Assembly: GCA_002699085.1 (NCBI GenBank)
Contig: PAAR01000028.1
Coordinates: 1 to 64,000 of the forward strand
Direction: 5' to 3'
DNA from: Micavibrio sp.
GTDB lineage: Bacteria > Pseudomonadota > Alphaproteobacteria > Micavibrionales > UBA9664
Length of the DNA stretch: 64,000 bases
The notes beneath the pieces were generated by a model. It saw nothing but the letters and a program-made list of their open reading frames with translations. It searched no databases and was not told the DNA's origin. Numbering within the stretch: the stretch's first letter is position 1; each line of letters begins with the position of its first letter. Positions 1 through 64,000 of the stretch are shown here, piece by piece. The translations under genes were made by a program, and so were the position numbers.

Positions 1-179
1 GCACCTGCTAAAGCACGCTGTTGTGTGCCTTCTGATTGATTTGCGGGATTAAAGAAGGGGGCTACTTCAGGGTTATGAGAGAACATGCGTTTATAGAAAT
101 GCTTTGTTAATGTTTCACCGTGTTCCTGTAGAATGGGCGCTGTAGACTTTACAATGGCAATAGTTTTTTGGCTGAGCAT
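1..179 (-). CDS. hmp: Flavohemoprotein / nitric oxide dioxygenase, N-terminal part (partial)
   Basis: Only the first 59 or so codons are in the window; the rest lies beyond its left edge. The reading starts MLSQKTIAIVKSTAPIL and continues with HFYKRMF and a PEVAPFFN segment, which matches the globin domain start of bacterial Hmp (E. coli reads MLDAQTIATVKATIPLL). In that family the protein uses heme, FAD and NAD(P)H to convert NO to nitrate in the cytoplasm. The gene is divergent from nsrR with an NsrR-type inverted repeat between them, so NO-responsive repression by NsrR is likely. The FAD and NAD domains cannot be checked here. Confidence 0.88.
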   Translation of the reverse strand, partial: MLSQKTIAIVKSTAPILQEHGETLTKHFYKRMFSHNPEVAPFFNPANQSEGTQQRALAG

Positions 180-194
180 GGTGTACCTCTTTCT

Positions 195-218
195 AAATAT
201 GTATTTCAAATATATATT
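195..218. promoter_or_regulatory. Probable NsrR operator
   Basis: Two 11-nt half sites, AATATGTATTT (196-206) and AAATATATATT (208-218), form an inverted repeat around one central C. This matches the 11-1-11 architecture and the AANATGCATTT half-site known for NsrR. It lies 16 nt from the hmp start codon and 45 nt from the nsrR start, so it could control both genes. Confidence 0.7.
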
Positions 219-262
219 ATGATTACTATGGTAAATTTGCAACCCTGTTTTATAGTGAAAAT

Positions 263-682
263 ATGCAATTAACGTCATTCACAGATTATGGCTTGCGTGT
301 GTTGATGTATTTGGCCGCTAATCCAGATAGATTATCTAGCGTAAAAGAAGTCTCGGATCATTTTGGTATCTCTCGTAACCATTTGGTGAAGGTGGTGCAT
401 CGCCTATCACAGCTTGAATATATAGAAACGACAAAAGGCAAAGGTGGCGGTATTCGTATCGTAAAAGATACGGATAAACTGCGTTTGGGGGATTTGATTA
501 AGATTCTTGAGCCGAATATGTCGTTGGTTGAATGTTTTGACCCTTCAACGAATAGCTGTAAAATCACCAATATGTGCCAGCTTAAACATTACTTATTTGA
601 AGGCTCTCAGAGTTTTGTTGCGACGATGAATAAATACAGTTTGGCGGATACTGTTAAGGATAAGAACCTTTTTAATGTTTAA
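263..682 (+). CDS. nsrR: Rrf2-family nitric-oxide-sensing repressor NsrR
   Basis: This 139-residue protein begins MQLTSFTDYGLRVLMYLA, almost the same as E. coli NsrR, and has the Rrf2 winged-helix (SRNHLVKVVHRLS) followed by a GKGGGIR wing. Three cysteines near residues 91, 98 and 104 are in the region where the family binds an Fe-S cluster that NO destroys. It is divergent from hmp, the classic NsrR target. Its stop codon overlaps the stop codon of the convergent permease gene. Role as NO-responsive repressor is inferred from family and context. Confidence 0.9.
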   Translation: MQLTSFTDYGLRVLMYLAANPDRLSSVKEVSDHFGISRNHLVKVVHRLSQLEYIETTKGKGGGIRIVKDTDKLRLGDLIKILEPNMSLVECFDPSTNSCKITNMCQLKHYLFEGSQSFVATMNKYSLADTVKDKNLFNV

Positions 683-2007
683 ATAAAATATTTCAGATAC
701 AAATACACATTGGCAATGATGATTGTTAAAATCGTCAAGGGTAGGGCATGTATCATATATTTCACAAAAGCGATCGGCGCATTCGCACGTTCGGCATATG
801 ATGCAACCATTACATTGGCGCTGGCGCCAATAAGTGTCGCATTGCCGCCTAGGCAAGCGCCGAGAACTAAGCTCCACCAGAGAGGATTTAGTGCCTCACC
901 GTGCCCAAATGTATCTCCCATATTTTCAATGATAGGGATGATCGTTACGACGAACGGAATATTATTAATGAAGCCAGAGAATAGGCTTGAGGCCCATAAA
1001 ATAACCATGCCAGTTTTGGTGAAGTCACCTTCTGTTACAACTGTAATCTGATGGGCGATGAGGCTTAATATACCTGTATGTTCTAAGCTTGCCACAACAA
1101 TAAACAGACCCATAAAGAAGAAGATAACGTCCCACTCAACTTCGTGGAAGGCTGCGTGTGCTTTTTTATTTTTTTCCGGCAATTTATGGCCAATGCCGTC
1201 TAAGAACATTAGAAGCGCTGCGCCAGCCAGTGCTGTGGTGCCTGTTTCAATGTGAAGGAAGTTGTGGCCGATGGTGAATCCTGCCATTACCAGACCAAGC
1301 ACGATAAAAGATTTAATGAGCAATGGTTTGTTTTTAAGTGATTTCTTTGGTTCATAGCGGAGTAAATGTGCTCTTGCTCTATTCGATGTTGATAAATGGC
1401 GACCCCAGAAAACATCGAAAACACCAATCATGATAACCAGCATCATCACAATAATTGGTCCCATATTAAATAAGAAGTCTGTGAAGCTTAGACCTACTGC
1501 AGAGCCTACTAGGATATTTGGCGGATCACCAATAAGAGTTGCTGTGCCACCTATATTAGAGAAGATAATTTGTGATAATAGGAATGGGTATGGCTTCAAT
1601 TTTAGCTGTTCTGTTAGAAGAATAACAATCGGCACAATCAACATAACTGTGGTCACATTATCCAAGAATGCTGAAAAGACAGCAGTTATAAGTGATAGGA
1701 TAATCAATAATCCACGTGGGTTAGCACGCACGAATTTGGCGGCAACAATCGCTACATATTGGAAGATACCTGTTTCTTTCATAATCCCAACAATGACCAT
1801 CATGCCTATAAGCAGGAAGAGGGTATTAAAGTCGATGGCATGAATGGCTTGCTCTTGGTCTAAAAGGCCAAACATAATAGCCATTGAGGCTGCTATAAGA
1901 GCGATAACCGCTTGGTTCATTTTTTCAGCGATAATAACGGCGTAGACTAAACCCATAATTGCCAAGGCAATATATTGGGCTGGAATACCAAAAATTAGGT
2001 CGTGCAT
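679..2007 (-). CDS. SLC13/ArsB-NhaD superfamily ion permease
   Basis: A 442-residue polytopic membrane protein with about 11-12 hydrophobic segments. It contains the family signatures LDNVTTVMLIVPI in the first half and GGTATLIGDPPNI after it, with a second half repeat ending in GGNATLIGASANV. These are typical of the ArsB/NhaD/P-protein branch, which includes NhaD-type Na+/H+ antiporters and anion permeases. The substrate cannot be told from sequence alone. It is the second gene of a two-gene operon behind a CBS-domain protein (27-nt gap), suggesting nucleotide or ionic-strength control of transport. Confidence 0.85.
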   Translation of the reverse strand: MHDLIFGIPAQYIALAIMGLVYAVIIAEKMNQAVIALIAASMAIMFGLLDQEQAIHAIDFNTLFLLIGMMVIVGIMKETGIFQYVAIVAAKFVRANPRGLLIILSLITAVFSAFLDNVTTVMLIVPIVILLTEQLKLKPYPFLLSQIIFSNIGGTATLIGDPPNILVGSAVGLSFTDFLFNMGPIIVMMLVIMIGVFDVFWGRHLSTSNRARAHLLRYEPKKSLKNKPLLIKSFIVLGLVMAGFTIGHNFLHIETGTTALAGAALLMFLDGIGHKLPEKNKKAHAAFHEVEWDVIFFFMGLFIVVASLEHTGILSLIAHQITVVTEGDFTKTGMVILWASSLFSGFINNIPFVVTIIPIIENMGDTFGHGEALNPLWWSLVLGACLGGNATLIGASANVMVASYAERANAPIAFVKYMIHALPLTILTIIIANVYLYLKYFI

Positions 2008-2034
2008 GGGAATGTTTTTTCTCTTTTATTATTT

Positions 2035-2532
2035 TTATAGATTTGTATTTAGTTTTTCTTCAGCTTCTACTTCTTTCAGGACCTCGTTAAGGTGATTCAA
2101 GCATGATTGTTCGGAAATTAAGCCTAAGAATTTTAATTCCTTAGTAACAACAGGTAGTGGGCTGCCATATTTATAGAGGCGTCTGATACTCTCCAGGATT
2201 GACATGTCATCTTTAAGATAGTGATGCTCTTCAGTTTTTTTGATTACCTCAAGGACTGATTTATGCGCTAGTTTACGGATTTTTTTAGCAGCACTAGGGG
2301 CGCCTCCGACAACAAAGTCTAAATCTTTAACGCCTTCTTCCATTTTAGCGGCCATTGGTAGTAAATCATCAAGAAGGCTGTGAAGGCCGAACATTCCAAT
2401 AAATTTTCCACTGTTTTCAACAATAGGCACAGAGCGTATTTGGTGTTTATTAATGAGGGTCAATGCTTGTTCAACAGTGTATTCCGCATTAATTGTAATG
2501 GGGTTAGGAATGAGGGCATCTTCGATCGGCAT
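2035..2532 (-). CDS. CBS-domain pair protein
   Basis: 165 residues made of two CBS motifs: the first around residues 1-60 (PNPITINAEYTVEQALTLINKHQIRSVPIV split over the motif) and a second around 100-150, with a linker between. CBS pairs usually bind adenosine nucleotides and regulate a partner protein. The partner is probably the permease encoded immediately downstream in the same operon. There is no catalytic or membrane domain. The start is supported by an upstream CAGGAG ribosome binding site. Confidence 0.8.
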   Translation of the reverse strand: MPIEDALIPNPITINAEYTVEQALTLINKHQIRSVPIVENSGKFIGMFGLHSLLDDLLPMAAKMEEGVKDLDFVVGGAPSAAKKIRKLAHKSVLEVIKKTEEHHYLKDDMSILESIRRLYKYGSPLPVVTKELKFLGLISEQSCLNHLNEVLKEVEAEEKLNTNL

Positions 2533-2548
2533 AATAGTCTCCTGAGAG

Positions 2549-2570
2549 CATAATCTGTCCGTTGATTATG
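2549..2570. promoter_or_regulatory. Inverted repeat in leader of CBS-permease operon
   Basis: CATAATC (2549-2555) and GATTATG (2564-2570) form a 7-bp inverted repeat with an 8-nt centre. It lies just upstream of the ribosome binding site of the CBS gene. It could be an operator or a leader hairpin; no regulator is identifiable. Confidence 0.4.
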
Positions 2571-2741
2571 TCTGTTATAGTAATTCGGAGCGGACATTAG
2601 ACCCGCTTGTTTTCTTTTGCAAGAAAATAATAAAAGATTTTTTTATGGGTTTTGTTTTGATTTATTGCGCCGTTTTAGCACTAATTTACGTGATGAAAAA
2701 TGGTGGTGTAAGTAGTCCGTCTCTAATTTTTCTTCTACGGA

Positions 2742-3623
2742 TCATGATTTTCTGTCAAACTCAGCAAACTCTCTCTTAGCTAAATTAATATATTCTTGGT
2801 CAGCTGACAATCCTTGCTCTCTGAGGTATTTGACGCAAGTATATAATGATATAATGGCATCAACACGTGTAAAGATAGGCAGAATTATTCTAAATACACG
2901 CTGGAAGGCGATATTAAAGGCTTCCGAAGAGTACGGGCAAAGAGTGTATTTGTTGTCTTCATTTAGCCGTAAGATTTGAATCTCCATACGGAAATCTTCT
3001 AGCTCTATGCGTTGCTGGTCCTTATGAAAGGCTAGTTTAGTTTCCGCAGGCTTAATTATTACTTTATCATTAATGTTAAACTGGTACTGCTCTTTCATGG
3101 ATTTTAAGTAATCAATAACTTGCCATCCCATTTCCCAATCTCGCTCATCTGAGGCATCTTCTTTATTACACACTCTAAACTTCTCAGGAAAAAGTAAAAA
3201 GGAGCGCAACCAATAATAAGCGCAAAACATAGTCCTGCCGAAATTAGTTTTCTCTAACCAAAATGGTGTCCATATCTTTTCCATTACATCGGGCGCAAAG
3301 TCTGTCGTTGTGGCGAGGTCAAAAACAGGGTCAATTGGGCCATCTTCTGACCCGTATATTAGAGCCATAACCACTTGCAGATCGTCATAATCCCACATGG
3401 CAGGCATAATCGGCGGATCGGTCATTAAGCCAGAGGCCATAAGCTGACCATCTTCTATATAAACTTTAGTGATGTTTTGAGCACCAGGTTCTAAAACATG
3501 AGCTGGCCAATTTTCTTGAGACCACTCACCCGTAAAGAGTTCTTTAAAGACACTCTTACCTAAAATGGGTAAGCCGTTGCTATCTATTGGGCCATACAAA
3601 GGACTTAGGTCTAATTCGTTCAT
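2742..3623 (-). CDS. Hypothetical protein, 293 aa
   Basis: No family is recognised. The protein is acidic and tryptophan/tyrosine rich, with no signal peptide and no convincing transmembrane helix, so it is probably cytoplasmic. The C-terminal third is predicted helical. It follows a 107-codon gene on the same strand (28-nt gap), so the two are probably co-transcribed. It lies just outside the putative left end of the tRNA-Glu island, so it may be chromosomal or a remnant of an earlier insertion. Confidence 0.6.
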   Translation of the reverse strand: MNELDLSPLYGPIDSNGLPILGKSVFKELFTGEWSQENWPAHVLEPGAQNITKVYIEDGQLMASGLMTDPPIMPAMWDYDDLQVVMALIYGSEDGPIDPVFDLATTTDFAPDVMEKIWTPFWLEKTNFGRTMFCAYYWLRSFLLFPEKFRVCNKEDASDERDWEMGWQVIDYLKSMKEQYQFNINDKVIIKPAETKLAFHKDQQRIELEDFRMEIQILRLNEDNKYTLCPYSSEAFNIAFQRVFRIILPIFTRVDAIISLYTCVKYLREQGLSADQEYINLAKREFAEFDRKS

Positions 3624-3651
3624 CTTTAAATACTCCTTTGGTTTGGCTAAC

Positions 3652-3975
3652 TCATATTTCAGTGGGCTTCGAATAATTATTAGGCCGAGATGAATGAGTT
3701 ATACTATCTAGAAAAGCTATTATTTTTTCTAAGCCAATGTTATATGAACGAATATCATCATTCATATTAGCTAATTCTAATTCCCCTCTGTAATATGAGA
3801 GCCAATCGAACAATTTTTTTTCTTCAATGGAACAAATTAGGCGTGTTGTAGCATTAATTTGATTGGCAACCTCAAGTCTTCCCTCAAACGTAAGAGCATG
3901 ATCTTCTTGTGTTTTTTCTAGAAATTCTTTTAACAAAGATATTTGATTAATATAATTAGTTTTCATCGTTATCAC
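3652..3975 (-). CDS. Hypothetical helical protein, 107 aa
   Basis: A small, mostly alpha-helical protein with no recognisable family motif, no signal peptide and no membrane segment. It is the first gene of a likely two-gene unit with the 293-residue protein downstream. The first in-frame ATG is used; a second ATG three codons later (MKTNYINQ) is equally possible. Confidence 0.5.
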   Translation of the reverse strand: MITMKTNYINQISLLKEFLEKTQEDHALTFEGRLEVANQINATTRLICSIEEKKLFDWLSYYRGELELANMNDDIRSYNIGLEKIIAFLDSITHSSRPNNYSKPTEI

Positions 3976-4197
3976 TTTGGTTTTGGTGTTTTATAATAGT
4001 ATGTCCTCACCGTTTTTTCATCTTTTGTAACACCAACTCACTCAGGTTTCTTAAAAGATATTCCATGTATGTCCTTCCGTTAAAAAGAAAGAATAATGAC
4101 TCTAGAATACTTGTAAATAGCCTCGATCAAACGGGGCTCGAACTGAGCCGATAAGGCACTGATAAATAAAGGAATAAAAAAATAGATAAGTTAAAAC

Positions 4198-4212
4198 TGG
4201 CATCCGTACGGA
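4198..4212. repeat. Putative left attachment site (degenerate tRNA-Glu 3' end)
   Basis: TGGCATCCGTACGGA matches the 3' end of tRNA-Glu at 23232-23247 (TGGCATCCCGTACGGGA) except for two single-base gaps. Tyrosine integrases that use tRNA 3' ends leave such direct repeats at both island ends. The imperfect match makes this a candidate rather than a proven site. Confidence 0.45.
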
Positions 4213-4273
4213 ATACTAACTGAAATACTATCTAATTGATTTTTCTTTATAAATAAGATTACTGGAATTAAAA

Positions 4274-4292
4274 GGCCCCTAATTAGGCCCCC
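4274..4292. repeat. Paired GCCCC repeat near left island end
   Basis: Two copies of GGCCCC(C), 12 nt apart, with a matching pair at the right island end (23100-23118). The same orientation and spacing at both ends suggest integrase arm-type or excisionase binding sites. Confidence 0.4.
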
Positions 4293-4308
4293 TTTTTTGT
4301 ATAATAGG

Positions 4309-5166
4309 TTATCCATAATTTACGAAAGCAGCAGTTAAGATTAGGGCTAATTTTGCCTCTGACCGCGTATAGAGCTTTTCCCCGCCTTCACTCTTAGAAT
4401 GGTGAGCTTGGTGAGTATAGTGCCTCAAAGCCCCCCAAATAGCTCCCGCTCGATCCTCTTTATTCATTTCGTTTCTAGCGTTTTTATCGAGTTTATCTAG
4501 CAGAACATTAGACCAGCTTTTCTTGCCGTAACGCATTTGCCCAGTTTCTTGAATAACATCTCTACAGGTTGATACACATGCCCGGTATTCTCTATTTACA
4601 AAATGCTTCTGAGCTTCTTCTAAATGCTCCTTAATATCTATCCACTCATCAGATACATCTTTTGGGAGCATGGGGACTTCAAGTAGCAGTATGTCCATAT
4701 AATCTGCCTGTTTTAATCTGTCCACCCAATCTGATCGAGAGATCTTTACACGCCATTCATCATGTACAGGGTTCGTATACTCGCCATCTCCTCCTATTCC
4801 TTTAATCATGATTTTGAACTCAATATCATGACCATCGCGTATTTCTTCTAGCTTAGAAAGCTGAGCCCCAACGAGAGGTAAATGAAAAGTGATCTGAGCA
4901 TGTATAGAACGATCAGGATGTGTTTCTACAGACAGAGGCGTTTCCAAATGAGCCAATCCTAAATCATATTCCCGGCTTTTAGCCGTTTTTGCATGAACTC
5001 TCGCCGTGCTTATGGTGGCCCAGCGTTTCTTCCCATTACGCTCGGGAAGCCCCTGCAAACTAAAGTTAAAATTTAACTCATATCCTGCCAACAAAGACTT
5101 TAGCCAAATTTGCTCTCTATTAGATTCTGCAATAATCATACTGTTTACGGTTATGCTTCCACCCAT
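4309..5166 (-). CDS. HEPN-like C-terminal domain protein, 285 aa
   Basis: The N-terminal ~170 residues are beta-rich and unrecognised. The C-terminal ~110 residues are helical, with EEAQKHFVNREYRACVSTCR followed by RHYTHQAHH and an LALILTAAFV helix, which resembles HEPN/Abi_C folds where an R-x3/4-H motif marks an RNase site. It is the last gene of the five-gene operon headed by a radical SAM enzyme (24-nt gap from the ParB-like gene). A role as RNase effector or partner of the NTPase is inference. Confidence 0.5.
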   Translation of the reverse strand: MGGSITVNSMIIAESNREQIWLKSLLAGYELNFNFSLQGLPERNGKKRWATISTARVHAKTAKSREYDLGLAHLETPLSVETHPDRSIHAQITFHLPLVGAQLSKLEEIRDGHDIEFKIMIKGIGGDGEYTNPVHDEWRVKISRSDWVDRLKQADYMDILLLEVPMLPKDVSDEWIDIKEHLEEAQKHFVNREYRACVSTCRDVIQETGQMRYGKKSWSNVLLDKLDKNARNEMNKEDRAGAIWGALRHYTHQAHHSKSEGGEKLYTRSEAKLALILTAAFVNYG

Positions 5167-5190
5167 CTTCAGCTCTTCTTTTGTATAGTT

Positions 5191-5754
5191 CTAGTTTTTT
5201 ATTTCTTTGTAATTGCAGCCTAATAGTCGTTCAACTTCAAGCCTATTATCTTCATCCACACAAATGGGAATTTCTTTTTCACCTATAGCTTTAGCTACAG
5301 CATAACGATGATGCCCCCCAGAAAGGATAATCTTATTTGTTTCTTTAACATAGGAAGCCTTGGGTGGTGAAATAGGATGTCCCTCGGATAAATAAATAAT
5401 CATTTCAGCTAATTTTGATTTGCAACCTACAGACCATAGTTCTCCCTCATCTCTTCTACTGTAATCTCCCAACACGCTATCAAAGTCATCTAAGCAAACC
5501 CAATAAGTAAAAAAACCATTTGGGTAATATTCTTCAAATTCTTCTTTTTTCACTCCATCACAACAAAACCTTTGCGATTCCCTTGATAGATCCCAATTGA
5601 TTTTAATTTCTGGCCACTTTTCAGGTGGAAGGTTTCTTACCTTTTCAGCTTTAGCTCTAATATCATTTCTAAAAGCCCTTTGTTTGCGATAAACATCAAC
5701 AGGGATGCCCTCTATCGAAGCAAATAACTCGTCTGCATCTATCCTGTCATCCAT
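5191..5754 (-). CDS. ParB/Srx-fold domain protein
   Basis: 187 residues. The C-terminal part contains GGHHRYAVAKAIGEKEIPI, the phosphate-binding signature of the ParB/sulfiredoxin N-terminal fold; members hydrolyse CTP or act as nucleases or kinases. A helix-turn-helix DNA-binding domain is not visible, so this is not a partition protein. It sits 8 nt downstream of the large nuclease-STAND gene and 24 nt upstream of the HEPN-like gene, in the same operon. Confidence 0.65.
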   Translation of the reverse strand: MDDRIDADELFASIEGIPVDVYRKQRAFRNDIRAKAEKVRNLPPEKWPEIKINWDLSRESQRFCCDGVKKEEFEEYYPNGFFTYWVCLDDFDSVLGDYSRRDEGELWSVGCKSKLAEMIIYLSEGHPISPPKASYVKETNKIILSGGHHRYAVAKAIGEKEIPICVDEDNRLEVERLLGCNYKEIKN

Positions 5755-5762
5755 TATGCCAC

Positions 5763-8700
5763 CTAAGAAACATATTCTTTTATAAAACTGAAAACAGCAT
5801 AGCGAGGTGAAGGCAAATTATCGTCGGGCACATGTGGCCAAGCAAACGAATAGTTTCTTTCACCCCAAACAATCCAGATTAATGACATCTCGTTTTTTTG
5901 CATGAAATTATCTAAGAGGTCTTTTTTTAGATAATACATAGAATGCCTATCCTTATACCCCTTTCCTTTGTGAGAGACGTAATGGTTAGCCTTTTTTCCG
6001 CACTTGGTATACAAATCAAATGATTGAGGCTGACCGATCAGCTCCAAATCAGCAGTTAACTTCTTTGTCAAAGAAGACGCATTGCCAACTTCGCCATCAG
6101 TAACGTCCTGCCTTAAGCTACAAACGGGCATAATGGCTTTAAAAGTTTTATATTCTCTTTCCACTTCTTCACATTTTTCCATTTCATCATGGGTAATAAT
6201 TGAAATGGTTTGCTCATTTCTAACGATTTCAACTTTCGGCCTTTCACGAGTAACCACGTTCTCTCCGGTAACGAAAGACAAGTCGCAGGTGCTAATCTCA
6301 GGGAAGGCAGAGCTCCAAGGAACTTCGGCAAAGAAAGTTTGCGAAAAATCTAGCTTATCGGGAAGCCACCCTCCACTCATATCCTGCTTGCTTAGAAAAT
6401 CCAGAATTTCATCTTTTTCTTTTGTAGGCACAAGAAAGCTACGAACAAACAAGAATGTATCTCTTTTTAAGTCCTTATTTTCTTGGTTAATGTCTCCATC
6501 CAGCGCGACCCATGGCCCTTCTTCTGTGCCCACCTTCTGTAGCTGTAAATATGGTTCAATATCGGGAAGATCGCCGTCTTTTATCCAGTCTGGGGTAGTC
6601 GTCTTATCATCTCCCAAAAAATTTGTTTCTATAAGCGTGTGTGTGGGCATCGGCTCAGAAAAACTGGGGTCTATATTCTGCGTATCAGCTCTCCACCAAT
6701 CATACTCATTCAAGACACCTCTATCCTTGAGAAGGCCATACATCTCGTAGTAGGCGATCCAAGAATATTTCTTTCCATAGCGATCTGTTTTTAGCTTCTC
6801 GTTTGATCTGCGCTCATACCCCTGCCAGTTTTGTATAGACTCCTCTACCTTTTCAAACTTTTCGTGTGACCATCCAAGTTGCTCCACTCGCCATTGTAAC
6901 TGTGCACGTACCTTCTGATATTCCTTATGGTCATAGTCGTAGTTTCCGCGCTCAGGCACTAGTCCACCAATTGTGTAATTTTCAAAATCCATGAGGAATG
7001 GCGATTGCTTTTTAAGGCTAATTCTTTCGTCCATAGCCTTATCTTTCCACTTCTTAGGCAATAGTTCATTGAGCTTACGGTGAAGCTTTCTGCCTAAAAT
7101 GAACTTGGAAGCTTTGCCAATGCGGTTCGATATGCCTGCATCGTCTTCTAAATACCTTTCGCCCCAATTTGGAGCTTTGTCCGCAGAAAACGGAGGTAAT
7201 GTTCTTTTTATATCGCTATCAGAAAAGAAGTTGGGGTTGTGATACTGAGCTAGTTCTATAATCCTTGATGCAAAGTCACGCATAAGGTGGTGTGTAGTAT
7301 AATGCTTGGCACCATCCTTAAACATTGCCTCAAAGATATTCCCTGCAAACTTCAATAAGATACCGCTAGTAAATAAGGGATTATTAGGAAGCTGCGCACT
7401 CAGAGACATCCCTATACCATAACTTGCCGCCAACATACGCTCCGGGACATAAGGATCATTAATCTCAAGGGACTTGATTGTTTCATTAAATAGAAACTCT
7501 GGATCACCCCGCCCATACCAGTACAACGCTTTTGTTGCGGTGTTACGGAGTGGGTGGTCTGTGCTAGTTAGCAACCACTTAATAGCCTTTGCTCTTAGAC
7601 GATCCGAATCAGAACGATAAGTTGGATCACCTTTCCATTTGGCTTCAAGTGAAGATAGTTCAGGAATAAGCCGTTTTTTATTTCTGCCTTGCTCATTGCG
7701 CACCCATTCTGTCCAACTGAGGTCTCTTTCGCCCGCCGACATATTCCACAAAACAGAATCTAAGAAATCAGCATTTAGGGGGTGTTTTAGAGCTCCTTTT
7801 GTAAACCAGAGTCTTGAAAAAATGGTACGTACTTTTTCGGATTTGCCGCTTATCAGAGAAGCCAACTCGCTTACAGTTTCATCGTCTAAGTGCTCCGCAT
7901 TTAATTCTGACGCATGAAGTAAGGCTCTCTGTTTGTATGGCTCTGGTACGTTCTTCCATAGTTGTTCGCCGTACATTCTGCTGGGCACAAGCGCAACCAA
8001 TGACTTAAATATATCGTAAGCAAGAGAATGGCTGCTTTCTCCACCAAATGCAGACATTACAGAGGGAGTATTGAACCATTCAAAGCTTCTATCCTGCGCG
8101 TATTTTTTCAGCAATGAATCAGCGATAATGTGCCCACCTAAAGCATCATAAACAGGCGTAATAACGTATTTCCCCATTTCTTGGGCAGGGTTCCTGAATA
8201 TGATGCCTTCTTGAGCAAATAAATTTACGAGTTTTACATCCCAATATTTAGTGCTGTCACCAACTACACCTTGATAAGTTTCATCGCAGATTTCTCTATC
8301 TCCACCTTCCCACAAACTAACCCCAAGCTTGTAGATAGAGGTTTTTAGCTCCTGTGAGTTGTACGGCAATTTTTTCATATTTGAAATTCGAGTGCACAAA
8401 TTTTCGATGTATTTATCAAACAAATGAGCCAAAGAAGCCGGGAAGTAATTTATTTCAACGGCTTGCTCACGCTTAGGATTTGTAACGTCACAAAAAATTC
8501 TTAGGTTGAGCGGATGGCCTAAGAAACCTTTCGGTATTTCTAAGCCACTTTCGCAGTGAATATTGTAGTATTGAAAATATTTTCCAATTGCATCGTATAA
8601 ATCTTCACCAAAGCCTTCACATTCAAACTGCCAAATATCATCGGGAAGTGACTGTACTGCAAAAGACTCTCTTGTGTCTGTTTCATCATAGCGAGACCAG

Positions 8701-10046
8701 TAAGGTCTTTTATGCTCTCCCGTCCGTAGAGTGCATATCACCAGAACATTAGGGTAGCTTTTGACTGTAGTTTGAATATAAGAGAGAACATCCTTCCACT
8801 CTTTAGGGTTTTCCGCTTCATTTAATCCATCAATAACTAAAGGTAAAATACATCCCGCCCTTTTTGCCGCTGCGTCAAGAGACGCAAGCATCTTCTCCAT
8901 ACTATCCAAGGGGGTTCCATTGACTAAAAACTGGCGAGCTAAATCATGTTGATTTTGTCCCCGGTGAAAGTTTCGTCCATGTAATAAAATGCCCGCAGGT
9001 CTGTTTTCTTGCGCAGAACTTAGCTCTGCCGCCATATGCGTTTTCCCTCCCCCCGCATCAGCAAGCACAGCTACCATACCAACGCCCAAATATTCTTCTA
9101 CTTCATCAAACAGGCTTTGCGCGATACGCATATCATCAAGTGCATTGGCGACCTCTAGTGAGATGGGTATATTTTGTTTTCGGAGTAACCTTGGAAAAGA
9201 AACTATATCTGAATTAATCAATGGGTTCCGGTTTGAAAGCCATTGGCGAATTATATCTATATCTCCTTCGCATAAAATTTCATACAGATGAAGAAGCATT
9301 TCAGAGGTGGTATGGCAGGCTGCTACAAATGTTTTTTGATATGTGCTAAGGTTCGGGTCTGTACTTTTCCAAGCTTCGATAATAGCGGTTGTTTCAGATA
9401 GCCCTTGTCCCAGCGCAACCAGATCCCGCCAATAATCAGGCTCTCCCAGCATACGCCTTATTGTTCTTTCAACATCTGTTTCTTGGTGAACAGGGTTGAT
9501 CCATCTATCTTTTATTGGGGCTATAGATTCATCATGTCTGGCCTTTAAATCATCTGGGGTAATAACCAGCTCTCCAAAATATGTGGCTCTTAACAGCAGA
9601 GCCGGGCCAGCCAGATTGTTCTCTATTTCTTCATCGGCCCATAAGTGGAGAGAATAGGGGTACTTTGAATCCAAGCCTTTAAACCATGTCTGATCTGTTT
9701 TACTCAGCGTATAAGGTGTCCATAGCATCCAATCAGTTAAGTGTGGGAGGTATTTTACAGTTTTGTCCAAGGAGTCTATGATTTGGTTTTTGCTAGCTGC
9801 TGTTAAGCTTCCTGCCTGTGTTAAATCAAATTTCTTGCACTGCCACCCATACCAGCGAGAAGAATCCCCTAAAGCCGGACAGTCCTGATTTAAATTGAGA
9901 TGAAACTCTACGCCGGGCTGGTTTTTTAAAGCGATAAATTGGCCGTACTGCGCCCAGTGTGCATGGACTATGCCCCGACACAAATTTTCAAAATTAATAC
10001 GAGCATCACCCGGAAGTATTTCAAAAGCAGACCAATTTAAAGACAA
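5763..10046 (-). CDS. PD-(D/E)XK nuclease-STAND NTPase fusion, Avs-like, 1427 aa
   Basis: The N-terminus (about 20-130) has the layout of a Mrr/Cap4-type restriction endonuclease fold, with a QCKK motif at 69-72. A P-loop follows at 329-336 (ADAGGGKT) with Walker B LPLVIDGLNE at about 401-410, as in NACHT/STAND NTPases. The remaining ~1000 residues are helical repeats or sensor-like sequence with no recognised enzyme domain. This order (nuclease, STAND, long sensor) is that of antiviral Avs proteins. Related proteins oligomerise on sensing a phage protein and activate the nuclease. Family subtype is uncertain. It is the third gene of the radical SAM operon, 2 nt after the preceding gene. Confidence 0.75.
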   Translation of the reverse strand: MSLNWSAFEILPGDARINFENLCRGIVHAHWAQYGQFIALKNQPGVEFHLNLNQDCPALGDSSRWYGWQCKKFDLTQAGSLTAASKNQIIDSLDKTVKYLPHLTDWMLWTPYTLSKTDQTWFKGLDSKYPYSLHLWADEEIENNLAGPALLLRATYFGELVITPDDLKARHDESIAPIKDRWINPVHQETDVERTIRRMLGEPDYWRDLVALGQGLSETTAIIEAWKSTDPNLSTYQKTFVAACHTTSEMLLHLYEILCEGDIDIIRQWLSNRNPLINSDIVSFPRLLRKQNIPISLEVANALDDMRIAQSLFDEVEEYLGVGMVAVLADAGGGKTHMAAELSSAQENRPAGILLHGRNFHRGQNQHDLARQFLVNGTPLDSMEKMLASLDAAAKRAGCILPLVIDGLNEAENPKEWKDVLSYIQTTVKSYPNVLVICTLRTGEHKRPYWSRYDETDTRESFAVQSLPDDIWQFECEGFGEDLYDAIGKYFQYYNIHCESGLEIPKGFLGHPLNLRIFCDVTNPKREQAVEINYFPASLAHLFDKYIENLCTRISNMKKLPYNSQELKTSIYKLGVSLWEGGDREICDETYQGVVGDSTKYWDVKLVNLFAQEGIIFRNPAQEMGKYVITPVYDALGGHIIADSLLKKYAQDRSFEWFNTPSVMSAFGGESSHSLAYDIFKSLVALVPSRMYGEQLWKNVPEPYKQRALLHASELNAEHLDDETVSELASLISGKSEKVRTIFSRLWFTKGALKHPLNADFLDSVLWNMSAGERDLSWTEWVRNEQGRNKKRLIPELSSLEAKWKGDPTYRSDSDRLRAKAIKWLLTSTDHPLRNTATKALYWYGRGDPEFLFNETIKSLEINDPYVPERMLAASYGIGMSLSAQLPNNPLFTSGILLKFAGNIFEAMFKDGAKHYTTHHLMRDFASRIIELAQYHNPNFFSDSDIKRTLPPFSADKAPNWGERYLEDDAGISNRIGKASKFILGRKLHRKLNELLPKKWKDKAMDERISLKKQSPFLMDFENYTIGGLVPERGNYDYDHKEYQKVRAQLQWRVEQLGWSHEKFEKVEESIQNWQGYERRSNEKLKTDRYGKKYSWIAYYEMYGLLKDRGVLNEYDWWRADTQNIDPSFSEPMPTHTLIETNFLGDDKTTTPDWIKDGDLPDIEPYLQLQKVGTEEGPWVALDGDINQENKDLKRDTFLFVRSFLVPTKEKDEILDFLSKQDMSGGWLPDKLDFSQTFFAEVPWSSAFPEISTCDLSFVTGENVVTRERPKVEIVRNEQTISIITHDEMEKCEEVEREYKTFKAIMPVCSLRQDVTDGEVGNASSLTKKLTADLELIGQPQSFDLYTKCGKKANHYVSHKGKGYKDRHSMYYLKKDLLDNFMQKNEMSLIWIVWGERNYSFAWPHVPDDNLPSPRYAVFSFIKEYVS

Positions 10047-10048
10047 GA

Positions 10049-10450
10049 CTATTTTCCTCTTCCATATTCTTCATCTGGATGGTCATGCGCACTATACACT
10101 TGCACTTTAGCTCCTTGGTGAATAAGAAGCTTCAAAAATACAGATATATCGCTTTCTTCTGTTTTGAGAACCACTTTATCCCCATCAACGTCTAAAGAGT
10201 TTTCATAGCGAAATTGCTCTAACTCTTCTGGCCCAAAGATGTAAAGATCCTTCTCTCGCAGTATCTCCATCACTTCATCAGAGAATCTTTGGGGGCGGTT
10301 TTCAATACCACAATCAACCTTGTCGTAAATCTGCTCTGTAACCGCTTCTATTAGCTCTTTGGCCTTTTCAGCATCTTCAACGCTCTCAAATTGCCCAACC
10401 ATCACAAGATTCATTGAATGCTCTGATCCGTATCCATTCCAGACTTTCAT
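10049..10450 (-). CDS. Small protein resembling DUF6375, 133 aa
   Basis: It begins MKVWNGYGSEHSMNLVMVG and is a compact alpha/beta sequence; from memory it resembles the DUF6375 family, whose function is unknown. Its start codon overlaps the stop of the radical SAM gene (ATGA), so translation is probably coupled. The next gene, the STAND NTPase, begins 2 nt after its stop. It may be a substrate or adaptor of the radical SAM enzyme or a regulator of the NTPase; the sequence does not decide. Confidence 0.6.
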   Translation of the reverse strand: MKVWNGYGSEHSMNLVMVGQFESVEDAEKAKELIEAVTEQIYDKVDCGIENRPQRFSDEVMEILREKDLYIFGPEELEQFRYENSLDVDGDKVVLKTEESDISVFLKLLIHQGAKVQVYSAHDHPDEEYGRGK

Positions 10451-11385
10451 GCATTTCCTCCTTCATTCTTTTCTCTTAACGCTTGTAAAGCATCCATGAT
10501 GTTATCGCCCTCAATTAAAATCCCATCTTGGCCAAACGAATTTCTTTTAAGCGTACCATTTGCATCAATGTGCGCGTATGCACTTATTCCTGTTTCTTTT
10601 TCAAACGGTTCACATACAGGAATTCCCGCAGTATGGGTTTCGCTAATGGCCAGCCTTACGCTTCCTTGGTAGTTCTGCACCCATTTCTGCATATCAGCTT
10701 CTGTCTCTTTATCTATCCCAACGCCTTTACCAACAGGCACCTCAGGCAGCAAGAGCAGCTCTGCTGCACCCAGATCATCAGCAATTTGTGCTGCTTCATC
10801 TAGCTCTTTGATTGTTGTTGAGTTAACAACAAAGTTTATTCCGAAAGGGGAGACCTTTTTTAAGAGCTTAATTTTATTTACTAGGCTGTCAAAAGAACGA
10901 TTACGAATGCTTTCGTATGTTGCTCCCACCCCATCCATACTCACACGCACAAAATGCATTCTTCCTGATATTTTGTTTATAAGACTTTCATCCAGTCTAT
11001 GCCCATGAGTTGTCATCGTTACGGCAAGGCTTGTTTCATTCGCTGCAAATTCACACAACTCAGCAAACTTTGGGTATAGTGTGGGCTCTCCTCCGCCAAA
11101 ACCAATTCCCATGCAACCATTAAAATCAAGAGTACGGAGCCAACTGGTCAGTAAATCAAAATCAAGCCGAGCTTTATGTTTGGGGGCATAACAGTGTGAG
11201 CAGGAAAGATCGCAGGTGTTTGTTAATGCTATAGACACTTGACGAGGTGCCTTTGACCAGGATTTGACAGGAATTTCAATTTCATTAATTAGAACATTTG
11301 CTCCAGTTCTCCGGTTAAAAAGGTGAAGTCCATCAGGACCGTGGCGGCACTTAAAATCTCTGCCCTCATGATGGGATACATTCAT
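10447..11385 (-). CDS. Radical SAM enzyme, 312 aa
   Basis: The [4Fe-4S]/SAM motif CxxxCxxC is present as CDLSCSHC (C58, C62, C65), followed by the SAM-binding GFGGGEPTLYP segment around 97-107. The TIM-barrel core runs to about 270. There is no C-terminal cluster of cysteines, so no SPASM/Twitch domain is apparent. The motif surroundings (CSHCYAPK) are like peptide-modifying radical SAM proteins, not like viperin. It is the first gene of the five-gene operon and is driven by a clear promoter at 11426-11454. Substrate unknown. Confidence 0.8.
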   Translation of the reverse strand: MNVSHHEGRDFKCRHGPDGLHLFNRRTGANVLINEIEIPVKSWSKAPRQVSIALTNTCDLSCSHCYAPKHKARLDFDLLTSWLRTLDFNGCMGIGFGGGEPTLYPKFAELCEFAANETSLAVTMTTHGHRLDESLINKISGRMHFVRVSMDGVGATYESIRNRSFDSLVNKIKLLKKVSPFGINFVVNSTTIKELDEAAQIADDLGAAELLLLPEVPVGKGVGIDKETEADMQKWVQNYQGSVRLAISETHTAGIPVCEPFEKETGISAYAHIDANGTLKRNSFGQDGILIEGDNIMDALQALREKNEGGNA

Positions 11386-11705
11386 AGAAACATCCTAATA
11401 ACCTAGTAAAAAGTGATCATAAATGAATATAGAGCTTTTGTTAGACCATTTCAATAATTCCCAGAAGTAGGGAAGAATCGCAATAAAATTAGCTATTTAT
11501 TTTTATAAAACTTAAAAATATTTTATTAGCACACCTCGTACTATGTAATTTCTTCGTTTCTTGTCGATATGTCGATATGATGATCCTTTGTCTTTACTGT
11601 AATATTAAGTTTCTTTTTTAGACCCCAATTATCCAAAAAAAATTAAGCCTTATAAATTTTATCTTATTGTATAACACATGTAGGTTGGCATCAGTGTTGA
11701 AATAA
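11386..11705. other. Intergenic region between radical SAM operon and PutAbiC gene
   Basis: AT-rich and without a gene. It contains the radical SAM operon promoter and a tandem repeat of GTCGATAT (11563-11570 and 11571-11578), which could be a regulator site. Nothing else is seen. Confidence 0.5.
11426..11454 (-). promoter_or_regulatory. Promoter of the radical SAM/STAND operon
   Basis: Read on the minus strand: -35 TTGAAA (11449-11454), 17-nt spacer, -10 TATATT (11426-11431). Transcription would start near 11419, giving a leader of about 35 nt before the radical SAM start, with an AGGA ribosome binding site 7 nt upstream of the ATG. Confidence 0.6.
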
Positions 11706-12551
11706 CTATTCACCATAAGCAGTGCTCGCAAAAAAATCTTTATGATTGGGGGCTAAAAGATGCTTTTTGTTCATGTTGTCTAATAATTTATATTTCTCAA
11801 TTAGAGGCTTAAATTTCTTTCCATTTTCAGTAAGGGAATTATAAAATAAGCATAGCAATTCTTGATCTGATAATTGGGACCTGACAAGGCGTATGTAGGT
11901 AATCTTCTCTGTGGAGCTTTCGTCTATAAAACGTATTAAGTTGTATAAATATCTGTAGTAGTGACCTAAGATCCGGTTATTCTCATCCCAAAAGCTCTTA
12001 TATGCCTGTCGAATAGTTTTTAATTCATCTCCCGTATAAGGCGCAGCTTTCTTATTCTTTTTGTTTTTATAAATTTCACTAAAGTCGGTATATAAATGAT
12101 TGAAGCAACTTCGTCCTATATCTTCTACATTTTTCCTCTTTTGAGTTTTTTTCTTATAAGCCAAAGAGTTTACAATGGAATTATGTAAGGAGAGCATTTG
12201 AAAGAAAGTACTCTCAAAAATTTGCTTTTGAATATAGGTATTTTGATTATCCAAAGCGTTTGCTGATCTAGAAAATTCTTTTCTGGCTTCTTTTAATTCT
12301 GTTTGCTGGAGGATAATCGTTATCAATAATCCTATAAATGTTAAGAAGGTTAGTAATGGGTTTAATAGTCCACCTATAAAGTCACCGTAAGGACCCCATG
12401 TGCTTGGTTGTATAAAGACAGAGAAAGTAAAAACAGATAAGAGAATTATGAGAGCGGTTATAAACAAGCCAAACATAGCATTCTGAGTATTTTCACTTTG
12501 CTTGTTAATGTCTTCACTAATACCTATAATATTTTTGAATAATTTTTTCAT
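11706..12551 (-). CDS. Membrane-anchored phage abortive infection protein (PutAbiC-like)
   Basis: 281 residues. Two hydrophobic helices near the N-terminus (about 28-50 and 62-82) surround GPYGDFIGGLLNP, then a charged coil (QQTELKEARKEF). The helical C-terminal part has ESTFFQMLSLHNSIV and HYYRYLYNLIRFID, typical of the putative phage abortive-infection family PF16872. It lies 3 nt downstream of hsdR and is the last gene of the type I R-M operon, so it probably acts as a back-up to restriction. Confidence 0.75.
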   Translation of the reverse strand: MKKLFKNIIGISEDINKQSENTQNAMFGLFITALIILLSVFTFSVFIQPSTWGPYGDFIGGLLNPLLTFLTFIGLLITIILQQTELKEARKEFSRSANALDNQNTYIQKQIFESTFFQMLSLHNSIVNSLAYKKKTQKRKNVEDIGRSCFNHLYTDFSEIYKNKKNKKAAPYTGDELKTIRQAYKSFWDENNRILGHYYRYLYNLIRFIDESSTEKITYIRLVRSQLSDQELLCLFYNSLTENGKKFKPLIEKYKLLDNMNKKHLLAPNHKDFFASTAYGE

Positions 12552-12554
12552 CTT

Positions 12555-15386
12555 TTAATCCACACCATCAATAAAAGTCTCCACAAAGTCTTTGATTCTA
12601 GTGATAACTCTTTCCGCGATGCTTGATCTTTCTTTCAAAGAGGGTCGCTCCTTCATAATTCCAATAACGTCGTCCTTTAAAGGTGTCTTTTCAGTAAATA
12701 GATAATTACCTAGGACTTTATCCAACCCTTCAGGATCAAGGCCTTCTTCTTTGCTCATAGCATCCAGCGCTTTGCGTTTTTCTTCTGTCCAGTATGAATC
12801 AAATTCTTCGCTCACATCAGCGTTCGCTGGCATATCAGCAAAATGCTGAGATATGAATTTTTCTATTAACTCTTTTTTACTTCTAAGCTGAGTTTCGGTA
12901 TCCAGAATATCTATAATAGCCTTACGAGCTTTTGCTTGGTCTTCAGGTTTTTTACCCTTCATATTTTGTAAAAGCTTTATGATATAGCTGACGTTAATTT
13001 TGTCGCGGCTAATAAGCTCAATCTCAAAATCAATATCATCAAGAATTGATACTTTTTCCTTTTCCTTCTCACTACGAACTTTATCGTATAAATCCAGATA
13101 TTTGCTACGGAAATCGGCAAAAAGTTGCTCATCCATAGGCAAATCATCAAAAGTAAATTGGGTAAAGCAGTCCAGTACGTTCTTTATGCGAATGATTTCA
13201 CGGAAGGCTTGAATAAATTTGGCCTCATCTTCTTCCGTAAGAAGGGCATCAACACTGGCAACATCCGGCGTAATAGCCAGAAGATTGGCGACAGTTTGTT
13301 CAAATTTCGTGACATAATCTTCATAAGGCGCAAGGATAATGTCCTCCTGCGCCTCTTTATTGGCGAAAAGCTCAATAGCCTTATCGGTTGCTGGTTTCAA
13401 ATTACGGAAGCAAACAACATTACCTTGTGATTTTTTCTGCCCCATAGTCCGGTTTGTTCGTGAGTAGGCTTGCAGCAAACCATGATATTTCAGGTTCTTA
13501 TCAACATAGATTGTGTTCAAGGGTTTACTATCAAAGCCAGTCAGGAACATATTCACGACCAGAAGAATATCAATTTCCTTATTCTTAACGCGCTTACCTA
13601 TATCCTTGTAATAAGCATAGAAAAGCTTGCTATCCTTCGTAGAATAATTCGTGCTAAACATCTTGTTATAATCGACAATATATTCATCCAGTTTTTCGCG
13701 GCTGTGCTTATTCACTGGGGCGGTATCATCAGGCATATCATCGCCCGTTCCCATGCCATCAGCATCCGCGTCTTCTTCATTAGCCTGATAGGAAAAGATC
13801 GTGGCAACTTTCAAATTATGCTCTCCTGCCTCTTTCTTGGCGCGGAATAATTCATAGTAAGCCGTAAGAGTTTTGATATTAGATACACAAAACATAGCCG
13901 TAAATTCTTGACTATGCGTTTTTCGGTCATGGTTGGCGATAATGTAATCTGTGATTTTTTCTAGGCGCTCTGGTGCTTCCATTACCTCCACCGTATCAAT
14001 TGCCTCTACCTCAATATCAACGACCTTATCCTTCTTTTTGAAGGTGCGGATATATTCGACAGAAAATTTCAGGACGTTTTCATCACGGATAGCATCCGTA
14101 ATCACATAGCTATGAAGCTGCTGCTCAAACAAGTCTTTGGTGGTGCGCTTACCCAAAGCGTTCTTAGAGGCGTTGTCTGCAAAAATAGGTGTTCCGGTGA
14201 AACCAAACATCTGCACATTTTCAAAGTATTCCTTAATGCGCTTATGCGTATCACCAAATTGGCTACGGTGACATTCATCAAAGATGAACACCATTTTTTT
14301 ATCTTTTAAGCCTTCCATCGTTTTAAGATGGCGGTCTTTACTAATCGCCGTATTCAGTTTTTGCAACGTGGTTACAATCAACGGCGTGTCATTACCAAAC
14401 TGTTCCACAAGCTTGCTGGTGTTTTTTGTCGCGTCAACGCTGCCTTCTTGGAAAGCGTTAAATTCTGCAATCGTCTGATAGTCTAGGTCTTTACGGTCAA
14501 CGACAAAAACAACTTTATGAACCTTCGGATTCTGGGTCAGTATTTGCGCGGCCTTAAACGAAGTCAGCGTTTTCCCTGAACCTGTCGTATGCCAGATATA
14601 GCCGTTCTTGTTAGTGGTAAGAACCTGCGCGACAATTGCTTCTACCGCATAATACTGGTATGGGCGCAAAGCCATCAGCATTTGATGGCTTTCGTTCAAA
14701 ACAATGTATTTTGTAATCATCTTGGAAAGTTTGCACTTCTCAAGAAATTCATCGGCAAACTCGCTAAGTTGCGTGATGCGCTTGTTCTTCTTGTCCGACC
14801 AGAAAAACGTCTGCTTAAAATCACGCTTATTTACGGGATTATTCGCGTAATATTTCGTATTCACGCCGTTACTAATCACAAACATCTGAATATAGCCAAA
14901 CAAGCCATATCCCGCCGCAAAGCTATGTCTATGATAGCGGTTGGTCTGGTTAAAGGCCTCTTTCATTTCAAGGCCGCGCCGCTTTAGCTCGATCTGGCAA
15001 AGCGGCAAGCCATTAACTAAAAGCGTCACGTCATAACGATTGGTATATTTCCCGACCATCGTGATTTGATGCGTGACCTGATATTCATTCTTGCACCATT
15101 GGACTTGGTTAATCAGCTCGATATAGCCCGTTGTTCCATCGTCCTTGGTGTAATCAACTTTATCGCGCAGGATTTTGGCTTTTTCAAAAATATTCCCGCG
15201 CGCCAGCTTGTTCAAAATTTGTTTGAACTCATAATCAGAAAACAGAACCTTGTTATGTTTTTCCAATTGCCGCTTGAGATTGACCAGCAGATCATCCTCA
15301 TTGGCAATCACAACCTTTTCCCAGCCTAGTGTTTCAAGCTGGGCAACAAGCGCATTTTCTAATTGTTGTTCGGTCTGCGTGTTCAT
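12555..15386 (-). CDS. hsdR: Type I restriction endonuclease subunit R
   Basis: 943 residues. The N-terminal nuclease domain has the D...E/QxK arrangement (RYDVTLLVNGLPLCQIELKRRG). The SF2 translocase has Walker [12 protein letters not shown], the DEAD-like box [16 protein letters not shown], and the helicase motif QAYSRTNRT. It cleaves DNA after ATP-driven translocation, in a complex with the modification subunits. Its ATG overlaps the stop of the Abi_C gene (ATGA). Confidence 0.93.
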   Translation of the reverse strand: MNTQTEQQLENALVAQLETLGWEKVVIANEDDLLVNLKRQLEKHNKVLFSDYEFKQILNKLARGNIFEKAKILRDKVDYTKDDGTTGYIELINQVQWCKNEYQVTHQITMVGKYTNRYDVTLLVNGLPLCQIELKRRGLEMKEAFNQTNRYHRHSFAAGYGLFGYIQMFVISNGVNTKYYANNPVNKRDFKQTFFWSDKKNKRITQLSEFADEFLEKCKLSKMITKYIVLNESHQMLMALRPYQYYAVEAIVAQVLTTNKNGYIWHTTGSGKTLTSFKAAQILTQNPKVHKVVFVVDRKDLDYQTIAEFNAFQEGSVDATKNTSKLVEQFGNDTPLIVTTLQKLNTAISKDRHLKTMEGLKDKKMVFIFDECHRSQFGDTHKRIKEYFENVQMFGFTGTPIFADNASKNALGKRTTKDLFEQQLHSYVITDAIRDENVLKFSVEYIRTFKKKDKVVDIEVEAIDTVEVMEAPERLEKITDYIIANHDRKTHSQEFTAMFCVSNIKTLTAYYELFRAKKEAGEHNLKVATIFSYQANEEDADADGMGTGDDMPDDTAPVNKHSREKLDEYIVDYNKMFSTNYSTKDSKLFYAYYKDIGKRVKNKEIDILLVVNMFLTGFDSKPLNTIYVDKNLKYHGLLQAYSRTNRTMGQKKSQGNVVCFRNLKPATDKAIELFANKEAQEDIILAPYEDYVTKFEQTVANLLAITPDVASVDALLTEEDEAKFIQAFREIIRIKNVLDCFTQFTFDDLPMDEQLFADFRSKYLDLYDKVRSEKEKEKVSILDDIDFEIELISRDKINVSYIIKLLQNMKGKKPEDQAKARKAIIDILDTETQLRSKKELIEKFISQHFADMPANADVSEEFDSYWTEEKRKALDAMSKEEGLDPEGLDKVLGNYLFTEKTPLKDDVIGIMKERPSLKERSSIAERVITRIKDFVETFIDGVD

Positions 15387-16066
15387 TCTTCGTCTGTTTC
15401 AAATTCTAATTTATAATCACCAAGCTCTATCCGATATATTTGCGGCTCTTGGTCAAATAATGCCTTACTATATAAAACAGTGTTAGGCATCGGACTGGCC
15501 TCATCAAGATAATCATTAAATGCTGGATTGTCTTCGTATAACAAAACGTCATCTTGCACTTGATGGAATTTTGTCAGCATATAAGAACACATACTGTCGG
15601 TTAAACCTATAATAAGCTCCGCAAGAGCTTCATCATTTACCTGTGTTTTTAAAGGTGTTCGCCCATGACTAATATCACCATGCTCGGTTCTTATTGTTCC
15701 TATTCTTGCAACAACTTCGGGATTCAGTAATTGTTCTAGGATATTGGCAATATTGCCATATTTTTCAACAATGCCGTCTTCATAAACGATTTCACTACGG
15801 CTTGCCTCAATACGCTTTTTTAGGGCGTTACGAGCCTCTTTAAAAAGCTTCGAAAGAGAAAGGTCTCGATTTTTAAAATAGCTTTCAGGGGTTTGCTCCA
15901 GCTCCATCAAGATAAGCTTGGATAAACCCTCTATAATAGCCTTGCAGGTTTCTATTGTAATATCGGGTTTTTCGGCAACGTAATTGTCTATGGTGTCGAG
16001 AAGTTCTTTATAATACTGGGCATCAAAGTGCCTTGCTTCTTTTAATTCACTGCGAAATCTCTCCAT
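15383..16066 (-). CDS. Abortive infection Abi_C-domain protein
   Basis: 227 residues. The centre contains RIGTIRTEHGDISHGR, which matches the conserved R(N/T)xxGDxHGR core of the Abi_C (PF14355) HEPN-like family. The surrounding helices fit this fold. It is located between hsdM/S and hsdR with 10-nt and overlapping junctions, so it is an integral operon member. In this family, the domain is thought to act as an RNase in phage exclusion; activity here is inferred. Confidence 0.7.
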   Translation of the reverse strand: MERFRSELKEARHFDAQYYKELLDTIDNYVAEKPDITIETCKAIIEGLSKLILMELEQTPESYFKNRDLSLSKLFKEARNALKKRIEASRSEIVYEDGIVEKYGNIANILEQLLNPEVVARIGTIRTEHGDISHGRTPLKTQVNDEALAELIIGLTDSMCSYMLTKFHQVQDDVLLYEDNPAFNDYLDEASPMPNTVLYSKALFDQEPQIYRIELGDYKLEFETDEE

Positions 16067-16076
16067 TCATTCCGCC

Positions 16077-18245
16077 CTAAACAAACATCTGTTGCAACAA
16101 GCCTTTTTTGAAGGTCTTTGCTTTATCCAGCTCTTCGGAAATCAAAGCAATCTTATCATCTATGGCAGAAAGGAAATCAGCGATTTTCTTTTGTTCGTCT
16201 GGATGAGGCATCATAGTCTTGATCTGTTCGATTGTTTTTTTGGAAAGACTTGGAACACCTGACGCTTCATTATACTTTTGCCAGTCAATAGATAGAAAAA
16301 CATAGTAAATAAACTTAGGTATGGCACTCTTAAACGAATGTGTAAAAAACAGTGTATCCACTGTCCAAAATTTTCCAGTTAAAAATCTCGGTTGATCTAT
16401 TGTTCCTTTTCGACCGATACAGACGCTTTCACCATCGTAAAGCCACTCATTTACAGAGGTCATATACCCTCCCGTGCCATAAACAGGAACATCACCATCA
16501 GCCAAATGTTTGTAATCGCGACCACTGCCAATAGTAAGGACATCACCTAATTTCTTTTCTTTCCATTCGGGGAAAGGCTTCCCTTTGTCATCGGTGAAGC
16601 GGATTTCTTGTGAAAAGAGTTTCTGCATACAACCTTTTTTGAACAGCCTAAGAAGATATAAATTTGTTCCTGCTGGTTCTGGAATATTTAAAATCTGGCA
16701 GAAATTAGAAATGGATTCATCCACTTTTACCTTTGCATCTTCAAACTTGATAAGCTTACCAGCCAGAGCATCCAAATCAATCTGCTCTTCTTCCTCGGAC
16801 GTATCAACGTAACGCAGGATATTGAGGTTATAATCATTTTCAGCGATCTCACTTAACGGCGCGGTATAGGCGTATTTATCAACGCTTTCGCGTTTCGTAT
16901 ACGCCTCAATAATTTTGGTAACATTGTCGTCGGTTAGCTTGTTTTTATTACCGTCTTTTTCAAAATCCGCGCTCGCATCAATGAATAAAATATCATCATC
17001 ATGCTTTCGGCATTTTTTAAACACCAGAATACACGCAGGGATAGACGTGCCGTAAAAAATATTCGGCGGCAGACCAATCACAGCATCCAGATAATTCTGT
17101 TCCTTGATAATATATTCGCGAATTATCCCTTCCGCGCCGCCACGGAACAGAACACCGTGCGGCAGAACAATCGCGCCCGTGCCGTTATCAGCAAGTTGGT
17201 GGATTATATGCTGCACAAATGCAAAATCAGCCTTTGAAGATGGCGGAAGCGCTCCATATTGGCTGAATCTGTCATCAGTTTCATTCAGCGGGTTATCTTT
17301 ACCCTTCCATTGCGCCGAGAACGGAGGGTTAGCAACAATCGCTTCAAACTCCATGCCTTCGTGCTGCGGCTCTTCCAGCGTATCTTCTTGCTTAATATCA
17401 AAACGGCTGAAATGCACATCATGCAAAATCATATTCATACGGCAAAGGTTGTAAGTCGTGCGGTTTAATTCCTGTCCGAAAAATTCACCTACTTTGGTTT
17501 CTCTGCCTATACGCAAAAGCAATGAACCAGAACCGCAAGCGGGGTCATAAGCGTTTTTGATCTGCCCTTTGCCCAGTGTCACAATCTTGGACAAAATTTT
17601 TGACACCTGCGAAGGTGTATAAAACTCGCCCGCCTTTTTACCCGCGCCGGATGCAAATTGAGCAATCAGATATTCATAGGCGTCACCCAAAACATCGGAT
17701 TCAATTTCATCCAGCCTAAAGTCCACCGCATCAAGATGTGCGAGGACTTTGGCGATCAAAGTATTCCGTGCGGCTGGGCTGCGCCCCAGCTTTGTACTGG
17801 CAAGATCAATGTCTTCAAAGAGCTTGTTAAAATCATCCTCGCTCTCATTGCCCATTGTGCTTTGCTCAATGGCGTTAAGGATGGATTGTAAATCTTCGAG
17901 AATGAAGTTATCGGTCGCGTCTTCATCCTCTTCATCAATTTTGATGTTTCCTTTTTCGGTCAGAGCGCCAAACAATTCGTGAGGCGCAAGAAAGTAACCC
18001 AGCTTTTCCAAAGTCTCTTCCTTGATTGCCTCAAGATCGTCTTTGTCAGTTACCAGCGCATAATCTTTTACGTTCTCGGTTTCGAGCAATTTATTGGCGA
18101 AAAGATATTGTTTTTCGGATAGGTATTTATAGAAAATGAACCCTAGAATGTAATCGCGGAACTCGTCTGCGCCCATCTTGCCACGTAATTCATTAGCAAT
18201 CTTCCATAGCTGGGCTTCCAGTTTTTGCTTTTGTTCTTCTGTCAT
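16077..18245 (-). CDS. Type I methyltransferase HsdM fused to half an HsdS specificity subunit
   Basis: Residues 1 to about 500 are an N6-adenine methyltransferase: an N-terminal helical domain (LWKIANELRGKM), SAM site [14 protein letters not shown] and catalytic ANPPF. Residues from about 540 are the central conserved region and a single C-terminal target recognition domain of HsdS (KKGCMQKLFSQEIRF, WKEKKLGDV), ending with the second conserved helix (IDDKIALISEELDKAKTFKKGLLQQMF). Normal HsdS carries two such domains in a separate gene. The fusion probably arose by deletion of the hsdM/hsdS junction plus TRD1, and may dimerise to recognise a symmetrical site. Confidence 0.82.
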   Translation of the reverse strand: MTEEQKQKLEAQLWKIANELRGKMGADEFRDYILGFIFYKYLSEKQYLFANKLLETENVKDYALVTDKDDLEAIKEETLEKLGYFLAPHELFGALTEKGNIKIDEEDEDATDNFILEDLQSILNAIEQSTMGNESEDDFNKLFEDIDLASTKLGRSPAARNTLIAKVLAHLDAVDFRLDEIESDVLGDAYEYLIAQFASGAGKKAGEFYTPSQVSKILSKIVTLGKGQIKNAYDPACGSGSLLLRIGRETKVGEFFGQELNRTTYNLCRMNMILHDVHFSRFDIKQEDTLEEPQHEGMEFEAIVANPPFSAQWKGKDNPLNETDDRFSQYGALPPSSKADFAFVQHIIHQLADNGTGAIVLPHGVLFRGGAEGIIREYIIKEQNYLDAVIGLPPNIFYGTSIPACILVFKKCRKHDDDILFIDASADFEKDGNKNKLTDDNVTKIIEAYTKRESVDKYAYTAPLSEIAENDYNLNILRYVDTSEEEEQIDLDALAGKLIKFEDAKVKVDESISNFCQILNIPEPAGTNLYLLRLFKKGCMQKLFSQEIRFTDDKGKPFPEWKEKKLGDVLTIGSGRDYKHLADGDVPVYGTGGYMTSVNEWLYDGESVCIGRKGTIDQPRFLTGKFWTVDTLFFTHSFKSAIPKFIYYVFLSIDWQKYNEASGVPSLSKKTIEQIKTMMPHPDEQKKIADFLSAIDDKIALISEELDKAKTFKKGLLQQMFV

Positions 18246-18324
18246 AAAATTTCATTTAAACGATTAATAAAATTAAGCTTAACTGATTGCTCTTCGCTTA
18301 ACAAACCTGAAATAACCCAATTTT

Positions 18325-18341
18325 TGTCAAGTGCTTGTCAA
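18325..18341 (-). promoter_or_regulatory. Candidate -35 elements of the hsd operon
   Basis: On the minus strand two TTGACA hexamers are 11 nt apart (18336-18341 and 18325-18330); a TTGTTA-like -10 lies about 17-20 nt further downstream. A third TTGACA is at 18414-18419. They are suitable for starting the type I R-M operon. The -10 match is weak. Confidence 0.35.
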
Positions 18342-18450
18342 CACAAAACAAGAAAAAATATGTCCTAAGATGTTGAAAAATAATAGTTTTATACGTTCTT
18401 CTTTTCTTTTTCTTGTCAATACAAATAAATTTTATCTCGCTAGAGGTGTT

Positions 18451-18757
18451 ATGCGGTCGAGCGGCACCCGCATATAGTCCCCCAGGAAGAACCTAAGACC
18501 CCACCCTTCACCTTTTCGTTGCTAAATCTTTCACAACATAATACCTTTGCGATAGAGCTTTCTAAGTGGAAAGCTTCGGGGCTAGTTACCTCTTTCTAGG
18601 CGGCCTAATAGCATCAGGCCGTTATCAATGATGCTGCTTTCTCGACGTATGGTCGGGGAGCAGCGGAATATAATAGCGCCTAGCGTGAATACGCTGGCCG
18701 TTCCTAGAGCGGTAACTACTCCCCGGCTGCCAAGAGTAATCTTGGTGGCTTTTTTAT
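18451..18757 (+). ncRNA. Candidate highly structured non-coding RNA or 5' leader
   Basis: Five hairpins and a long closing stem can be drawn by eye. H1 is ATGCGG/CCGCAT (18451-18456, 18468-18473). H2 is AGCTTTC/GAAAGCT (18556-18562, 18569-18575). A closing stem of GGGG, TAGTTACC and TCTAGG (18578-18600) pairs with CCTAGA, GGTAACTA and CCCC (18703-18724). It encloses hairpins at 18601-18621, 18633-18664 and 18682-18695. A terminator-like hairpin plus U-tract follows at 18725-18755. It could be a stand-alone RNA or an attenuator for the zinc-ribbon gene 20 nt downstream. It matches no RNA family I know (not tmRNA, SRP or RNase P). Confidence 0.6.
18725..18755 (+). terminator. Rho-independent terminator of the structured RNA
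   Basis: GGCTGCCAAG and CTTGGTGGCT pair as a 10-bp stem (with wobbles) around AGTAAT, followed by six T residues. It lies 22 nt before the start codon of the zinc-ribbon gene. Confidence 0.7.
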
Positions 18758-18776
18758 TAATAGCTATAAGGAGAAA

Positions 18777-19256
18777 ATGATGACACTTATGAAATGTAAA
18801 GAATGCGACCATCAAGTAGCGCAAAATGCTTTTAGCTGCCCTAATTGCGGGGCACATAACCCGACAAAAGCCGGAGAGGGGTTTTTGAAAGGTTTTTTTA
18901 TCTTTATCGGGGCAATCTTTTTCGCCCTCGTGCTTTTTATGTCTTTAGCATCAGCCAATGAAACTGATAAGAATGTTTTAGCTGCAAAGAATGAGATTAA
19001 AGGAGAGCAGAAAGTAATTGATGTCTATTACGATCCCAGCGCAGCTGTTCAATGGCACATAGGCGTATATGACGACGGCTCTAAACGCCACGGTTACGCT
19101 TCCTACATTTGTGATATTTTATATGAACACGCATTGGTAAGAAGCGATACGTCTGTTCGCATAGTGGATATAAAAAGAGTGAAGCAAGGCCAGTCTTTTC
19201 GCGAAACTAGCCTTGGTCGGGTTAATTGCTCTAATTACCAGCAATATGCCCCCTAA
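18777..19256 (+). CDS. Zinc-ribbon membrane protein, 159 aa
   Basis: The N-terminus has two CxxC pairs (KCKECDHQ and SCPNCGAHN), a zinc ribbon of about 25 residues. One transmembrane helix follows (about 38-62, FFIFIGAIFFALVLFMSLASA), then a ~100-residue soluble domain with three cysteines, probably periplasmic. An AAGGAG ribosome binding site precedes the start. Function unknown. It is the only plus-strand gene in the island and stands directly after the structured RNA. Confidence 0.7.
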   Translation: MMTLMKCKECDHQVAQNAFSCPNCGAHNPTKAGEGFLKGFFIFIGAIFFALVLFMSLASANETDKNVLAAKNEIKGEQKVIDVYYDPSAAVQWHIGVYDDGSKRHGYASYICDILYEHALVRSDTSVRIVDIKRVKQGQSFRETSLGRVNCSNYQQYAP

Positions 19257-19569
19257 AGGATGTCTATGTACTTTGGTTAAGTTGGCTCTTTTTTTCTGAA
19301 GGAAAATGACCCACGTTGTTTTTAAGCCTAAATAAAGCAATTTTTTATGACAGCGTCGTTAAAAAGGACTTTATTCCCTTTCTCAATTACAAGGATAAAG
19401 AAAGAACTATCATCTGAAAATAGCCATAGCTATGGTATATATATGCGGTTCTATGTTGGAACCATTCATATGATTTTTATGGCGTGACGGGTTCTTAAAT
19501 GAAACCATGAGTGGAAATTTTCATTATGTGGAAAAACTATGGTTTCAATATAAAACCGAAAATATAAAT
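19257..19569. other. Convergent intergenic region with repeated AACCAT motifs
   Basis: No gene is seen. It contains the perfect palindrome CCATAGCTATGG (19424-19435), GGAACCAT (19458-19465) and the inverted pair TGAAACCAT (19500-19508) / ATGGTTTCA (19539-19547). The shared core AACCAT in both orientations looks like a cluster of protein binding sites next to a Rep-like gene. Confidence 0.4.
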
Positions 19570-20088
19570 TTAGGGTCCATTTAGATACCGTTCTTCTATT
19601 TTTCTTTGGTGGTCTTCTTTAAATTCTTCGGTATCAGAAATATCTTCCACAAAAGGTTTGCGTGCCCTTTTGCGCTTTTGAGTCTTTGCCTCTTTCCAGT
19701 CATGTGTAGGCTCATAGCCCTCAGAATGAACAAAAGTTAGTTCCCAATCACTTGCTTTACGACCCAGAAAAGTGCCTTTCTTTTTTAACTTCAAGAAACC
19801 AAAGTATTGTAGCTCTTCGCAAGCTCTTAAAGCCGTTGCTTTACCCATCTTTAAGTCTTTTGCTATTTCATCATACGAGGCTGTAATTTTACCATTATTA
19901 AAGCCGGTATGTTTAGTGCATAGATAAAGAAGTACTTTAATAGAAGCCCCTTTCAGTGCCATGAAGTTAGGATGTTTAATCATACCGTATTTTAATTTTA
20001 CAAATTGTTCTGAACTATAGGCTTGTCGGCCCTTCGCATTTATATTCTTTTTCACTTTATAAGGTCTGGTTTGACGGTTCTTGGTCAT
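19570..20088 (-). CDS. Winged-helix replication-initiator-like protein
   Basis: About 172 residues, basic. The middle carries a winged-helix with GASIKVLLYLCTKH, GKITASYDEIAKDLKMGKATALRACEELQ and FGFLKLKKKG, typical of small Rep-type or MarR-like proteins in P4-like islands. The chosen ATG overlaps the stop of the alpA gene by ATGA, which supports translational coupling. An alternative upstream start 14 codons earlier would run into alpA. Role in island replication or regulation is inferred. Confidence 0.55.
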   Translation of the reverse strand: MTKNRQTRPYKVKKNINAKGRQAYSSEQFVKLKYGMIKHPNFMALKGASIKVLLYLCTKHTGFNNGKITASYDEIAKDLKMGKATALRACEELQYFGFLKLKKKGTFLGRKASDWELTFVHSEGYEPTHDWKEAKTQKRKRARKPFVEDISDTEEFKEDHQRKIEERYLNGP

Positions 20089-20273
20089 GATTGAGACTCT
20101 ATAAGTTCTCGAATATCTTTGACGCGCCAAGCTGTAATTTTAGGGCCTAGTTTTACAGGTGCTGGAAAACGGCCATCTTTCACACCTGCCCACCAAGTGG
20201 AACGAGATACTGGAAAAACTTTTAAAACGTCTGGCAATCTGATAAAGCCGGTTTCTGGGATATTGTTGTGCAT
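20085..20273 (-). CDS. alpA: AlpA-family excisionase/transcription regulator
   Basis: 62 residues: GFIRLPDVLKVFPVSRSTWWAGVKDGRFPAPVKLGPKITAWRV spans a MerR-like helix-turn-helix and wing, the AlpA signature. The start is fixed by an AGGAG ribosome binding site (20279-20283) 5 nt before the ATG. AlpA proteins in P4-like islands activate the integrase or act as excisionase. It is two genes from the integrase end of the island. Confidence 0.85.
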   Translation of the reverse strand: MHNNIPETGFIRLPDVLKVFPVSRSTWWAGVKDGRFPAPVKLGPKITAWRVKDIRELIESQS

Positions 20274-20362
20274 ATGAACTCCTTTGGTTGTTATAGAGTC
20301 CATTTTTATAGGAAGTGGGTTCTAATACCCGGCATCTTGAAATTTTATTTTTATGCCGCTTT

Positions 20363-21274
20363 TTATGTTTGCTCCTCAGCAACTAAACAAATCATGAATT
20401 GGAGATAATCATTGCTAGTAATCTTTTTTGCTATTCTTTGCGTGCTTCTTCTTACACTTTCTTCGTCCTTTTCTGGATCCTCAAAGATTGCATCTGCCAA
20501 CACCCTATTAGATATTTTTTGGGTATGTTCCAGCGCCCATATGCGTAAATCTAAATATGGTATGATGCCAAAATCACACCAAGCCTTATATTTGGGGCGC
20601 TTGAACGCAAACGACCGTCTTAAATCAGGAAAATTCTTACGTGTAGACTTTATGTACGTTTCAAACTGGCTTTTAAGAACATGGTCGGGCTGAGAGAAGT
20701 CTATTTCAACCATATCTCTTGATCGCATGAAGGTTCTTGTGGCGTGATTAGGTTTATAATTTCCTCGTGTCTTCAAAACTTCAAATAGAGGAGTACGTAG
20801 AATTTCTTCACATAAAGATACATCTTCAGTACTAAGGTTATGTTCTTTACTCTCATAATAACTATCCATCAAATGACGGGTTTTTATGCGGGTATCATTT
20901 TCCACAAACCGTTCTTTTTGGTAAATGTCATTCAATGTTATGGGCTTTATTGAGAAAAGCATTTTCTTGAATTCTGCCCTACGTTTTTTCATTGCCCACA
21001 TTTGAGTTCCACCGAAGAAATCCAGCGCTTCATTATCTTCTGGAGAAAACAATGGATCCTCTCTCAGCGCCTTTATATTCTTCTGAATCAGAGAAGATGT
21101 ATGATATTTTTTTGATTTAACTGCTGCAAATGACTCTAATAGCTCTAAATGGCACGCTCGTTGTACTAAAGCGTAGTACCAACCTTCATTATTAAGCTTT
21201 CTGAAAGGCTTGTATTTATCTAAATTATACCACTTTGGCAGATCATTTTCATTCTTTACGGTTATCTGTTTCAT
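20363..21274 (-). CDS. DUF6387-like protein, 303 aa
   Basis: A soluble, helical, charged protein starting MKQITVKNENDLPKWYNLDKYKPF, which from memory resembles the DUF6387 family found in proteobacterial islands near integrases. No catalytic motif is evident. It starts 10 nt after the stop of the preceding gene and is probably in the integrase-led operon. Confidence 0.6.
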   Translation of the reverse strand: MKQITVKNENDLPKWYNLDKYKPFRKLNNEGWYYALVQRACHLELLESFAAVKSKKYHTSSLIQKNIKALREDPLFSPEDNEALDFFGGTQMWAMKKRRAEFKKMLFSIKPITLNDIYQKERFVENDTRIKTRHLMDSYYESKEHNLSTEDVSLCEEILRTPLFEVLKTRGNYKPNHATRTFMRSRDMVEIDFSQPDHVLKSQFETYIKSTRKNFPDLRRSFAFKRPKYKAWCDFGIIPYLDLRIWALEHTQKISNRVLADAIFEDPEKDEESVRRSTQRIAKKITSNDYLQFMICLVAEEQT

Positions 21275-21284
21275 GCGAAGCTCT

Positions 21285-21836
21285 TTATGTCTTGGTTTTA
21301 TTTTCTTTCAGGTGTTTTGTTACTGACCTTAAAGCGTCTATAAATTCCAGCGCAAAACCTTTGTCATACCTAACTGCACGGCTTTCGTAAGAATAGCGCC
21401 ACTTCTCATACGCATCGGCGATTTTATAGAGTTGTTGCTCAAAGACATCTGTTACAGGAGGGCCTTTTTTATTAAGAGGCGGATAGACTTTGGGTATTTC
21501 CATAGAATAAAAACTTATGGTTTTTATTATGGCGGGCTCTTGCCTTATTTTATGTTTAACATCCTTTGGCAAATTTCTAAAAAGTTTTAATATATTATGG
21601 CCTTGAGGGGCTTTTCCTCTCGTAATAGAGTGTAAATATTTAATATAAAGTTCTATAGAGAAAGCTAAACATGTAATCCCAGCGCTTCCTGTAGGAGCAC
21701 CTCCATATGCTGTTTTACTTACTAACGGTTTGCCATTCAATTGACCGAGCTTTTTGATTACAGCTTGCTCGTTCTCTTCTAAAATTCTATAGGCATTAAA
21801 GAAATCATCCGCCTGCATTTTTATCAGCCAAGACAT
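21285..21836 (-). CDS. HEPN-like helical protein, 183 aa
   Basis: A helical protein containing CLAFSIELYIKYLHSI and GHNILKLFRNLP, the look of a HEPN-type four-helix bundle. It lacks a clear RxxxxH nuclease motif. Its ATG follows the integrase stop codon with no gap, so it is co-transcribed with the integrase and with the DUF6387-like gene downstream. Function unknown. Confidence 0.5.
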   Translation of the reverse strand: MSWLIKMQADDFFNAYRILEENEQAVIKKLGQLNGKPLVSKTAYGGAPTGSAGITCLAFSIELYIKYLHSITRGKAPQGHNILKLFRNLPKDVKHKIRQEPAIIKTISFYSMEIPKVYPPLNKKGPPVTDVFEQQLYKIADAYEKWRYSYESRAVRYDKGFALEFIDALRSVTKHLKENKTKT

Positions 21837-23066
21837 CTAAGCTTTCTTTCTCTTGCTAAAATCTCCAGCAATTACGATTCTGTTTTTAGCTATATCATCC
21901 AAATAATCAGCCCATTCTTGCATCATTTTAGTACGTTCATCTAAAAATTTTGCACGGTCATAAGCCTTGGCCACATCTCCACGCTTAGAGTGCGCCAGTT
22001 GCGCGTCTGGCACTTCATGCCTGTAGCCTAATTTTTCCATTATTGTACTCATAGCCAGTGCTCTAAAGCCATGACCTGTCATCCTACCCTTATAGCCCAT
22101 GCGTTTTATAGCCATAAGAACCGTGTTATTACTCATATGACTATTCCGCTGGGTGCGACTAGGGAAAACATATTTTGGATGGTTATGTATCTCCCGTAAC
22201 TCTTCTAATATGGCTATAACTTGTTTTGATAGAGGCACTATATGATCTTTATTCATTTTCATGCGTTGCGCTGGGATAATCCATTGCTTTTCTTTAAAAT
22301 CAAACTCTGACCATTCAGCTTTTATCATTTCATTGGTACGTACAAAGGTAAGCATCATAAAATTAACAGCCAAATAGGTCTGTCTATTTAATTTTGCTCT
22401 ATGGTTACGCAAGTCTTGGATAAATTCGGGTATCTCACGCGTTTCAATGGCCGCAAAATGTCCTTTGGGCTTTACTTTAATTAATCCTTTTAGGTCTTCC
22501 GCAATGTTTTTCTCGGCTCGCCCAGTGATAATGGCATATTGAAAGATATGCTTACACATCTGAATGATACGTTTTGCCAGCTCATTTGCTCCTCGTTCTT
22601 TGACAGCGTTAGCCATGTCCAAAAGCATTTTATGCGTAAGTGTTTTTATCGGGTATTTGCCAATAATAGGAAAAACATCTTTCTCTAATCTGGCTAGTAT
22701 GTTTTTGGCATGATCCGGTTTCCAGCTAGGCTTATTGTTCTCAAACCATTCCAGCGCAATAGCTTCAAAAGTATTAGCGTTTTCTTGTATTTTTTCTTTT
22801 TTTATCTCTTGCCTAATCACTGAGGGGTCAAGATCATCAGCTAGTAGTTTTTTAGCCTCGTCTCGTTTATCTCTGGCATCAGATAGGCTAACAATGGGAT
22901 AGGGGCCAAAGGCTAACTTCTTTTCTTTACCTAGATGGCGGTATTTAAGTTTCCAAAGCTTGGAGCCTGTTTTTGTAATTAAAAGGAAAAGGCCCCCACT
23001 ATCAAATAGTTTATAGTCTTTATCTTGGGGCTTTGCGTTGTCACAAGCTAGTTTGGTTAATGCCAT
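21837..23066 (-). CDS. int: P4-type tyrosine integrase
   Basis: 409 residues. The N-terminal DUF4102-like arm-binding domain (KDYKLFDSGGLFLLITKTGSKLWKLKYR split across it) is followed by a core-binding domain and a catalytic domain with R (FVRTNEMIKAEW), K, HGFRALA (H-x-x-R) and a C-terminal AHSKRGDVAKAYDRA (H and Y nucleophile). It is transcribed away from tRNA-Glu, whose 3' end lies 166 nt upstream. This is the usual arrangement for an island integrated in the tRNA 3' end. Confidence 0.93.
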   Translation of the reverse strand: MALTKLACDNAKPQDKDYKLFDSGGLFLLITKTGSKLWKLKYRHLGKEKKLAFGPYPIVSLSDARDKRDEAKKLLADDLDPSVIRQEIKKEKIQENANTFEAIALEWFENNKPSWKPDHAKNILARLEKDVFPIIGKYPIKTLTHKMLLDMANAVKERGANELAKRIIQMCKHIFQYAIITGRAEKNIAEDLKGLIKVKPKGHFAAIETREIPEFIQDLRNHRAKLNRQTYLAVNFMMLTFVRTNEMIKAEWSEFDFKEKQWIIPAQRMKMNKDHIVPLSKQVIAILEELREIHNHPKYVFPSRTQRNSHMSNNTVLMAIKRMGYKGRMTGHGFRALAMSTIMEKLGYRHEVPDAQLAHSKRGDVAKAYDRAKFLDERTKMMQEWADYLDDIAKNRIVIAGDFSKRKKA

Positions 23067-23099
23067 CTCTGGGGGCTTCCTATATTGCCTATTTTAAAA

Positions 23100-23118
23100 A
23101 GCCCCCTCATAAGCCCCC
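23100..23118. repeat. Paired GCCCCC repeat near right island end
   Basis: AGCCCCC occurs twice, 12 nt apart, matching the pair at 4274-4292. An inverted copy (GGGGGCT) is at 23071-23077. They lie between the integrase start and tRNA-Glu, where arm-type sites are expected. Confidence 0.4.
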
Positions 23119-23231
23119 AAAAATTCTGGATTTGGTAAAACTACATCGGATAGCTTGGGACAAATAATATCCTGAAACCCTTGTAAAATCAATATATTTT
23201 GGACTAAATTGGATTAGAAAAATCAATAAAT

Positions 23232-23307
23232 TGGCATCCCGTACGGGATTTGAACCCGTGTTGCCGCCGTGAAAGGGCGGTGTCCTAGGCCACTAGACGA
23301 ACGGGAC
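23232..23307 (-). tRNA. tRNA-Glu (anticodon UUC)
   Basis: 76 nt including an encoded CCA. The acceptor stem GTCCCGT pairs with ACGGGAT; the anticodon loop CTTTCAC gives UUC; the T-arm is ACGGG-TTCAAAT-CCCGT. The 3' end faces the integrase and serves as the likely attachment site of the island to its left. Confidence 0.95.
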
Positions 23308-23732
23308 GCGCTAGTAATTGCTTTAGGAATTAGCTTTATAGTATGACTTGCCCATATATTGCAAGCACTTTTCGTATATAAAATATAAATTCTGGTAAAT
23401 TGTATTCTACATATAATTTAAAGGGTGTACATAAGTTTATTGTGATTATTGTTTTGCCCTTTTGGTGGTGTCCGGTAAAAGCGATAATGTACATTGTGTA
23501 AACGATGCCCAAGCGAACGCCAAAAAGCCGTTTAGAGAATTTTAGGCTGATAATGAGCAAAAAGGCATATTCTCTTATTCGTTTTCAAAGAGTATAAGCG
23601 AAGACCGCACTGTTGGCGGGCTTTGTGGCGGTAAAATCTTATATTTGGAAAAATTGATGACTAGATGGTGGGGCTGTAGTCCATTGGTAATTATTCTCTA
23701 AAAAATTCTTGCATCTATGACCTATTAAAGAA
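23308..23732. other. Non-coding region with decayed tRNA-Tyr-side repeat
   Basis: Apart from the repeat at 23508-23672 and its tRNA-like tail (to about 23700), nothing is recognised. The only open frame (23336-23560, minus) has no family features and overlaps the repeat, so it is not called as a gene. Confidence 0.5.
23508..23700. repeat. Degenerate copy of the tRNA-Tyr flank
   Basis: Roughly 80 percent identical by eye to 43697-43860, including CAAAAAGCCGTTTAGAGAAT, GCTGATAATGAG, GTTGGCGGGCTTTGTGG and TGATGACTAGATGGTGGG. It runs on into a shortened tRNA-Tyr-like remnant. It marks a duplication that brackets the 20-kb stretch to the right. Confidence 0.65.
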
Positions 23733-24530
23733 TTAGCTTAATAAACTCATGGCGGCTTTGTATTTTTTAGTCGGTGCAGCAATCAGCGTTTTGCTATGAA
23801 TGGTGATGTCTTGGCCAGAAATTTCACTGATTTGTCCGTTTGCTTCAGAGACAATTAGGGTACATGCAGCGATATCATGGGGTTCTAAGCCACTAGACAG
23901 GCAGATAATATTGCGTCCTTTAATAAGGTTAAGAATATCTAATGCTGTTGAACCAGATTTGCGCATACCAGACATTGCTGGAAGTAGTTTTGAAATCAAC
24001 GTCAGGTCTTTAATATTCGAGAAGGGAACTTCGCATTCCAGTTGTGTTTGACGGAGTGCTTCGCAATCGTAATCATCTAAATTTACGCGCACACCGTTTA
24101 AATATGTACCGCCCTCTTTTGACGCATAAACAGCGTCTCCTTTGATGGGGTCTGCAATGACTGCCGCTTTAACTTGACCGTTTTCTACATAAGCAGCGCA
24201 GACAGCAAAGTAGTCTCTGAGAGATGAAAAATTACTTGTTCCGTCTAATGGATCAACAAGAAAGAATTTATTTTGTGATAGGTCTCCACCACATTCTTCA
24301 CCAACAAAAGCTATGTCTGGTTGGAGAGATGATAGCGTTGATTTTATAATGTCTTCTGCTTTTTGATCGGTTTCTGTTACGAAGTCTGGCAGATTATTCT
24401 TTAAAGATTTAGCATTCCGGCCAATAATTTGACCATTAAGAGCTTTTTCAAAATCAGCCCGAATAATGTCACATGCTGCAAATGCAGCTTTGACCATATC
24501 AAGTGCAATAAGATTATACTCTTCGGTCAT
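23733..24530 (-). CDS. Inositol monophosphatase-family phosphatase
   Basis: 265 residues with all the metal-binding motifs of the IMPase/FBPase fold: TETDQKAE, VGEEC (about 80), DPLDGTSNF (about 93-101) and LEPHDIAACTLIVSEANG near 215-232. The family covers inositol-1-phosphatase, 3',5'-bisphosphate nucleotidase (CysQ), and HisN histidinol-phosphatase; the sequence alone does not say which. The gene overlaps the nucleoside hydrolase by ATGA, which points to a nucleotide- or sugar-phosphate substrate, and the nearby HisRS makes HisN-like activity worth testing. Confidence 0.85.
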   Translation of the reverse strand: MTEEYNLIALDMVKAAFAACDIIRADFEKALNGQIIGRNAKSLKNNLPDFVTETDQKAEDIIKSTLSSLQPDIAFVGEECGGDLSQNKFFLVDPLDGTSNFSSLRDYFAVCAAYVENGQVKAAVIADPIKGDAVYASKEGGTYLNGVRVNLDDYDCEALRQTQLECEVPFSNIKDLTLISKLLPAMSGMRKSGSTALDILNLIKGRNIICLSSGLEPHDIAACTLIVSEANGQISEISGQDITIHSKTLIAAPTKKYKAAMSLLS

Positions 24531-25504
24531 AGTAGTTGCCTCATATATATCACTAAAAGTTCTAAGAATTTTTCACGATTTAGGTCTTTGATGACAGTGA
24601 CAGATCCATTGTCAAAGTTTTTGTTGTCAATAAGTGTCTGCCCCGCCGCTAAAGGTGGTTCGCCGATCTCTACACGTATAGGCAATCTTTCTGTTTCAAA
24701 GATTTCCGGGTTTGTTAAATATGCCATGGCGATGACATCATGCATGGCACGTACAGGATCGCTCTGATCTGTTTTTTCTGAGGCGTAGTCTATATGGTCT
24801 TCTTCTCCAACAGTAGATAAAATATCTGCGGCTAAAATTGCCGCTTTTGTACCGCAGTCTCTTAATGCTTTATCAACCGCATAGCCATATAAAATTGTGC
24901 GGGTGACATTAAGTGGTATAAGAAAGATATTTTTTATATCACTACTAAAAACAATATTTGCAGCTTCTGGATCAACAGCGAAATTATATTCAGCCCAGCC
25001 TTCGGAGCCTTTAACCTGAATATTGCCCATATGTCCGTGTATGTTCTCAGGGTAGGGGCATCCGCCCATAATAAATATGTTTTTAACATGCTTAGCAAAT
25101 ACATCATTGCGTTGAATGGCGAGTGCAATATTGGTAAGTGGGCCCGTGGCCACTATTGTTTTAGGTATATCTATCGTGCTCAAAAAGGCTTCTGCAGTAA
25201 GTGATTGCTCAGCTATTGTTGGTTCAGGTAAATTAGCACCAGCCATACCACACTCTCCGAACACTAAAGGTAAGGGTTGTGAAAGGCGTTTTAGGGGTTG
25301 GGGCGCACCTTTATAAATGGGTATATCTGAACGGCCAACAAATTCTAAAATTTGCAAGGCGTTACGCGTGCACTTGTTGACATCAACATTGCCACCGACA
25401 ATGGATATGCTTTTAACATCTACGCCTGCCCCTAAGGCAAACAATAATGCGATTGCATCATCTTGCCCTGGATCACAGTCGTAGTGTATCTTCAAATCTT
25501 TCAT
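24527..25504 (-). CDS. Inosine/uridine-preferring nucleoside hydrolase family protein
   Basis: 325 residues starting with the calcium-binding DCDPGQDDA motif (9-17), then VATGPLTNIALA and the FIMGG motif, and a C-terminal PVRAMHDVIAMAYL motif carrying the catalytic histidine region. The family splits the N-glycosidic bond of ribonucleosides. The gene start overlaps the phosphoribosyltransferase gene by 32 nt and its end overlaps the phosphatase gene. The three genes therefore form one operon able to release a base and reattach it to PRPP. Confidence 0.88.
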   Translation of the reverse strand: MKDLKIHYDCDPGQDDAIALLFALGAGVDVKSISIVGGNVDVNKCTRNALQILEFVGRSDIPIYKGAPQPLKRLSQPLPLVFGECGMAGANLPEPTIAEQSLTAEAFLSTIDIPKTIVATGPLTNIALAIQRNDVFAKHVKNIFIMGGCPYPENIHGHMGNIQVKGSEGWAEYNFAVDPEAANIVFSSDIKNIFLIPLNVTRTILYGYAVDKALRDCGTKAAILAADILSTVGEEDHIDYASEKTDQSDPVRAMHDVIAMAYLTNPEIFETERLPIRVEIGEPPLAAGQTLIDNKNFDNGSVTVIKDLNREKFLELLVIYMRQLL

Positions 25505-26405
25505 ATGCTCTTTCCTTTAGCATGCGATTAAGTGTATCTACGATTTTATCTTCTGGATTACATGTAAATACGGGTTTATCCAATTCACTAAATTTTTGTT
25601 CCGGGGCTATTTGTGACCAAATATGTAAGCTTGCCTCTAAGCAGTCTTTCGAAAATTCAACTGCATGTTCTTTATTGATAGATGCCCATACGTCAACATT
25701 AGCAAAAGGATAAAGATAGGGCACGGAAGTGTATTTTCCATTATCCTGTAATAGATTTCTGCCTCCTCCAGGCGCACCGATAATAAAATCTCTCATGCAA
25801 ACCTCATCAATGACATCTGTATATGTGTAATCTGCATCAACAGTTATGCCCCGACTTTCTAATTTTTTAGCTGCGGCCTCAATTGCTACATTTGCAATTA
25901 CTGTTTCAACAATGAGTCCACTACGTTGAATTTTATCGACATAATCTAGCACAGTGCTGCCAGTGAATATCACATCATCGAGAATATTTACAGACTGCGC
26001 TTGTCTTTCTGTTACAAATAAAACAGCATTACTGAACTGGTCTGAAACAGCAGGTAAGGATGAATTTCTTGGAAGAATTCCATTATCCTGAAACTGGAAT
26101 GTGCCATCTTTTTGATGCTTTAAACGAACAGTCCTAGACGCCTCAATAGAAATCACTTTTTGACCGTCCGAAGGAACTATTCCTGCGAGAGAAATAACTG
26201 GTATCGCGCTTTGAGAAACTTTTTCATTCAGAAATCCTTGGATTTTTTCTGCAGAGATACGCTCGACAACGGGAAAAAATTTCCTCAACGATGCTGTGAC
26301 TAGGTCAGATGCTTCTGATACGGCTTTCTTTGCCACTTCATTGCCACTAATATATTTTGCGAATTCAAGTGATAGGTCGTCTGTTAGTACATAAGGTTTT
26401 GTCAT
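25473..26405 (-). CDS. Phosphoribosyltransferase-fold protein, 310 aa
   Basis: A PRPP-binding loop of type I phosphoribosyltransferases is present at 139-152 (VNILDDVIFTGSTV). The flanking residues are unlike those of Apt, Hpt, PyrE or HisG, and the ~130-residue N-terminal part is unassigned. Substrate unknown. It is the first gene of the operon with the nucleoside hydrolase and the phosphatase, 158 nt from the divergent TrpR-family gene; the intervening region holds a perfect palindrome. Confidence 0.65.
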   Translation of the reverse strand: MTKPYVLTDDLSLEFAKYISGNEVAKKAVSEASDLVTASLRKFFPVVERISAEKIQGFLNEKVSQSAIPVISLAGIVPSDGQKVISIEASRTVRLKHQKDGTFQFQDNGILPRNSSLPAVSDQFSNAVLFVTERQAQSVNILDDVIFTGSTVLDYVDKIQRSGLIVETVIANVAIEAAAKKLESRGITVDADYTYTDVIDEVCMRDFIIGAPGGGRNLLQDNGKYTSVPYLYPFANVDVWASINKEHAVEFSKDCLEASLHIWSQIAPEQKFSELDKPVFTCNPEDKIVDTLNRMLKERAYERFEDTLRL

Positions 26406-26436
26406 AGGTGTCTCTGTATTTATTTTTTATTGTATT

Positions 26437-26452
26437 GCTGTGTTAACACAGC
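26437..26452. promoter_or_regulatory. 16-bp perfect palindrome, likely operator
   Basis: GCTGTGTTAACACAGC is fully self-complementary and lies 31 nt upstream of the phosphoribosyltransferase start and 111 nt upstream of the TrpR-family gene. The E. coli TrpR operator is also a palindrome centred on GTTAAC, so this is the probable binding site of the divergent regulator. Confidence 0.6.
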
Positions 26453-26563
26453 GCTAATTTATATGTCAACAGTACATTCTGGTTCTAATCTTTTTATTTG
26501 TATTTTACAGAATAATCAAGTTATTTTTCTTGAATGTTAGTCAATTTGGAGCATATTTAGATT

Positions 26564-26848
26564 ATGAATCCTAAACAACAAGATATAGACGCGCTTTATT
26601 TAGCTTTCACGCACTTAAAGGATCCAGAGGAGATTAAACGCTTTATGACAGATCTCTGCACGCCTCAAGAAATAAAAACTTTCGCTGAACGTTGGTTAAT
26701 TGCGGGCTTACTGGAGAAAGGTAATCTTAGTTATCGTGAAATATCTTCAGAAACTGGGGCCAGCACAACCACAGTGGCTCGTGTGGCCCGTTTTCTTCGT
26801 CAAGAACCGCATCAAGGCTATAAAATAGTTCTTGAACGAATGAAATAA
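26564..26848 (+). CDS. TrpR/YerC-family repressor
   Basis: 94 residues with the TrpR fold: LCTPQEIKTFAERWLIAGLL followed by the helix-turn-helix SYREISSETGASTTTVARVARFL. This is the YerC/YecD type, related to TrpR but seen in other contexts; in Firmicutes, YerC-type proteins have been proposed to control histidine genes. It is divergent from the phosphoribosyltransferase operon and convergent with the HisRS-like gene, so it probably regulates these neighbours. The effector is unknown. Confidence 0.82.
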   Translation: MNPKQQDIDALYLAFTHLKDPEEIKRFMTDLCTPQEIKTFAERWLIAGLLEKGNLSYREISSETGASTTTVARVARFLRQEPHQGYKIVLERMK

Positions 26849-26852
26849 ATTT

Positions 26853-28946
26853 TTAGCTTATGTGTGGTGGTTTCCATGTATTTATATCGATCGTTTTTTG
26901 CTCGGATCTCGTCATGTCTCTTATTTCATGTGTACCATCACTCTTTATGAATAACACGTATGGTATTTGCTTTCTCCCTGCATAATGTAATTGAGGCTTT
27001 AATTTATCGTGGCCATAAACAACTTCCGTCGCAATTCCTCTATCTCTTAAATTTTTAGCTGTTTGATTTGCTCTAGTGATTTGCTCAGGGTTTTCATAGG
27101 CAATCAGAACTTGAGTGGATGTTCTCGGTCCGAGCGCAAGCTGCTTTCTTCTTGTTAATAGATCAATTGCGCGCGTTACATTAAATGATATTCCAACCCC
27201 AGGTCGGCTTTCTTTCATGTAATGTCCAACCAAATTGTCGTAACGCCCCCCTACTATTAATGGAGGGAATTCACGATGCTCAACACAACGTCCTTCATAA
27301 ACAGTTCCTGTATAATAATCCATGCCACGCACGATCGACATATCAGCAACAACAAAGTCTCCTGTAAGATCTGGCATAGCAGCCATTAAATCTTGTAATT
27401 CAATTATGCCTTCTTTTAATAATGACGATTTATCTGTATCGAGTAGATATGCGGTATTGGATACTGAGGCTATTTTTTCATACAAATCTATCCCGTTAGA
27501 TCTGATTGTTGCAAACTGAATGGCAAGATCAATCGTATCAGAGTCCAAGGCTAAATTATCTGACATTTTTGCGATAACGCCATCTAAACCAATTTCATGT
27601 CGGAGTTCAATCAAACGGACGACATCTTTTATAAGTTGTTCGTCAAAACCGTGGACACTAAAGAAACCTTGCGTGATTTTTCTGTTGCTTATAGCTATTT
27701 CGACTCCTGTGATGCCTAATGCATTAAGAACATCAACCATAACGCGCGGAAATTCGGCATCGTATTTATTATCTACATGATCAATGTCAACAATATCGAT
27801 GTCGGCTTGAATGAATTCCCGTGGGTTGCCTCTCCTTACGTCTTGGTAGCGCCAAACAGGGCCTATTCTGGCACTTTTGAACGGTGATTGAATACGGCTT
27901 TTGTTTTCAGCTATGTACCTTGCTAATGGGACCGTATGGTCAAATCTTAAACCAAGAGATTGTGATGCTGTACCAAAGGCAGGAGTTACAGAGAAAATTT
28001 GTGTATTTTCTTTGCCTCGTCCTTCTTCTCGTTGTAGTACTGTAAATTCTTCTACAGCGCGTGTTTTTATTTTTGGATACCCATAAATACTGTAGATATC
28101 TTCTATTTTCCTTAACCAAGCGCTCTCAATTGCTTCAATTTCTATAGAATTGTCCTGGAACCCAGGAATGGGTTTGGGGGAGTAATACCTTTTTAAGGGA
28201 CTTGTTTGAGACGGTATTTGGTATAATTTTATGGGAGAGCCGTCTTTATTACGTCGTGTTTTTAAAAATTCTGTTTGTGCGACAACTTTAGCTCCTGTTT
28301 TTGTAGGATTAAGAGGGTCGTATTTTTGGATAATGGCTCTGGCTTGTTCAGTTGATCTGTCAGGAAAGACAATAAAAGCACCACCTTCAAATCTTTGATC
28401 TGTTGCGGCCACGCCATCAAAATAGCCGTCGCCTTTAATGTGTAACGTCGCAGATACACTAGGCTTATAGACAAATCTCCCTAAATAATTTCCTGCGCCA
28501 TCTACGGCATCGTATTTTTTATCAAGATCACTAAAATCTGAGTTCCAGCGATCAAAAATATTTGTAGCGGTATAAATTTGATCTAATGCTTTGTTGACTT
28601 CATCTGGTGTCAGTTCGTTGACGGATTTACCAAATGACTGAATGATCTTTATCATAGTATCTGCTTGTTCACCTGTGGGTGTCATAAAAAGAATACACCC
28701 TTGACCATCAGCTTTTACTAATTGTTCACAGCCATCTAGATAATTAATAAATCTGAATCTAAATTCCTTCTTTTTTTCGGAATATACTAGGTCATCATGT
28801 GTAAATTCTTTTTTTGGTCGTCCGTTCTCATCAAGCCAATTAGGTATAGGAAAACTAAAACGAGAGGCAGTTTCAGGGTCTCGATTATAGTCAACCTCTA
28901 TCAATGAATTCGGGTCTAAATCTTCTACTGTCCAGCGTGACACCAT
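26853..28946 (-). CDS. hisS: Histidyl-tRNA synthetase with a 250-residue N-terminal extension
   Basis: 697 residues against about 420-500 for usual HisRS. The C-terminal ~450 hold a full class II core: LRFDHTVPLARYIAEN (333-347), motif 2 GPVWRYQDV...REFIQADIDIV (362-386), the HisA motif RGMDYYTG (540-547), GGRYDNLVGHYM and motif 3 GVGISFNVTR (583-592), then an anticodon-binding domain. It resembles the archaeal/eukaryotic or divergent alphaproteobacterial HisRS type more than E. coli HisS. Residues 1-250 match nothing I know. It may be the cell's only HisRS or a specialised copy; the window cannot show which. Confidence 0.8.
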   Translation of the reverse strand: MVSRWTVEDLDPNSLIEVDYNRDPETASRFSFPIPNWLDENGRPKKEFTHDDLVYSEKKKEFRFRFINYLDGCEQLVKADGQGCILFMTPTGEQADTMIKIIQSFGKSVNELTPDEVNKALDQIYTATNIFDRWNSDFSDLDKKYDAVDGAGNYLGRFVYKPSVSATLHIKGDGYFDGVAATDQRFEGGAFIVFPDRSTEQARAIIQKYDPLNPTKTGAKVVAQTEFLKTRRNKDGSPIKLYQIPSQTSPLKRYYSPKPIPGFQDNSIEIEAIESAWLRKIEDIYSIYGYPKIKTRAVEEFTVLQREEGRGKENTQIFSVTPAFGTASQSLGLRFDHTVPLARYIAENKSRIQSPFKSARIGPVWRYQDVRRGNPREFIQADIDIVDIDHVDNKYDAEFPRVMVDVLNALGITGVEIAISNRKITQGFFSVHGFDEQLIKDVVRLIELRHEIGLDGVIAKMSDNLALDSDTIDLAIQFATIRSNGIDLYEKIASVSNTAYLLDTDKSSLLKEGIIELQDLMAAMPDLTGDFVVADMSIVRGMDYYTGTVYEGRCVEHREFPPLIVGGRYDNLVGHYMKESRPGVGISFNVTRAIDLLTRRKQLALGPRTSTQVLIAYENPEQITRANQTAKNLRDRGIATEVVYGHDKLKPQLHYAGRKQIPYVLFIKSDGTHEIRDMTRSEQKTIDINTWKPPHIS

Positions 28947-28967
28947 GCTATTCTCCTGTTTATGTAA

Positions 28968-28997
28968 TATATAGCAAAAAGATATTCTATGTTACAA
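28968..28997 (-). promoter_or_regulatory. Promoter of the HisRS-like gene
   Basis: On the minus strand TTGTAA (28992-28997), 18-nt spacer, TATATA (28968-28973), then a CAGGAGAA ribosome binding site just before the ATG at 28946. Short leader, about 15-20 nt. Confidence 0.5.
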
Positions 28998-29102
28998 TAA
29001 ATATTTATTATGAGATTTGTTCAGTTCTTGTTTTCTCTCAAAAAGTCAAACTGATAACGATCATTGTGTAAAATAGTTATGTTATTAATATTGCATGATT
29101 AG

Positions 29103-29705
29103 TCAGGTTATACGTGAGAGCATTTGTCGTGCTTCCGCTTCTGTTGAATTCATGTCTTTGAACAAATCATCTTGTAGCCATTTATTTGTAATTAGTACTT
29201 CAAGCATAATCTTTTCTGAAAAGGTTCTTAGAAATTGCGCTAAGTTTAGTAATCTTGGGCCATCACTTCTATCAGATTGGAATAAAACAAGCGGTGTCAT
29301 TGGCTCTGAGTATGGATTCTTATATATCTCATTCTTAACTTTCTTGAAAAAGGCATCGCCAGTTTCACCTTCTAATGATTTTTTGAACATTTCAAAACGT
29401 GTTTTACATCTAATAATTAATAAAATGTCGTGATGAATTAAGAACCCCATAATTTTACCCAATGAAAGAGGGGCCCTTTTGTCATTCATGCTTATCTCAA
29501 TTTGGCGCATATGATCGTTTAGCCCAGTACTTTCGGCTAATCGCCTTGCGTGTATACAAAAATTTACAAGATCTTCAGTGGCTAGGGCATCCTGACGTTC
29601 GTGAACCTCAGTAATGGAAATTGGCGTTGACGAAGCATAAGCCGATATCCGCGCTAATGCATTTAAGCAACTTTCATAATTTGAGCGTATTGTTATTTTG
29701 TCCAT
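29103..29705 (-). CDS. Hypothetical protein at the end of the type IC R-M operon, 200 aa
   Basis: A soluble, helical protein with no recognised domain. It starts 23 nt after the stop of hsdR on the same strand and so is likely the last cistron of the hsdM-hsdS-prrC-hsdR operon. It contains no signal peptide or cysteine motif. An accessory role in the defence locus is possible but rests only on position. Confidence 0.6.
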   Translation of the reverse strand: MDKITIRSNYESCLNALARISAYASSTPISITEVHERQDALATEDLVNFCIHARRLAESTGLNDHMRQIEISMNDKRAPLSLGKIMGFLIHHDILLIIRCKTRFEMFKKSLEGETGDAFFKKVKNEIYKNPYSEPMTPLVLFQSDRSDGPRLLNLAQFLRTFSEKIMLEVLITNKWLQDDLFKDMNSTEAEARQMLSRIT

Positions 29706-29728
29706 GTTAATGCTTATTGGCTATTTCA

Positions 29729-32700
29729 CTAAAATTTTCCACCAACGCCTTTAAATTTCTCGACGAATGCTGATATTTTTTGAAAAACAGTCTGTTTTTT
29801 GGTGAGGTATTCTGGGTTGAGTGGGCTCATCTTAGGTAAGATAGCATTGAGCTCTGTACCATTGTCGCTGGCAAATTCACGTTTAATCGATGTTGATATA
29901 TAACGCTTTGCGGCTTCTACATTTAGACTTTCAGAGTTTATCAACTCTTCTGCTTCACGTTGTTGTTCAGCTTGAGCAAAAGCAAAGAAGGTTTCAATAA
30001 CACTGGCTTTGTCACCGATTTTATCGAGATCGGTTTGATTGATAAAATCTACCAATAGGCTTTCTTTTGCTCGATTGCCTAAGCTAGAACGTATCATACG
30101 CTGCACATCTTCAACCAGCGTCGCTTTGTCTTTTACCTTTTTGTTTTTCTCAAAAATCTGTTCCAGAATATAATCCAAGTTAATCTCTTGAGATTTAAGA
30201 AGGTCAACTTCAAATACGACATCATCCCAATCCAGATTGGATTTCTCTTTCTCATTCGCCGCGTTTTCTCTACGTAGCCAATCACGGATATCATTATATG
30301 TAGATCTGTAATCTTGGATTTTGCGCTCAGCAGGCATCTTGATGGATTGTAAGGTAGCCAAATCTTCATCGCTTAAATAATGCTTCTGTTTAAATTCTTC
30401 GACAGCTTCGGCATTATTCATATCTAAAGTTTGAAGCGCTTTTAAGCTCGCAAATTCATCATAATTTTGAAGGATGTTTTCAACACGGAGATACTCCCCG
30501 AATAGTTTAGCAAAAGCTTTTTTATCGGCTTCCTTAACGATTTCTTCAGGGTTGGGGAAGCGCTGCTCTAATTCATTGACCACATCAATGAAACCGCGCC
30601 TTGCTTCCCCCGAAGATGCATCGCTAAACCCTTCCATATATTCTTTATAGCTTTTCTCAAGCACAACGTTTTTAGTGTTTTTGTCGCCAAATAGTGTGAT
30701 GGCATCAATAGTTGCCTGCTCCAGATCACGGAAGGTGACGATATTGCCAAATGTTTTTGTGGCGTCGTAAATACGGTTTGTACGCGAATAGGCTTGCATC
30801 AATCCATGATAACGAAGGTTCTTATCAACGAATAAAGTGTTCAGTGTAGGCGCATCAAAGCCGGTCAGGAACATACCAACAACGATCAGCAAATCAATTT
30901 CTTGTGATTTTACCCGTTTAGCCAAGTCACGGTAATAGTTCTGGAATCCTTTACTATCAACGCTGAAATTAGTTTTAAAAAATGCATTATAATCATTGAT
31001 AGCGGCGCTCAGAAATTCTTTGGCACTGCTGTTCATAGCAGATACATCAAAACTTTCATCAGGGATGTCACCCACAGCATCCTGTTCCTCATTTGCATTG
31101 AATGAGAAGATGGTGGCAATCTTAATCGGTTTATCACTATTTGCCTGCAGGGTATTCAGCGTTTCATAATAAATTTTTGCCGCATCAACACTATTCACCG
31201 CAAACATTGCATTAAAGCCTTTATTGTTTCCCTGCAAGCGGTGGGTCTTTTGACGGAAATTATTCAATATATATTGTGAAATTTCACGGATACGCTCGGG
31301 GTGTAGCAAAGCTTTTTTATTTTCTGCGGCATTCAGCTTTTTTTCATCTTGCTCGGTTTCAATATCTTTAAATTTCGGGCGCACATCATTGTAATCCACT
31401 TTAAACTTAAGAACCTTTTCATCGCGAATGGCATCGGTGATCACATATGAATGCAGCTCACGCCCAAACACGCTGGCGGTCGTATCTGCGCCCAGAGCAT
31501 TTTGCGGGAAAATTGGCGTTCCGGTAAATCCAAATTGATAGAAGCGTTTGAATTTCTTCTTAAGGTTTTTCTGCGCTTCGCCGAATTGGCTACGGTGACA
31601 TTCATCAAAAATAAATACGACCTGCTTATTGTATATCGCCAGATCATTCTCACTTTTCATCAAGTTGTTAAGCTTTTGGATCGTCGTAACAATAATCTTG
31701 TTGTCGTCTTTATCAATGTTGCGTTTAAGCCCAGCAGTGCTATCAGACCCATTCACGCTATCGGGAGAGAAGCGCTGGTATTCTTTCATGGTTTGATAAT
31801 CAAGGTCTTTTCGATCAACCACAAAGAATACTTTGTCGATAAAATCCAGCTCTGTTGCCAAACGTGCCGCCTTAAAGCTGGTCAATGTTTTACCTGATCC
31901 CGTCGTATGCCAGATATAGCCCCCACTGTCTGCATTGCTCCAGTTTTTGGCTTGATAGGAGCTTTTAACTTTCCAAAGGATACGCTCGGTCGCCGCAATC
32001 TGATAAGGGCGCATTACCAGTAGGGTGTTGCTGATATCAAAAACCGAATAATGCAAAAGCACATTAAGCAATGTATTTTTCTGGAAGAATGTCGCAGTAA
32101 AATCCTTCAAATCTTTAATAAGGCTATTATCCGCCTTTGCCCAATTCATCGTAAAGTCGAAGCTGTTTTTGTTGCGCTGGGTTGTGTTGGCGAAATAGCG
32201 CGTATCTGTTCCGTTCGAGATCACAAATAGCTGCAAATATTTATAAAGCGAGTGATCGCTATTAAAGCTTTCCTTGCTATAGCGGTGGATTTGGTTAAAT
32301 GCTTCGCGAATGGCCACACCACGCTTTTTCAGCTCAATCTGCACCAACGGCAAACCGTTCACCAAAATCGTTACATCATAGCGGTTGGCATGCACTCCAA
32401 CTTGCTCAAACTGCTTAATCACCTGCACTTTGTTGCGGGAAACATTCGCTTTATCGACCAAGTAAATGTTTTGAATGCGCCCATCGTCAAAGACAAAATC
32501 ATGGATATAATCATCATGGATTTTACGGGTTTTATCGATAATGCCATCGCTGGGCTTATCAAGGAATGTTTCAACAAAACGCGCCCATTCGGTATCAGTG
32601 AACTGCACATTGTTGAGGGTTTGTAATTGCACCCGCACATTAGCCAGCATGGCATCGGGTGTTGTGAGATCGGGCAGAAATTCATAACCCTGTTTGATGA

Positions 32701-32830
32701 GGTCGGAAACCAGCTCACGCTCCAAATCACCTTCGGATTGGTAACTGTCAGCGACCTCCCATTCCTTGATATATTTATCAAGAACAATAAAGCGGTTTGA
32801 TTCTGCGATGGGTTTAGTTAGTTCTACCAT
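29729..32830 (-). CDS. hsdR: Type IC restriction endonuclease subunit R
   Basis: About 1033 residues. The N-terminal nuclease domain has [22 protein letters not shown]. The translocase has [15 protein letters not shown] (Walker A), [13 protein letters not shown] (DEAD box), FGFTGTPIF and [10 protein letters not shown]. The start at [13 protein letters not shown] is chosen because an AGGAAG site precedes it by 6 nt; a longer frame reaches 32869. The start overlaps the end of the prrC-like gene by 17 nt. It differs clearly from the other HsdR in the window, so the two systems are independent. Confidence 0.92.
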
Positions 32831-34391
32831 TTGCGTCTTCCTTTTTCGGCCAATAGCCGTAATTATCAATTAAATTGTCAAGCAACAGCTTTACTGTTTG
32901 CTTCTCTGGTCCCGTTGGATCGCGCACTTCTTCGCTAGATAAGGTGCGGTGGCTGCTAAAGGTTATGATACGCTTCAAATACGCATCTTTATCGCCTGGC
33001 GCGGTCTCTAATAAATCTTGCCATTTTGCGTACCCTAAGAAACTGGCCGTTTTCTCGTATAAGTTTCGTAACAGTGTAAAATGAAATTTTTCTATCTGAT
33101 TATCGGCAATCGCTTTTTCAATGATTTGTTTCAAATACAAATGGTACGAAAAACTTTTGTTGGAATCGCCATCCTTTTCAAGTAGGGCAAAAGTCCCATC
33201 TTCAAACTTTTCCAGCAAGTAGCATTTTTTGCTGCTCATCTCGTTATATAACACATTATAGAAAAGCGGATTATGCGTTGTGATGATGAATTTTAAATGC
33301 GCTGGGGCGGATTTGATAAGCTCCGCCAAATTGACCGCCAATTCAATCAAGTGATTTTCATCAAGCGAGCTGACAGGGTCATCAACAAACACATATTCTA
33401 ACGCGTCAAATTGTCCCGTGCGTTCTTCCTCGGGTTCGTTCAGAATGGTAATAATCTGATCCAGCAACGTATAAAATATACTCCAAATGAAATTGCTTTC
33501 CTCACCTTTGGATATTTTGATATTGCCTGAATTGGTATCGTCCCCGCGCTTATAAGAGAAAGTCACCTCTGGGTAAGTTTTCTCACCCGTCTTTTTCCCA
33601 TCTTGAACCACGTCAACGCCGATAAACTGCGGCGTTAGTTTTTCATCCGTATAGCGCTGGAAGTTTTCGATTATCCCTTGATCGCCCTGTATTTTAAGAA
33701 TCCAGTCAATGAATTTGTTTTTCTGGATTTTTAATTTAGGCTCTAAATCAAAGTCCAAATCATTATCCCAATAGAATAAATCCTCGGTGAACGCATTATA
33801 ATATAAGATCTTTTGTTGAGAGAACTCCGAAGGGTCAAGACCGTCTTCATCGCTTTTCGGTGCAATCAAGTCTTTAAGCAAGCGAGAAAGGCGGGTTTTA
33901 CCTGTGCCGTTAAAGGCATAGATTAACTGCACCTTTTTATCAGTATTCTTTAATTTATGGGCAATCCCTGTGAGCGATTTTAAATACTCCTCATAAAAAT
34001 CAGAAATATCACATTCCTTAACGGCCCAATGCCCCCTGTGAAACTCAAAATCATCGATACCTAATTTTTGTTGATGCTCCTTTAAAAGACCTTTGGTTAA
34101 AGGATAGTGGTCTTTGTCAAATCTATATTTGGCACGTAGATTATTTGAATCAACCTTGATATCGGTAATTTTCCCAATTCTTGCATCAGCGACTTCGTCC
34201 TCAACAGCAAAAATGGTTGGCATGCTCTTGAGCTTATTGATTGCATCCTGATCTAAGGATTGAAATTGCTCTTTGATAGGGTCTTCCGTGTATTCAAGAA
34301 ACCTGTCTTTCGGAATCGTGAATTCCCCTTGGTCGCCTGAGTAAAAGCCAGGCACGCTTGCCATGATCAGGTTGTACAATTGACCGCTCAT
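32814..34391 (-). CDS. prrC: PrrC-like anticodon nuclease
   Basis: 525 residues. An ABC-type ATPase core carries Walker [12 protein letters not shown] (156-166), a signature-like SKGEESN (294-300), Walker [13 protein letters not shown] (333-344) and an H-loop TTHNP. The C-terminal part has [14 protein letters not shown] and FSSH, giving R442, E446 and H481, the same R-x3-E...H order as the catalytic triad of PrrC (R320, E324, H356). PrrC cuts tRNA-Lys in its anticodon loop when phage disables the linked type IC R-M system. It lies between hsdS and hsdR as in the E. coli prr locus, starting directly after the hsdS stop. The ~150-residue N-terminal part is longer than in E. coli PrrC. Confidence 0.82.
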
Positions 34392-35621
34392 CTACGCTGC
34401 TTCCTCCATCGGTTTGGGGAAGTTTAGAAGAAGGTCGCGGTAATACTCATACTGCTTTTGGCGCAACTCAATTTCACGCGGCAGACCTTCGCTAATGGAA
34501 TTGGTTAGTGCATCAAATTTATCGAGGATGTCAACAATGCGGGCTTGTTCCGCCAATGACTTTTGAGGATCGTTGGCATATGGGATTGGAATATCAATTT
34601 TCGCCATATCATTAGCAGACACATCAATAACTTTTGCACCTTTTGCATATTTTCTTTTTGATTTTTCAAAAGCGGCGGTTTGACTAAAGTAAGCAAAATA
34701 CTTTCCTAAAATTTCATCGCTTGGTTTGAATATCGTTGCATGACCGCCAGTAACTGCCTGTTCTTCTCCTAAATAAACCAAAGCCTTTCCAACATCTTCA
34801 AAGTTTTCGCTTGTGTTAGTAACAATCACATCACCAGTATTTACTTTTCTAAGCTTCTCAGCGGTTTTTAGAGAAACAAAAGAAAGAGTAGATGTCGTTG
34901 ATAGGCCATAATAGGTGTAAATTTGACCATAGTGAATTGCTGGCACACCTTGCTCGGTGAAATCAGTTTTAGGCAGTCCGTTACCGCGAACGAGTTCACC
35001 AAGTTCACCCAACGGTTTCCATGTCACAACATCATCAGAAAAAGTGAGGAGTTGATCACGATAATAGTTGTATTGTTTTTTACGGGCTGTAAGCTCGGCT
35101 GTAAGCTCGGCTGTAAGGGCGGTAAATGCGTCCAAAATCCGTACAATCTCCGCTTGTATCTTGAGCGATTTCGCCGGATCATCCGGGCATGGAATTGGAA
35201 CAGGAAATACTTCCATCTGTTTTTTTGAAACCGCTGGTATGCCGCCTTTTTGCTGACCTCCTATCAGCTTGTTTTCAGAGTTTTTTAGATGATAGTATAT
35301 ATATGACCAATCTATCTTATTGGCATTTTTGATGCCTATTGAGTAACAGCTATTCCCAGCCCAATATGGAGTTGTAATCCTATTTACAAATCCTGCATTC
35401 GCACCTCTGGCGCTTACAATGATTTTATTACCAGTATTGTTAAATTTATCGTAAAAGCCAGTATTAGAAGTTCCACCATTATAAACGGGGTATTCCGCAG
35501 ATGCATCCTGTTTATCTTTATGAACGAATTCCCCAATAGTGACATTTGCAACATCACCCAACGGCAACCACTTAACCTCTGCGCCACCCAGCAGCTTTTC
35601 TAAAAAGTTTGCCTCACTCAT
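34392..35621 (-). CDS. hsdS: Type IC specificity subunit HsdS
   Basis: 409 residues with two target recognition domains (about 15-150 and 205-350) separated by the central conserved helix, and a C-terminal conserved helix ([18 protein letters not shown]). The central part has two tandem TAEL units followed by [15 protein letters not shown], the spacer-length repeat known from EcoR124I. Its start overlaps hsdM by ATGA. DNA target cannot be predicted from sequence. Confidence 0.9.
35086..35117. repeat. 12-bp tandem repeat in hsdS (TAEL units)
   Basis: GCTGTAAGCTCG is present at 35086-35097 and 35098-35109, with a partial third copy to 35117. It encodes [10 protein letters not shown] on the minus strand. 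Slippage would change the spacing between the two target recognition domains. Confidence 0.85.
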
Positions 35622-37165
35622 GCATTGATCTCCGCAATAATGTCATCGATATCGGTACGGAGCTTTGTGATGTTTTTCACCGTGGCATCAATATCGGCAT
35701 TGAGTTTAACGGGATCGATTTCTTCTTTGGTAGATTTAGGTTCTACATATGAACTTACCGACAGATTGTAATCACCCGCTACAATTTTATCGTATGGAAC
35801 GCTTTCGGCGATGTGTACTTTATTTGCTTTGCTATCAAATAGCTTCATGATCTCTTCAATGTGACCATCATACATCACGTTGTTGTTGGTTTCTTTTTTG
35901 AAGAATTCATCACCACTGGCGTCAATAAACTGAATATCTGTATTGGGTTTGTTTTTCGCCAGAACCAAAATGGTGACGGCGATGGTTGTGCCGTAAAACA
36001 GGTTTGGTGCAAGGGAAATCACCGTTTCAACATAGTTATTATCAACCAGATATTGACGAATTTTCTGTTCCGCCCCGCCGCGATAGAAAATACCGGGAAA
36101 GCAAACAATCGCCGCACGGCCTTTGCTGGATAGATAGCTAAGTGCATGCAGGACAAAGGCAAAATCGGCCTTTGATTTTGGTGCAAGCACGCCCGCAGGG
36201 GCGAAACGGTCATCGTTAATCAGGGTCGGGTCGTCCGAGCCTATCCAGCTGACTGAATAAGGTGGGTTGGAAACAATCGCATCGAACGGTTTATCATCGC
36301 CAAAATGCGGATCAATCAGCGTATTGCCCAGCTGGATATTGAATTTATCGTAGTTGATGTTGTGCAAGAACATGTTCATGCGGGCAAGGTTGTAGGTGGT
36401 GTGGTTGATTTCCTGACCGAAAAATCCTTCTTCCACTATATGGGCATCGAAATGCTTTTTAGCCTGCAATAGCAATGAGCCAGAACCACAGGCAGGGTCA
36501 TAGATCTTATTAACCTTGGTTTGACCGTGCATGGCCAGTTGTGCAATCAGCTTTGATACATGCTGCGGGGTGAAGAATTCGCCACCCGATTTACCGGCGT
36601 TGGCGGCGTAGTTGGAGATCAGGAATTCATAGGCATCACCGAACAGGTCAATCTGAGAGCCGTGGAAATCACCAAACTCTAATCCCGCTACACCCTTAAG
36701 GACAGAGGCAAGGCGTGAATTTTTGTCTTTCACTGTGTTACCAAGGCGATTGCTGGTGGTGTCAAAATCGGCAAACAAGCCTTTGATGTCTTGTTCGGAA
36801 GGATAGCCATTCGCAGAGCTTTCAATCTCGGCAAAAATTTTGGCAAGGTCGGTATTCAGGCTTTCATTGGTGTTGGCGGTTTTGGCAACGTTGACGAATA
36901 ACTGGCTTGGGTAAATGAAGTAGCCCTTGGTTTTGATGGCGTCATCTTTGATTTCAGGGGTGATAACGCTATCCGCAAGGCTGGCATAGTTGATGCTATC
37001 GTCATCGGCTTCGATATAGCTGGCAAAGTTTTCGCTGATAAAGCGGTAGAACAATGTACCAAGAACATATTGCTTAAAGTCCCAACCATCGACCGCACCG
37101 CGCACGTCATTGGCAATTTTCCAGATTTGGCGTTGAAGCGCGTCGCGTTGTTGTTTGCCTGTCAT
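35618..37165 (-). CDS. hsdM: Type IC adenine methyltransferase HsdM
   Basis: About 515 residues beginning [20 protein letters not shown], very like EcoR124I HsdM; it has [16 protein letters not shown], the SAM site [12 protein letters not shown] and the catalytic NPPY (SNPPYSVSW). It methylates adenine in the site chosen by HsdS. The start is placed at this ATG because the upstream extension would overlap the HTH gene, which stops 1 nt before it. hsdM-hsdS-prrC-hsdR is a tightly packed operon. Confidence 0.92.
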
Positions 37166-37166
37166 G

Positions 37167-37358
37167 TTATTGTCCACCCTTGTTTTTCTTCTCTTGCTCT
37201 TTAATCCAAGCATCTATCTCAGATTTACGAAATCTCCATGAACCACCTACCTTAAAGCCGGGCAATTTTCCCTCAGAGGCCAATCTGTATGATGTTTTTT
37301 CTGCTAGTTTTAAGTAGCTAGAAACCTCTTTTATCGTAAAAATTTCTTCATCGTTCAT
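37167..37358 (-). CDS. Excisionase-type helix-turn-helix protein, 63 aa
   Basis: [46 protein letters not shown] is the complete helix-turn-helix/wing of the excisionase-like (HTH_17) family. It is the first cistron of the hsdM operon, 1 nt ahead of hsdM. It may regulate the R-M operon or be a leftover excision factor of the mobile region. Basic C-terminus ([10 protein letters not shown]). Confidence 0.8.
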
Positions 37359-37364
37359 TGTTGA

Positions 37365-37393
37365 TTGCGCCTTTTCTTAATGTGGTCTATATT
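37365..37393 (+). promoter_or_regulatory. Promoter of the GHKL ATPase gene
   Basis: TTGCGC (37365-37370), 17-nt spacer, TATATT (37388-37393); transcription would start about 40 nt before the ATG at 37438. The divergent HTH gene begins at 37358, so the two promoters overlap. Confidence 0.45.
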
Positions 37394-37437
37394 GAAAATA
37401 AGGGAAAATTTAGGAAGTAGCAAGTAAGGAAACTTTC

Positions 37438-39288
37438 ATGTCAGAGTCAGAGTTAGTTTTAAAGTATGACCCACTCACTATCAAGCATTTAGGGGTTTCT
37501 TTATACTCACAACTTCCAAGCGTCCTATCTGAGTTGGTTTCTAATGCTTATGACGCTGATGCAGATAACGTCAGTATTAATCTCGTAGAAATACCAAACA
37601 AAGAAATTATTGTGACTGATGATGGTGAAGGGATGAATTTTGATGAACTCAACGAAAAATATTTGCTTATTGGAAGAAATCGACGTTTACAAAACAATGC
37701 TCAGAAGACTGTAAAAAAGAAAAGGCCGATAATCGGTAAAAAAGGATTAGGAAAACTTTCTGTTTTTGGTGTTTGTAAAGAGGTCGAGATTAAAACTATT
37801 AAAGATGGAGTTTTAAATCATTTTTCTATGGATCTTGATAAAATTGAGAAATCAAAAGGTGTATACTATCCGACCATTATAAAAAAGAATGAAGTAACAG
37901 AAGAAGACTCTGGCACTGTCATCCATTTAAAAAAAATTAAGCGAAAAACCCCATTTGATATTGATTCTATCTCAAACTCATTATCAAAAAAATTTACTAT
38001 ATTTGATCAAATGAATACGCTTATTTCAATGAATGGTCAGAATACTTCGATTACAAATGAAATGAAATTTGAAAGTTTAGACATTGAATTTGAGTGGTCT
38101 TTTCCCAGTAAGGATTATGATACCGAATATCAACATTGGGAAAAGATAAAAGGAAAAATTATTACACCTAGCACACCACTTAAAGATACTCAGATGAAGG
38201 GAATATATCTTACTTCTAGAGGCAAGATTGTAAATGAAGCTGAATTTTATGACGCCAGAGATAATGATCAATTTCACACTTATGTAACAGGATATCTCAC
38301 TGTAGATTTCATTGATGATTTTGCTGAAGATATTATTAGCACAGATAGGCATTCTTTAATTTGGGAAAATGATGAAGCCATTGCTTTAAAGAAATACTTG
38401 CAAGTAATTATTAGAAAAATAAATAATGACTGGGGCAAGAAAAGAGCCCAAAAAAAAGCTGAGAAAATTAAAGAAAACGGTGGGCATGACATTCAAACTT
38501 GGAAATCTGGACTTCCAACTTATGAACAAAAGCTAGCTGACCAAATAATTAATCCGATACTTAAAGATCCTTCTATAGATACTGAGCAGTCTTCATCCAT
38601 TATCAATGGGGTAATTGATCAGTTTGATAACAAAGCATTCAAGGGTTATGCTTCTGAATTAGCGGAGACTTTACCGCCAGAAGAACTACCTAAAATTCTT
38701 CAATTAATGAATGATTGGAAAATTACGGAGATACGCGAATTAAGTGCATTAGCAGAAGCCAGAATTAGTGTGATTAATAAGTTTGAACAGCTTTTAGATA
38801 ATAATACTAAAGAAGTCCCAACGCTTCACAATTTTCTTAAGAAGTTTTCTTGGCTATTAGATCCAAGGATCCTTGAGTTCGATGATGAGGTGAAATATTC
38901 AGAGATACTTAAGAAAAGTTATCCAGAAGAAAATCTAGAAGAAAAAGATCGTAGAATTGATTTCTTGTGCAGTAATGCTCTCGGTGGCATCTTGTATGTT
39001 ATTGAGATTAAGAGGAGCAATTATAGCGTAGACTTAAAGGCCATAGAACAGGCGTATGCTTACAAAAGCTTTTTAGAAGAAAAATATTCAACACAATCTA
39101 GTTTTTCCAATGTGGTTTGTTTTGTTATAGGTGGTAGTAAATCCTCAGATCATGTTTTTAAGTCCAAAGAAAAAACATACACGAGAACGGGAGAGGTGTT
39201 TGTAAAAACATATACAGAGCTGCTAGAGCAATCTAAAAAGTATCACAGTGAGTTTATTGAAGCTCATAGATTTTTTAACAAATCATAG
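37438..39288 (+). CDS. GHKL ATPase fused to a Shedu-like PD-(D/E)XK nuclease
   Basis: 616 residues. The N-terminus has the GHKL ATP site: ELVSNAYDADA (32-42), TDDGEGM (60-66) and GKKGLGKLS (100-108), as in Hsp90, MutL and MORC ATPases. The C-terminal ~150 residues carry a nuclease core D508...E523-x-K525 (RRIDF ... YVIEIKRS) and a QAYAYKSFL helix, resembling DUF4263/Shedu. Prokaryotic MORC/MutL-type ATPases are known in R-M loci. The gene ends convergently on, and overlaps by 25 nt, a cytosine methyltransferase gene, so the pair may form one defence system. Confidence 0.72.
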   Translation: MSESELVLKYDPLTIKHLGVSLYSQLPSVLSELVSNAYDADADNVSINLVEIPNKEIIVTDDGEGMNFDELNEKYLLIGRNRRLQNNAQKTVKKKRPIIGKKGLGKLSVFGVCKEVEIKTIKDGVLNHFSMDLDKIEKSKGVYYPTIIKKNEVTEEDSGTVIHLKKIKRKTPFDIDSISNSLSKKFTIFDQMNTLISMNGQNTSITNEMKFESLDIEFEWSFPSKDYDTEYQHWEKIKGKIITPSTPLKDTQMKGIYLTSRGKIVNEAEFYDARDNDQFHTYVTGYLTVDFIDDFAEDIISTDRHSLIWENDEAIALKKYLQVIIRKINNDWGKKRAQKKAEKIKENGGHDIQTWKSGLPTYEQKLADQIINPILKDPSIDTEQSSSIINGVIDQFDNKAFKGYASELAETLPPEELPKILQLMNDWKITEIRELSALAEARISVINKFEQLLDNNTKEVPTLHNFLKKFSWLLDPRILEFDDEVKYSEILKKSYPEENLEEKDRRIDFLCSNALGGILYVIEIKRSNYSVDLKAIEQAYAYKSFLEEKYSTQSSFSNVVCFVIGGSKSSDHVFKSKEKTYTRTGEVFVKTYTELLEQSKKYHSEFIEAHRFFNKS

Positions 39289-40730
39289 ACAATTTCTGCA
39301 ATTTGGTGTGCTAACAGAGGGGGAACAGCATTTCCGACCTGCTGGTATTGTGATGTTCTTGGGCCTTCGAATTTATAGTTATCAGGAAATGTCTGAATGC
39401 GTGCCGCTTCTCTTACGGTTAAGCTTCTACATTGCTTTGGATCGTAATGTATGAAGTAATGACCATCTTTAGAGATATGAGATGTAATTGTTGTCGCCGG
39501 TTTATTGGCTAACTGCACTCTAAATCTATCATTAAATAAAGATTTAGATTTTATGGCTGACTTCACGTTCTTATGATTTGGTAATAAATCTTGGGGCATA
39601 TCCTCTAATTTAGGGCTTTTACCATGTCTGATAGCATGCTCGGCACTGTAGAAATATCTGTGTAAATCTGATTCAATGTGCGCACGTGTGCTATGATTTA
39701 AAACTCCTTTAATTCTTTTGTCGTGGAACCATTTTTTGAAAGTTTTTGGTGCCGGCTCAAATGGGATAAATTCATCGCCTCGTGATAAGTCGTCGTAGAC
39801 ATCACGCCGCTTAAATCTTGTTAAAATTGCATTCTTCCAGTTGTCAAAGCTATCGATTTTCTTGGATAGTCCTGATCTGAGTGGCGGCAGATCGGCGATG
39901 ACATCTTCTACAGATGTAGGCCGTTTGGCAGGATTTAATATAGAAGGTGCGCCCCTGATATCATTTCTCACAGCGAGAAGTATTACCCTGTGTCGACATT
40001 GCGGTATGCCATATTCTTCTGATTTGATTATAAAATCATTGCGGTTTAAATGTTCTGGTTTGCCAGACTTAGATAAAGAATAAATGGTGTATTGCTCAGA
40101 CGTCTTAAACTTTACTTTGTTAGGACTCGTGACTTTTGAAGGTGTTTTAATGTCCTCCAGTATTCGACCAAATATATATTCACCATTTAGTTTTGAAGAT
40201 AAAATGCCTTTAACATTTTCCATCACAAATGCAACCGGCTGAATGTCAGCAATAATTCTGAGGTACTCTTTGTAGAGGGTATGTCTAGGATCGTTCTGAA
40301 AATCTTCGTTTTTAGACATTTTTGACCGCCCCACTAAAGAGTAGGCTTGGCACGGTGGACCTCCAATAACAATGCAGTTACTTGGATCTGAAATTTGACT
40401 CAAGATACGCTTAATAATAGTTTTATGAGGGAACTTATCGCCACCTAATTCGGCACAATATGCTTCCAGTATGGCTTCTTCAGATTCTTTTGGGTGTTTT
40501 CCAAAAAGCTCATCCTTGGTAATTTCACCTCTTAAATATTGATAATACTCAATAGGGGGCTTATCAAACTGTCTAAAGAAAGCTCTCAAAGTGAGAGTTT
40601 GATGGGCAAAACTTTCTTTTTCGATAGATATTTTTATTTTGAAAAGTTTTTTATTTTTCTCAGTAATAGAGGAGAAACCTTCTCCTAGACCGCCTGGGCC
40701 TGCGAATAAATCTATTACCTCTATCGTCAT
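39264..40730 (-). CDS. DNA (cytosine-5) methyltransferase
   Basis: 488 residues with the canonical motifs in order: I DLFAGPGG (7-14), IV GGPPCQAYS with catalytic C127, VI MENVKGI, VIII QCRHRVILLAV, IX-X RSLTVREAARIQTFPDNY and QVGNAVPPLLA. The stretch between VIII and IX (about 150 residues) is the target recognition domain. No cognate type II endonuclease gene is adjacent; the convergent GHKL-nuclease is the most likely partner. Confidence 0.93.
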   Translation of the reverse strand: MTIEVIDLFAGPGGLGEGFSSITEKNKKLFKIKISIEKESFAHQTLTLRAFFRQFDKPPIEYYQYLRGEITKDELFGKHPKESEEAILEAYCAELGGDKFPHKTIIKRILSQISDPSNCIVIGGPPCQAYSLVGRSKMSKNEDFQNDPRHTLYKEYLRIIADIQPVAFVMENVKGILSSKLNGEYIFGRILEDIKTPSKVTSPNKVKFKTSEQYTIYSLSKSGKPEHLNRNDFIIKSEEYGIPQCRHRVILLAVRNDIRGAPSILNPAKRPTSVEDVIADLPPLRSGLSKKIDSFDNWKNAILTRFKRRDVYDDLSRGDEFIPFEPAPKTFKKWFHDKRIKGVLNHSTRAHIESDLHRYFYSAEHAIRHGKSPKLEDMPQDLLPNHKNVKSAIKSKSLFNDRFRVQLANKPATTITSHISKDGHYFIHYDPKQCRSLTVREAARIQTFPDNYKFEGPRTSQYQQVGNAVPPLLAHQIAEIVYDLLKNL

Positions 40731-41075
40731 TTTTTAAACTTATCCTTATCACTTTTAACTTGGTCCCAAGTTACCAGGTTACTAGGTTATAAATTATTAA
40801 GCAAACACAAAGGTGAAAATAAGGTAAAATTGTCTAACTTGTAGAGGGTGGCTATTTTTAAGATATGGAGTATCCGTTTCGGTGTAACGCATACACAAGT
40901 AATTCTTCTTATTTCCATACCGTATGTTATCACCGTTATAATTTTTTTAATATCTCCAGTAAAAAGTTAGTTTTTTTTATTAAGCTGTGGAAATGTAACA
41001 TTTTTTCTTGCTTTCTGGGTGGGTGAGTCACTTAGAATAAAATAAAACTTAAAAAATACGAGCAGGAAGACATAC
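40731..41075. other. Intergenic region with a near-palindrome upstream of the methyltransferase gene
   Basis: It holds AACTTGGTCCCAAGTT (40757-40772) 27 nt upstream of the methyltransferase ATG, followed by the direct repeat TACCAGGT/TACTAGGT. This is a possible operator. A GAGCAGGAAG ribosome binding region precedes the plus-strand gene at 41076. No gene is seen. Confidence 0.45.
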
Positions 41076-41765
41076 ATGAACAATAAAATACAAGTCGACT
41101 ATATGTCGACAGCGGAAATTTCTATTTATAAAAGAAGGCTCCGTAAATCAAAAAAGCAACAATTAGAAAAAACCAAAACTTTTCTGTCAAACTTTGGGCT
41201 TGTTGTACCTATAGTTATTGATCAGAAAAATATTGTTGTGATCGGCGAGGCGTATTTTGAAGCGGCGCAGGCACTTAATTATGATGAAGTGCCAATAATA
41301 CGTATCGAGCATTTGGATGAAGAAAATATCAGGCTGCTTCGTATTGCCTACGATAGGATTGCAGAAGAGGCCGAATGGGATATGTATGATTTAGATGAGT
41401 TGCGACAAGAGTGGTCGGCTGTTTGGGGCTTGCCTGCGAGTGAGCATATTAGTCGTGATATGCTTGAGCGTAGCCTTCATTTTAAAAAGTATGTTGAGCC
41501 AAATATTGATAAATTTCTACGGTCACGTTTAGCTCAGCTTGTATCTGATTTTAAACGTGATAAAGGGCAGGTAAGTGCCAAGAGAACCACATTAAAAGTC
41601 GGCACAAAACTTATTCGGAATTGGCAAGGTACTGACCATATCGTCACAGTTATTGACGGCGGTTTTGAGTATCAAGGACAACGCTATAAAAGCCTGTCAA
41701 AAATTGCGAACGAAATAACGGGCTCTCGCTGGAATGGTTGGTTGTTTTTTGGCTTTAGAAAATAA
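41076..41765 (+). CDS. ParB-like/DUF2924 fusion protein
   Basis: 229 residues. The first ~85 resemble a ParB-type N-terminal domain (LSNFGLVVPIVID, VVIGEAYFEAAQALNYDEVPII) but the usual GH(H/R)R box is altered to GEAYFEAA. From about 110 it is DUF2924: LRQEWSAVWGLPASEHISRDMLERSLHFK and ending VIDGGFEYQGQRYKSLSKIANEITGSRWNG. In alphaproteobacterial recombinase modules ParB-like and DUF2924 proteins are normally separate genes ahead of the recombinase, so this looks like a fused and reduced version. Confidence 0.7.
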   Translation: MNNKIQVDYMSTAEISIYKRRLRKSKKQQLEKTKTFLSNFGLVVPIVIDQKNIVVIGEAYFEAAQALNYDEVPIIRIEHLDEENIRLLRIAYDRIAEEAEWDMYDLDELRQEWSAVWGLPASEHISRDMLERSLHFKKYVEPNIDKFLRSRLAQLVSDFKRDKGQVSAKRTTLKVGTKLIRNWQGTDHIVTVIDGGFEYQGQRYKSLSKIANEITGSRWNGWLFFGFRK

Positions 41766-41767
41766 TG

Positions 41768-41980
41768 TTACTTATTTCTATTTACGTTGTCTTTTTTTGA
41801 TTTGTCGGGGTTGTCTCTTACATATTTCTGACCTTTTCGTTTGTATATATGCGCATCAGGATGCAGGCCAGATTCTACTTCTTTAACTAAATCTTTGCGG
41901 GGTACTTTTTTTCTTTTGCCTATATCATATGTTTCGTTTCGACCGCCTGGCCCGTCGTTGTTGCCTTTTATTTTGGTCAT
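41768..41980 (-). CDS. Small basic conserved protein, 70 aa
   Basis: MTKIKGNNDGPGGRNETYDI then KKVPRKDLVKEVESGLHPDAHIYKRKGQKYVRDNPD; the pattern GPGGRN...VPR..LV.EV..G.HP..H resembles small proteins of the DUF3892 type often found beside these recombinases. The start is placed at this ATG, with a purine-rich AGAAGAGAA upstream, leaving room for the divergent recombinase. Function unknown. Confidence 0.6.
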   Translation of the reverse strand: MTKIKGNNDGPGGRNETYDIGKRKKVPRKDLVKEVESGLHPDAHIYKRKGQKYVRDNPDKSKKDNVNRNK

Positions 41981-42024
41981 TTCTCTTCTCTTTCTATTGG
42001 ACTTCCTGCGCAAAGGAAGCATGT

Positions 42025-43551
42025 ATGGTTGCTATGAAGAGCATAGCAAAAAGATGTGCCGTGTACACGCGCAAATCGACAGAAGAGGGGCTTGAGCAGG
42101 ACTTTAACTCATTACACGCACAGCGCGAGGCTTGTGAAGCCTATATTATCAGCCAAAGGTCTGAAGGTTGGCATCTGGTGTCAGAGGAATATGATGATGG
42201 AGGTTATTCTGGCGGTACTTTAAAAAGACCTGCGCTTGAAAGATTGCTTGAGGATATTAAGGCCAAAAAGATTGATATCGTTGTAGTGTATAAGATTGAC
42301 CGTTTAACACGCTCTTTGATGGATTTTTCCAAGCTTGTTGAAGTGTTTGATGAATATGGCGTGACCTTTGTCTCGGTAACGCAGAGCTTTAATACGACAA
42401 CCTCTATGGGCCGACTAACCCTTAATATGTTGCTTAGCTTTGCACAGTTTGAACGTGAGGTCACTAGTGAGCGGATTAGAGATAAGATGGCTGCTAGCAA
42501 GAAAAAAGGAATGTGGATGGGCGGTGTATCGCCACTGGGCTATAAGGTTGAAAATAGATCTTTGATTGCAGATGAGGCTCATGTTGATCTAGCCAGACAT
42601 ATTTTTGATCGTTATATATCGTTAAAAAGCGTAAAGCCTTTAAAGCAAGAGCTTGATGCCAAAGGCATAAGAACGCCCATCAAGATGTCAAAGAATGGCA
42701 ATAAAAGCGGCGGCGTGTTTTTCTCTCGTGGCGCTTTGTATGCCATATTAAAGAACCCAATTTACATCGGCAAAATTGCCCATAAAGGAAATATATATGA
42801 TGGTCAGCATGAGGGCATCATAGATGAAGCTGTCTGGCATAAAGCGCAAGCTATCATGTCTAGCAATCGTGTTGAAAGAAAAGAGGTCACAAGGTCTCGC
42901 CATCTATTGCAAGGCTCGGTCTTTGATAAAGAAGGCAATGCCTATAGTCCCACATACACATCAAGAAAAAACAAGAAATATTGTTACTATATTAGCCAGA
43001 ATTTGCTCAACTTTAAAGATCATCCGAATGGCTTGATAGCTAGATTGCCAGCTCATGATTTTGAAGATTTGATTTATAAGACAGTATGGCAGCACTTATC
43101 TCATGCTCTTAAAGACTCTGAACTATCTACCATTGAATATATTAACGCCAATCAGCAGCGAATAACCATGAAGAATTTCTTAAGACAAGGGATTAAAAAA
43201 ATAGAAGTTCATTTGGATAATATTTTTATTACACTTAATTCGTCTGGACTAAAGGAAGTATTTGATAAGTATCTTAATGTAAGTGTTACTGTTGAGGAGG
43301 CCACCTGCCACATTGATTTGCCATACAAGACCCGTCGCAAAGGGCATGGGGCAATTGTAATAGCAACGGGTGAGAAAAAAGATGTTCTTGATCTGCCGCC
43401 AGATGAACTAAAAAAATTAGTTCAAGGTATAAGCTGGCGTGATGATTATTTTTCAGGCATGACCTTGAAAGAAATAGCCCAACGTGAAAACTGTTCAGAT
43501 CGACATATCAGCCAAATGATCAAACGTAGCTTTGATATATTGGCGGCATAA
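42025..43551 (+). CDS. Large serine recombinase
   Basis: About 508 residues. The N-terminal resolvase catalytic domain starts CAVYTRKSTEEGLEQDF, with the active serine within YTRKST and the conserved DRLTRS; next is the recombinase domain (PIKMSKNGNKSGGVFFSRGALYAILKNPIYIG) and a C-terminal region with an HTH-like end (LKEIAQRENCSDRHISQMIKRSF). The usual zinc beta-ribbon cysteines are not obvious. The start at 42025 is preferred for the AAAGGAAG site 5 nt upstream; an extended frame to 41929 would overlap the opposite gene. It probably moved this accessory region. Confidence 0.9.
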   Translation: MVAMKSIAKRCAVYTRKSTEEGLEQDFNSLHAQREACEAYIISQRSEGWHLVSEEYDDGGYSGGTLKRPALERLLEDIKAKKIDIVVVYKIDRLTRSLMDFSKLVEVFDEYGVTFVSVTQSFNTTTSMGRLTLNMLLSFAQFEREVTSERIRDKMAASKKKGMWMGGVSPLGYKVENRSLIADEAHVDLARHIFDRYISLKSVKPLKQELDAKGIRTPIKMSKNGNKSGGVFFSRGALYAILKNPIYIGKIAHKGNIYDGQHEGIIDEAVWHKAQAIMSSNRVERKEVTRSRHLLQGSVFDKEGNAYSPTYTSRKNKKYCYYISQNLLNFKDHPNGLIARLPAHDFEDLIYKTVWQHLSHALKDSELSTIEYINANQQRITMKNFLRQGIKKIEVHLDNIFITLNSSGLKEVFDKYLNVSVTVEEATCHIDLPYKTRRKGHGAIVIATGEKKDVLDLPPDELKKLVQGISWRDDYFSGMTLKEIAQRENCSDRHISQMIKRSFDILAA

Positions 43552-43853
43552 TTATTATAAATTCCCTGTTATTTTCAGCCATAAAATCCAGTAAAGCTAG
43601 ATATTCTCTGGCTTTGGTCTGATTTTTGTATTTTAAAAATAAAATATTTCCCTGTTATTTCCCTGTTTAACAGGGAATTGGCATGGCTAGACACAGCCAA
43701 GCGAACGGCAAAAAGCCGTTTAGAGAATCTGTCGCTGATAATGAGTGAAAGAGAGGTTTCTCTTATTCACTTGCGAAGGTCATAAGTGACGACCGCGCAG
43801 TTGGCGGGCTTTGTGGGCGTAAATTCTTATATTTAGAAAAAGTGATGACTAGA
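43552..43853. other. Non-coding end of the recombinase module
   Basis: No gene is seen. It contains TTCCCTGTT at 43562-43570, 43648-43656 and 43659-43667 and an inverted copy AACAGGGAA at 43669-43677, so that the last two form a 19-nt palindrome-like site. These may be recombinase binding or crossover sites. The rest is the tRNA-Tyr flank repeat. Confidence 0.5.
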
Positions 43854-43860
43854 TGGTGGG
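43697..43860. repeat. tRNA-Tyr flank repeat, intact copy
   Basis: Sequence adjoining and overlapping the 3' end of tRNA-Tyr, with a degenerate copy at 23508-23672. The two copies are in the same orientation 20.2 kb apart. Confidence 0.65.
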
Positions 43861-43939
43861 AGGAACAGGATTTGAACCTGTGTACGCTTTCGCGGGCGGA
43901 GTTACAGTCCGCTGCCATTAACCACTCGACCATCCTCCC
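43854..43939 (-). tRNA. tRNA-Tyr (anticodon GUA)
   Basis: 86 nt including CCA, class II with a long variable arm (GCCCGCGAAAGCG). The acceptor stem GGGAGGA pairs with TCCTCCC, the anticodon loop CTGTAAC gives GUA, and the T-arm contains GGTTCAAATCC. The 3' end faces the serine recombinase module. Confidence 0.95.
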
Positions 43940-44009
43940 ACTTTGTTGTATTTAGGTTGACCGTATTCAGTTAAACGTCGAGAATGTAAAAGAGAATATT
44001 TGAGGGGCA

Positions 44010-44357
44010 ATGTCAAGAAAAACCTACGCCAGAAAGTTTAAAATTATCGTCCACGTGCCCTGTACACATTCTGAGGCTGTTAGAGTTGCTTTAGGTAAGG
44101 CTGGTGCAGGGATTATTGATGGTTATTCTTATTGTTCATTTACCTATTCAGGTGTGGGGCGTTACATTCCGCCAGAAAATGGGAAACCCTTTATAGGCAC
44201 TGCCGGTGCATATGAGCAGATTGAAGAAGAGGTTATAGAAGTTAGTTTCATACCAGAAACTATTTTGAAAGATGTTGTGCAAGCCTTAAAAGAGGTGCAC
44301 CCATATGAGGTGCCTGCCTTTGAAATTATAGAATTGTTTGATATAGAGAGTTTATGA
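44010..44357 (+). CDS. NIF3/YqfO-like insert-domain protein, 115 aa
   Basis: The sequence FKIIVHVPCTHSEAVRVALGKAGAGIIDGYSYCSFTYSGVGRYIP ... GTAGAYEQIEEEVIEV ... ALKEVHPYEVPAFEII follows the stand-alone CutA1/YqfO-type domain (the insert in NIF3 proteins). It is probably a small cytoplasmic trimer; function is poorly known. Its stop overlaps the rlmB start (ATGA-type overlap at 44354), so the two are co-translated. Confidence 0.75.
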   Translation: MSRKTYARKFKIIVHVPCTHSEAVRVALGKAGAGIIDGYSYCSFTYSGVGRYIPPENGKPFIGTAGAYEQIEEEVIEVSFIPETILKDVVQALKEVHPYEVPAFEIIELFDIESL

Positions 44358-45166
44358 AGCAAAAGAAACAAGGTCGACACAAAGCCTTTGAAGGTAAGAA
44401 GAATAGATCACCACAACAAAGTGGTGGTGGTCCTTCTGTAAAAGTGAGTCTATGGGGCTGGCATGCGTGTTATGAGGCATGGCATAATCCTAAACGTCAT
44501 ATTAAAGAGCTTTATTTGTCAAAAGCTGCGGCGGAACGTTTTGAACCTGAAATTCATAAAGCCCGTAAGGCAGGGCTAAAAAGGCCAGAGCCAAAAATTA
44601 TAGATCCCAAAACCCTCGATCAATCAATTAAAGGTGATCCTGTGCATCAGGGGATTGCGCTTTATGGCGAGCTCCTGCCAGAAATAGATATCCAAGATTT
44701 AATTATTAAAACAGCCGAAGGGAAGTCTCTTATTGTCATGCTCGATCAAGTGACTGATCCGCATAATATTGGGGCGATTATTCGCTCGGCTTCGGCTTTT
44801 GGTGCTCAAGCTATGGTTATGCAGAAAAAACATGCGCCACAAATGGACGGTGTATTGGCTAAAATCGCATGTGGTGGATTAGAGCATTTGCCAATTGCAC
44901 AGGTTGTTAATTTGTCTCGTGCAATTGAACAGTTTCAAGAGGCGGGTTTCTTTGTTGTAGGCCTTGATGAGCGTGGCGATCAAAATTTTGAGGCGGTAAA
45001 ACAGCATGACAAAATTGTGTTAGTTCTTGGTGCAGAAGGGCCAGGTATGAGGCGTCTTGTGGCAGAGCATTGCGATTATCTGGTTGCATTGCCGACGGTA
45101 CCACCAATTTTATCGCTGAATGTCTCTAATGCTGCTGCTGTGGCACTTTATGCGCTTAAGACTTAA
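44354..45166 (+). CDS. rlmB: 23S rRNA 2'-O-methyltransferase, TrmH/RlmB family
   Basis: 270 residues. A basic N-terminal tail is followed by the L30e-like substrate domain (about 35-105), and the SPOUT domain with motif 1 DQVTDPHNIGAIIRSA, motif 2 LVLGAEGPGMRRL and motif 3 PTVPPILSLNVSNAAAVALYAL. RlmB methylates G2251 of 23S rRNA. The knotted SAM site is complete. Its end overlaps the convergent gene by 11 nt. Confidence 0.9.
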   Translation: MKQKKQGRHKAFEGKKNRSPQQSGGGPSVKVSLWGWHACYEAWHNPKRHIKELYLSKAAAERFEPEIHKARKAGLKRPEPKIIDPKTLDQSIKGDPVHQGIALYGELLPEIDIQDLIIKTAEGKSLIVMLDQVTDPHNIGAIIRSASAFGAQAMVMQKKHAPQMDGVLAKIACGGLEHLPIAQVVNLSRAIEQFQEAGFFVVGLDERGDQNFEAVKQHDKIVLVLGAEGPGMRRLVAEHCDYLVALPTVPPILSLNVSNAAAVALYALKT

Positions 45167-45905
45167 GCTGCTGAAGTCCTTTATAGAGATCTTGTACTAA
45201 AGGTGCTGATGCATTTAAGTCTACCACAATTTTAGCGGCATATTGATCCTGAAAGCAAAATTGGAAATCCTTATAAAGACTCTCGACTTTTACCGTCTCT
45301 GAAGGAATTCTACTCGAGGCATTTTCATTAAGTGTAATGTGATAGTCTTCCCCTTTGAAGGCCTCAATATCTAGGCCACCAAAATCATTGACAATAATTT
45401 TTGCACCTGCTTGTTTGGTTCTTTTATGCCATTGTGTTCTCTGGCGTGCGAGCGGACTCATTAGGCGACTGCCTGGATGATTTGAAAGATTGATAATGCC
45501 TTTTTTTGCTTGGTCCATAGTCTTTTGCCATTCGCTTTTCAGGCTATCAGGAGTGCTTAAAGAAATAGGCAAGCTATCATTAATATAACAAACAAGGACA
45601 AGGTCAGTGGCATTGTCTTCTTGCAAGTAGTCGCGACCTTGGATGAGATCTGTGTGGTCGATGATAAAATCGGGTGATATAGGTATATGTGCATTTAGTA
45701 ATGATATTATCATTTGCCAGATACGAATTTTGTCTTCAAAAACCAAATCGCCGTCTTTTATAGGTGTCCCAATTGTTGTTATGTGCATTAATGCGGGTGT
45801 TTCGGAAGCACTATTGAAGTGTTCACGACATTGCCCACGTAAGGCTTCGATGAAGCTTTTATAATCTTTGCAGTCTTTCATGCTTGGGAATGTTTCCATA
45901 GTCAT
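45156..45905 (-). CDS. Hypothetical protein, 249 aa
   Basis: No family is recognised. It is a soluble alpha/beta protein lacking a signal peptide or membrane helix. It lies alone on the minus strand between rlmB and polA, overlapping the end of rlmB. Its uninterrupted frame and ordinary codon use support a real gene, but the role is unknown. Confidence 0.65.
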   Translation of the reverse strand: MTMETFPSMKDCKDYKSFIEALRGQCREHFNSASETPALMHITTIGTPIKDGDLVFEDKIRIWQMIISLLNAHIPISPDFIIDHTDLIQGRDYLQEDNATDLVLVCYINDSLPISLSTPDSLKSEWQKTMDQAKKGIINLSNHPGSRLMSPLARQRTQWHKRTKQAGAKIIVNDFGGLDIEAFKGEDYHITLNENASSRIPSETVKVESLYKDFQFCFQDQYAAKIVVDLNASAPLVQDLYKGLQQLKS

Positions 45906-45982
45906 ATATTATGTAAATTATATTAAATGTGCAAGCTTTTTCGGGCTGGACTTTTACGGGTAGGCCTTTATGGTCATATGAT

Positions 45983-48754
45983 ATGTCAGAAGAACAGCAA
46001 AAAACACTCTATCTGGTTGATGGGTCAGCCTTTATTTTCCGTGCGTATCATGCTTTGCCGCCAATGACACGAGCTGATGGAACACCTGTTAATGCTGTGC
46101 TTGGTTTTGTGAATATGTTGGTAAAGCTTTTGGCGGATATGCAGGCCAAAAATATGGCTGTTATTTTTGATGCGGCACGGGCTAATTTTCGTAATGATAT
46201 CTATCCAGAGTATAAAGCCAATCGCTCTGAAACACCTGAAGATTTAGTTCCTCAATTCCCACTTATCCGTGAAGCAACTGAGGCTTTTGATTTGCCGTGC
46301 TTGGAAATGGAAGGGTTTGAAGCCGATGATCTTATTGCTACCTATGCCAAGCTGGCGGTAAAAGATGGTTGGAAAGTTGTGATTGTATCTTCTGATAAGG
46401 ATCTTATGCAGTTGGTTAATGATAATGTCAGTATGTTTGATCCGATGAAGAATAAATATATGAACCGTGCTGAAGTTATAGAGAAATTCGGCGTGCCACC
46501 AGAAGGCGTTGTTGATGTACAAGCTTTAGCGGGGGATTCAACCGATAATGTACCAGGCGTACCAGGGATTGGCATTAAAACAGCAGCACTTCTCATTGAA
46601 GAATATGGCAATCTTGAAACCTTGCTAGAGCGTGCCGGCGAAATTAAACAAAATAAACGCCGTGAGAGCTTAATTGAATTTGCTGAGCAAGCACGGATTT
46701 CAAAACGTCTGGTGATGCTCGATGAAAATGTTGATGTGCCAGTCGCTGTTGAAGATTTAAAAGCCCATGATCTCGATAATGAAACGTTACTTACTTTCTT
46801 GCAGGCGCAAGGGTTCAAATCTGTGCTGACAAGATTAGGTACTGGTTCGACAAAAGTGTCTGCTCAAGCGGGAGAGGCGCAACAAGCGCAACCTGTACAA
46901 TCCGACAATGATTTTCCCGAGATTAAAAACAATAAATATTGTTTGATTAACAAGATGAGTGATCTGAGCCAATGGCTTGAAAAAGCACAACAAAAAGGCC
47001 ATATGGCCTTTGATACAGAAACAACCGGTTTAACGCCAGCCAAGGCTGATCTTGTGGGTATATCGTTATGCATAGAGCCAGGTGAAGCGGCGTATATTCC
47101 GATAGGCCATGGTGGTAAAGTTGATTTGCTTGGCGGCGGAGAGACGATCCCACAACTCAAAAAAGCCGATGTTATGGCGGTACTTAAACCAGTGTTAGAA
47201 GATAGCGCCGTTTTAAAAATCGGCCATAATATCAAATTCGATCTTCAGTTATTTATGAAAGATGGTATTTACCCTGTCGCCCTTGATGACACGATGCTTA
47301 TTTCATATGTGCTCGATGGGTCGTCAAAAAAACATAATATGGATGCGCTGTCAGAGGAGCTTTTGGGACATGTGCCAATCTCATTTAAAGAGGTGGCTGG
47401 AACAGGTAAAGCACAAAAAACCTTTGATGAAGTACCTATTGAAGATGCGCTCAATTATGCAGCCGAAGATGCGGATATTACATTAAGATTATGGCATGCG
47501 TTGAAACCACGTCTGGCACAAGAGCAAATGGTGTCTGTCTATGAACAGATTGAAAGACCATTAATATCAGTGATCGCTCAAATGGAGTTAGACGGTATTA
47601 AAGTTGATCCAACGGTTCTACATCGCTTATCACATGACTTTGCCGTTGAAATGGCACGGTTGGAAACAGAGATACACGCTATAGCAGGGACAAATTTCAA
47701 TATCGCTTCGCCAAAACAAATTGGTGAAATATTATTCGATCAAATGAACTTATCGGGCGGTAAGAAAACTAAGACAGGGCAATATGCCACTGACGCATCG
47801 GCTCTTGAGAAGCTGGCCGAAGAAGGTAATGAGATCGTTCAAAAAATTCTAGATTGGCGACAAATGGCCAAGTTACGCTCGACCTATACGGAGAGCTTGC
47901 AAGAGCAAATAAATCCTAAGACTGGCCGTGTTCATACTTCTTATTCTATGGCGGGTACGAGCACGGGGCGTTTGGCCTCATCAGACCCGAACTTACAAAA
48001 TATCCCGATCCGTACCGAAGAAGGGCGTAAAATCCGTGAAGCTTTTGTTGCCGATGAGGGTAATATATTGGTGTCGATTGATTACTCACAAGTGGAACTT
48101 CGCTTAGCAGCGGCAATGGCTAATATTAAAGGTCTAAAAGAAGCTTTTAAGGCTGGTACTGATATTCACGCTTTGACAGCGTCGCAAGTTTTTGATGTGC
48201 CGCTTGACAAGATGACGTCAGAAATACGGCGTAATGCCAAGGCGATTAATTTTGGGATTATTTACGGCATCTCATCCTACGGTTTGGCGAAGAACTTGGC
48301 TATACCTGTCGAGGAAGCGGCATCTTACATTAAAGCTTATTTCTCACGTTTCCCTGAGTTGGCAGAATATATGGAAGAGAAGAAACAGGAAGCCCGTCAA
48401 TATGGCTATGTGAAAACACTTTTAGGTCGCAAATGTTATGTGAACGGTATCCATGATAAAAATGGCCAGATCAGAAGTTTTGCAGAACGTGCAGCGATTA
48501 ATGCACCGCTCCAAGGGACTGCCGCTGATATTATCAAAAAAGCGATGATCCGTATGCCACAAGCGCTTAAAGAAGCTGATTTGAAATCAAGAATGCTGCT
48601 ACAGGTGCATGATGAATTGATTTTTGAGGTGCCTGAATCTGAGATTGAATCTTGTATAGCGCTCGCTAAAGATATTATGGAGCATGTCGTGAATTTAGAT
48701 GTGCCGTTACTTGTTGAGGCAGGGCAAGGTAAGAACTGGAATGATGCGCATTAA
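45983..48754 (+). CDS. polA: DNA polymerase I
   Basis: About 923 residues. The 5' nuclease domain starts LYLVDGSAFIFRAYHALPP and includes GFEADDLIATYA and GDSTDNVPGVPGIG. The 3'-5' exonuclease domain has AFDTETTG and IGHNIKFDL, with its catalytic acidic residues present. The polymerase has motif A SIDYSQVELRLAA, motif B RRNAKAINFGIIYG and motif C QVHDELIFEV. The start at 45983 (MSEEQQKTLYLVDG) agrees with the family; an 18-codon extension is possible. Full-length, used in repair and Okazaki fragment processing. Confidence 0.96.
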   Translation: MSEEQQKTLYLVDGSAFIFRAYHALPPMTRADGTPVNAVLGFVNMLVKLLADMQAKNMAVIFDAARANFRNDIYPEYKANRSETPEDLVPQFPLIREATEAFDLPCLEMEGFEADDLIATYAKLAVKDGWKVVIVSSDKDLMQLVNDNVSMFDPMKNKYMNRAEVIEKFGVPPEGVVDVQALAGDSTDNVPGVPGIGIKTAALLIEEYGNLETLLERAGEIKQNKRRESLIEFAEQARISKRLVMLDENVDVPVAVEDLKAHDLDNETLLTFLQAQGFKSVLTRLGTGSTKVSAQAGEAQQAQPVQSDNDFPEIKNNKYCLINKMSDLSQWLEKAQQKGHMAFDTETTGLTPAKADLVGISLCIEPGEAAYIPIGHGGKVDLLGGGETIPQLKKADVMAVLKPVLEDSAVLKIGHNIKFDLQLFMKDGIYPVALDDTMLISYVLDGSSKKHNMDALSEELLGHVPISFKEVAGTGKAQKTFDEVPIEDALNYAAEDADITLRLWHALKPRLAQEQMVSVYEQIERPLISVIAQMELDGIKVDPTVLHRLSHDFAVEMARLETEIHAIAGTNFNIASPKQIGEILFDQMNLSGGKKTKTGQYATDASALEKLAEEGNEIVQKILDWRQMAKLRSTYTESLQEQINPKTGRVHTSYSMAGTSTGRLASSDPNLQNIPIRTEEGRKIREAFVADEGNILVSIDYSQVELRLAAAMANIKGLKEAFKAGTDIHALTASQVFDVPLDKMTSEIRRNAKAINFGIIYGISSYGLAKNLAIPVEEAASYIKAYFSRFPELAEYMEEKKQEARQYGYVKTLLGRKCYVNGIHDKNGQIRSFAERAAINAPLQGTAADIIKKAMIRMPQALKEADLKSRMLLQVHDELIFEVPESEIESCIALAKDIMEHVVNLDVPLLVEAGQGKNWNDAH

Positions 48755-48757
48755 GCT

Positions 48758-49249
48758 CTAATTGGGTGTTAGTGAATCTTTTGTGATCCGACCATTTTCA
48801 ACAATCATCCAACCGCCGGCTTCTTGAAGATTATTAAGGTTTGTCAGAACTTTTTTAGGGAAATTGGGCGTTTTAACACAGGCTGCTTGCTCAACAGTTT
48901 GAAAGTCATTGCTTGGAACCTCTGCGATCACTTGAATAGTGACTTTTTTTCCTGTTTTGATTTTTTTGAGCATTAAATAAGGGGCGGAATTAATATCAAA
49001 CAAAGGACATGCATCCGTAGGTTTCTGGTTATTAAATGCAATGCGTAATCTTTTTTCATCAAGAAGTGCTAGCTTTTCAAAAATATTCATACTGGCCATA
49101 GAAAAAGTAAAGTCAGCATAGTAGCCATCATTGGAAAGATTACTGGCCTTTAAATCAAATTGTTTTATGTCTGGATGTGCTTTGCCTACAGCAGCGAGAG
49201 AAAAGGCAGTCACAGCAGCTAAACGTGTAAGGCGTTTAAGATAATTCAT
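48758..49249 (-). CDS. Secreted hypothetical protein, 163 aa
   Basis: An N-terminal signal peptide is seen (MNYLKRLTRLAAVTAFSLAAVGKAHPD), with probable cleavage after AVGKA. The mature part is ~140 residues with two cysteines (PTDACPLF and QAACVK) that could form a disulfide in the periplasm. No family recognised. It is convergent with polA (4 nt apart). Confidence 0.7.
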   Translation of the reverse strand: MNYLKRLTRLAAVTAFSLAAVGKAHPDIKQFDLKASNLSNDGYYADFTFSMASMNIFEKLALLDEKRLRIAFNNQKPTDACPLFDINSAPYLMLKKIKTGKKVTIQVIAEVPSNDFQTVEQAACVKTPNFPKKVLTNLNNLQEAGGWMIVENGRITKDSLTPN

Positions 49250-49400
49250 ATAAAGTAGTAATCATTAAAAAATGTATTGGCGCAAGAAAATATTGAATTG
49301 TTTAAAATATCTTGCCTCAACCCTTATAACATAAGGGGCTTTACAGTTTTTTCTAACTAAGGTATGACATAGTACGTTAAATAATTAAAAAAGGAACTCA

Positions 49401-49619
49401 ATGGCTAAAGAAGATTTAATGGAATTCAAGGGAACTGTGGTAGAGGTACTGCCAAATGCGATGTTCCGTGTAAAACTTGAGAACGACCATGAAATTTTAG
49501 CACATACTGCAGGTAAAATGCGAAAAAATAGAATTCGTGTTTTGGCTGGCGATACGGTTCTTGTTGAAATGACTCCATATGATCTGACAAAAGGTCGTAT
49601 TACTTTCCGTGAAAAATAA
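49401..49619 (+). CDS. infA: Translation initiation factor IF-1
   Basis: 72 residues: [31 protein letters not shown] ... [33 protein letters not shown], the complete OB-fold of IF-1. It binds the ribosomal A site during initiation. An AAGGAAC ribosome binding site precedes the ATG. The first gene of an infA-maf-rng cluster that is typical of Alphaproteobacteria. Confidence 0.98.
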
Positions 49620-50190
49620 ATCACCACAATTAATATTGGCCTCAGCTTCACCGAGACGTTCAGCATTGCTCGAAACGATTGGTATTACACCTTCTAGTAT
49701 TCAGCCTGCTGATCTTAATGAAGAGGCTTTAAAAGGTGAGCTACCACCTCAAACAGCACTGAGACTTTCTCAAGAAAAAGCCAAAGCGATTGCCGCAAAG
49801 AATAAAGATGTTTTTGTACTGGCAGCGGATACATTGGTAGCGTGTGGGCGTAGGGAATTACCGAAAGCAGAGACAGAAGATCAGGCCAGATTTTGCTTAG
49901 AGCTTTTATCGGGGCGTAGGCATTGTGTGTATGGGGGTATTACACTTGTTACCCCTGAGGGTAAAATGGTTTCGAGGCTTGTTACCACGCGTGTGCAGTT
50001 CAAAAAACTCAGCAAAACAGAGATAGAAGAATATATTCAATCAAAAGAATGGGACGGTAAAGCTGGTGGTTATGGCATTCAAGGTTTGGCCTCAGCTTAC
50101 GTCAAAAATATCAATGGTTCCTATACTAATATTGTAGGCCTCTCACTTTATGATACACTGAACATGCTTAAAGGTAACGGTTTTCACTAA
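49609..50190 (+). CDS. maf: Maf-family nucleotide pyrophosphatase
   Basis: 193 residues beginning (GTG start) [22 protein letters not shown], with LAADTLVAC and [10 protein letters not shown] and the C-terminal [27 protein letters not shown]. All catalytic features of the dTTP/UTP-pyrophosphatase Maf fold are present. It starts inside infA (11-nt overlap), so translation is coupled. Confidence 0.92.
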
Positions 50191-50200
50191 AGAGGTTTTC

Positions 50201-51445
50201 TTGGATATACTCGTTGAAAAAGTAGATGGTGGCCTATGGGTCGCTGCAATGAAAGACAAAGCACTTTACGGGATTGAAATAGATCCTGATTTAGAGGGGG
50301 TGCGTTGGGGCACTATTTATTGGGCGAAAGTGGCTCGCATAGATAAATCTATGGATGCGGCTTTTTTAGAGTTAGGTCATGGCGACCAAGGTATATTACA
50401 GGCTCGTGACTATCGGGCTTTGGATAAAAAAGGCAAAATTGTTAAAACAGAAGGTCAACCATTATCCAAGCTTCTAAAAGCGGGTGATATGGTTTTTGTT
50501 CAGGCTAAGAGCTCAACAATTCCGATTGAAATGCAAGATGATCTTACGCCTGATGAGCATAAACTTTCTCGCATGAGTATGGATATCGCTATTCCTGGCC
50601 GTTATGTGATTTTTACCCCGATGACGGGTGAGCGTAAAATCTCTGCACGGGTAAAAGATAAGAAAATCCGTGAAAGCATGATGACTATGCTTAATAGTGT
50701 CGAGGAAATTGAAGGTTGTATTTTGCGCTCAGCGGCGGCCAATGTTCAAACAGATGTCTTAAAACGTGAGTGTAAATTACTTAAAAAAATATGGGAGCAA
50801 TTAGAGGCCTTTAAAAAAGGCGGTATTCCTGCATTGATTATGGAAGGCCCTGCGGCATTTCAGCGTGTTATTGGTGATTATGCGGCAATGGCGATCGATC
50901 GTATCATAACTTGCGATGAAGAAGAATTTGCTGAGGTTGAAGAATGGTGTGATATCTATGCACCTGATCTCGTGCCTAAAGTCGTTTTCGAGCCTTTGGA
51001 AGAGGAGGAAACCTCTATCAGTCTGTTGGATCGCTATGATGCTTTAACAGAAGTCGAGACATTGATCCAACCGTATTATGTGCTGGCTGGCGGCGGTAAT
51101 ATTATCATACAGGCTACCAATGCGCTTACAGCGATTGACGTCAATCAATCGGTTTCAAAAAGCAAAAAAGAAACCAATATAGAGGCAGCAAAAGAAATTG
51201 CCCGTCAATTACGTTTGCGGAATATTGGCGGGGCTATTGTGATTGATTTTATCAATATGCCTGATAAAAAATCTCAAGACGAAGTGCTGAAAGTCCTCAA
51301 GCAGGAAATTCAATTAGATCCATGTACGGTCGATGTCCATCACTTTACCGCTTTAGGTTTTGTCGAGGTTACGCGTATGCGCCGCACGCCAGAGCTGACA
51401 ACATCATTGCAAGTGGCAATGGCACTCGCTAACGAGCCAGAGTAA
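50201..51445 (+). CDS. rng: Ribonuclease G/E family protein
   Basis: 414 residues with a TTG start, 10 nt after maf. The S1 segment (GTIYWAKVARIDKSMDAAFLELG) and the RNase E/G catalytic core are present, including ALTAIDVNQS with the Mg-binding aspartates and an end at IGGAIVIDFINM...VEVTRMRRTPEL. The CPxC zinc-link of RNase E is not seen and there is no C-terminal scaffold, so this is a short RNase G-like enzyme, shorter than E. coli Rng (489). Processes rRNA or mRNA 5' ends. Confidence 0.88.
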   Translation: MDILVEKVDGGLWVAAMKDKALYGIEIDPDLEGVRWGTIYWAKVARIDKSMDAAFLELGHGDQGILQARDYRALDKKGKIVKTEGQPLSKLLKAGDMVFVQAKSSTIPIEMQDDLTPDEHKLSRMSMDIAIPGRYVIFTPMTGERKISARVKDKKIRESMMTMLNSVEEIEGCILRSAAANVQTDVLKRECKLLKKIWEQLEAFKKGGIPALIMEGPAAFQRVIGDYAAMAIDRIITCDEEEFAEVEEWCDIYAPDLVPKVVFEPLEEEETSISLLDRYDALTEVETLIQPYYVLAGGGNIIIQATNALTAIDVNQSVSKSKKETNIEAAKEIARQLRLRNIGGAIVIDFINMPDKKSQDEVLKVLKQEIQLDPCTVDVHHFTALGFVEVTRMRRTPELTTSLQVAMALANEPE

Positions 51446-51525
51446 AATAATATCTTTTAAAGGTGTTTTTGCACTTCGATCTAAATCCAAACTCGTTGTC
51501 ATTCGTTTTCATTAAGGTCTCAGTG

Positions 51526-51572
51526 ATTATCGCTTAAAATTGATCCACTGGATCAATTTTATTGGCGATAAT
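51526..51572. terminator. Long inverted repeat, bidirectional terminator
   Basis: ATTATCGC (51526-51533) and AAAATTGATCC (51536-51546) pair with GGATCAATTTT (51550-51560) and GCGATAAT (51565-51572). The hairpin has 19 paired bases and a 3-nt loop. It sits between rng and tRNA-Phe and reaches the tRNA CCA end, so it can end both transcripts. Confidence 0.6.
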
Positions 51573-51646
51573 GGTGCTCCGGGGCGGGATTGAACCACCG
51601 ACACGGCGATTTTCAATCGCCTGCTCTACCACTGAGCTACCGGAGC
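51572..51646 (-). tRNA. tRNA-Phe (anticodon GAA)
   Basis: 75 nt including CCA. The acceptor stem GCTCCGG pairs with CCGGAGC, the anticodon loop TTGAAAA gives GAA, and the T-arm holds GGTTCAATCCC. tRNA-Phe following the infA-maf cluster is the usual alphaproteobacterial order. Confidence 0.95.
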
Positions 51647-51711
51647 ATACACATGCTTGAACTGATGCTTATAGGAAAATTCAAGCCACTTGTCTAGCTT
51701 CTTTTTCGTCT

Positions 51712-52671
51712 CTATTCAGACTTTGCACGTGGATGTGCTTTTTTATGGATTTCTAACATCAATGTTGGGTCAACATCGGTATATATTTGTGTCGTGCTCA
51801 GTGAGGCGTGACCGAGTAATTCCTGAATTTCACGTAAATTAGCACCTTCCGAGAGCAAATGTGTCGCATAGCTATGGCGTAGAGCGTGGGGTGTTAAGGT
51901 TTCTGGGAAATTATAGCTGTGTCGGATATCACGTAAGGCTTTTTGCGCCATGCCTTGGTTTAATTGCTTGCCTTTTACGCCAATGAACAAATACGCCTCT
52001 CTATCATCACGTATAGGATGATATTCTAAATAGGTACTTAATGCGTCATTAATAATGGGCAGACTTGGGACAATCCGCTCTTTGCGGCCTTTACCCATGA
52101 TCCGCCAGAACCCGTCTTGCGGTAATTCGCCGATTCTCAAGTTTAAGGCTTCACTAATCCTTAAACCGCAGCCATAAAGAAGAATGAATAATGCACGGTC
52201 ACGGCTGCTAGTAAAATCTTGGCCGTTGGCATATATATCTAAGCGCATCAGTTCTAAGGCTTTTTCTTGGCTTAACCCTTTTGGTAGCGTGCGTGCAATT
52301 TTTGGACCTTTTAATAGAGAGATTGCAGGGTTGTGTAAAATACCTTGTTTATCTAAATAGTTCATAAAACTTTTAATGGTTGATAGAGACCGCCCACGAG
52401 AGCGAGCCGAAACATCTTCTCTGGCTTTTTGTGCTAACCAGCTACGAAATTCTGTGAGACGTAAGTCTGCCAAATCATTAAGTGAAGGGGCCTTACCAAG
52501 ATGGTTTGCGATGAAGGATAGAAAGTGTTGAATATCTATGTGATAGGCGCGTATTGTGTGTGGAGACATGTTTTTTTCGACACGCAAGAACGTGTCCCAT
52601 TGCGCCAATCTGTTAGATAAGTCAGCAGCAATAATCTCTGAAACGTCTTTTATAAAGGAAGATGTAGCCAT
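51712..52671 (-). CDS. xerC: Tyrosine recombinase XerC
   Basis: 319 residues. An N-terminal SAM-like core-binding domain is followed by the catalytic domain with R in YGCGLRISEALNL, K in GKGRKERIVP, HALRHSYATHLL (H-x-x-R), LGHASLSTTQIYTDV (H and nucleophile Y). It resolves chromosome dimers at dif with XerD. It overlaps the DUF484 gene by 22 nt, the usual alphaproteobacterial pair. Confidence 0.93.
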   Translation of the reverse strand: MATSSFIKDVSEIIAADLSNRLAQWDTFLRVEKNMSPHTIRAYHIDIQHFLSFIANHLGKAPSLNDLADLRLTEFRSWLAQKAREDVSARSRGRSLSTIKSFMNYLDKQGILHNPAISLLKGPKIARTLPKGLSQEKALELMRLDIYANGQDFTSSRDRALFILLYGCGLRISEALNLRIGELPQDGFWRIMGKGRKERIVPSLPIINDALSTYLEYHPIRDDREAYLFIGVKGKQLNQGMAQKALRDIRHSYNFPETLTPHALRHSYATHLLSEGANLREIQELLGHASLSTTQIYTDVDPTLMLEIHKKAHPRAKSE

Positions 52672-53366
52672 GCGCGCATGGACCTCTCAATTACCCGTGT
52701 CATGAATGAGATAAGTTCTGTGCCTTGACCTTGTTGAAAGGTTTCAGGATTACGTGAACCAAAGGCTAAGATGGCAGGGGGGGTGTTTTGTGAAACGTCA
52801 ATTCGTAGAATTGCTTGAGAACGAACAAGACCTGCGCCACCGCCATAAATTTGCTCGATGCCGTGAATGTCGCTTTCCAAGATATGCTCTTTATCCCCCA
52901 TCCATGTATTGATCGTGCCTTCAGGGACAATACGAATACCGTTTAGATTAAGGGCAGACATATTGTGTCCGTTGCTTTCAACGACAAGACAGGTCAAATC
53001 AATGTTCAAAATAGCGTTTAAGTCCATGGTAATAACATGAATGAATTCTTGGAAGCACTCTGCTTCCAGCAACTTTAAAACAGCTGTGTGGATGCGTGTT
53101 AAATTGTGCATGTTGGAGCGCGCATTCTCGATAATATCGGCCGTTTGTTTTTCAACTGTCGCTTTATCAGCACGCGCTTTTTCAACTAAGTAGTATTGGA
53201 AATCAGCAACCTTGCGGCCATTACTTTTGTCTTTTGAAGGGACAAGTAAATCAGCCGCCTCAGGCGTTGTTTGAAGAAAATTAGGATTAGCAGCAAGATA
53301 GGCTAACACATCTTCTTTTGAAATTATCGTATCTGTATCTATTTCTTTGCTCATCGAATCACTCAT
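52650..53366 (-). CDS. DUF484 (GAF-like) protein
   Basis: 238 residues with VLAYLAANPNFLQTTPEAADLLVP at the start, a coiled-coil (DFQYYLVEKARADKATVEKQ), and a GAF-like domain to the end (LNIDLTCLVVESN, LRIDVSQNTPPAILAFGSRNPETF). This is DUF484, conserved next to xerC. Function unknown, cytoplasmic. Confidence 0.88.
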   Translation of the reverse strand: MSDSMSKEIDTDTIISKEDVLAYLAANPNFLQTTPEAADLLVPSKDKSNGRKVADFQYYLVEKARADKATVEKQTADIIENARSNMHNLTRIHTAVLKLLEAECFQEFIHVITMDLNAILNIDLTCLVVESNGHNMSALNLNGIRIVPEGTINTWMGDKEHILESDIHGIEQIYGGGAGLVRSQAILRIDVSQNTPPAILAFGSRNPETFQQGQGTELISFMTRVIERSMRAWLHLPL

Positions 53367-53450
53367 AAGATTTAGGATATCATAACCGTGATAATCGGTG
53401 CAGCAGAAAAATACTTGCGAAAGTAGAAATAGCTTCTTAAAGTCGCTCGA

Positions 53451-55379
53451 ATGATTGAATACCGTAAAGATATAGATAGTCTAAGAGCGTTAGCCGTTAT
53501 TGGTGTATTGCTTTTTCATTTAGACGTTCCGTTTATTACGGGCGGCTATGTCGGGGTAGATGTTTTTTTTGTTATATCTGGATATTTGATTACAAATATT
53601 TTGCTCAAAGCACTATCAGATGAATGCTTTAGCTTAAAAGATTTTTTTGTTAGTAGAATTTTACGACTTTTCCCTGTCTTGTTTTCAATGCTGTTAGTGG
53701 TTTTGCCGTTGGCTTATGTGTTTTTGTATCAAGACGCCTTTATTGGCTTTATCAATGATTTTAAATATGCTGCGCTACAAATATCCAATATACATTTTGC
53801 AGATAAATTGGATTATTTTAGACAAGATGCTGATAAGTCACCTTTATTGCATACATGGTCGTTAGGGGTTGAGGCGCAGTTTTATTTGCTTTGGCCATTC
53901 GTACTTTTAGCGTTAAAGAAATGGATTGATAAAAAGCAATTAATTTATGTTTTTTTCGTGATTATTGTTTTATCGGTGACCCTAGGGCAATATTTTTTGG
54001 TAAAAGGTGACAGTATGCAGGCGTTTTATATGCTGTATAGCCGTGCTTATCAGTTAATTCTTGGTGCTATCCTTGCAGCCCCCAGTTTCACGCTACGTTT
54101 TTCAGAAAAATATAAACCCATTATCTTTGGGGTAGGGTTAGTGATGATTGTAACAAGTTTCTTTGTGTTTAAACATGATACAGCTATTCCTGGGATAAAT
54201 GGTTTGTTGCCAACTTTGGGTGCAGCCTTTATTATTGTTGCACGCATACATGAAGAGAAAAGCCTGTTGTCGCGTATATGGCAATCAAAGGCTTTAGTCT
54301 ATATAGGGCTGGTCTCATATTCTCTTTATATTTGGCATTGGCCGCTTATTACCATCACAAAGATTTTTATTGGTATAGCATTAACACCTTTTATGATGAT
54401 TTGTTTGGCGTTTATCTCTTTGGCCATTTCATTACTGAGCTACCATTATATTGAGCAACCAACACGAAAAATTCGAAAAAATTTGAGCTCTCGTGGGAAG
54501 AATATTGTTATGATCCTAGCTCTGCTAGTCATGATTCTGGCAACAATATTTTCTAATTTGATATATTCAAAGCTTGAACAGTATAAGATTGATCTTGAGC
54601 GTGATTTAAAAGCATCAGATTTTATACCTGATTATCAAAATAAGATAAGCAAATTTTATGGAACAACAGGGACAGATGCTGAAGCAATTTTAATCGGAGA
54701 TTCTCATGCAATTCATTATTCCGAAGCTATCATTCAATGGGCTCAAGAAAAGGGTATTTCTCTTGAGATTGTAGCGCGCGGTTCTTGTCAGTTAATCGGA
54801 GGAATAGATATGCAAATTAAAGAGCATTCCAAATGTGCTAAATATATTCAACGTATTCAAGAGCGCTTGCTATCTGAAACACCACTGCAATACTTTATTG
54901 TAGCTCAGCGTTTCGATGCACTTGTGCAAGGTGGTGATCCTGAGAGCTTGTCAGAAGATACAAGGCTGAATAGGATTGACCGTAACCTGCCTAAAGTGAT
55001 TGAAGCCCTTGATTACGATTTCAATATATTAAAAGAGAACAATGCTTATGCTCAATTTATTATATTAGGACAAGTTCCAAGACTTGAGAATGATCCAAGG
55101 CGTTGCGAGCAAAGAATGTATTTATGGGCAACTAGCTTCTTTAACGTAGGGGGAAACTGTGTATCTTATACGTTAGATTATTTTACTAACCAAAAAATTC
55201 TCGGGTCTGTTAATGCAGTATTGAAAAATTTTTCTTTGAATCGCAAGCATGCACATTTATATAGCCCAGATAAAGCTTTCCCAATCAATCAGGTAAAAGA
55301 GTGGGGTGCAATGTATCTTGATGATGATCATCTAAGTAAAGAAGGGTCGCTTCATGCTGGAAAATTCTTTGATTTCTAA
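53451..55379 (+). CDS. Acyltransferase 3/SGNH-family O-acyltransferase
   Basis: 642 residues. The N-terminal ~370 are the ten-helix membrane domain of OafA/acyltransferase 3 proteins ([23 protein letters not shown] with catalytic [18 protein letters not shown]). The C-terminal part is a periplasmic SGNH hydrolase-like domain ([15 protein letters not shown] as block I). Such proteins O-acetylate surface polysaccharides. It sits alone on the plus strand inside an otherwise conserved core block and its stop overlaps the transaldolase gene, so it may be a later insertion. Confidence 0.88.
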
Positions 55380-56029
55380 AGAATGGATTGTCCTGTTGCA
55401 GCCCAATCTTTAACAAAGGCATCGAGGCCTTTATCTGTTAATGGGTGATTGTATAACTGCCATATAGTTTTAGGTGGCATGGTGGCTACATCAGCGCCTA
55501 TTTTAGCGCAAAGAAGCACATGGGACGGGCTGCGGATTGAGGCGGCTAGGATTTGTGTATCAAAGCCGTAATTATCATAAATTTGTGCGATGTCGCCGAT
55601 TAAATCCATACCATTTAAGCCAATATCATCTAAGCGGCCAATGAAAGGTGAGATGAACGTTGCCCCTGCTTTTGCAGCGAGCAATGCTTGGTTAGCAGAA
55701 AAACATAAGGTTACATTGACCATGATGCCGTCATCAGACAATTCTTTACACACACGCAATCCAGCAGGTGTGAGTGGTACTTTTACAGCAATGTTGTCAG
55801 CAATTTTTGAAAGCTTACGGCCTTCTTTAATCATTGTTTCGTAATCAGTTGCGGCAACTTCAGCACTGACTGGCCCATCAACGATTTTACAAATATCTTT
55901 AATAAGAGGGATGAAATCTTTACCTGATTGTTTAATCAAGGAAGGGTTGGTAGTAACACCATCAACAAGACCAGTCTCGTTCAGTTTTTTAATCTCGTCA
56001 AAATCGCCAGTATCTACAAAAAATTTCAT
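55376..56029 (-). CDS. Small transaldolase / fructose-6-phosphate aldolase
   Basis: 217 residues: [44 protein letters not shown] with the Schiff-base lysine, and [13 protein letters not shown]. This is the short TalC/Fsa type of TIM-barrel transaldolase; the distinction between transaldolase and F6P aldolase is not secure from sequence. Pentose-phosphate metabolism. Typical neighbour of priA-atp in this group. Confidence 0.9.
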
Positions 56030-56090
56030 TACGCTTTCCTTATGGTTAAATCTTTGTCATGAATAATAGAAAGCAAAGTGCAGAAAGTCC

Positions 56091-58259
56091 ATGCCCGAAG
56101 AAAAGAAAAACAATTATATAGTATCCGTCCTTGTTCCATACCCTGTGGACAAGGCATATAGCTATATTTCGCCTGAGAAAGTAGGGCTTGGACAATATGT
56201 CGTTGTACCTTTAGGCGGCCGTGAGGTCACGGGTGTCGTTTGGGCGGTGGATGTCTCGGTTGAAGATAAACTACTTAAAAAGCTGAAGGCTGTATCACAT
56301 ATATATAGTGATTTGCCGTCAATGCCTGACGGACATATTAGGTTTTTAGAGAAGCTGTCTGCTTATACAATGAATCCTCTAGGTTCTGTGTTGAAGATGA
56401 GCCTCTCTGCGCCAAGGGCATTTGATCCACCCGCTCCGATAACAGGTTATAAACTTGCAAATACTGATAGTCTTAATCCTAAGCAACGACAAGTTGCGGC
56501 TGTTATGAAAGAGGGTGTTGCATATCGTGCAGCTACCATTACAAGGCGCGCTCATTGCTCAGCTTCTGTTATTAAGACAATGGCCAAACACGGCTTTTTA
56601 AAAGAGGTGATTATGGAGTCTGACCCGCCTTGTGTTGATCCAGACTTCAATCACAAAGACATTGAATTAAATGAGGCTCAAAAGAAAGCGGCCTCTATTT
56701 TATTAGAGAAAACGGGCTTTGCTGTTACCTTGCTTGACGGGGTGACAGGCTCGGGTAAAACAGAAGTCTATTTTGAAGCCGTCACACAAGCACTCAAACT
56801 GAATAAACAGGTGCTGATCCTCTTGCCTGAAATCGCTCTTTCTAATGCGTTTCTTGAACGTTTTGAGCAGCGTTATGGTTGCCAGCCTGCCTTGTGGCAT
56901 TCGGAATTGACACCTGCACAACGCCGAGAAACATGGCGTGCTGTTGCCAAAGGGCAAAGCAAAGTTGTGATTGGTGCTAGATCAGCACTATTTTTACCTT
57001 ATACAGATCTAGGCCTTATTGTTGTCGATGAGGAACATGATCCGTCTTATAAACAAGAAGAAGGTGTCATCTACAATGCCCGTGATATGGCGGTTTTAAG
57101 AGGGGCGCTGGATAAGTTACCTATAATTTTGGTATCGGCAACACCGTCCTTGGAAACGATTCACAATGTGAAGCTAGGGCGTTATGAAGAAGTGAAGCTA
57201 CCCGCACGTTTTGGCGGTGCATTATTACCAAAAGTACATCTGATTGATATGAAGGAAGAGCGTGAAGATGCACAGCACTTTATCTCTAATACATTAAAAG
57301 AAGCGATGGATTATACATTAGAACGTGGCGAGCAAGTTTTGCTGTTCTTAAATCGCCGCGGCTATGCGCCCCTCACGCTGTGCCGTCATTGTGGGCACCG
57401 TTATGAATGTGATCGTTGCTCAGCATGGTTGGTCGAGCATAAAAGCCGCCATAATTTGCAGTGCCATCATTGTGGTTACACCGTTAAAAAACCGACAAAC
57501 TGTCCTGAATGTAATGAGGCAGATAGCTTGACTGCTTGTGGCCCTGGGGTGGAGCGTATTTTTGATGAGGTGAAAGAGCTGTTTCCAGATCATACAGCGC
57601 TAATCTTGTCGAGTGATACGGCGGAGAATCAGGCTGATCTCAAAACGATTCTTGCTAAAATTCAGTCTAAGAAAGTCGATATCATTATCGGCACGCAGAT
57701 TATTGCGAAAGGTCATCATTTCCCTAAGCTGACTTGCGTTGGTGTTATAGATGCCGACCTAGGTTTGGCGGGCGGTGATTTACGGGCAAGTGAACGGACA
57801 TGGCAGTTGCTTAATCAGGTGTCTGGAAGAGCGGGGCGAGCCGAAGACCCGGGGCATGTCTATCTTCAAACTTTTTATCCTGATAATCTGGTCATGCAGG
57901 CGCTGCTCAGTGATAAACGAGATGCTTTCTTAGAAATTGAGCTAGAGGCTAGAGAGCAAGCCTTTATGCCGCCATTTTCTCGGCTTGTGGGATTGGTGGT
58001 GTCTGGTGTTAAAGAACAAGAAGTTATGCATTTTGCGCAAGAACTAGCCAAAGTGGCACCACAAACAGATCAGGTAAAAGTCTTGGGGCCAGCTCCTGCG
58101 CCGTTTTTACGATTGCGGAATCGCTATCGTTATAGGCTTCTTGTTATTGCGGATAAGAACATAGATATTCAAAAAACAATAAGACATTGGCTAGGGCAGG
58201 TGAAGCTGCCTACAAAGCTGAAATTGACGGTAGATGTTGATCCTATGAGCTTTTTGTAA
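56091..58259 (+). CDS. priA: Primosomal protein N' (replication restart helicase)
   Basis: 722 residues. The N-terminal DNA-binding domain (VSVLVPYPVDKAYSYISPE) is followed by a helicase core with LLDGVTGSGKTEVYF (Walker A), VVDEEHDPSYKQ (DEEH box) and VSATPSLET; then a zinc-binding cluster LCRHCGHRYECDRCSAW ... CHHCGYTVKKPTNCPEC, and QVSGRAGRAEDPGHV. Complete, slightly shorter than E. coli PriA. Restarts stalled forks. Confidence 0.95.
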   Translation: MPEEKKNNYIVSVLVPYPVDKAYSYISPEKVGLGQYVVVPLGGREVTGVVWAVDVSVEDKLLKKLKAVSHIYSDLPSMPDGHIRFLEKLSAYTMNPLGSVLKMSLSAPRAFDPPAPITGYKLANTDSLNPKQRQVAAVMKEGVAYRAATITRRAHCSASVIKTMAKHGFLKEVIMESDPPCVDPDFNHKDIELNEAQKKAASILLEKTGFAVTLLDGVTGSGKTEVYFEAVTQALKLNKQVLILLPEIALSNAFLERFEQRYGCQPALWHSELTPAQRRETWRAVAKGQSKVVIGARSALFLPYTDLGLIVVDEEHDPSYKQEEGVIYNARDMAVLRGALDKLPIILVSATPSLETIHNVKLGRYEEVKLPARFGGALLPKVHLIDMKEEREDAQHFISNTLKEAMDYTLERGEQVLLFLNRRGYAPLTLCRHCGHRYECDRCSAWLVEHKSRHNLQCHHCGYTVKKPTNCPECNEADSLTACGPGVERIFDEVKELFPDHTALILSSDTAENQADLKTILAKIQSKKVDIIIGTQIIAKGHHFPKLTCVGVIDADLGLAGGDLRASERTWQLLNQVSGRAGRAEDPGHVYLQTFYPDNLVMQALLSDKRDAFLEIELEAREQAFMPPFSRLVGLVVSGVKEQEVMHFAQELAKVAPQTDQVKVLGPAPAPFLRLRNRYRYRLLVIADKNIDIQKTIRHWLGQVKLPTKLKLTVDVDPMSFL

Positions 58260-58298
58260 AAAAAGGTCAATTCTGTGGATTTTTATGTCGTAAAAGCC

Positions 58299-58327
58299 TT
58301 GCACTTCCTAAAGTGCTGTGCTACTTC
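58299..58327 (+). promoter_or_regulatory. Candidate promoter of the ATP synthase operon
   Basis: TTGCAC (58299-58304), 17-nt spacer, TACTTC (58322-58327), about 30 nt before the atpH start. The -10 is weak. GCACTT/AAGTGC around 58301-58316 is a small inverted repeat in the spacer. Confidence 0.35.
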
Positions 58328-58356
58328 AAACTCAAAGAATAAATAAGAGGTTTTTG

Positions 58357-58947
58357 GTGACGATTGTTACAGAAGATTACAGAGTTGCTTTACGCTATGT
58401 GACAGCGTTGCTTGATTTTGCGCAAGAGTCTAAGGTTTTGGATAAAACCGCCAAGGATCTAGCCGAGCTTCATTCAATGTTGAACTGGTCAGAAGACCTA
58501 CGTAATTTTACTCGTTCACCACTCATTAGCAGAGACGATAAGATCGCTGCTATGCAGGCTTTAGCTAAAAAAGCGAAGTTTCAGACAACGACCTCAAACT
58601 TTTTGTCGCTTTTGGCTAAAAATAACAGATTGTTCGCTTTAGAAACAATTTTGACCATAGCAGAAAAAGAAATTGCTGAAGCACGTGGCGAAGTGACCGC
58701 TTATGTTGAGACAGCGCATGTATTATCTGATAAACAAACAAAAGAATTAAAAGAGTCTTTGAAAAAAGGCCTTGGTAAAGATGTTTCGCTTTCTATTACA
58801 GAAGATGCAAATCTATTGGGCGGCATGGTCGTTCGTGTGGGTTCATTGATGGTAGATGATAGCGTTCGTACAAAAGTTAACCGCTTGCAACGTGCACTAC
58901 GCGCAGGCACAACACAATTAGATAACACAACAGAAGAGGTTGCATAA
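58357..58947 (+). CDS. atpH: ATP synthase subunit delta
   Basis: About 196 residues. N-terminal six-helix OSCP domain ([19 protein letters not shown]), conserved LARNNR-like [13 protein letters not shown], and the C-terminal [23 protein letters not shown]. It forms the peripheral stalk link on F1. The GTG start is chosen because AAGAGG lies 5 nt upstream and the alternative adds 13 atypical residues. First gene of atpHAGDC; atpB, E and F are elsewhere, as usual in Alphaproteobacteria. Confidence 0.92.
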
Positions 58948-60497
58948 TGGAAATCCAAGCATCAGAAATCTCCAGCATTTTAAAAGCGCAAGTAAAAGAT
59001 TTTGCGGCGCAAGCAGATGTCGCTGAAATCGGACAGGTTTTGTCTGTCGGTGACGGTGTAGCACGTATTTACGGTCTTGATAAAATTCAAGCGGGTGAAA
59101 TGGTTGAGTTCCCAAGTGGCGCTAAAGGTATGGCGTTAAACTTGGAGGTTGATAATGTTGGTGTGGTTATTTTTGGTGATGACCGTGACATCAAAGAAGG
59201 TGACATTGTTCGCCGTACAGGGACGATCGTTGAAGTGCCAGTAGGCAAAGAGCTTCTAGGTCGTGTGGTTGATGCTTTGGGTAACCCGATTGATGGTAAA
59301 GGCCCATTAAAGGCTAAAGAAACACGCCGTATCGAAGTTAAAGCGCCTGGTATTATGCCACGTAAATCTGTCCATGAGCCAATGGCAACAGGTGTTAAAG
59401 CGATTGATGCTTTAGTACCGGTAGGACGTGGTCAACGTGAACTTATCATTGGTGACCGTCAAACAGGTAAAACAGCCGTAGCGGTTGATGCTATTTTGAA
59501 CCAGAAGCACAATAACCGTGCGTCTGATAAAAATAAACATATGTACTGTATCTATGTAGCGATCGGTCAAAAGCGTTCAACAGTAGCGCAATTGGTTAAG
59601 ACATTAGAAGAGAATGGTGCGTTAGAATATTCAATCATTGTGGCTGCAACTGCTTCTGATCCTGCGCCTATGCAGTTCTTGGCAGCGTATGCTGGTTGTG
59701 CAATGGGCGAATATTTCCGTGATAACGCTATGCACGGCCTAATCATTTATGATGATTTATCAAAACAAGCTGTGGCATATCGTCAAATGTCGTTGCTTCT
59801 TCGTCGTCCTCCAGGACGTGAGGCGTATCCAGGTGATGTATTCTATATTCACTCACGTCTTTTAGAGCGAGCAGCGAAATTGAATGATGAACATGGTGCG
59901 GGTTCTTTAACAGCATTGCCTGTTATTGAGACACAAGCGGGTGATATTTCTGCCTATATTCCAACAAACGTAATTTCGATTACAGATGGTCAGATTTTCT
60001 TGGAAACATCTTTGTTCTACAAAGGTATTCGTCCAGCGATTTCAGTTGGTGCATCTGTATCTCGTGTTGGATCATCAGCGCAAACAAAAGCGATGAAAAA
60101 GGTTGCGGGTTCAATCAAACTTGAATTGGCGCAATATCGTGAAATGGAAGCATTCTCTCAGTTTGCATCAGACCTTGATGCTGCAACACAGAAGCTTCTG
60201 GCGCGTGGTGCCCGTTTGACTGAATTGTTGAAGCAGCCTCAGTTCCAGCCATTATCAACAGAAGAACAAGTTGTAGTGATTTATGCAGGAACACGTGGTT
60301 ATATTGACTCATTACCAGTTGATAGCGTTACAACATTTGAAAAACAGTTACTGGCTGAGCTACGTTCAGGCGGCAAGGATATCCTTGAGGGTCTACGTAA
60401 GGGCGGTGCATTAACACCTGAGATTGAGCAACAAATTGTGTCTTTCCTTGATACATTTTTGAAGCGTTTCGATACAGGCGCTAAAAAAGTAGCTTAA
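58947..60497 (+). CDS. atpA: ATP synthase subunit alpha
   Basis: 516 residues, with the P-loop [11 protein letters not shown] (around 170), [22 protein letters not shown] (the arginine-finger region and ADP site), and [14 protein letters not shown]. It is the non-catalytic F1 subunit. The ATG overlaps the atpH stop by one base. A few residues longer than in E. coli owing to an insertion near [12 protein letters not shown]. Confidence 0.98.
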
Positions 60498-60526
60498 GCA
60501 ATAGACGTTAGGAAAAAGTACGAATA

Positions 60527-61423
60527 ATGCCTAGTTTACGTGATTTGAGAGACAGAATATCTTCGGTGAAGTCGACGAAAAAAATTACGTCGGCGATGAA
60601 GATGGTTGCGGCCTCTAAGCTTAAAAAAGCACAAGGCCAAGCAGAGGCGTCACAGCCTTATGCGCAAGCTATGTCTCAAATGATGGCACGTGTTGCGGCA
60701 AATATTCAGATCAACCCTAATTCTTCTAAGCTTCTGACAGGGACTGGATCTGTGCAAACACACTTGATTATTGCGGTGAGTGCGGATCGTGGTCTTTGTG
60801 GCGGTTTTAATGCCTATGTTTTGCGTAAAACACGTTTGTTAATCTCGCAATTAGAACGTGATGGCAAGGATGTGAAAATCATCTGTGTGGGCCGTAAAAT
60901 TCGTGATGCATTATCAAGAACGCATAAAGCCAATATTATTAAAGGCTTTACAGGCATTGGCGGCAAAACAAAGATTAATTTCTCTGAAGCGCATGACATT
61001 GCCGAGCTTGTGTTGGATCAGTTTGCGACAGGCGGGTTTGATGTTTGTACACTGGTTTATAACCAGTTCGTGTCTGTTTTAACGCAGACGCCACAAGCGC
61101 AACAGCTTATTCCATTCAAATTGCCAGAAGCAAACCAGAATGAACAAGATTCAGAAATCGGTCCTAAGCCATTATATAGTTTTGAGCCTTCTGAAGAAGA
61201 AATCTTGGATGATTTATTGCCACGCAATTTGGCAATTCAAATTTTCCGAGCGCTTCTTGATAGTGCAGCAGGTGAGCAAGCTGCTCGTATGACAGCGATG
61301 GATGCGGCAACACGTAATGCAGGCGATCGTATTTCTGACCTGACATTGCAGTATAACCGTGCACGTCAGGCATATATTACAAAAGAATTGATCGAAATTA
61401 TTTCAGGTGCTGAAGCAGTTTAA
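60527..61423 (+). CDS. atpG: ATP synthase subunit gamma
   Basis: 298 residues: MPSLRDLRDRISSVKSTKKITSAMKMVAASKLKKAQ at the start, SADRGLCGGFNAYVL in the middle, and the C-terminal coiled-coil SEMTAMDAAT-like segment (ARMTAMDAATRNAGDRISDL). Rotating central shaft of F1. 30 nt after atpA. Confidence 0.97.
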   Translation: MPSLRDLRDRISSVKSTKKITSAMKMVAASKLKKAQGQAEASQPYAQAMSQMMARVAANIQINPNSSKLLTGTGSVQTHLIIAVSADRGLCGGFNAYVLRKTRLLISQLERDGKDVKIICVGRKIRDALSRTHKANIIKGFTGIGGKTKINFSEAHDIAELVLDQFATGGFDVCTLVYNQFVSVLTQTPQAQQLIPFKLPEANQNEQDSEIGPKPLYSFEPSEEEILDDLLPRNLAIQIFRALLDSAAGEQAARMTAMDAATRNAGDRISDLTLQYNRARQAYITKELIEIISGAEAV

Positions 61424-61450
61424 TATTTAAAGAATAAATAGAGTTTATAA

Positions 61451-62908
<1,458 letters not shown>

Positions 62909-62909
62909 G

Positions 62910-63152
62910 ATGGGCGTTCCTTCTGCAAAAATAGATTTTTCAAATATGTCTGTCAAAACTTTCTTTGCTGGTGTTCCGCACGGGGTTTCATCTTGGTGTG
63001 TTGTGGCTGAAGCACGTGGTAAAGAAACAATAGGTGCGCTTGTGCAGATGACAGAAGCGGAAGCTTTTGCAATGGGCAACTTGTCAGAGCAGGGCAAGAA
63101 AGAGGTTCGGCGTATTTTCGTAAATACGGGTCTGAGCTTTAGCCTTAGATAG
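62910..63152 (+). CDS. Unrecognised 80-aa protein inside the atp operon
   Basis: It begins 1 nt after the atpD stop and ends 11 nt before atpC. The frame is MGVPSAKIDFSNMSVKTFF ... ending in RRIFVNTGLSFSLR; small soluble alpha/beta, without a signal peptide or known motif. ATP synthase operons normally have atpD directly before atpC, so this is an extra cistron with unknown function. It may be a lineage-specific regulator of F1 or a passenger; the spacing makes co-transcription certain in practice. Confidence 0.7.
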   Translation: MGVPSAKIDFSNMSVKTFFAGVPHGVSSWCVVAEARGKETIGALVQMTEAEAFAMGNLSEQGKKEVRRIFVNTGLSFSLR

Positions 63153-63163
63153 AGGTAAAATAG

Positions 63164-63583
63164 ATGACAACAAATACTATTCAATTCGAACTTGTTTCCC
63201 CTGAGCAGCGTTTGATGGACGAGCCAGCATTAATGGTTGTTGTGCCGGGCGAAGAGGGTGATATTGGTGTGTTGGCTGAGCACTCTCCGCTTGTGACAAC
63301 AATCCGTCCAGGTGTCGTGCGTATGTATAAAGATGATATGGCCAATGTAACAGATCAAATCTTTTTGGCAGGTGGTTTTGCTGATATCACCCCAGATCGT
63401 GTGACTATCTTGGCGGAAGAGGCACTGGCATTGTCTCAAATAGACAAGAGCGAAGTAGAGGCACAGCTTGAAACATTATTGAATGATCGTGGCTTAGCAG
63501 CAACTGAGCTTGAAAAAGCGCGTTATGACAGCCGTATTGAGATCGCACGCGCTAAGCTTGAAGCCTTAGAGATGGCGGCTTAA
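63164..63583 (+). CDS. atpC: ATP synthase subunit epsilon
   Basis: 139 residues. The N-terminal beta-sandwich has IQFELVSPEQRLMDEPALMVVVPGEEGDIGVLAEHSPLVTTIRPG split over the usual segment, plus GGFADITPDRVTILAEEA. The C-terminal two-helix part (EKARYDSRIEIARAKLEAL) is present. Rotor stalk and regulatory subunit. The stop TAA overlaps the next ATG. Confidence 0.95.
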   Translation: MTTNTIQFELVSPEQRLMDEPALMVVVPGEEGDIGVLAEHSPLVTTIRPGVVRMYKDDMANVTDQIFLAGGFADITPDRVTILAEEALALSQIDKSEVEAQLETLLNDRGLAATELEKARYDSRIEIARAKLEALEMAA

Positions 63584-64000
63584 TGGGTCAGCCTGCTGAT
63601 CGAAAAATCTATCTTGTATTAGACTTTGATGAATGCCTATTTGACCATCCAGAAGGATTAGAACCTTATTTTGGCGTGTCTTATGGTGAAACGGCCATAA
63701 GATTAGGTTGTCCATTGCCACGTGATGAGGCGATTGCTCTTGCACGAAAATCTTTCCAAGAACGTGGCTTGAGCCATTATATGTTTGAAAAGTTCGGTAT
63801 TGATATCAAGCAGTTATATAACGAAACGCATCCTTATTTTTTTGAAAATTATGTCCTTCGTTTTAAAGATGTTATAAGCCAATACAACAATGCAGCTTAT
63901 TTTGACAATCAGAATATAGAAGCAGCGATTTTGACGGATGGCACGACGTATTGGGCGCAGGCAAACCTTGAATTAATGAATTTAAAAAAATTTTTTCCAG
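63583..64000 (+). CDS. HAD-superfamily hydrolase (partial, 3' end outside window)
   Basis: It starts with ATG sharing the last base of the atpC stop and runs open to the window end (139 codons). The sequence opens MGQPADRKIYLVLDFDECLFDHPEGL, where DFDECLFD is HAD motif I with the nucleophile Asp, and ILTDGTTYWAQANLELMNL is motif II with its Thr/Ser equivalent. It looks like the pyrimidine 5'-nucleotidase type. The C-terminal motifs III and IV are not in view. Probably translationally coupled to atpC. Confidence 0.7.
   Translation, partial: MGQPADRKIYLVLDFDECLFDHPEGLEPYFGVSYGETAIRLGCPLPRDEAIALARKSFQERGLSHYMFEKFGIDIKQLYNETHPYFFENYVLRFKDVISQYNNAAYFDNQNIEAAILTDGTTYWAQANLELMNLKKFFP

Follow-up and report, generated by a model that had tools for sequence, protein, structure and literature searches.

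The C4 RNA of phages P1 and P7 silences the gene that follows it. Its leader is cleaved by RNase P at a GGW start, and the loops a' and b' pair near the ribosome-binding site (RBS) (PMC5320573). The family sRNA-Xcc1 (RF02221) is classed as a trans-acting sRNA and has been linked to virulence and to integron cassettes. sRNA-Xcc1 is an 88-nt RNA with RACE-mapped ends that has been detected on Northern blots (PMC2996969). It lies upstream of symE in the same orientation and occurs in integron cassettes (PMC12444791). Our search of the literature for a link between sRNA-Xcc1 and C4 found no paper drawing it, and the one paper found to name both RNAs gives them as separate annotations (PMC12189769).

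Here we analyse an RNA in a 64,000-nt stretch of a Micavibrio sp. contig, the whole of which we call the window. On balance, we favour the combined statement that this RNA is the leader of the gene at 18777, that it is a C4-like RNA precursor and that its output is transcription termination. The window copy lies within a tRNA-Glu-associated integrative island (11706-23307), which also contains a DUF6387 gene and the following genes. The ends of the island show no direct repeat of at least 18 bp within 10-24 kb.

11706-12551 and 15383-16066: two Abi-like proteins
12555-15386: HsdR of a type I restriction system
16077-18245: fused HsdM-HsdS of a type I restriction system
20085-20303: AlpA-like regulator
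21837-23066: integrase

Extent and structure of the RNA

The first-pass annotation described a folded RNA with a terminator at 18451-18757. Comparison with homologues places the conserved RNA at approximately 18553-18755. The folded, conserved RNA and its 3' end therefore stand, but the limits shift, as the first 100 nt (18451-18550, including the first hairpin) are unconserved in homologues. BLAST matches with relatives begin at approximately 18576 (query position 147) and run to the terminator; the 5' end of the RNA most likely lies near 18553. The interval that separates the RNA from the HsdM start (18440-18550) contains a short GC-rich hairpin (ATGCGG...CCGCAT), unconserved in homologues, and is possibly the hsdM promoter side.

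The region 18430-18770 (+) folds at -127.6 kcal/mol, compared with -98.1 +/- 5.1 kcal/mol for dinucleotide shuffles (z -5.8). The reverse complement is also stable (z -4.3), so folding energy does not settle the strand. The (+) assignment follows from conservation and from the positions of the promoter, terminator and gene. The decisive evidence for the RNA is comparative rather than energetic, and a real structured RNA is almost certainly present at approximately 18553-18755. Its parts are as follows.

18519..18547 (+): candidate promoter TTGCTA-17 nt-TACCTT with a weak -10, from the window sequence and the homologue pile-up
18554..18576 (+): P0, a hairpin at the predicted 5' end whose sequence varies among copies (-9.7 kcal/mol)
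18578..18600 (+): b1/a1 region, a GGGG hairpin and the a1 strand (permutation tests, 0/1000 each)
18583-18588 (+): b1, the loop TAGTTA of the GGGG hairpin, pairing with 18713-18718
18593-18600 (+): a1, TTTCTAGG, pairing with a' CCTAGAG at 18703-18709
18583-18590 and 18711-18718 (+): closing-stem helix TAGTTACC : GGTAACTA, covarying in homologues
18600..18635 (+): H-type pseudoknot (covariation and permutations)
18600-18605 and 18617-18622 (+): pseudoknot helix GCGGCC : GGCCGT (0/1000 permutations)
18610-18615 and 18630-18635 (+): crossing pseudoknot helix AGCATC : GATGCT (0/1000 permutations)
18637..18660 (+): P3 hairpin CTTTCTCGAC / GGTCGGGGAG (0/1000 permutations; -10.6 kcal/mol)
18651..18736 (+): sRNA-Xcc1-like domain (RF02221 1-87/87), the predicted mature RNA starting GGT
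18651-18660 and 18719-18728 (+): acceptor-like stem GGTCGGGGAG / CTCCCCGGCT (-17.3 vs -14.4 kcal/mol permuted, 0/1000)
18661..18696 (+): P4 CAGCG/CGCTG, internal loop GAATATAATA / GAATA and hairpin P5 (covariation)
18698..18718 (+): P6 (CCG/CGG), loop arm a' CCTAGAG (18703-18709) and arm b' TAACTA (18713-18718)
18725..18755 (+): intrinsic terminator GGCTGCCAAGAG-TAAT-CTTGGTGGC-TTTTTT (-13.05 vs -7.77 kcal/mol permuted, 0/1000)
18729-18732 (+): GCCA after the acceptor-like stem, the two together a candidate RNase P site (NCCA in 68/93 homologues)
18768..18776 (+): ribosome-binding region, with the Shine-Dalgarno (SD) sequence AAGGAG at 18768-18773
18777..19256 (+): downstream gene, 159 aa, with an N-terminal zinc ribbon and a transmembrane segment

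Covariation was assessed on a set of 18 copies, covering 45 pairs in 9 helices. Standard pairs fill 95.8% of the cells, 23 of the 45 pairs show double changes, and none of 500 shuffles was as good as the observed pairing. When the partners were slid by 1-3 columns as a control, pairing was 31-51%. The H-type pseudoknot is paired in 98-100% of cells, with double changes, and P4 is paired in all cells, with double changes in 4 of its 5 pairs. The internal loop of P4 (GAATAYAAYA/GAATA) is near-invariant among the copies. A subclass of five loci (L171, L174, L183, L189 and L196) contains TATGTCCAG / CTAAA in place of the internal loop AATAYAAYA/GAATA, which recalls the 11-nt tetraloop receptor.

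We also compared the pairing of each copy's own arms with arms permuted from other copies (73 copies, 1000 permutations). Eight helices were never matched by a permutation: b1:b' (-3.17 vs -0.85 kcal/mol permuted), a1:a' (-7.24 vs -2.16 kcal/mol), the acceptor-like stem, P3, the two pseudoknot helices, P4 and the terminator. The pairing of GCGGCC with the distal GGCCGTT, which served as a control, was ruled out, with 201 of 1000 permutations as good. The arms pair although their sequences are highly diverse, with 68 distinct forms of a1 and 51 of a' among the 73 copies.

Base pairs including three pseudoknots thus covary strongly across homologues, so the lack of covariation that the first-pass annotation named as refuting it is not seen. 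The long closing stem it described is confirmed, as both of its helices covary and none of 1000 permutations reaches the observed value. The U-tract terminator is likewise present (18725-18755, 11 bp, -15.8 kcal/mol, followed by TTTTTT). A single nested fold is incomplete, however, since the homologues support pseudoknots that are invisible to an energy fold.

The strand 18651-18660 belongs to both P3 and the acceptor-like stem, and each of the two helices covaries; a change in the shape of the RNA is therefore expected. The outer bases of the acceptor stem (GGCT) and the GCCA form part of the 5' arm of the terminator. Because the base of the terminator shares bases with it, the acceptor stem excludes P3 together with the terminator.

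Leader position and spread among genomes

The homologues share a common layout. The pentamer TTGA[CA] is concentrated 54-51 nt before the start of the RNA model, and the best -10 sites fall at -40 to -26. In 93 homologues, P0 has a mean energy of -9.4 kcal/mol compared with -4.8 kcal/mol for shuffled sequences, NCCA follows the acceptor-like stem in 68, and a U-tract follows the last hairpin in 79. The weak -10 of the window copy is a point against our preferred reading.

An SD with an ATG and an open reading frame of at least 40 codons lies 5-40 nt past the RNA in 86 of 117 loci, mostly at 10-30 nt. The same arrangement is found at 182 of 5850 random positions (3.1%) and at 1 of 117 loci on the divergent side. 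The RNA is directly followed by a co-directional gene with an SD, with the terminator between them. The first-pass reading of a cis-acting leader of the next gene is strongly supported by these counts, and we hold it very likely that the RNA is the leader of the downstream gene. The spacing of a leader also holds in the window, but the distance from the final T of the U-tract to the ATG at 18777 is 21 nt rather than 20 nt.

The protein encoded at 18777..19256 matches PHROG 7191 (E 5.5e-15), and its Pfam zinc-ribbon matches are below the cut-off. A search for relatives of this zinc-ribbon protein found none. Clustering of 100 downstream proteins gave 72 unrelated clusters, 24 with lipobox-like starts. 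This diversity indicates a leader module and not the partner of one gene family. Pfam and PADLOC assign the proteins to DUF2846, Sel1, HTH, GIY-YIG, DNA methylases including HsdM, and others. PADLOC matches are a minority, and a defence-specific RNA was rejected. The earlier interpretation therefore survives as a cis leader, and the 72 unrelated clusters lend no support to its link to a defence island.

BLAST with the window RNA found matches in 25 of 55 genomes of the same order. A covariance model (R1), built from 18 copies, detected copies in 97 of 142 genomes from this order, which includes Micavibrio and is probably Micavibrionales; the copies cover 45 of 54 genera and number up to 9 per genome. 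In a sample of 385 genomes from the class Alphaproteobacteria, a few of which belong to the same order, it was found in 39. Named contigs with the core motif are mostly labelled 'Micavibrio sp.' or are unclassified alphaproteobacterial assemblies. A single copy is present in the window genome. Plasmids and phages searched by BLAST with the window RNA gave no match. The copies are patchy and multi-copy, and are located on islands and proviral contigs; the best BLAST match is in another family (86%), and a copy of the same genus is at 75%.

Locus L181 contains two back-to-back copies, 4454-4647 (-) and 4778-4957 (+), separated by 130 nt and each fronting its own gene; one of the two scores above the RF02221 cut-off. 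At four further loci (L082 and L083, both viral contigs, L012 and L069) the RNA fronts a small phage or provirus gene of approximately 70 aa ('TPLQAGL...AAELRMMAAGD...'), which is seen in Micavibrio-type and Methylosinus sequences.

Relation to sRNA-Xcc1 and the C4 layout

At the gathering threshold, Rfam reports only tRNAs in the window, so no family passes the cut-off at the RNA. In a permissive search, 18651-18736 (+) matches RF02221 over model positions 1-87 of 87 with 39.2 bits (E 2.2e-5), below the curated cut-off of 53 bits. The match is full-length, on the same strand and with the same structure. Formal membership of RF02221 is unsupported, though the relation is supported, and the label 'unassigned' was half right: the 3' half is a sub-threshold relative of this family. 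Six homologous loci likewise give sub-threshold matches (36.5-46 bits), and the alphaproteobacterial locus L181 passes RF02221 at 56.2 bits while scoring 116.9 with R1. The R1 and RF02221 families are continuous, and the window RNA is very probably related to RF02221. Rfam gave no match to the C4 families (RF01695 and relatives), with the window searched up to E 10 and the RF02221 loci up to E 5. ARAGORN and Rfam found no tmRNA or tRNA at the RNA; three tRNAs lie elsewhere in the window. The window copy bears C4-type features, namely the GGT start and the acceptor-like stem with its GCCA, a candidate RNase P site; the GGN start, acceptor stem and NCCA are conserved among homologues.

RF02221 was found in 62 of 398 Pseudomonadota genomes. 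We read 30 genome loci and five phage or plasmid loci; in 30 of 30 the strand of the RF02221 match is that of the motif. Upstream of the Rfam core, these members also contain the b1 hairpin and a1 strand. Where the next gene encodes a prophage antirepressor or SymE, a second copy of a1/b1 (a2, b2) flanks the SD, typically as two blocks with the SD between, and is predicted to be able to pair with the same internal arms a'/b'. In L230, the upstream copy is GGGGCCGAAAACCCCTTCAACAAGCGG, the internal arms are CTTGTTG-CGG-TTTTCGG, and the downstream copy is CCCGAAAA-GGAG-CAACAAG-acc-ATG. In L230, L220, L203 and others, a hairpin resembling a terminator (CCGCACCCGWCAG...GCGG-T5-7) lies 100-60 nt upstream of the RF02221 core, in the 5' domain where the window branch has the pseudoknot.

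Across the 35 loci, the duplex between the a'-b' arm and the downstream UTR has an energy of -20.7 kcal/mol when both come from one locus and of -15.7 kcal/mol when they are mismatched (0/2000 permutations). Only 2 of the 35 arms have their own UTR as the best partner of all, since sequences are shared among related loci, and it is the test on the whole group that supports the pairing. A clear a2/b2 is missing from several loci (e.g. L204, L213, L222). A longest-common-substring test of upstream against downstream copies was weak and noisy in RF02221 and gave nothing in the alphaproteobacterial branch, and duplex energies were used in its place.

Many RF02221 members are followed by genes for Rha, KilA-N, Bro-N, AntA, P22-type antirepressors (P22 AR) or the SymE toxin. 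C4-like action in these members is likely. Our data suggest that, in many loci, RF02221 corresponds to the mature portion of a cis leader resembling C4, with SymE toxins and prophage antirepressors as the products under its control. Such a leader would account for the 88-nt length of sRNA-Xcc1, its defined 5' end and its place upstream of symE, and offers a testable answer to how symE is regulated in Xanthomonas cassettes.

The Micavibrio-type branch differs. No a2/b2 copy was found within approximately 400 nt downstream, and matched and mismatched duplex energies are equal. An antisense copy at the downstream RBS was rejected for these loci, as the arms fit the UTR and early coding region no better than mismatched ones. 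Since the copy is absent, direct antisense control of the next gene is unsupported in this branch. These copies retain a1:a' and b1:b' pairing within the RNA (-19.8 vs -11.4 kcal/mol), and the terminator occupies the place of the a2/b2 segment. The most economical reading is that the expression platform has moved from translation to transcription. For the window copy itself, terminator-based control is slightly favoured.

Proposed action and comparison with known systems

In the proposed mechanism, transcription would start near 18553 and yield P0, the b1-a1 segment, the pseudoknot domain, the compact domain and the terminator. The compact domain would start with GGU, be closed by the tRNA-acceptor-like stem and end in (N)CCA; its arms a' and b' complement a1 and b1. 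Once processed, the domain of RF02221-branch members in other Proteobacteria would pair with a2/b2 around the SD and silence the next gene, as C4 does. In the Micavibrio-type branch, the acceptor stem would give read-through and an RNase P site, and P3 with the terminator a premature end. The comparisons show the conserved covarying structure, the relation to RF02221, the position as a leader, the a1:a' and b1:b' pairing, the a2/b2 copies of RF02221 members and the terminator. RNase P cleavage, silencing, the exchange between acceptor stem and terminator, and whatever tips it, are what we infer. A broader and more doubtful proposal is that the RNase P-type, tRNA-acceptor-like stem acts as antiterminator in a leader RNA that pairs with itself. 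Alphaproteobacteria might then have turned a C4/Xcc1-type RNA from RBS silencing into a modular transcription switch, with its own matched arms in each copy, placed before dozens of unrelated accessory genes.

Three other explanations were weighed. The pseudoknotted 5' domain could bind a small molecule or second messenger and control the terminator before many genes, as an orphan riboswitch. The 72 unrelated downstream clusters are as expected of a second-messenger riboswitch, and the mutually exclusive covarying helices with a terminator and the near-invariant internal loop would also fit. However, a1/b1 and a'/b' differ in almost every copy, which fits guide-like pairing better than one ligand pocket, the RF02221 branch is antisense-like, and the downstream genes share no pathway and indicate no ligand. 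We therefore regard this explanation as unlikely; no evidence points to a small-molecule riboswitch.

An independent trans-acting sRNA gene, to which the downstream gene is incidental, would account for the promoter-like site and terminator of the RNA, for the filing of RF02221 as an sRNA and for the 88-nt Xcc1 RNA on Northern blots (PMC2996969). It is improbable given the frequency of a same-strand SD and ATG 5-40 nt on (86/117 vs 3.1%), with no room left for a second promoter. The patchy, multi-copy distribution on islands and proviral contigs, the closer match in another family (86% vs 75% in the same genus) and the occurrence of Xcc1 in integron cassettes (PMC12444791) would suit a MITE- or cassette-like mobile element, folded as DNA for recombination and fronting cargo genes. 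Against it, the promoter, terminator and SD positions are conserved, the element is one-sided relative to the genes, the region lacks direct repeats of at least 18 bp, and the GNRA/CUUG-type loops, like the intrinsic terminator, suggest a function as RNA, making such an element highly improbable.

The C4-like leader thus remains our preferred reading. It turns an isolated RNA into a large class of leader RNAs, present in 97 of 142 genomes of the order. It also offers a testable reason for the association of this RNA with mobile genes, in that it would silence genes that have just been acquired.

Among known systems, type III toxin-antitoxin loci (ToxIN) share the order of promoter, pseudoknotted RNA, terminator and gene, but the window RNA has no repeats and no common downstream toxin. 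Attenuators and riboswitches (e.g. for c-di-GMP) are also structured leaders with a terminator before many different genes; the window RNA differs in having copy-specific pairing arms and not one conserved pocket. RF02221 has the same closing stem, P4 with internal loop and P6, and likewise fronts a gene on the same strand. Its Rfam model represents the mature part only, whereas the window RNA adds the H-type pseudoknot 5' domain and a terminator after the domain, and is without the a2/b2 copy at the SD. C4 (P1, P7; RF01695) differs in its internal hairpins and in the lack of an Rfam C4 match to our RNA, and the alphaproteobacterial branch is without the RBS copy and ends in a terminator. Both are leader RNAs upstream of the controlled gene, with arms a' and b' and a compact domain that starts with GGN and is closed by a stem (the RNase P site in C4), and the RF02221 members share with C4 the short complementary blocks around the RBS.
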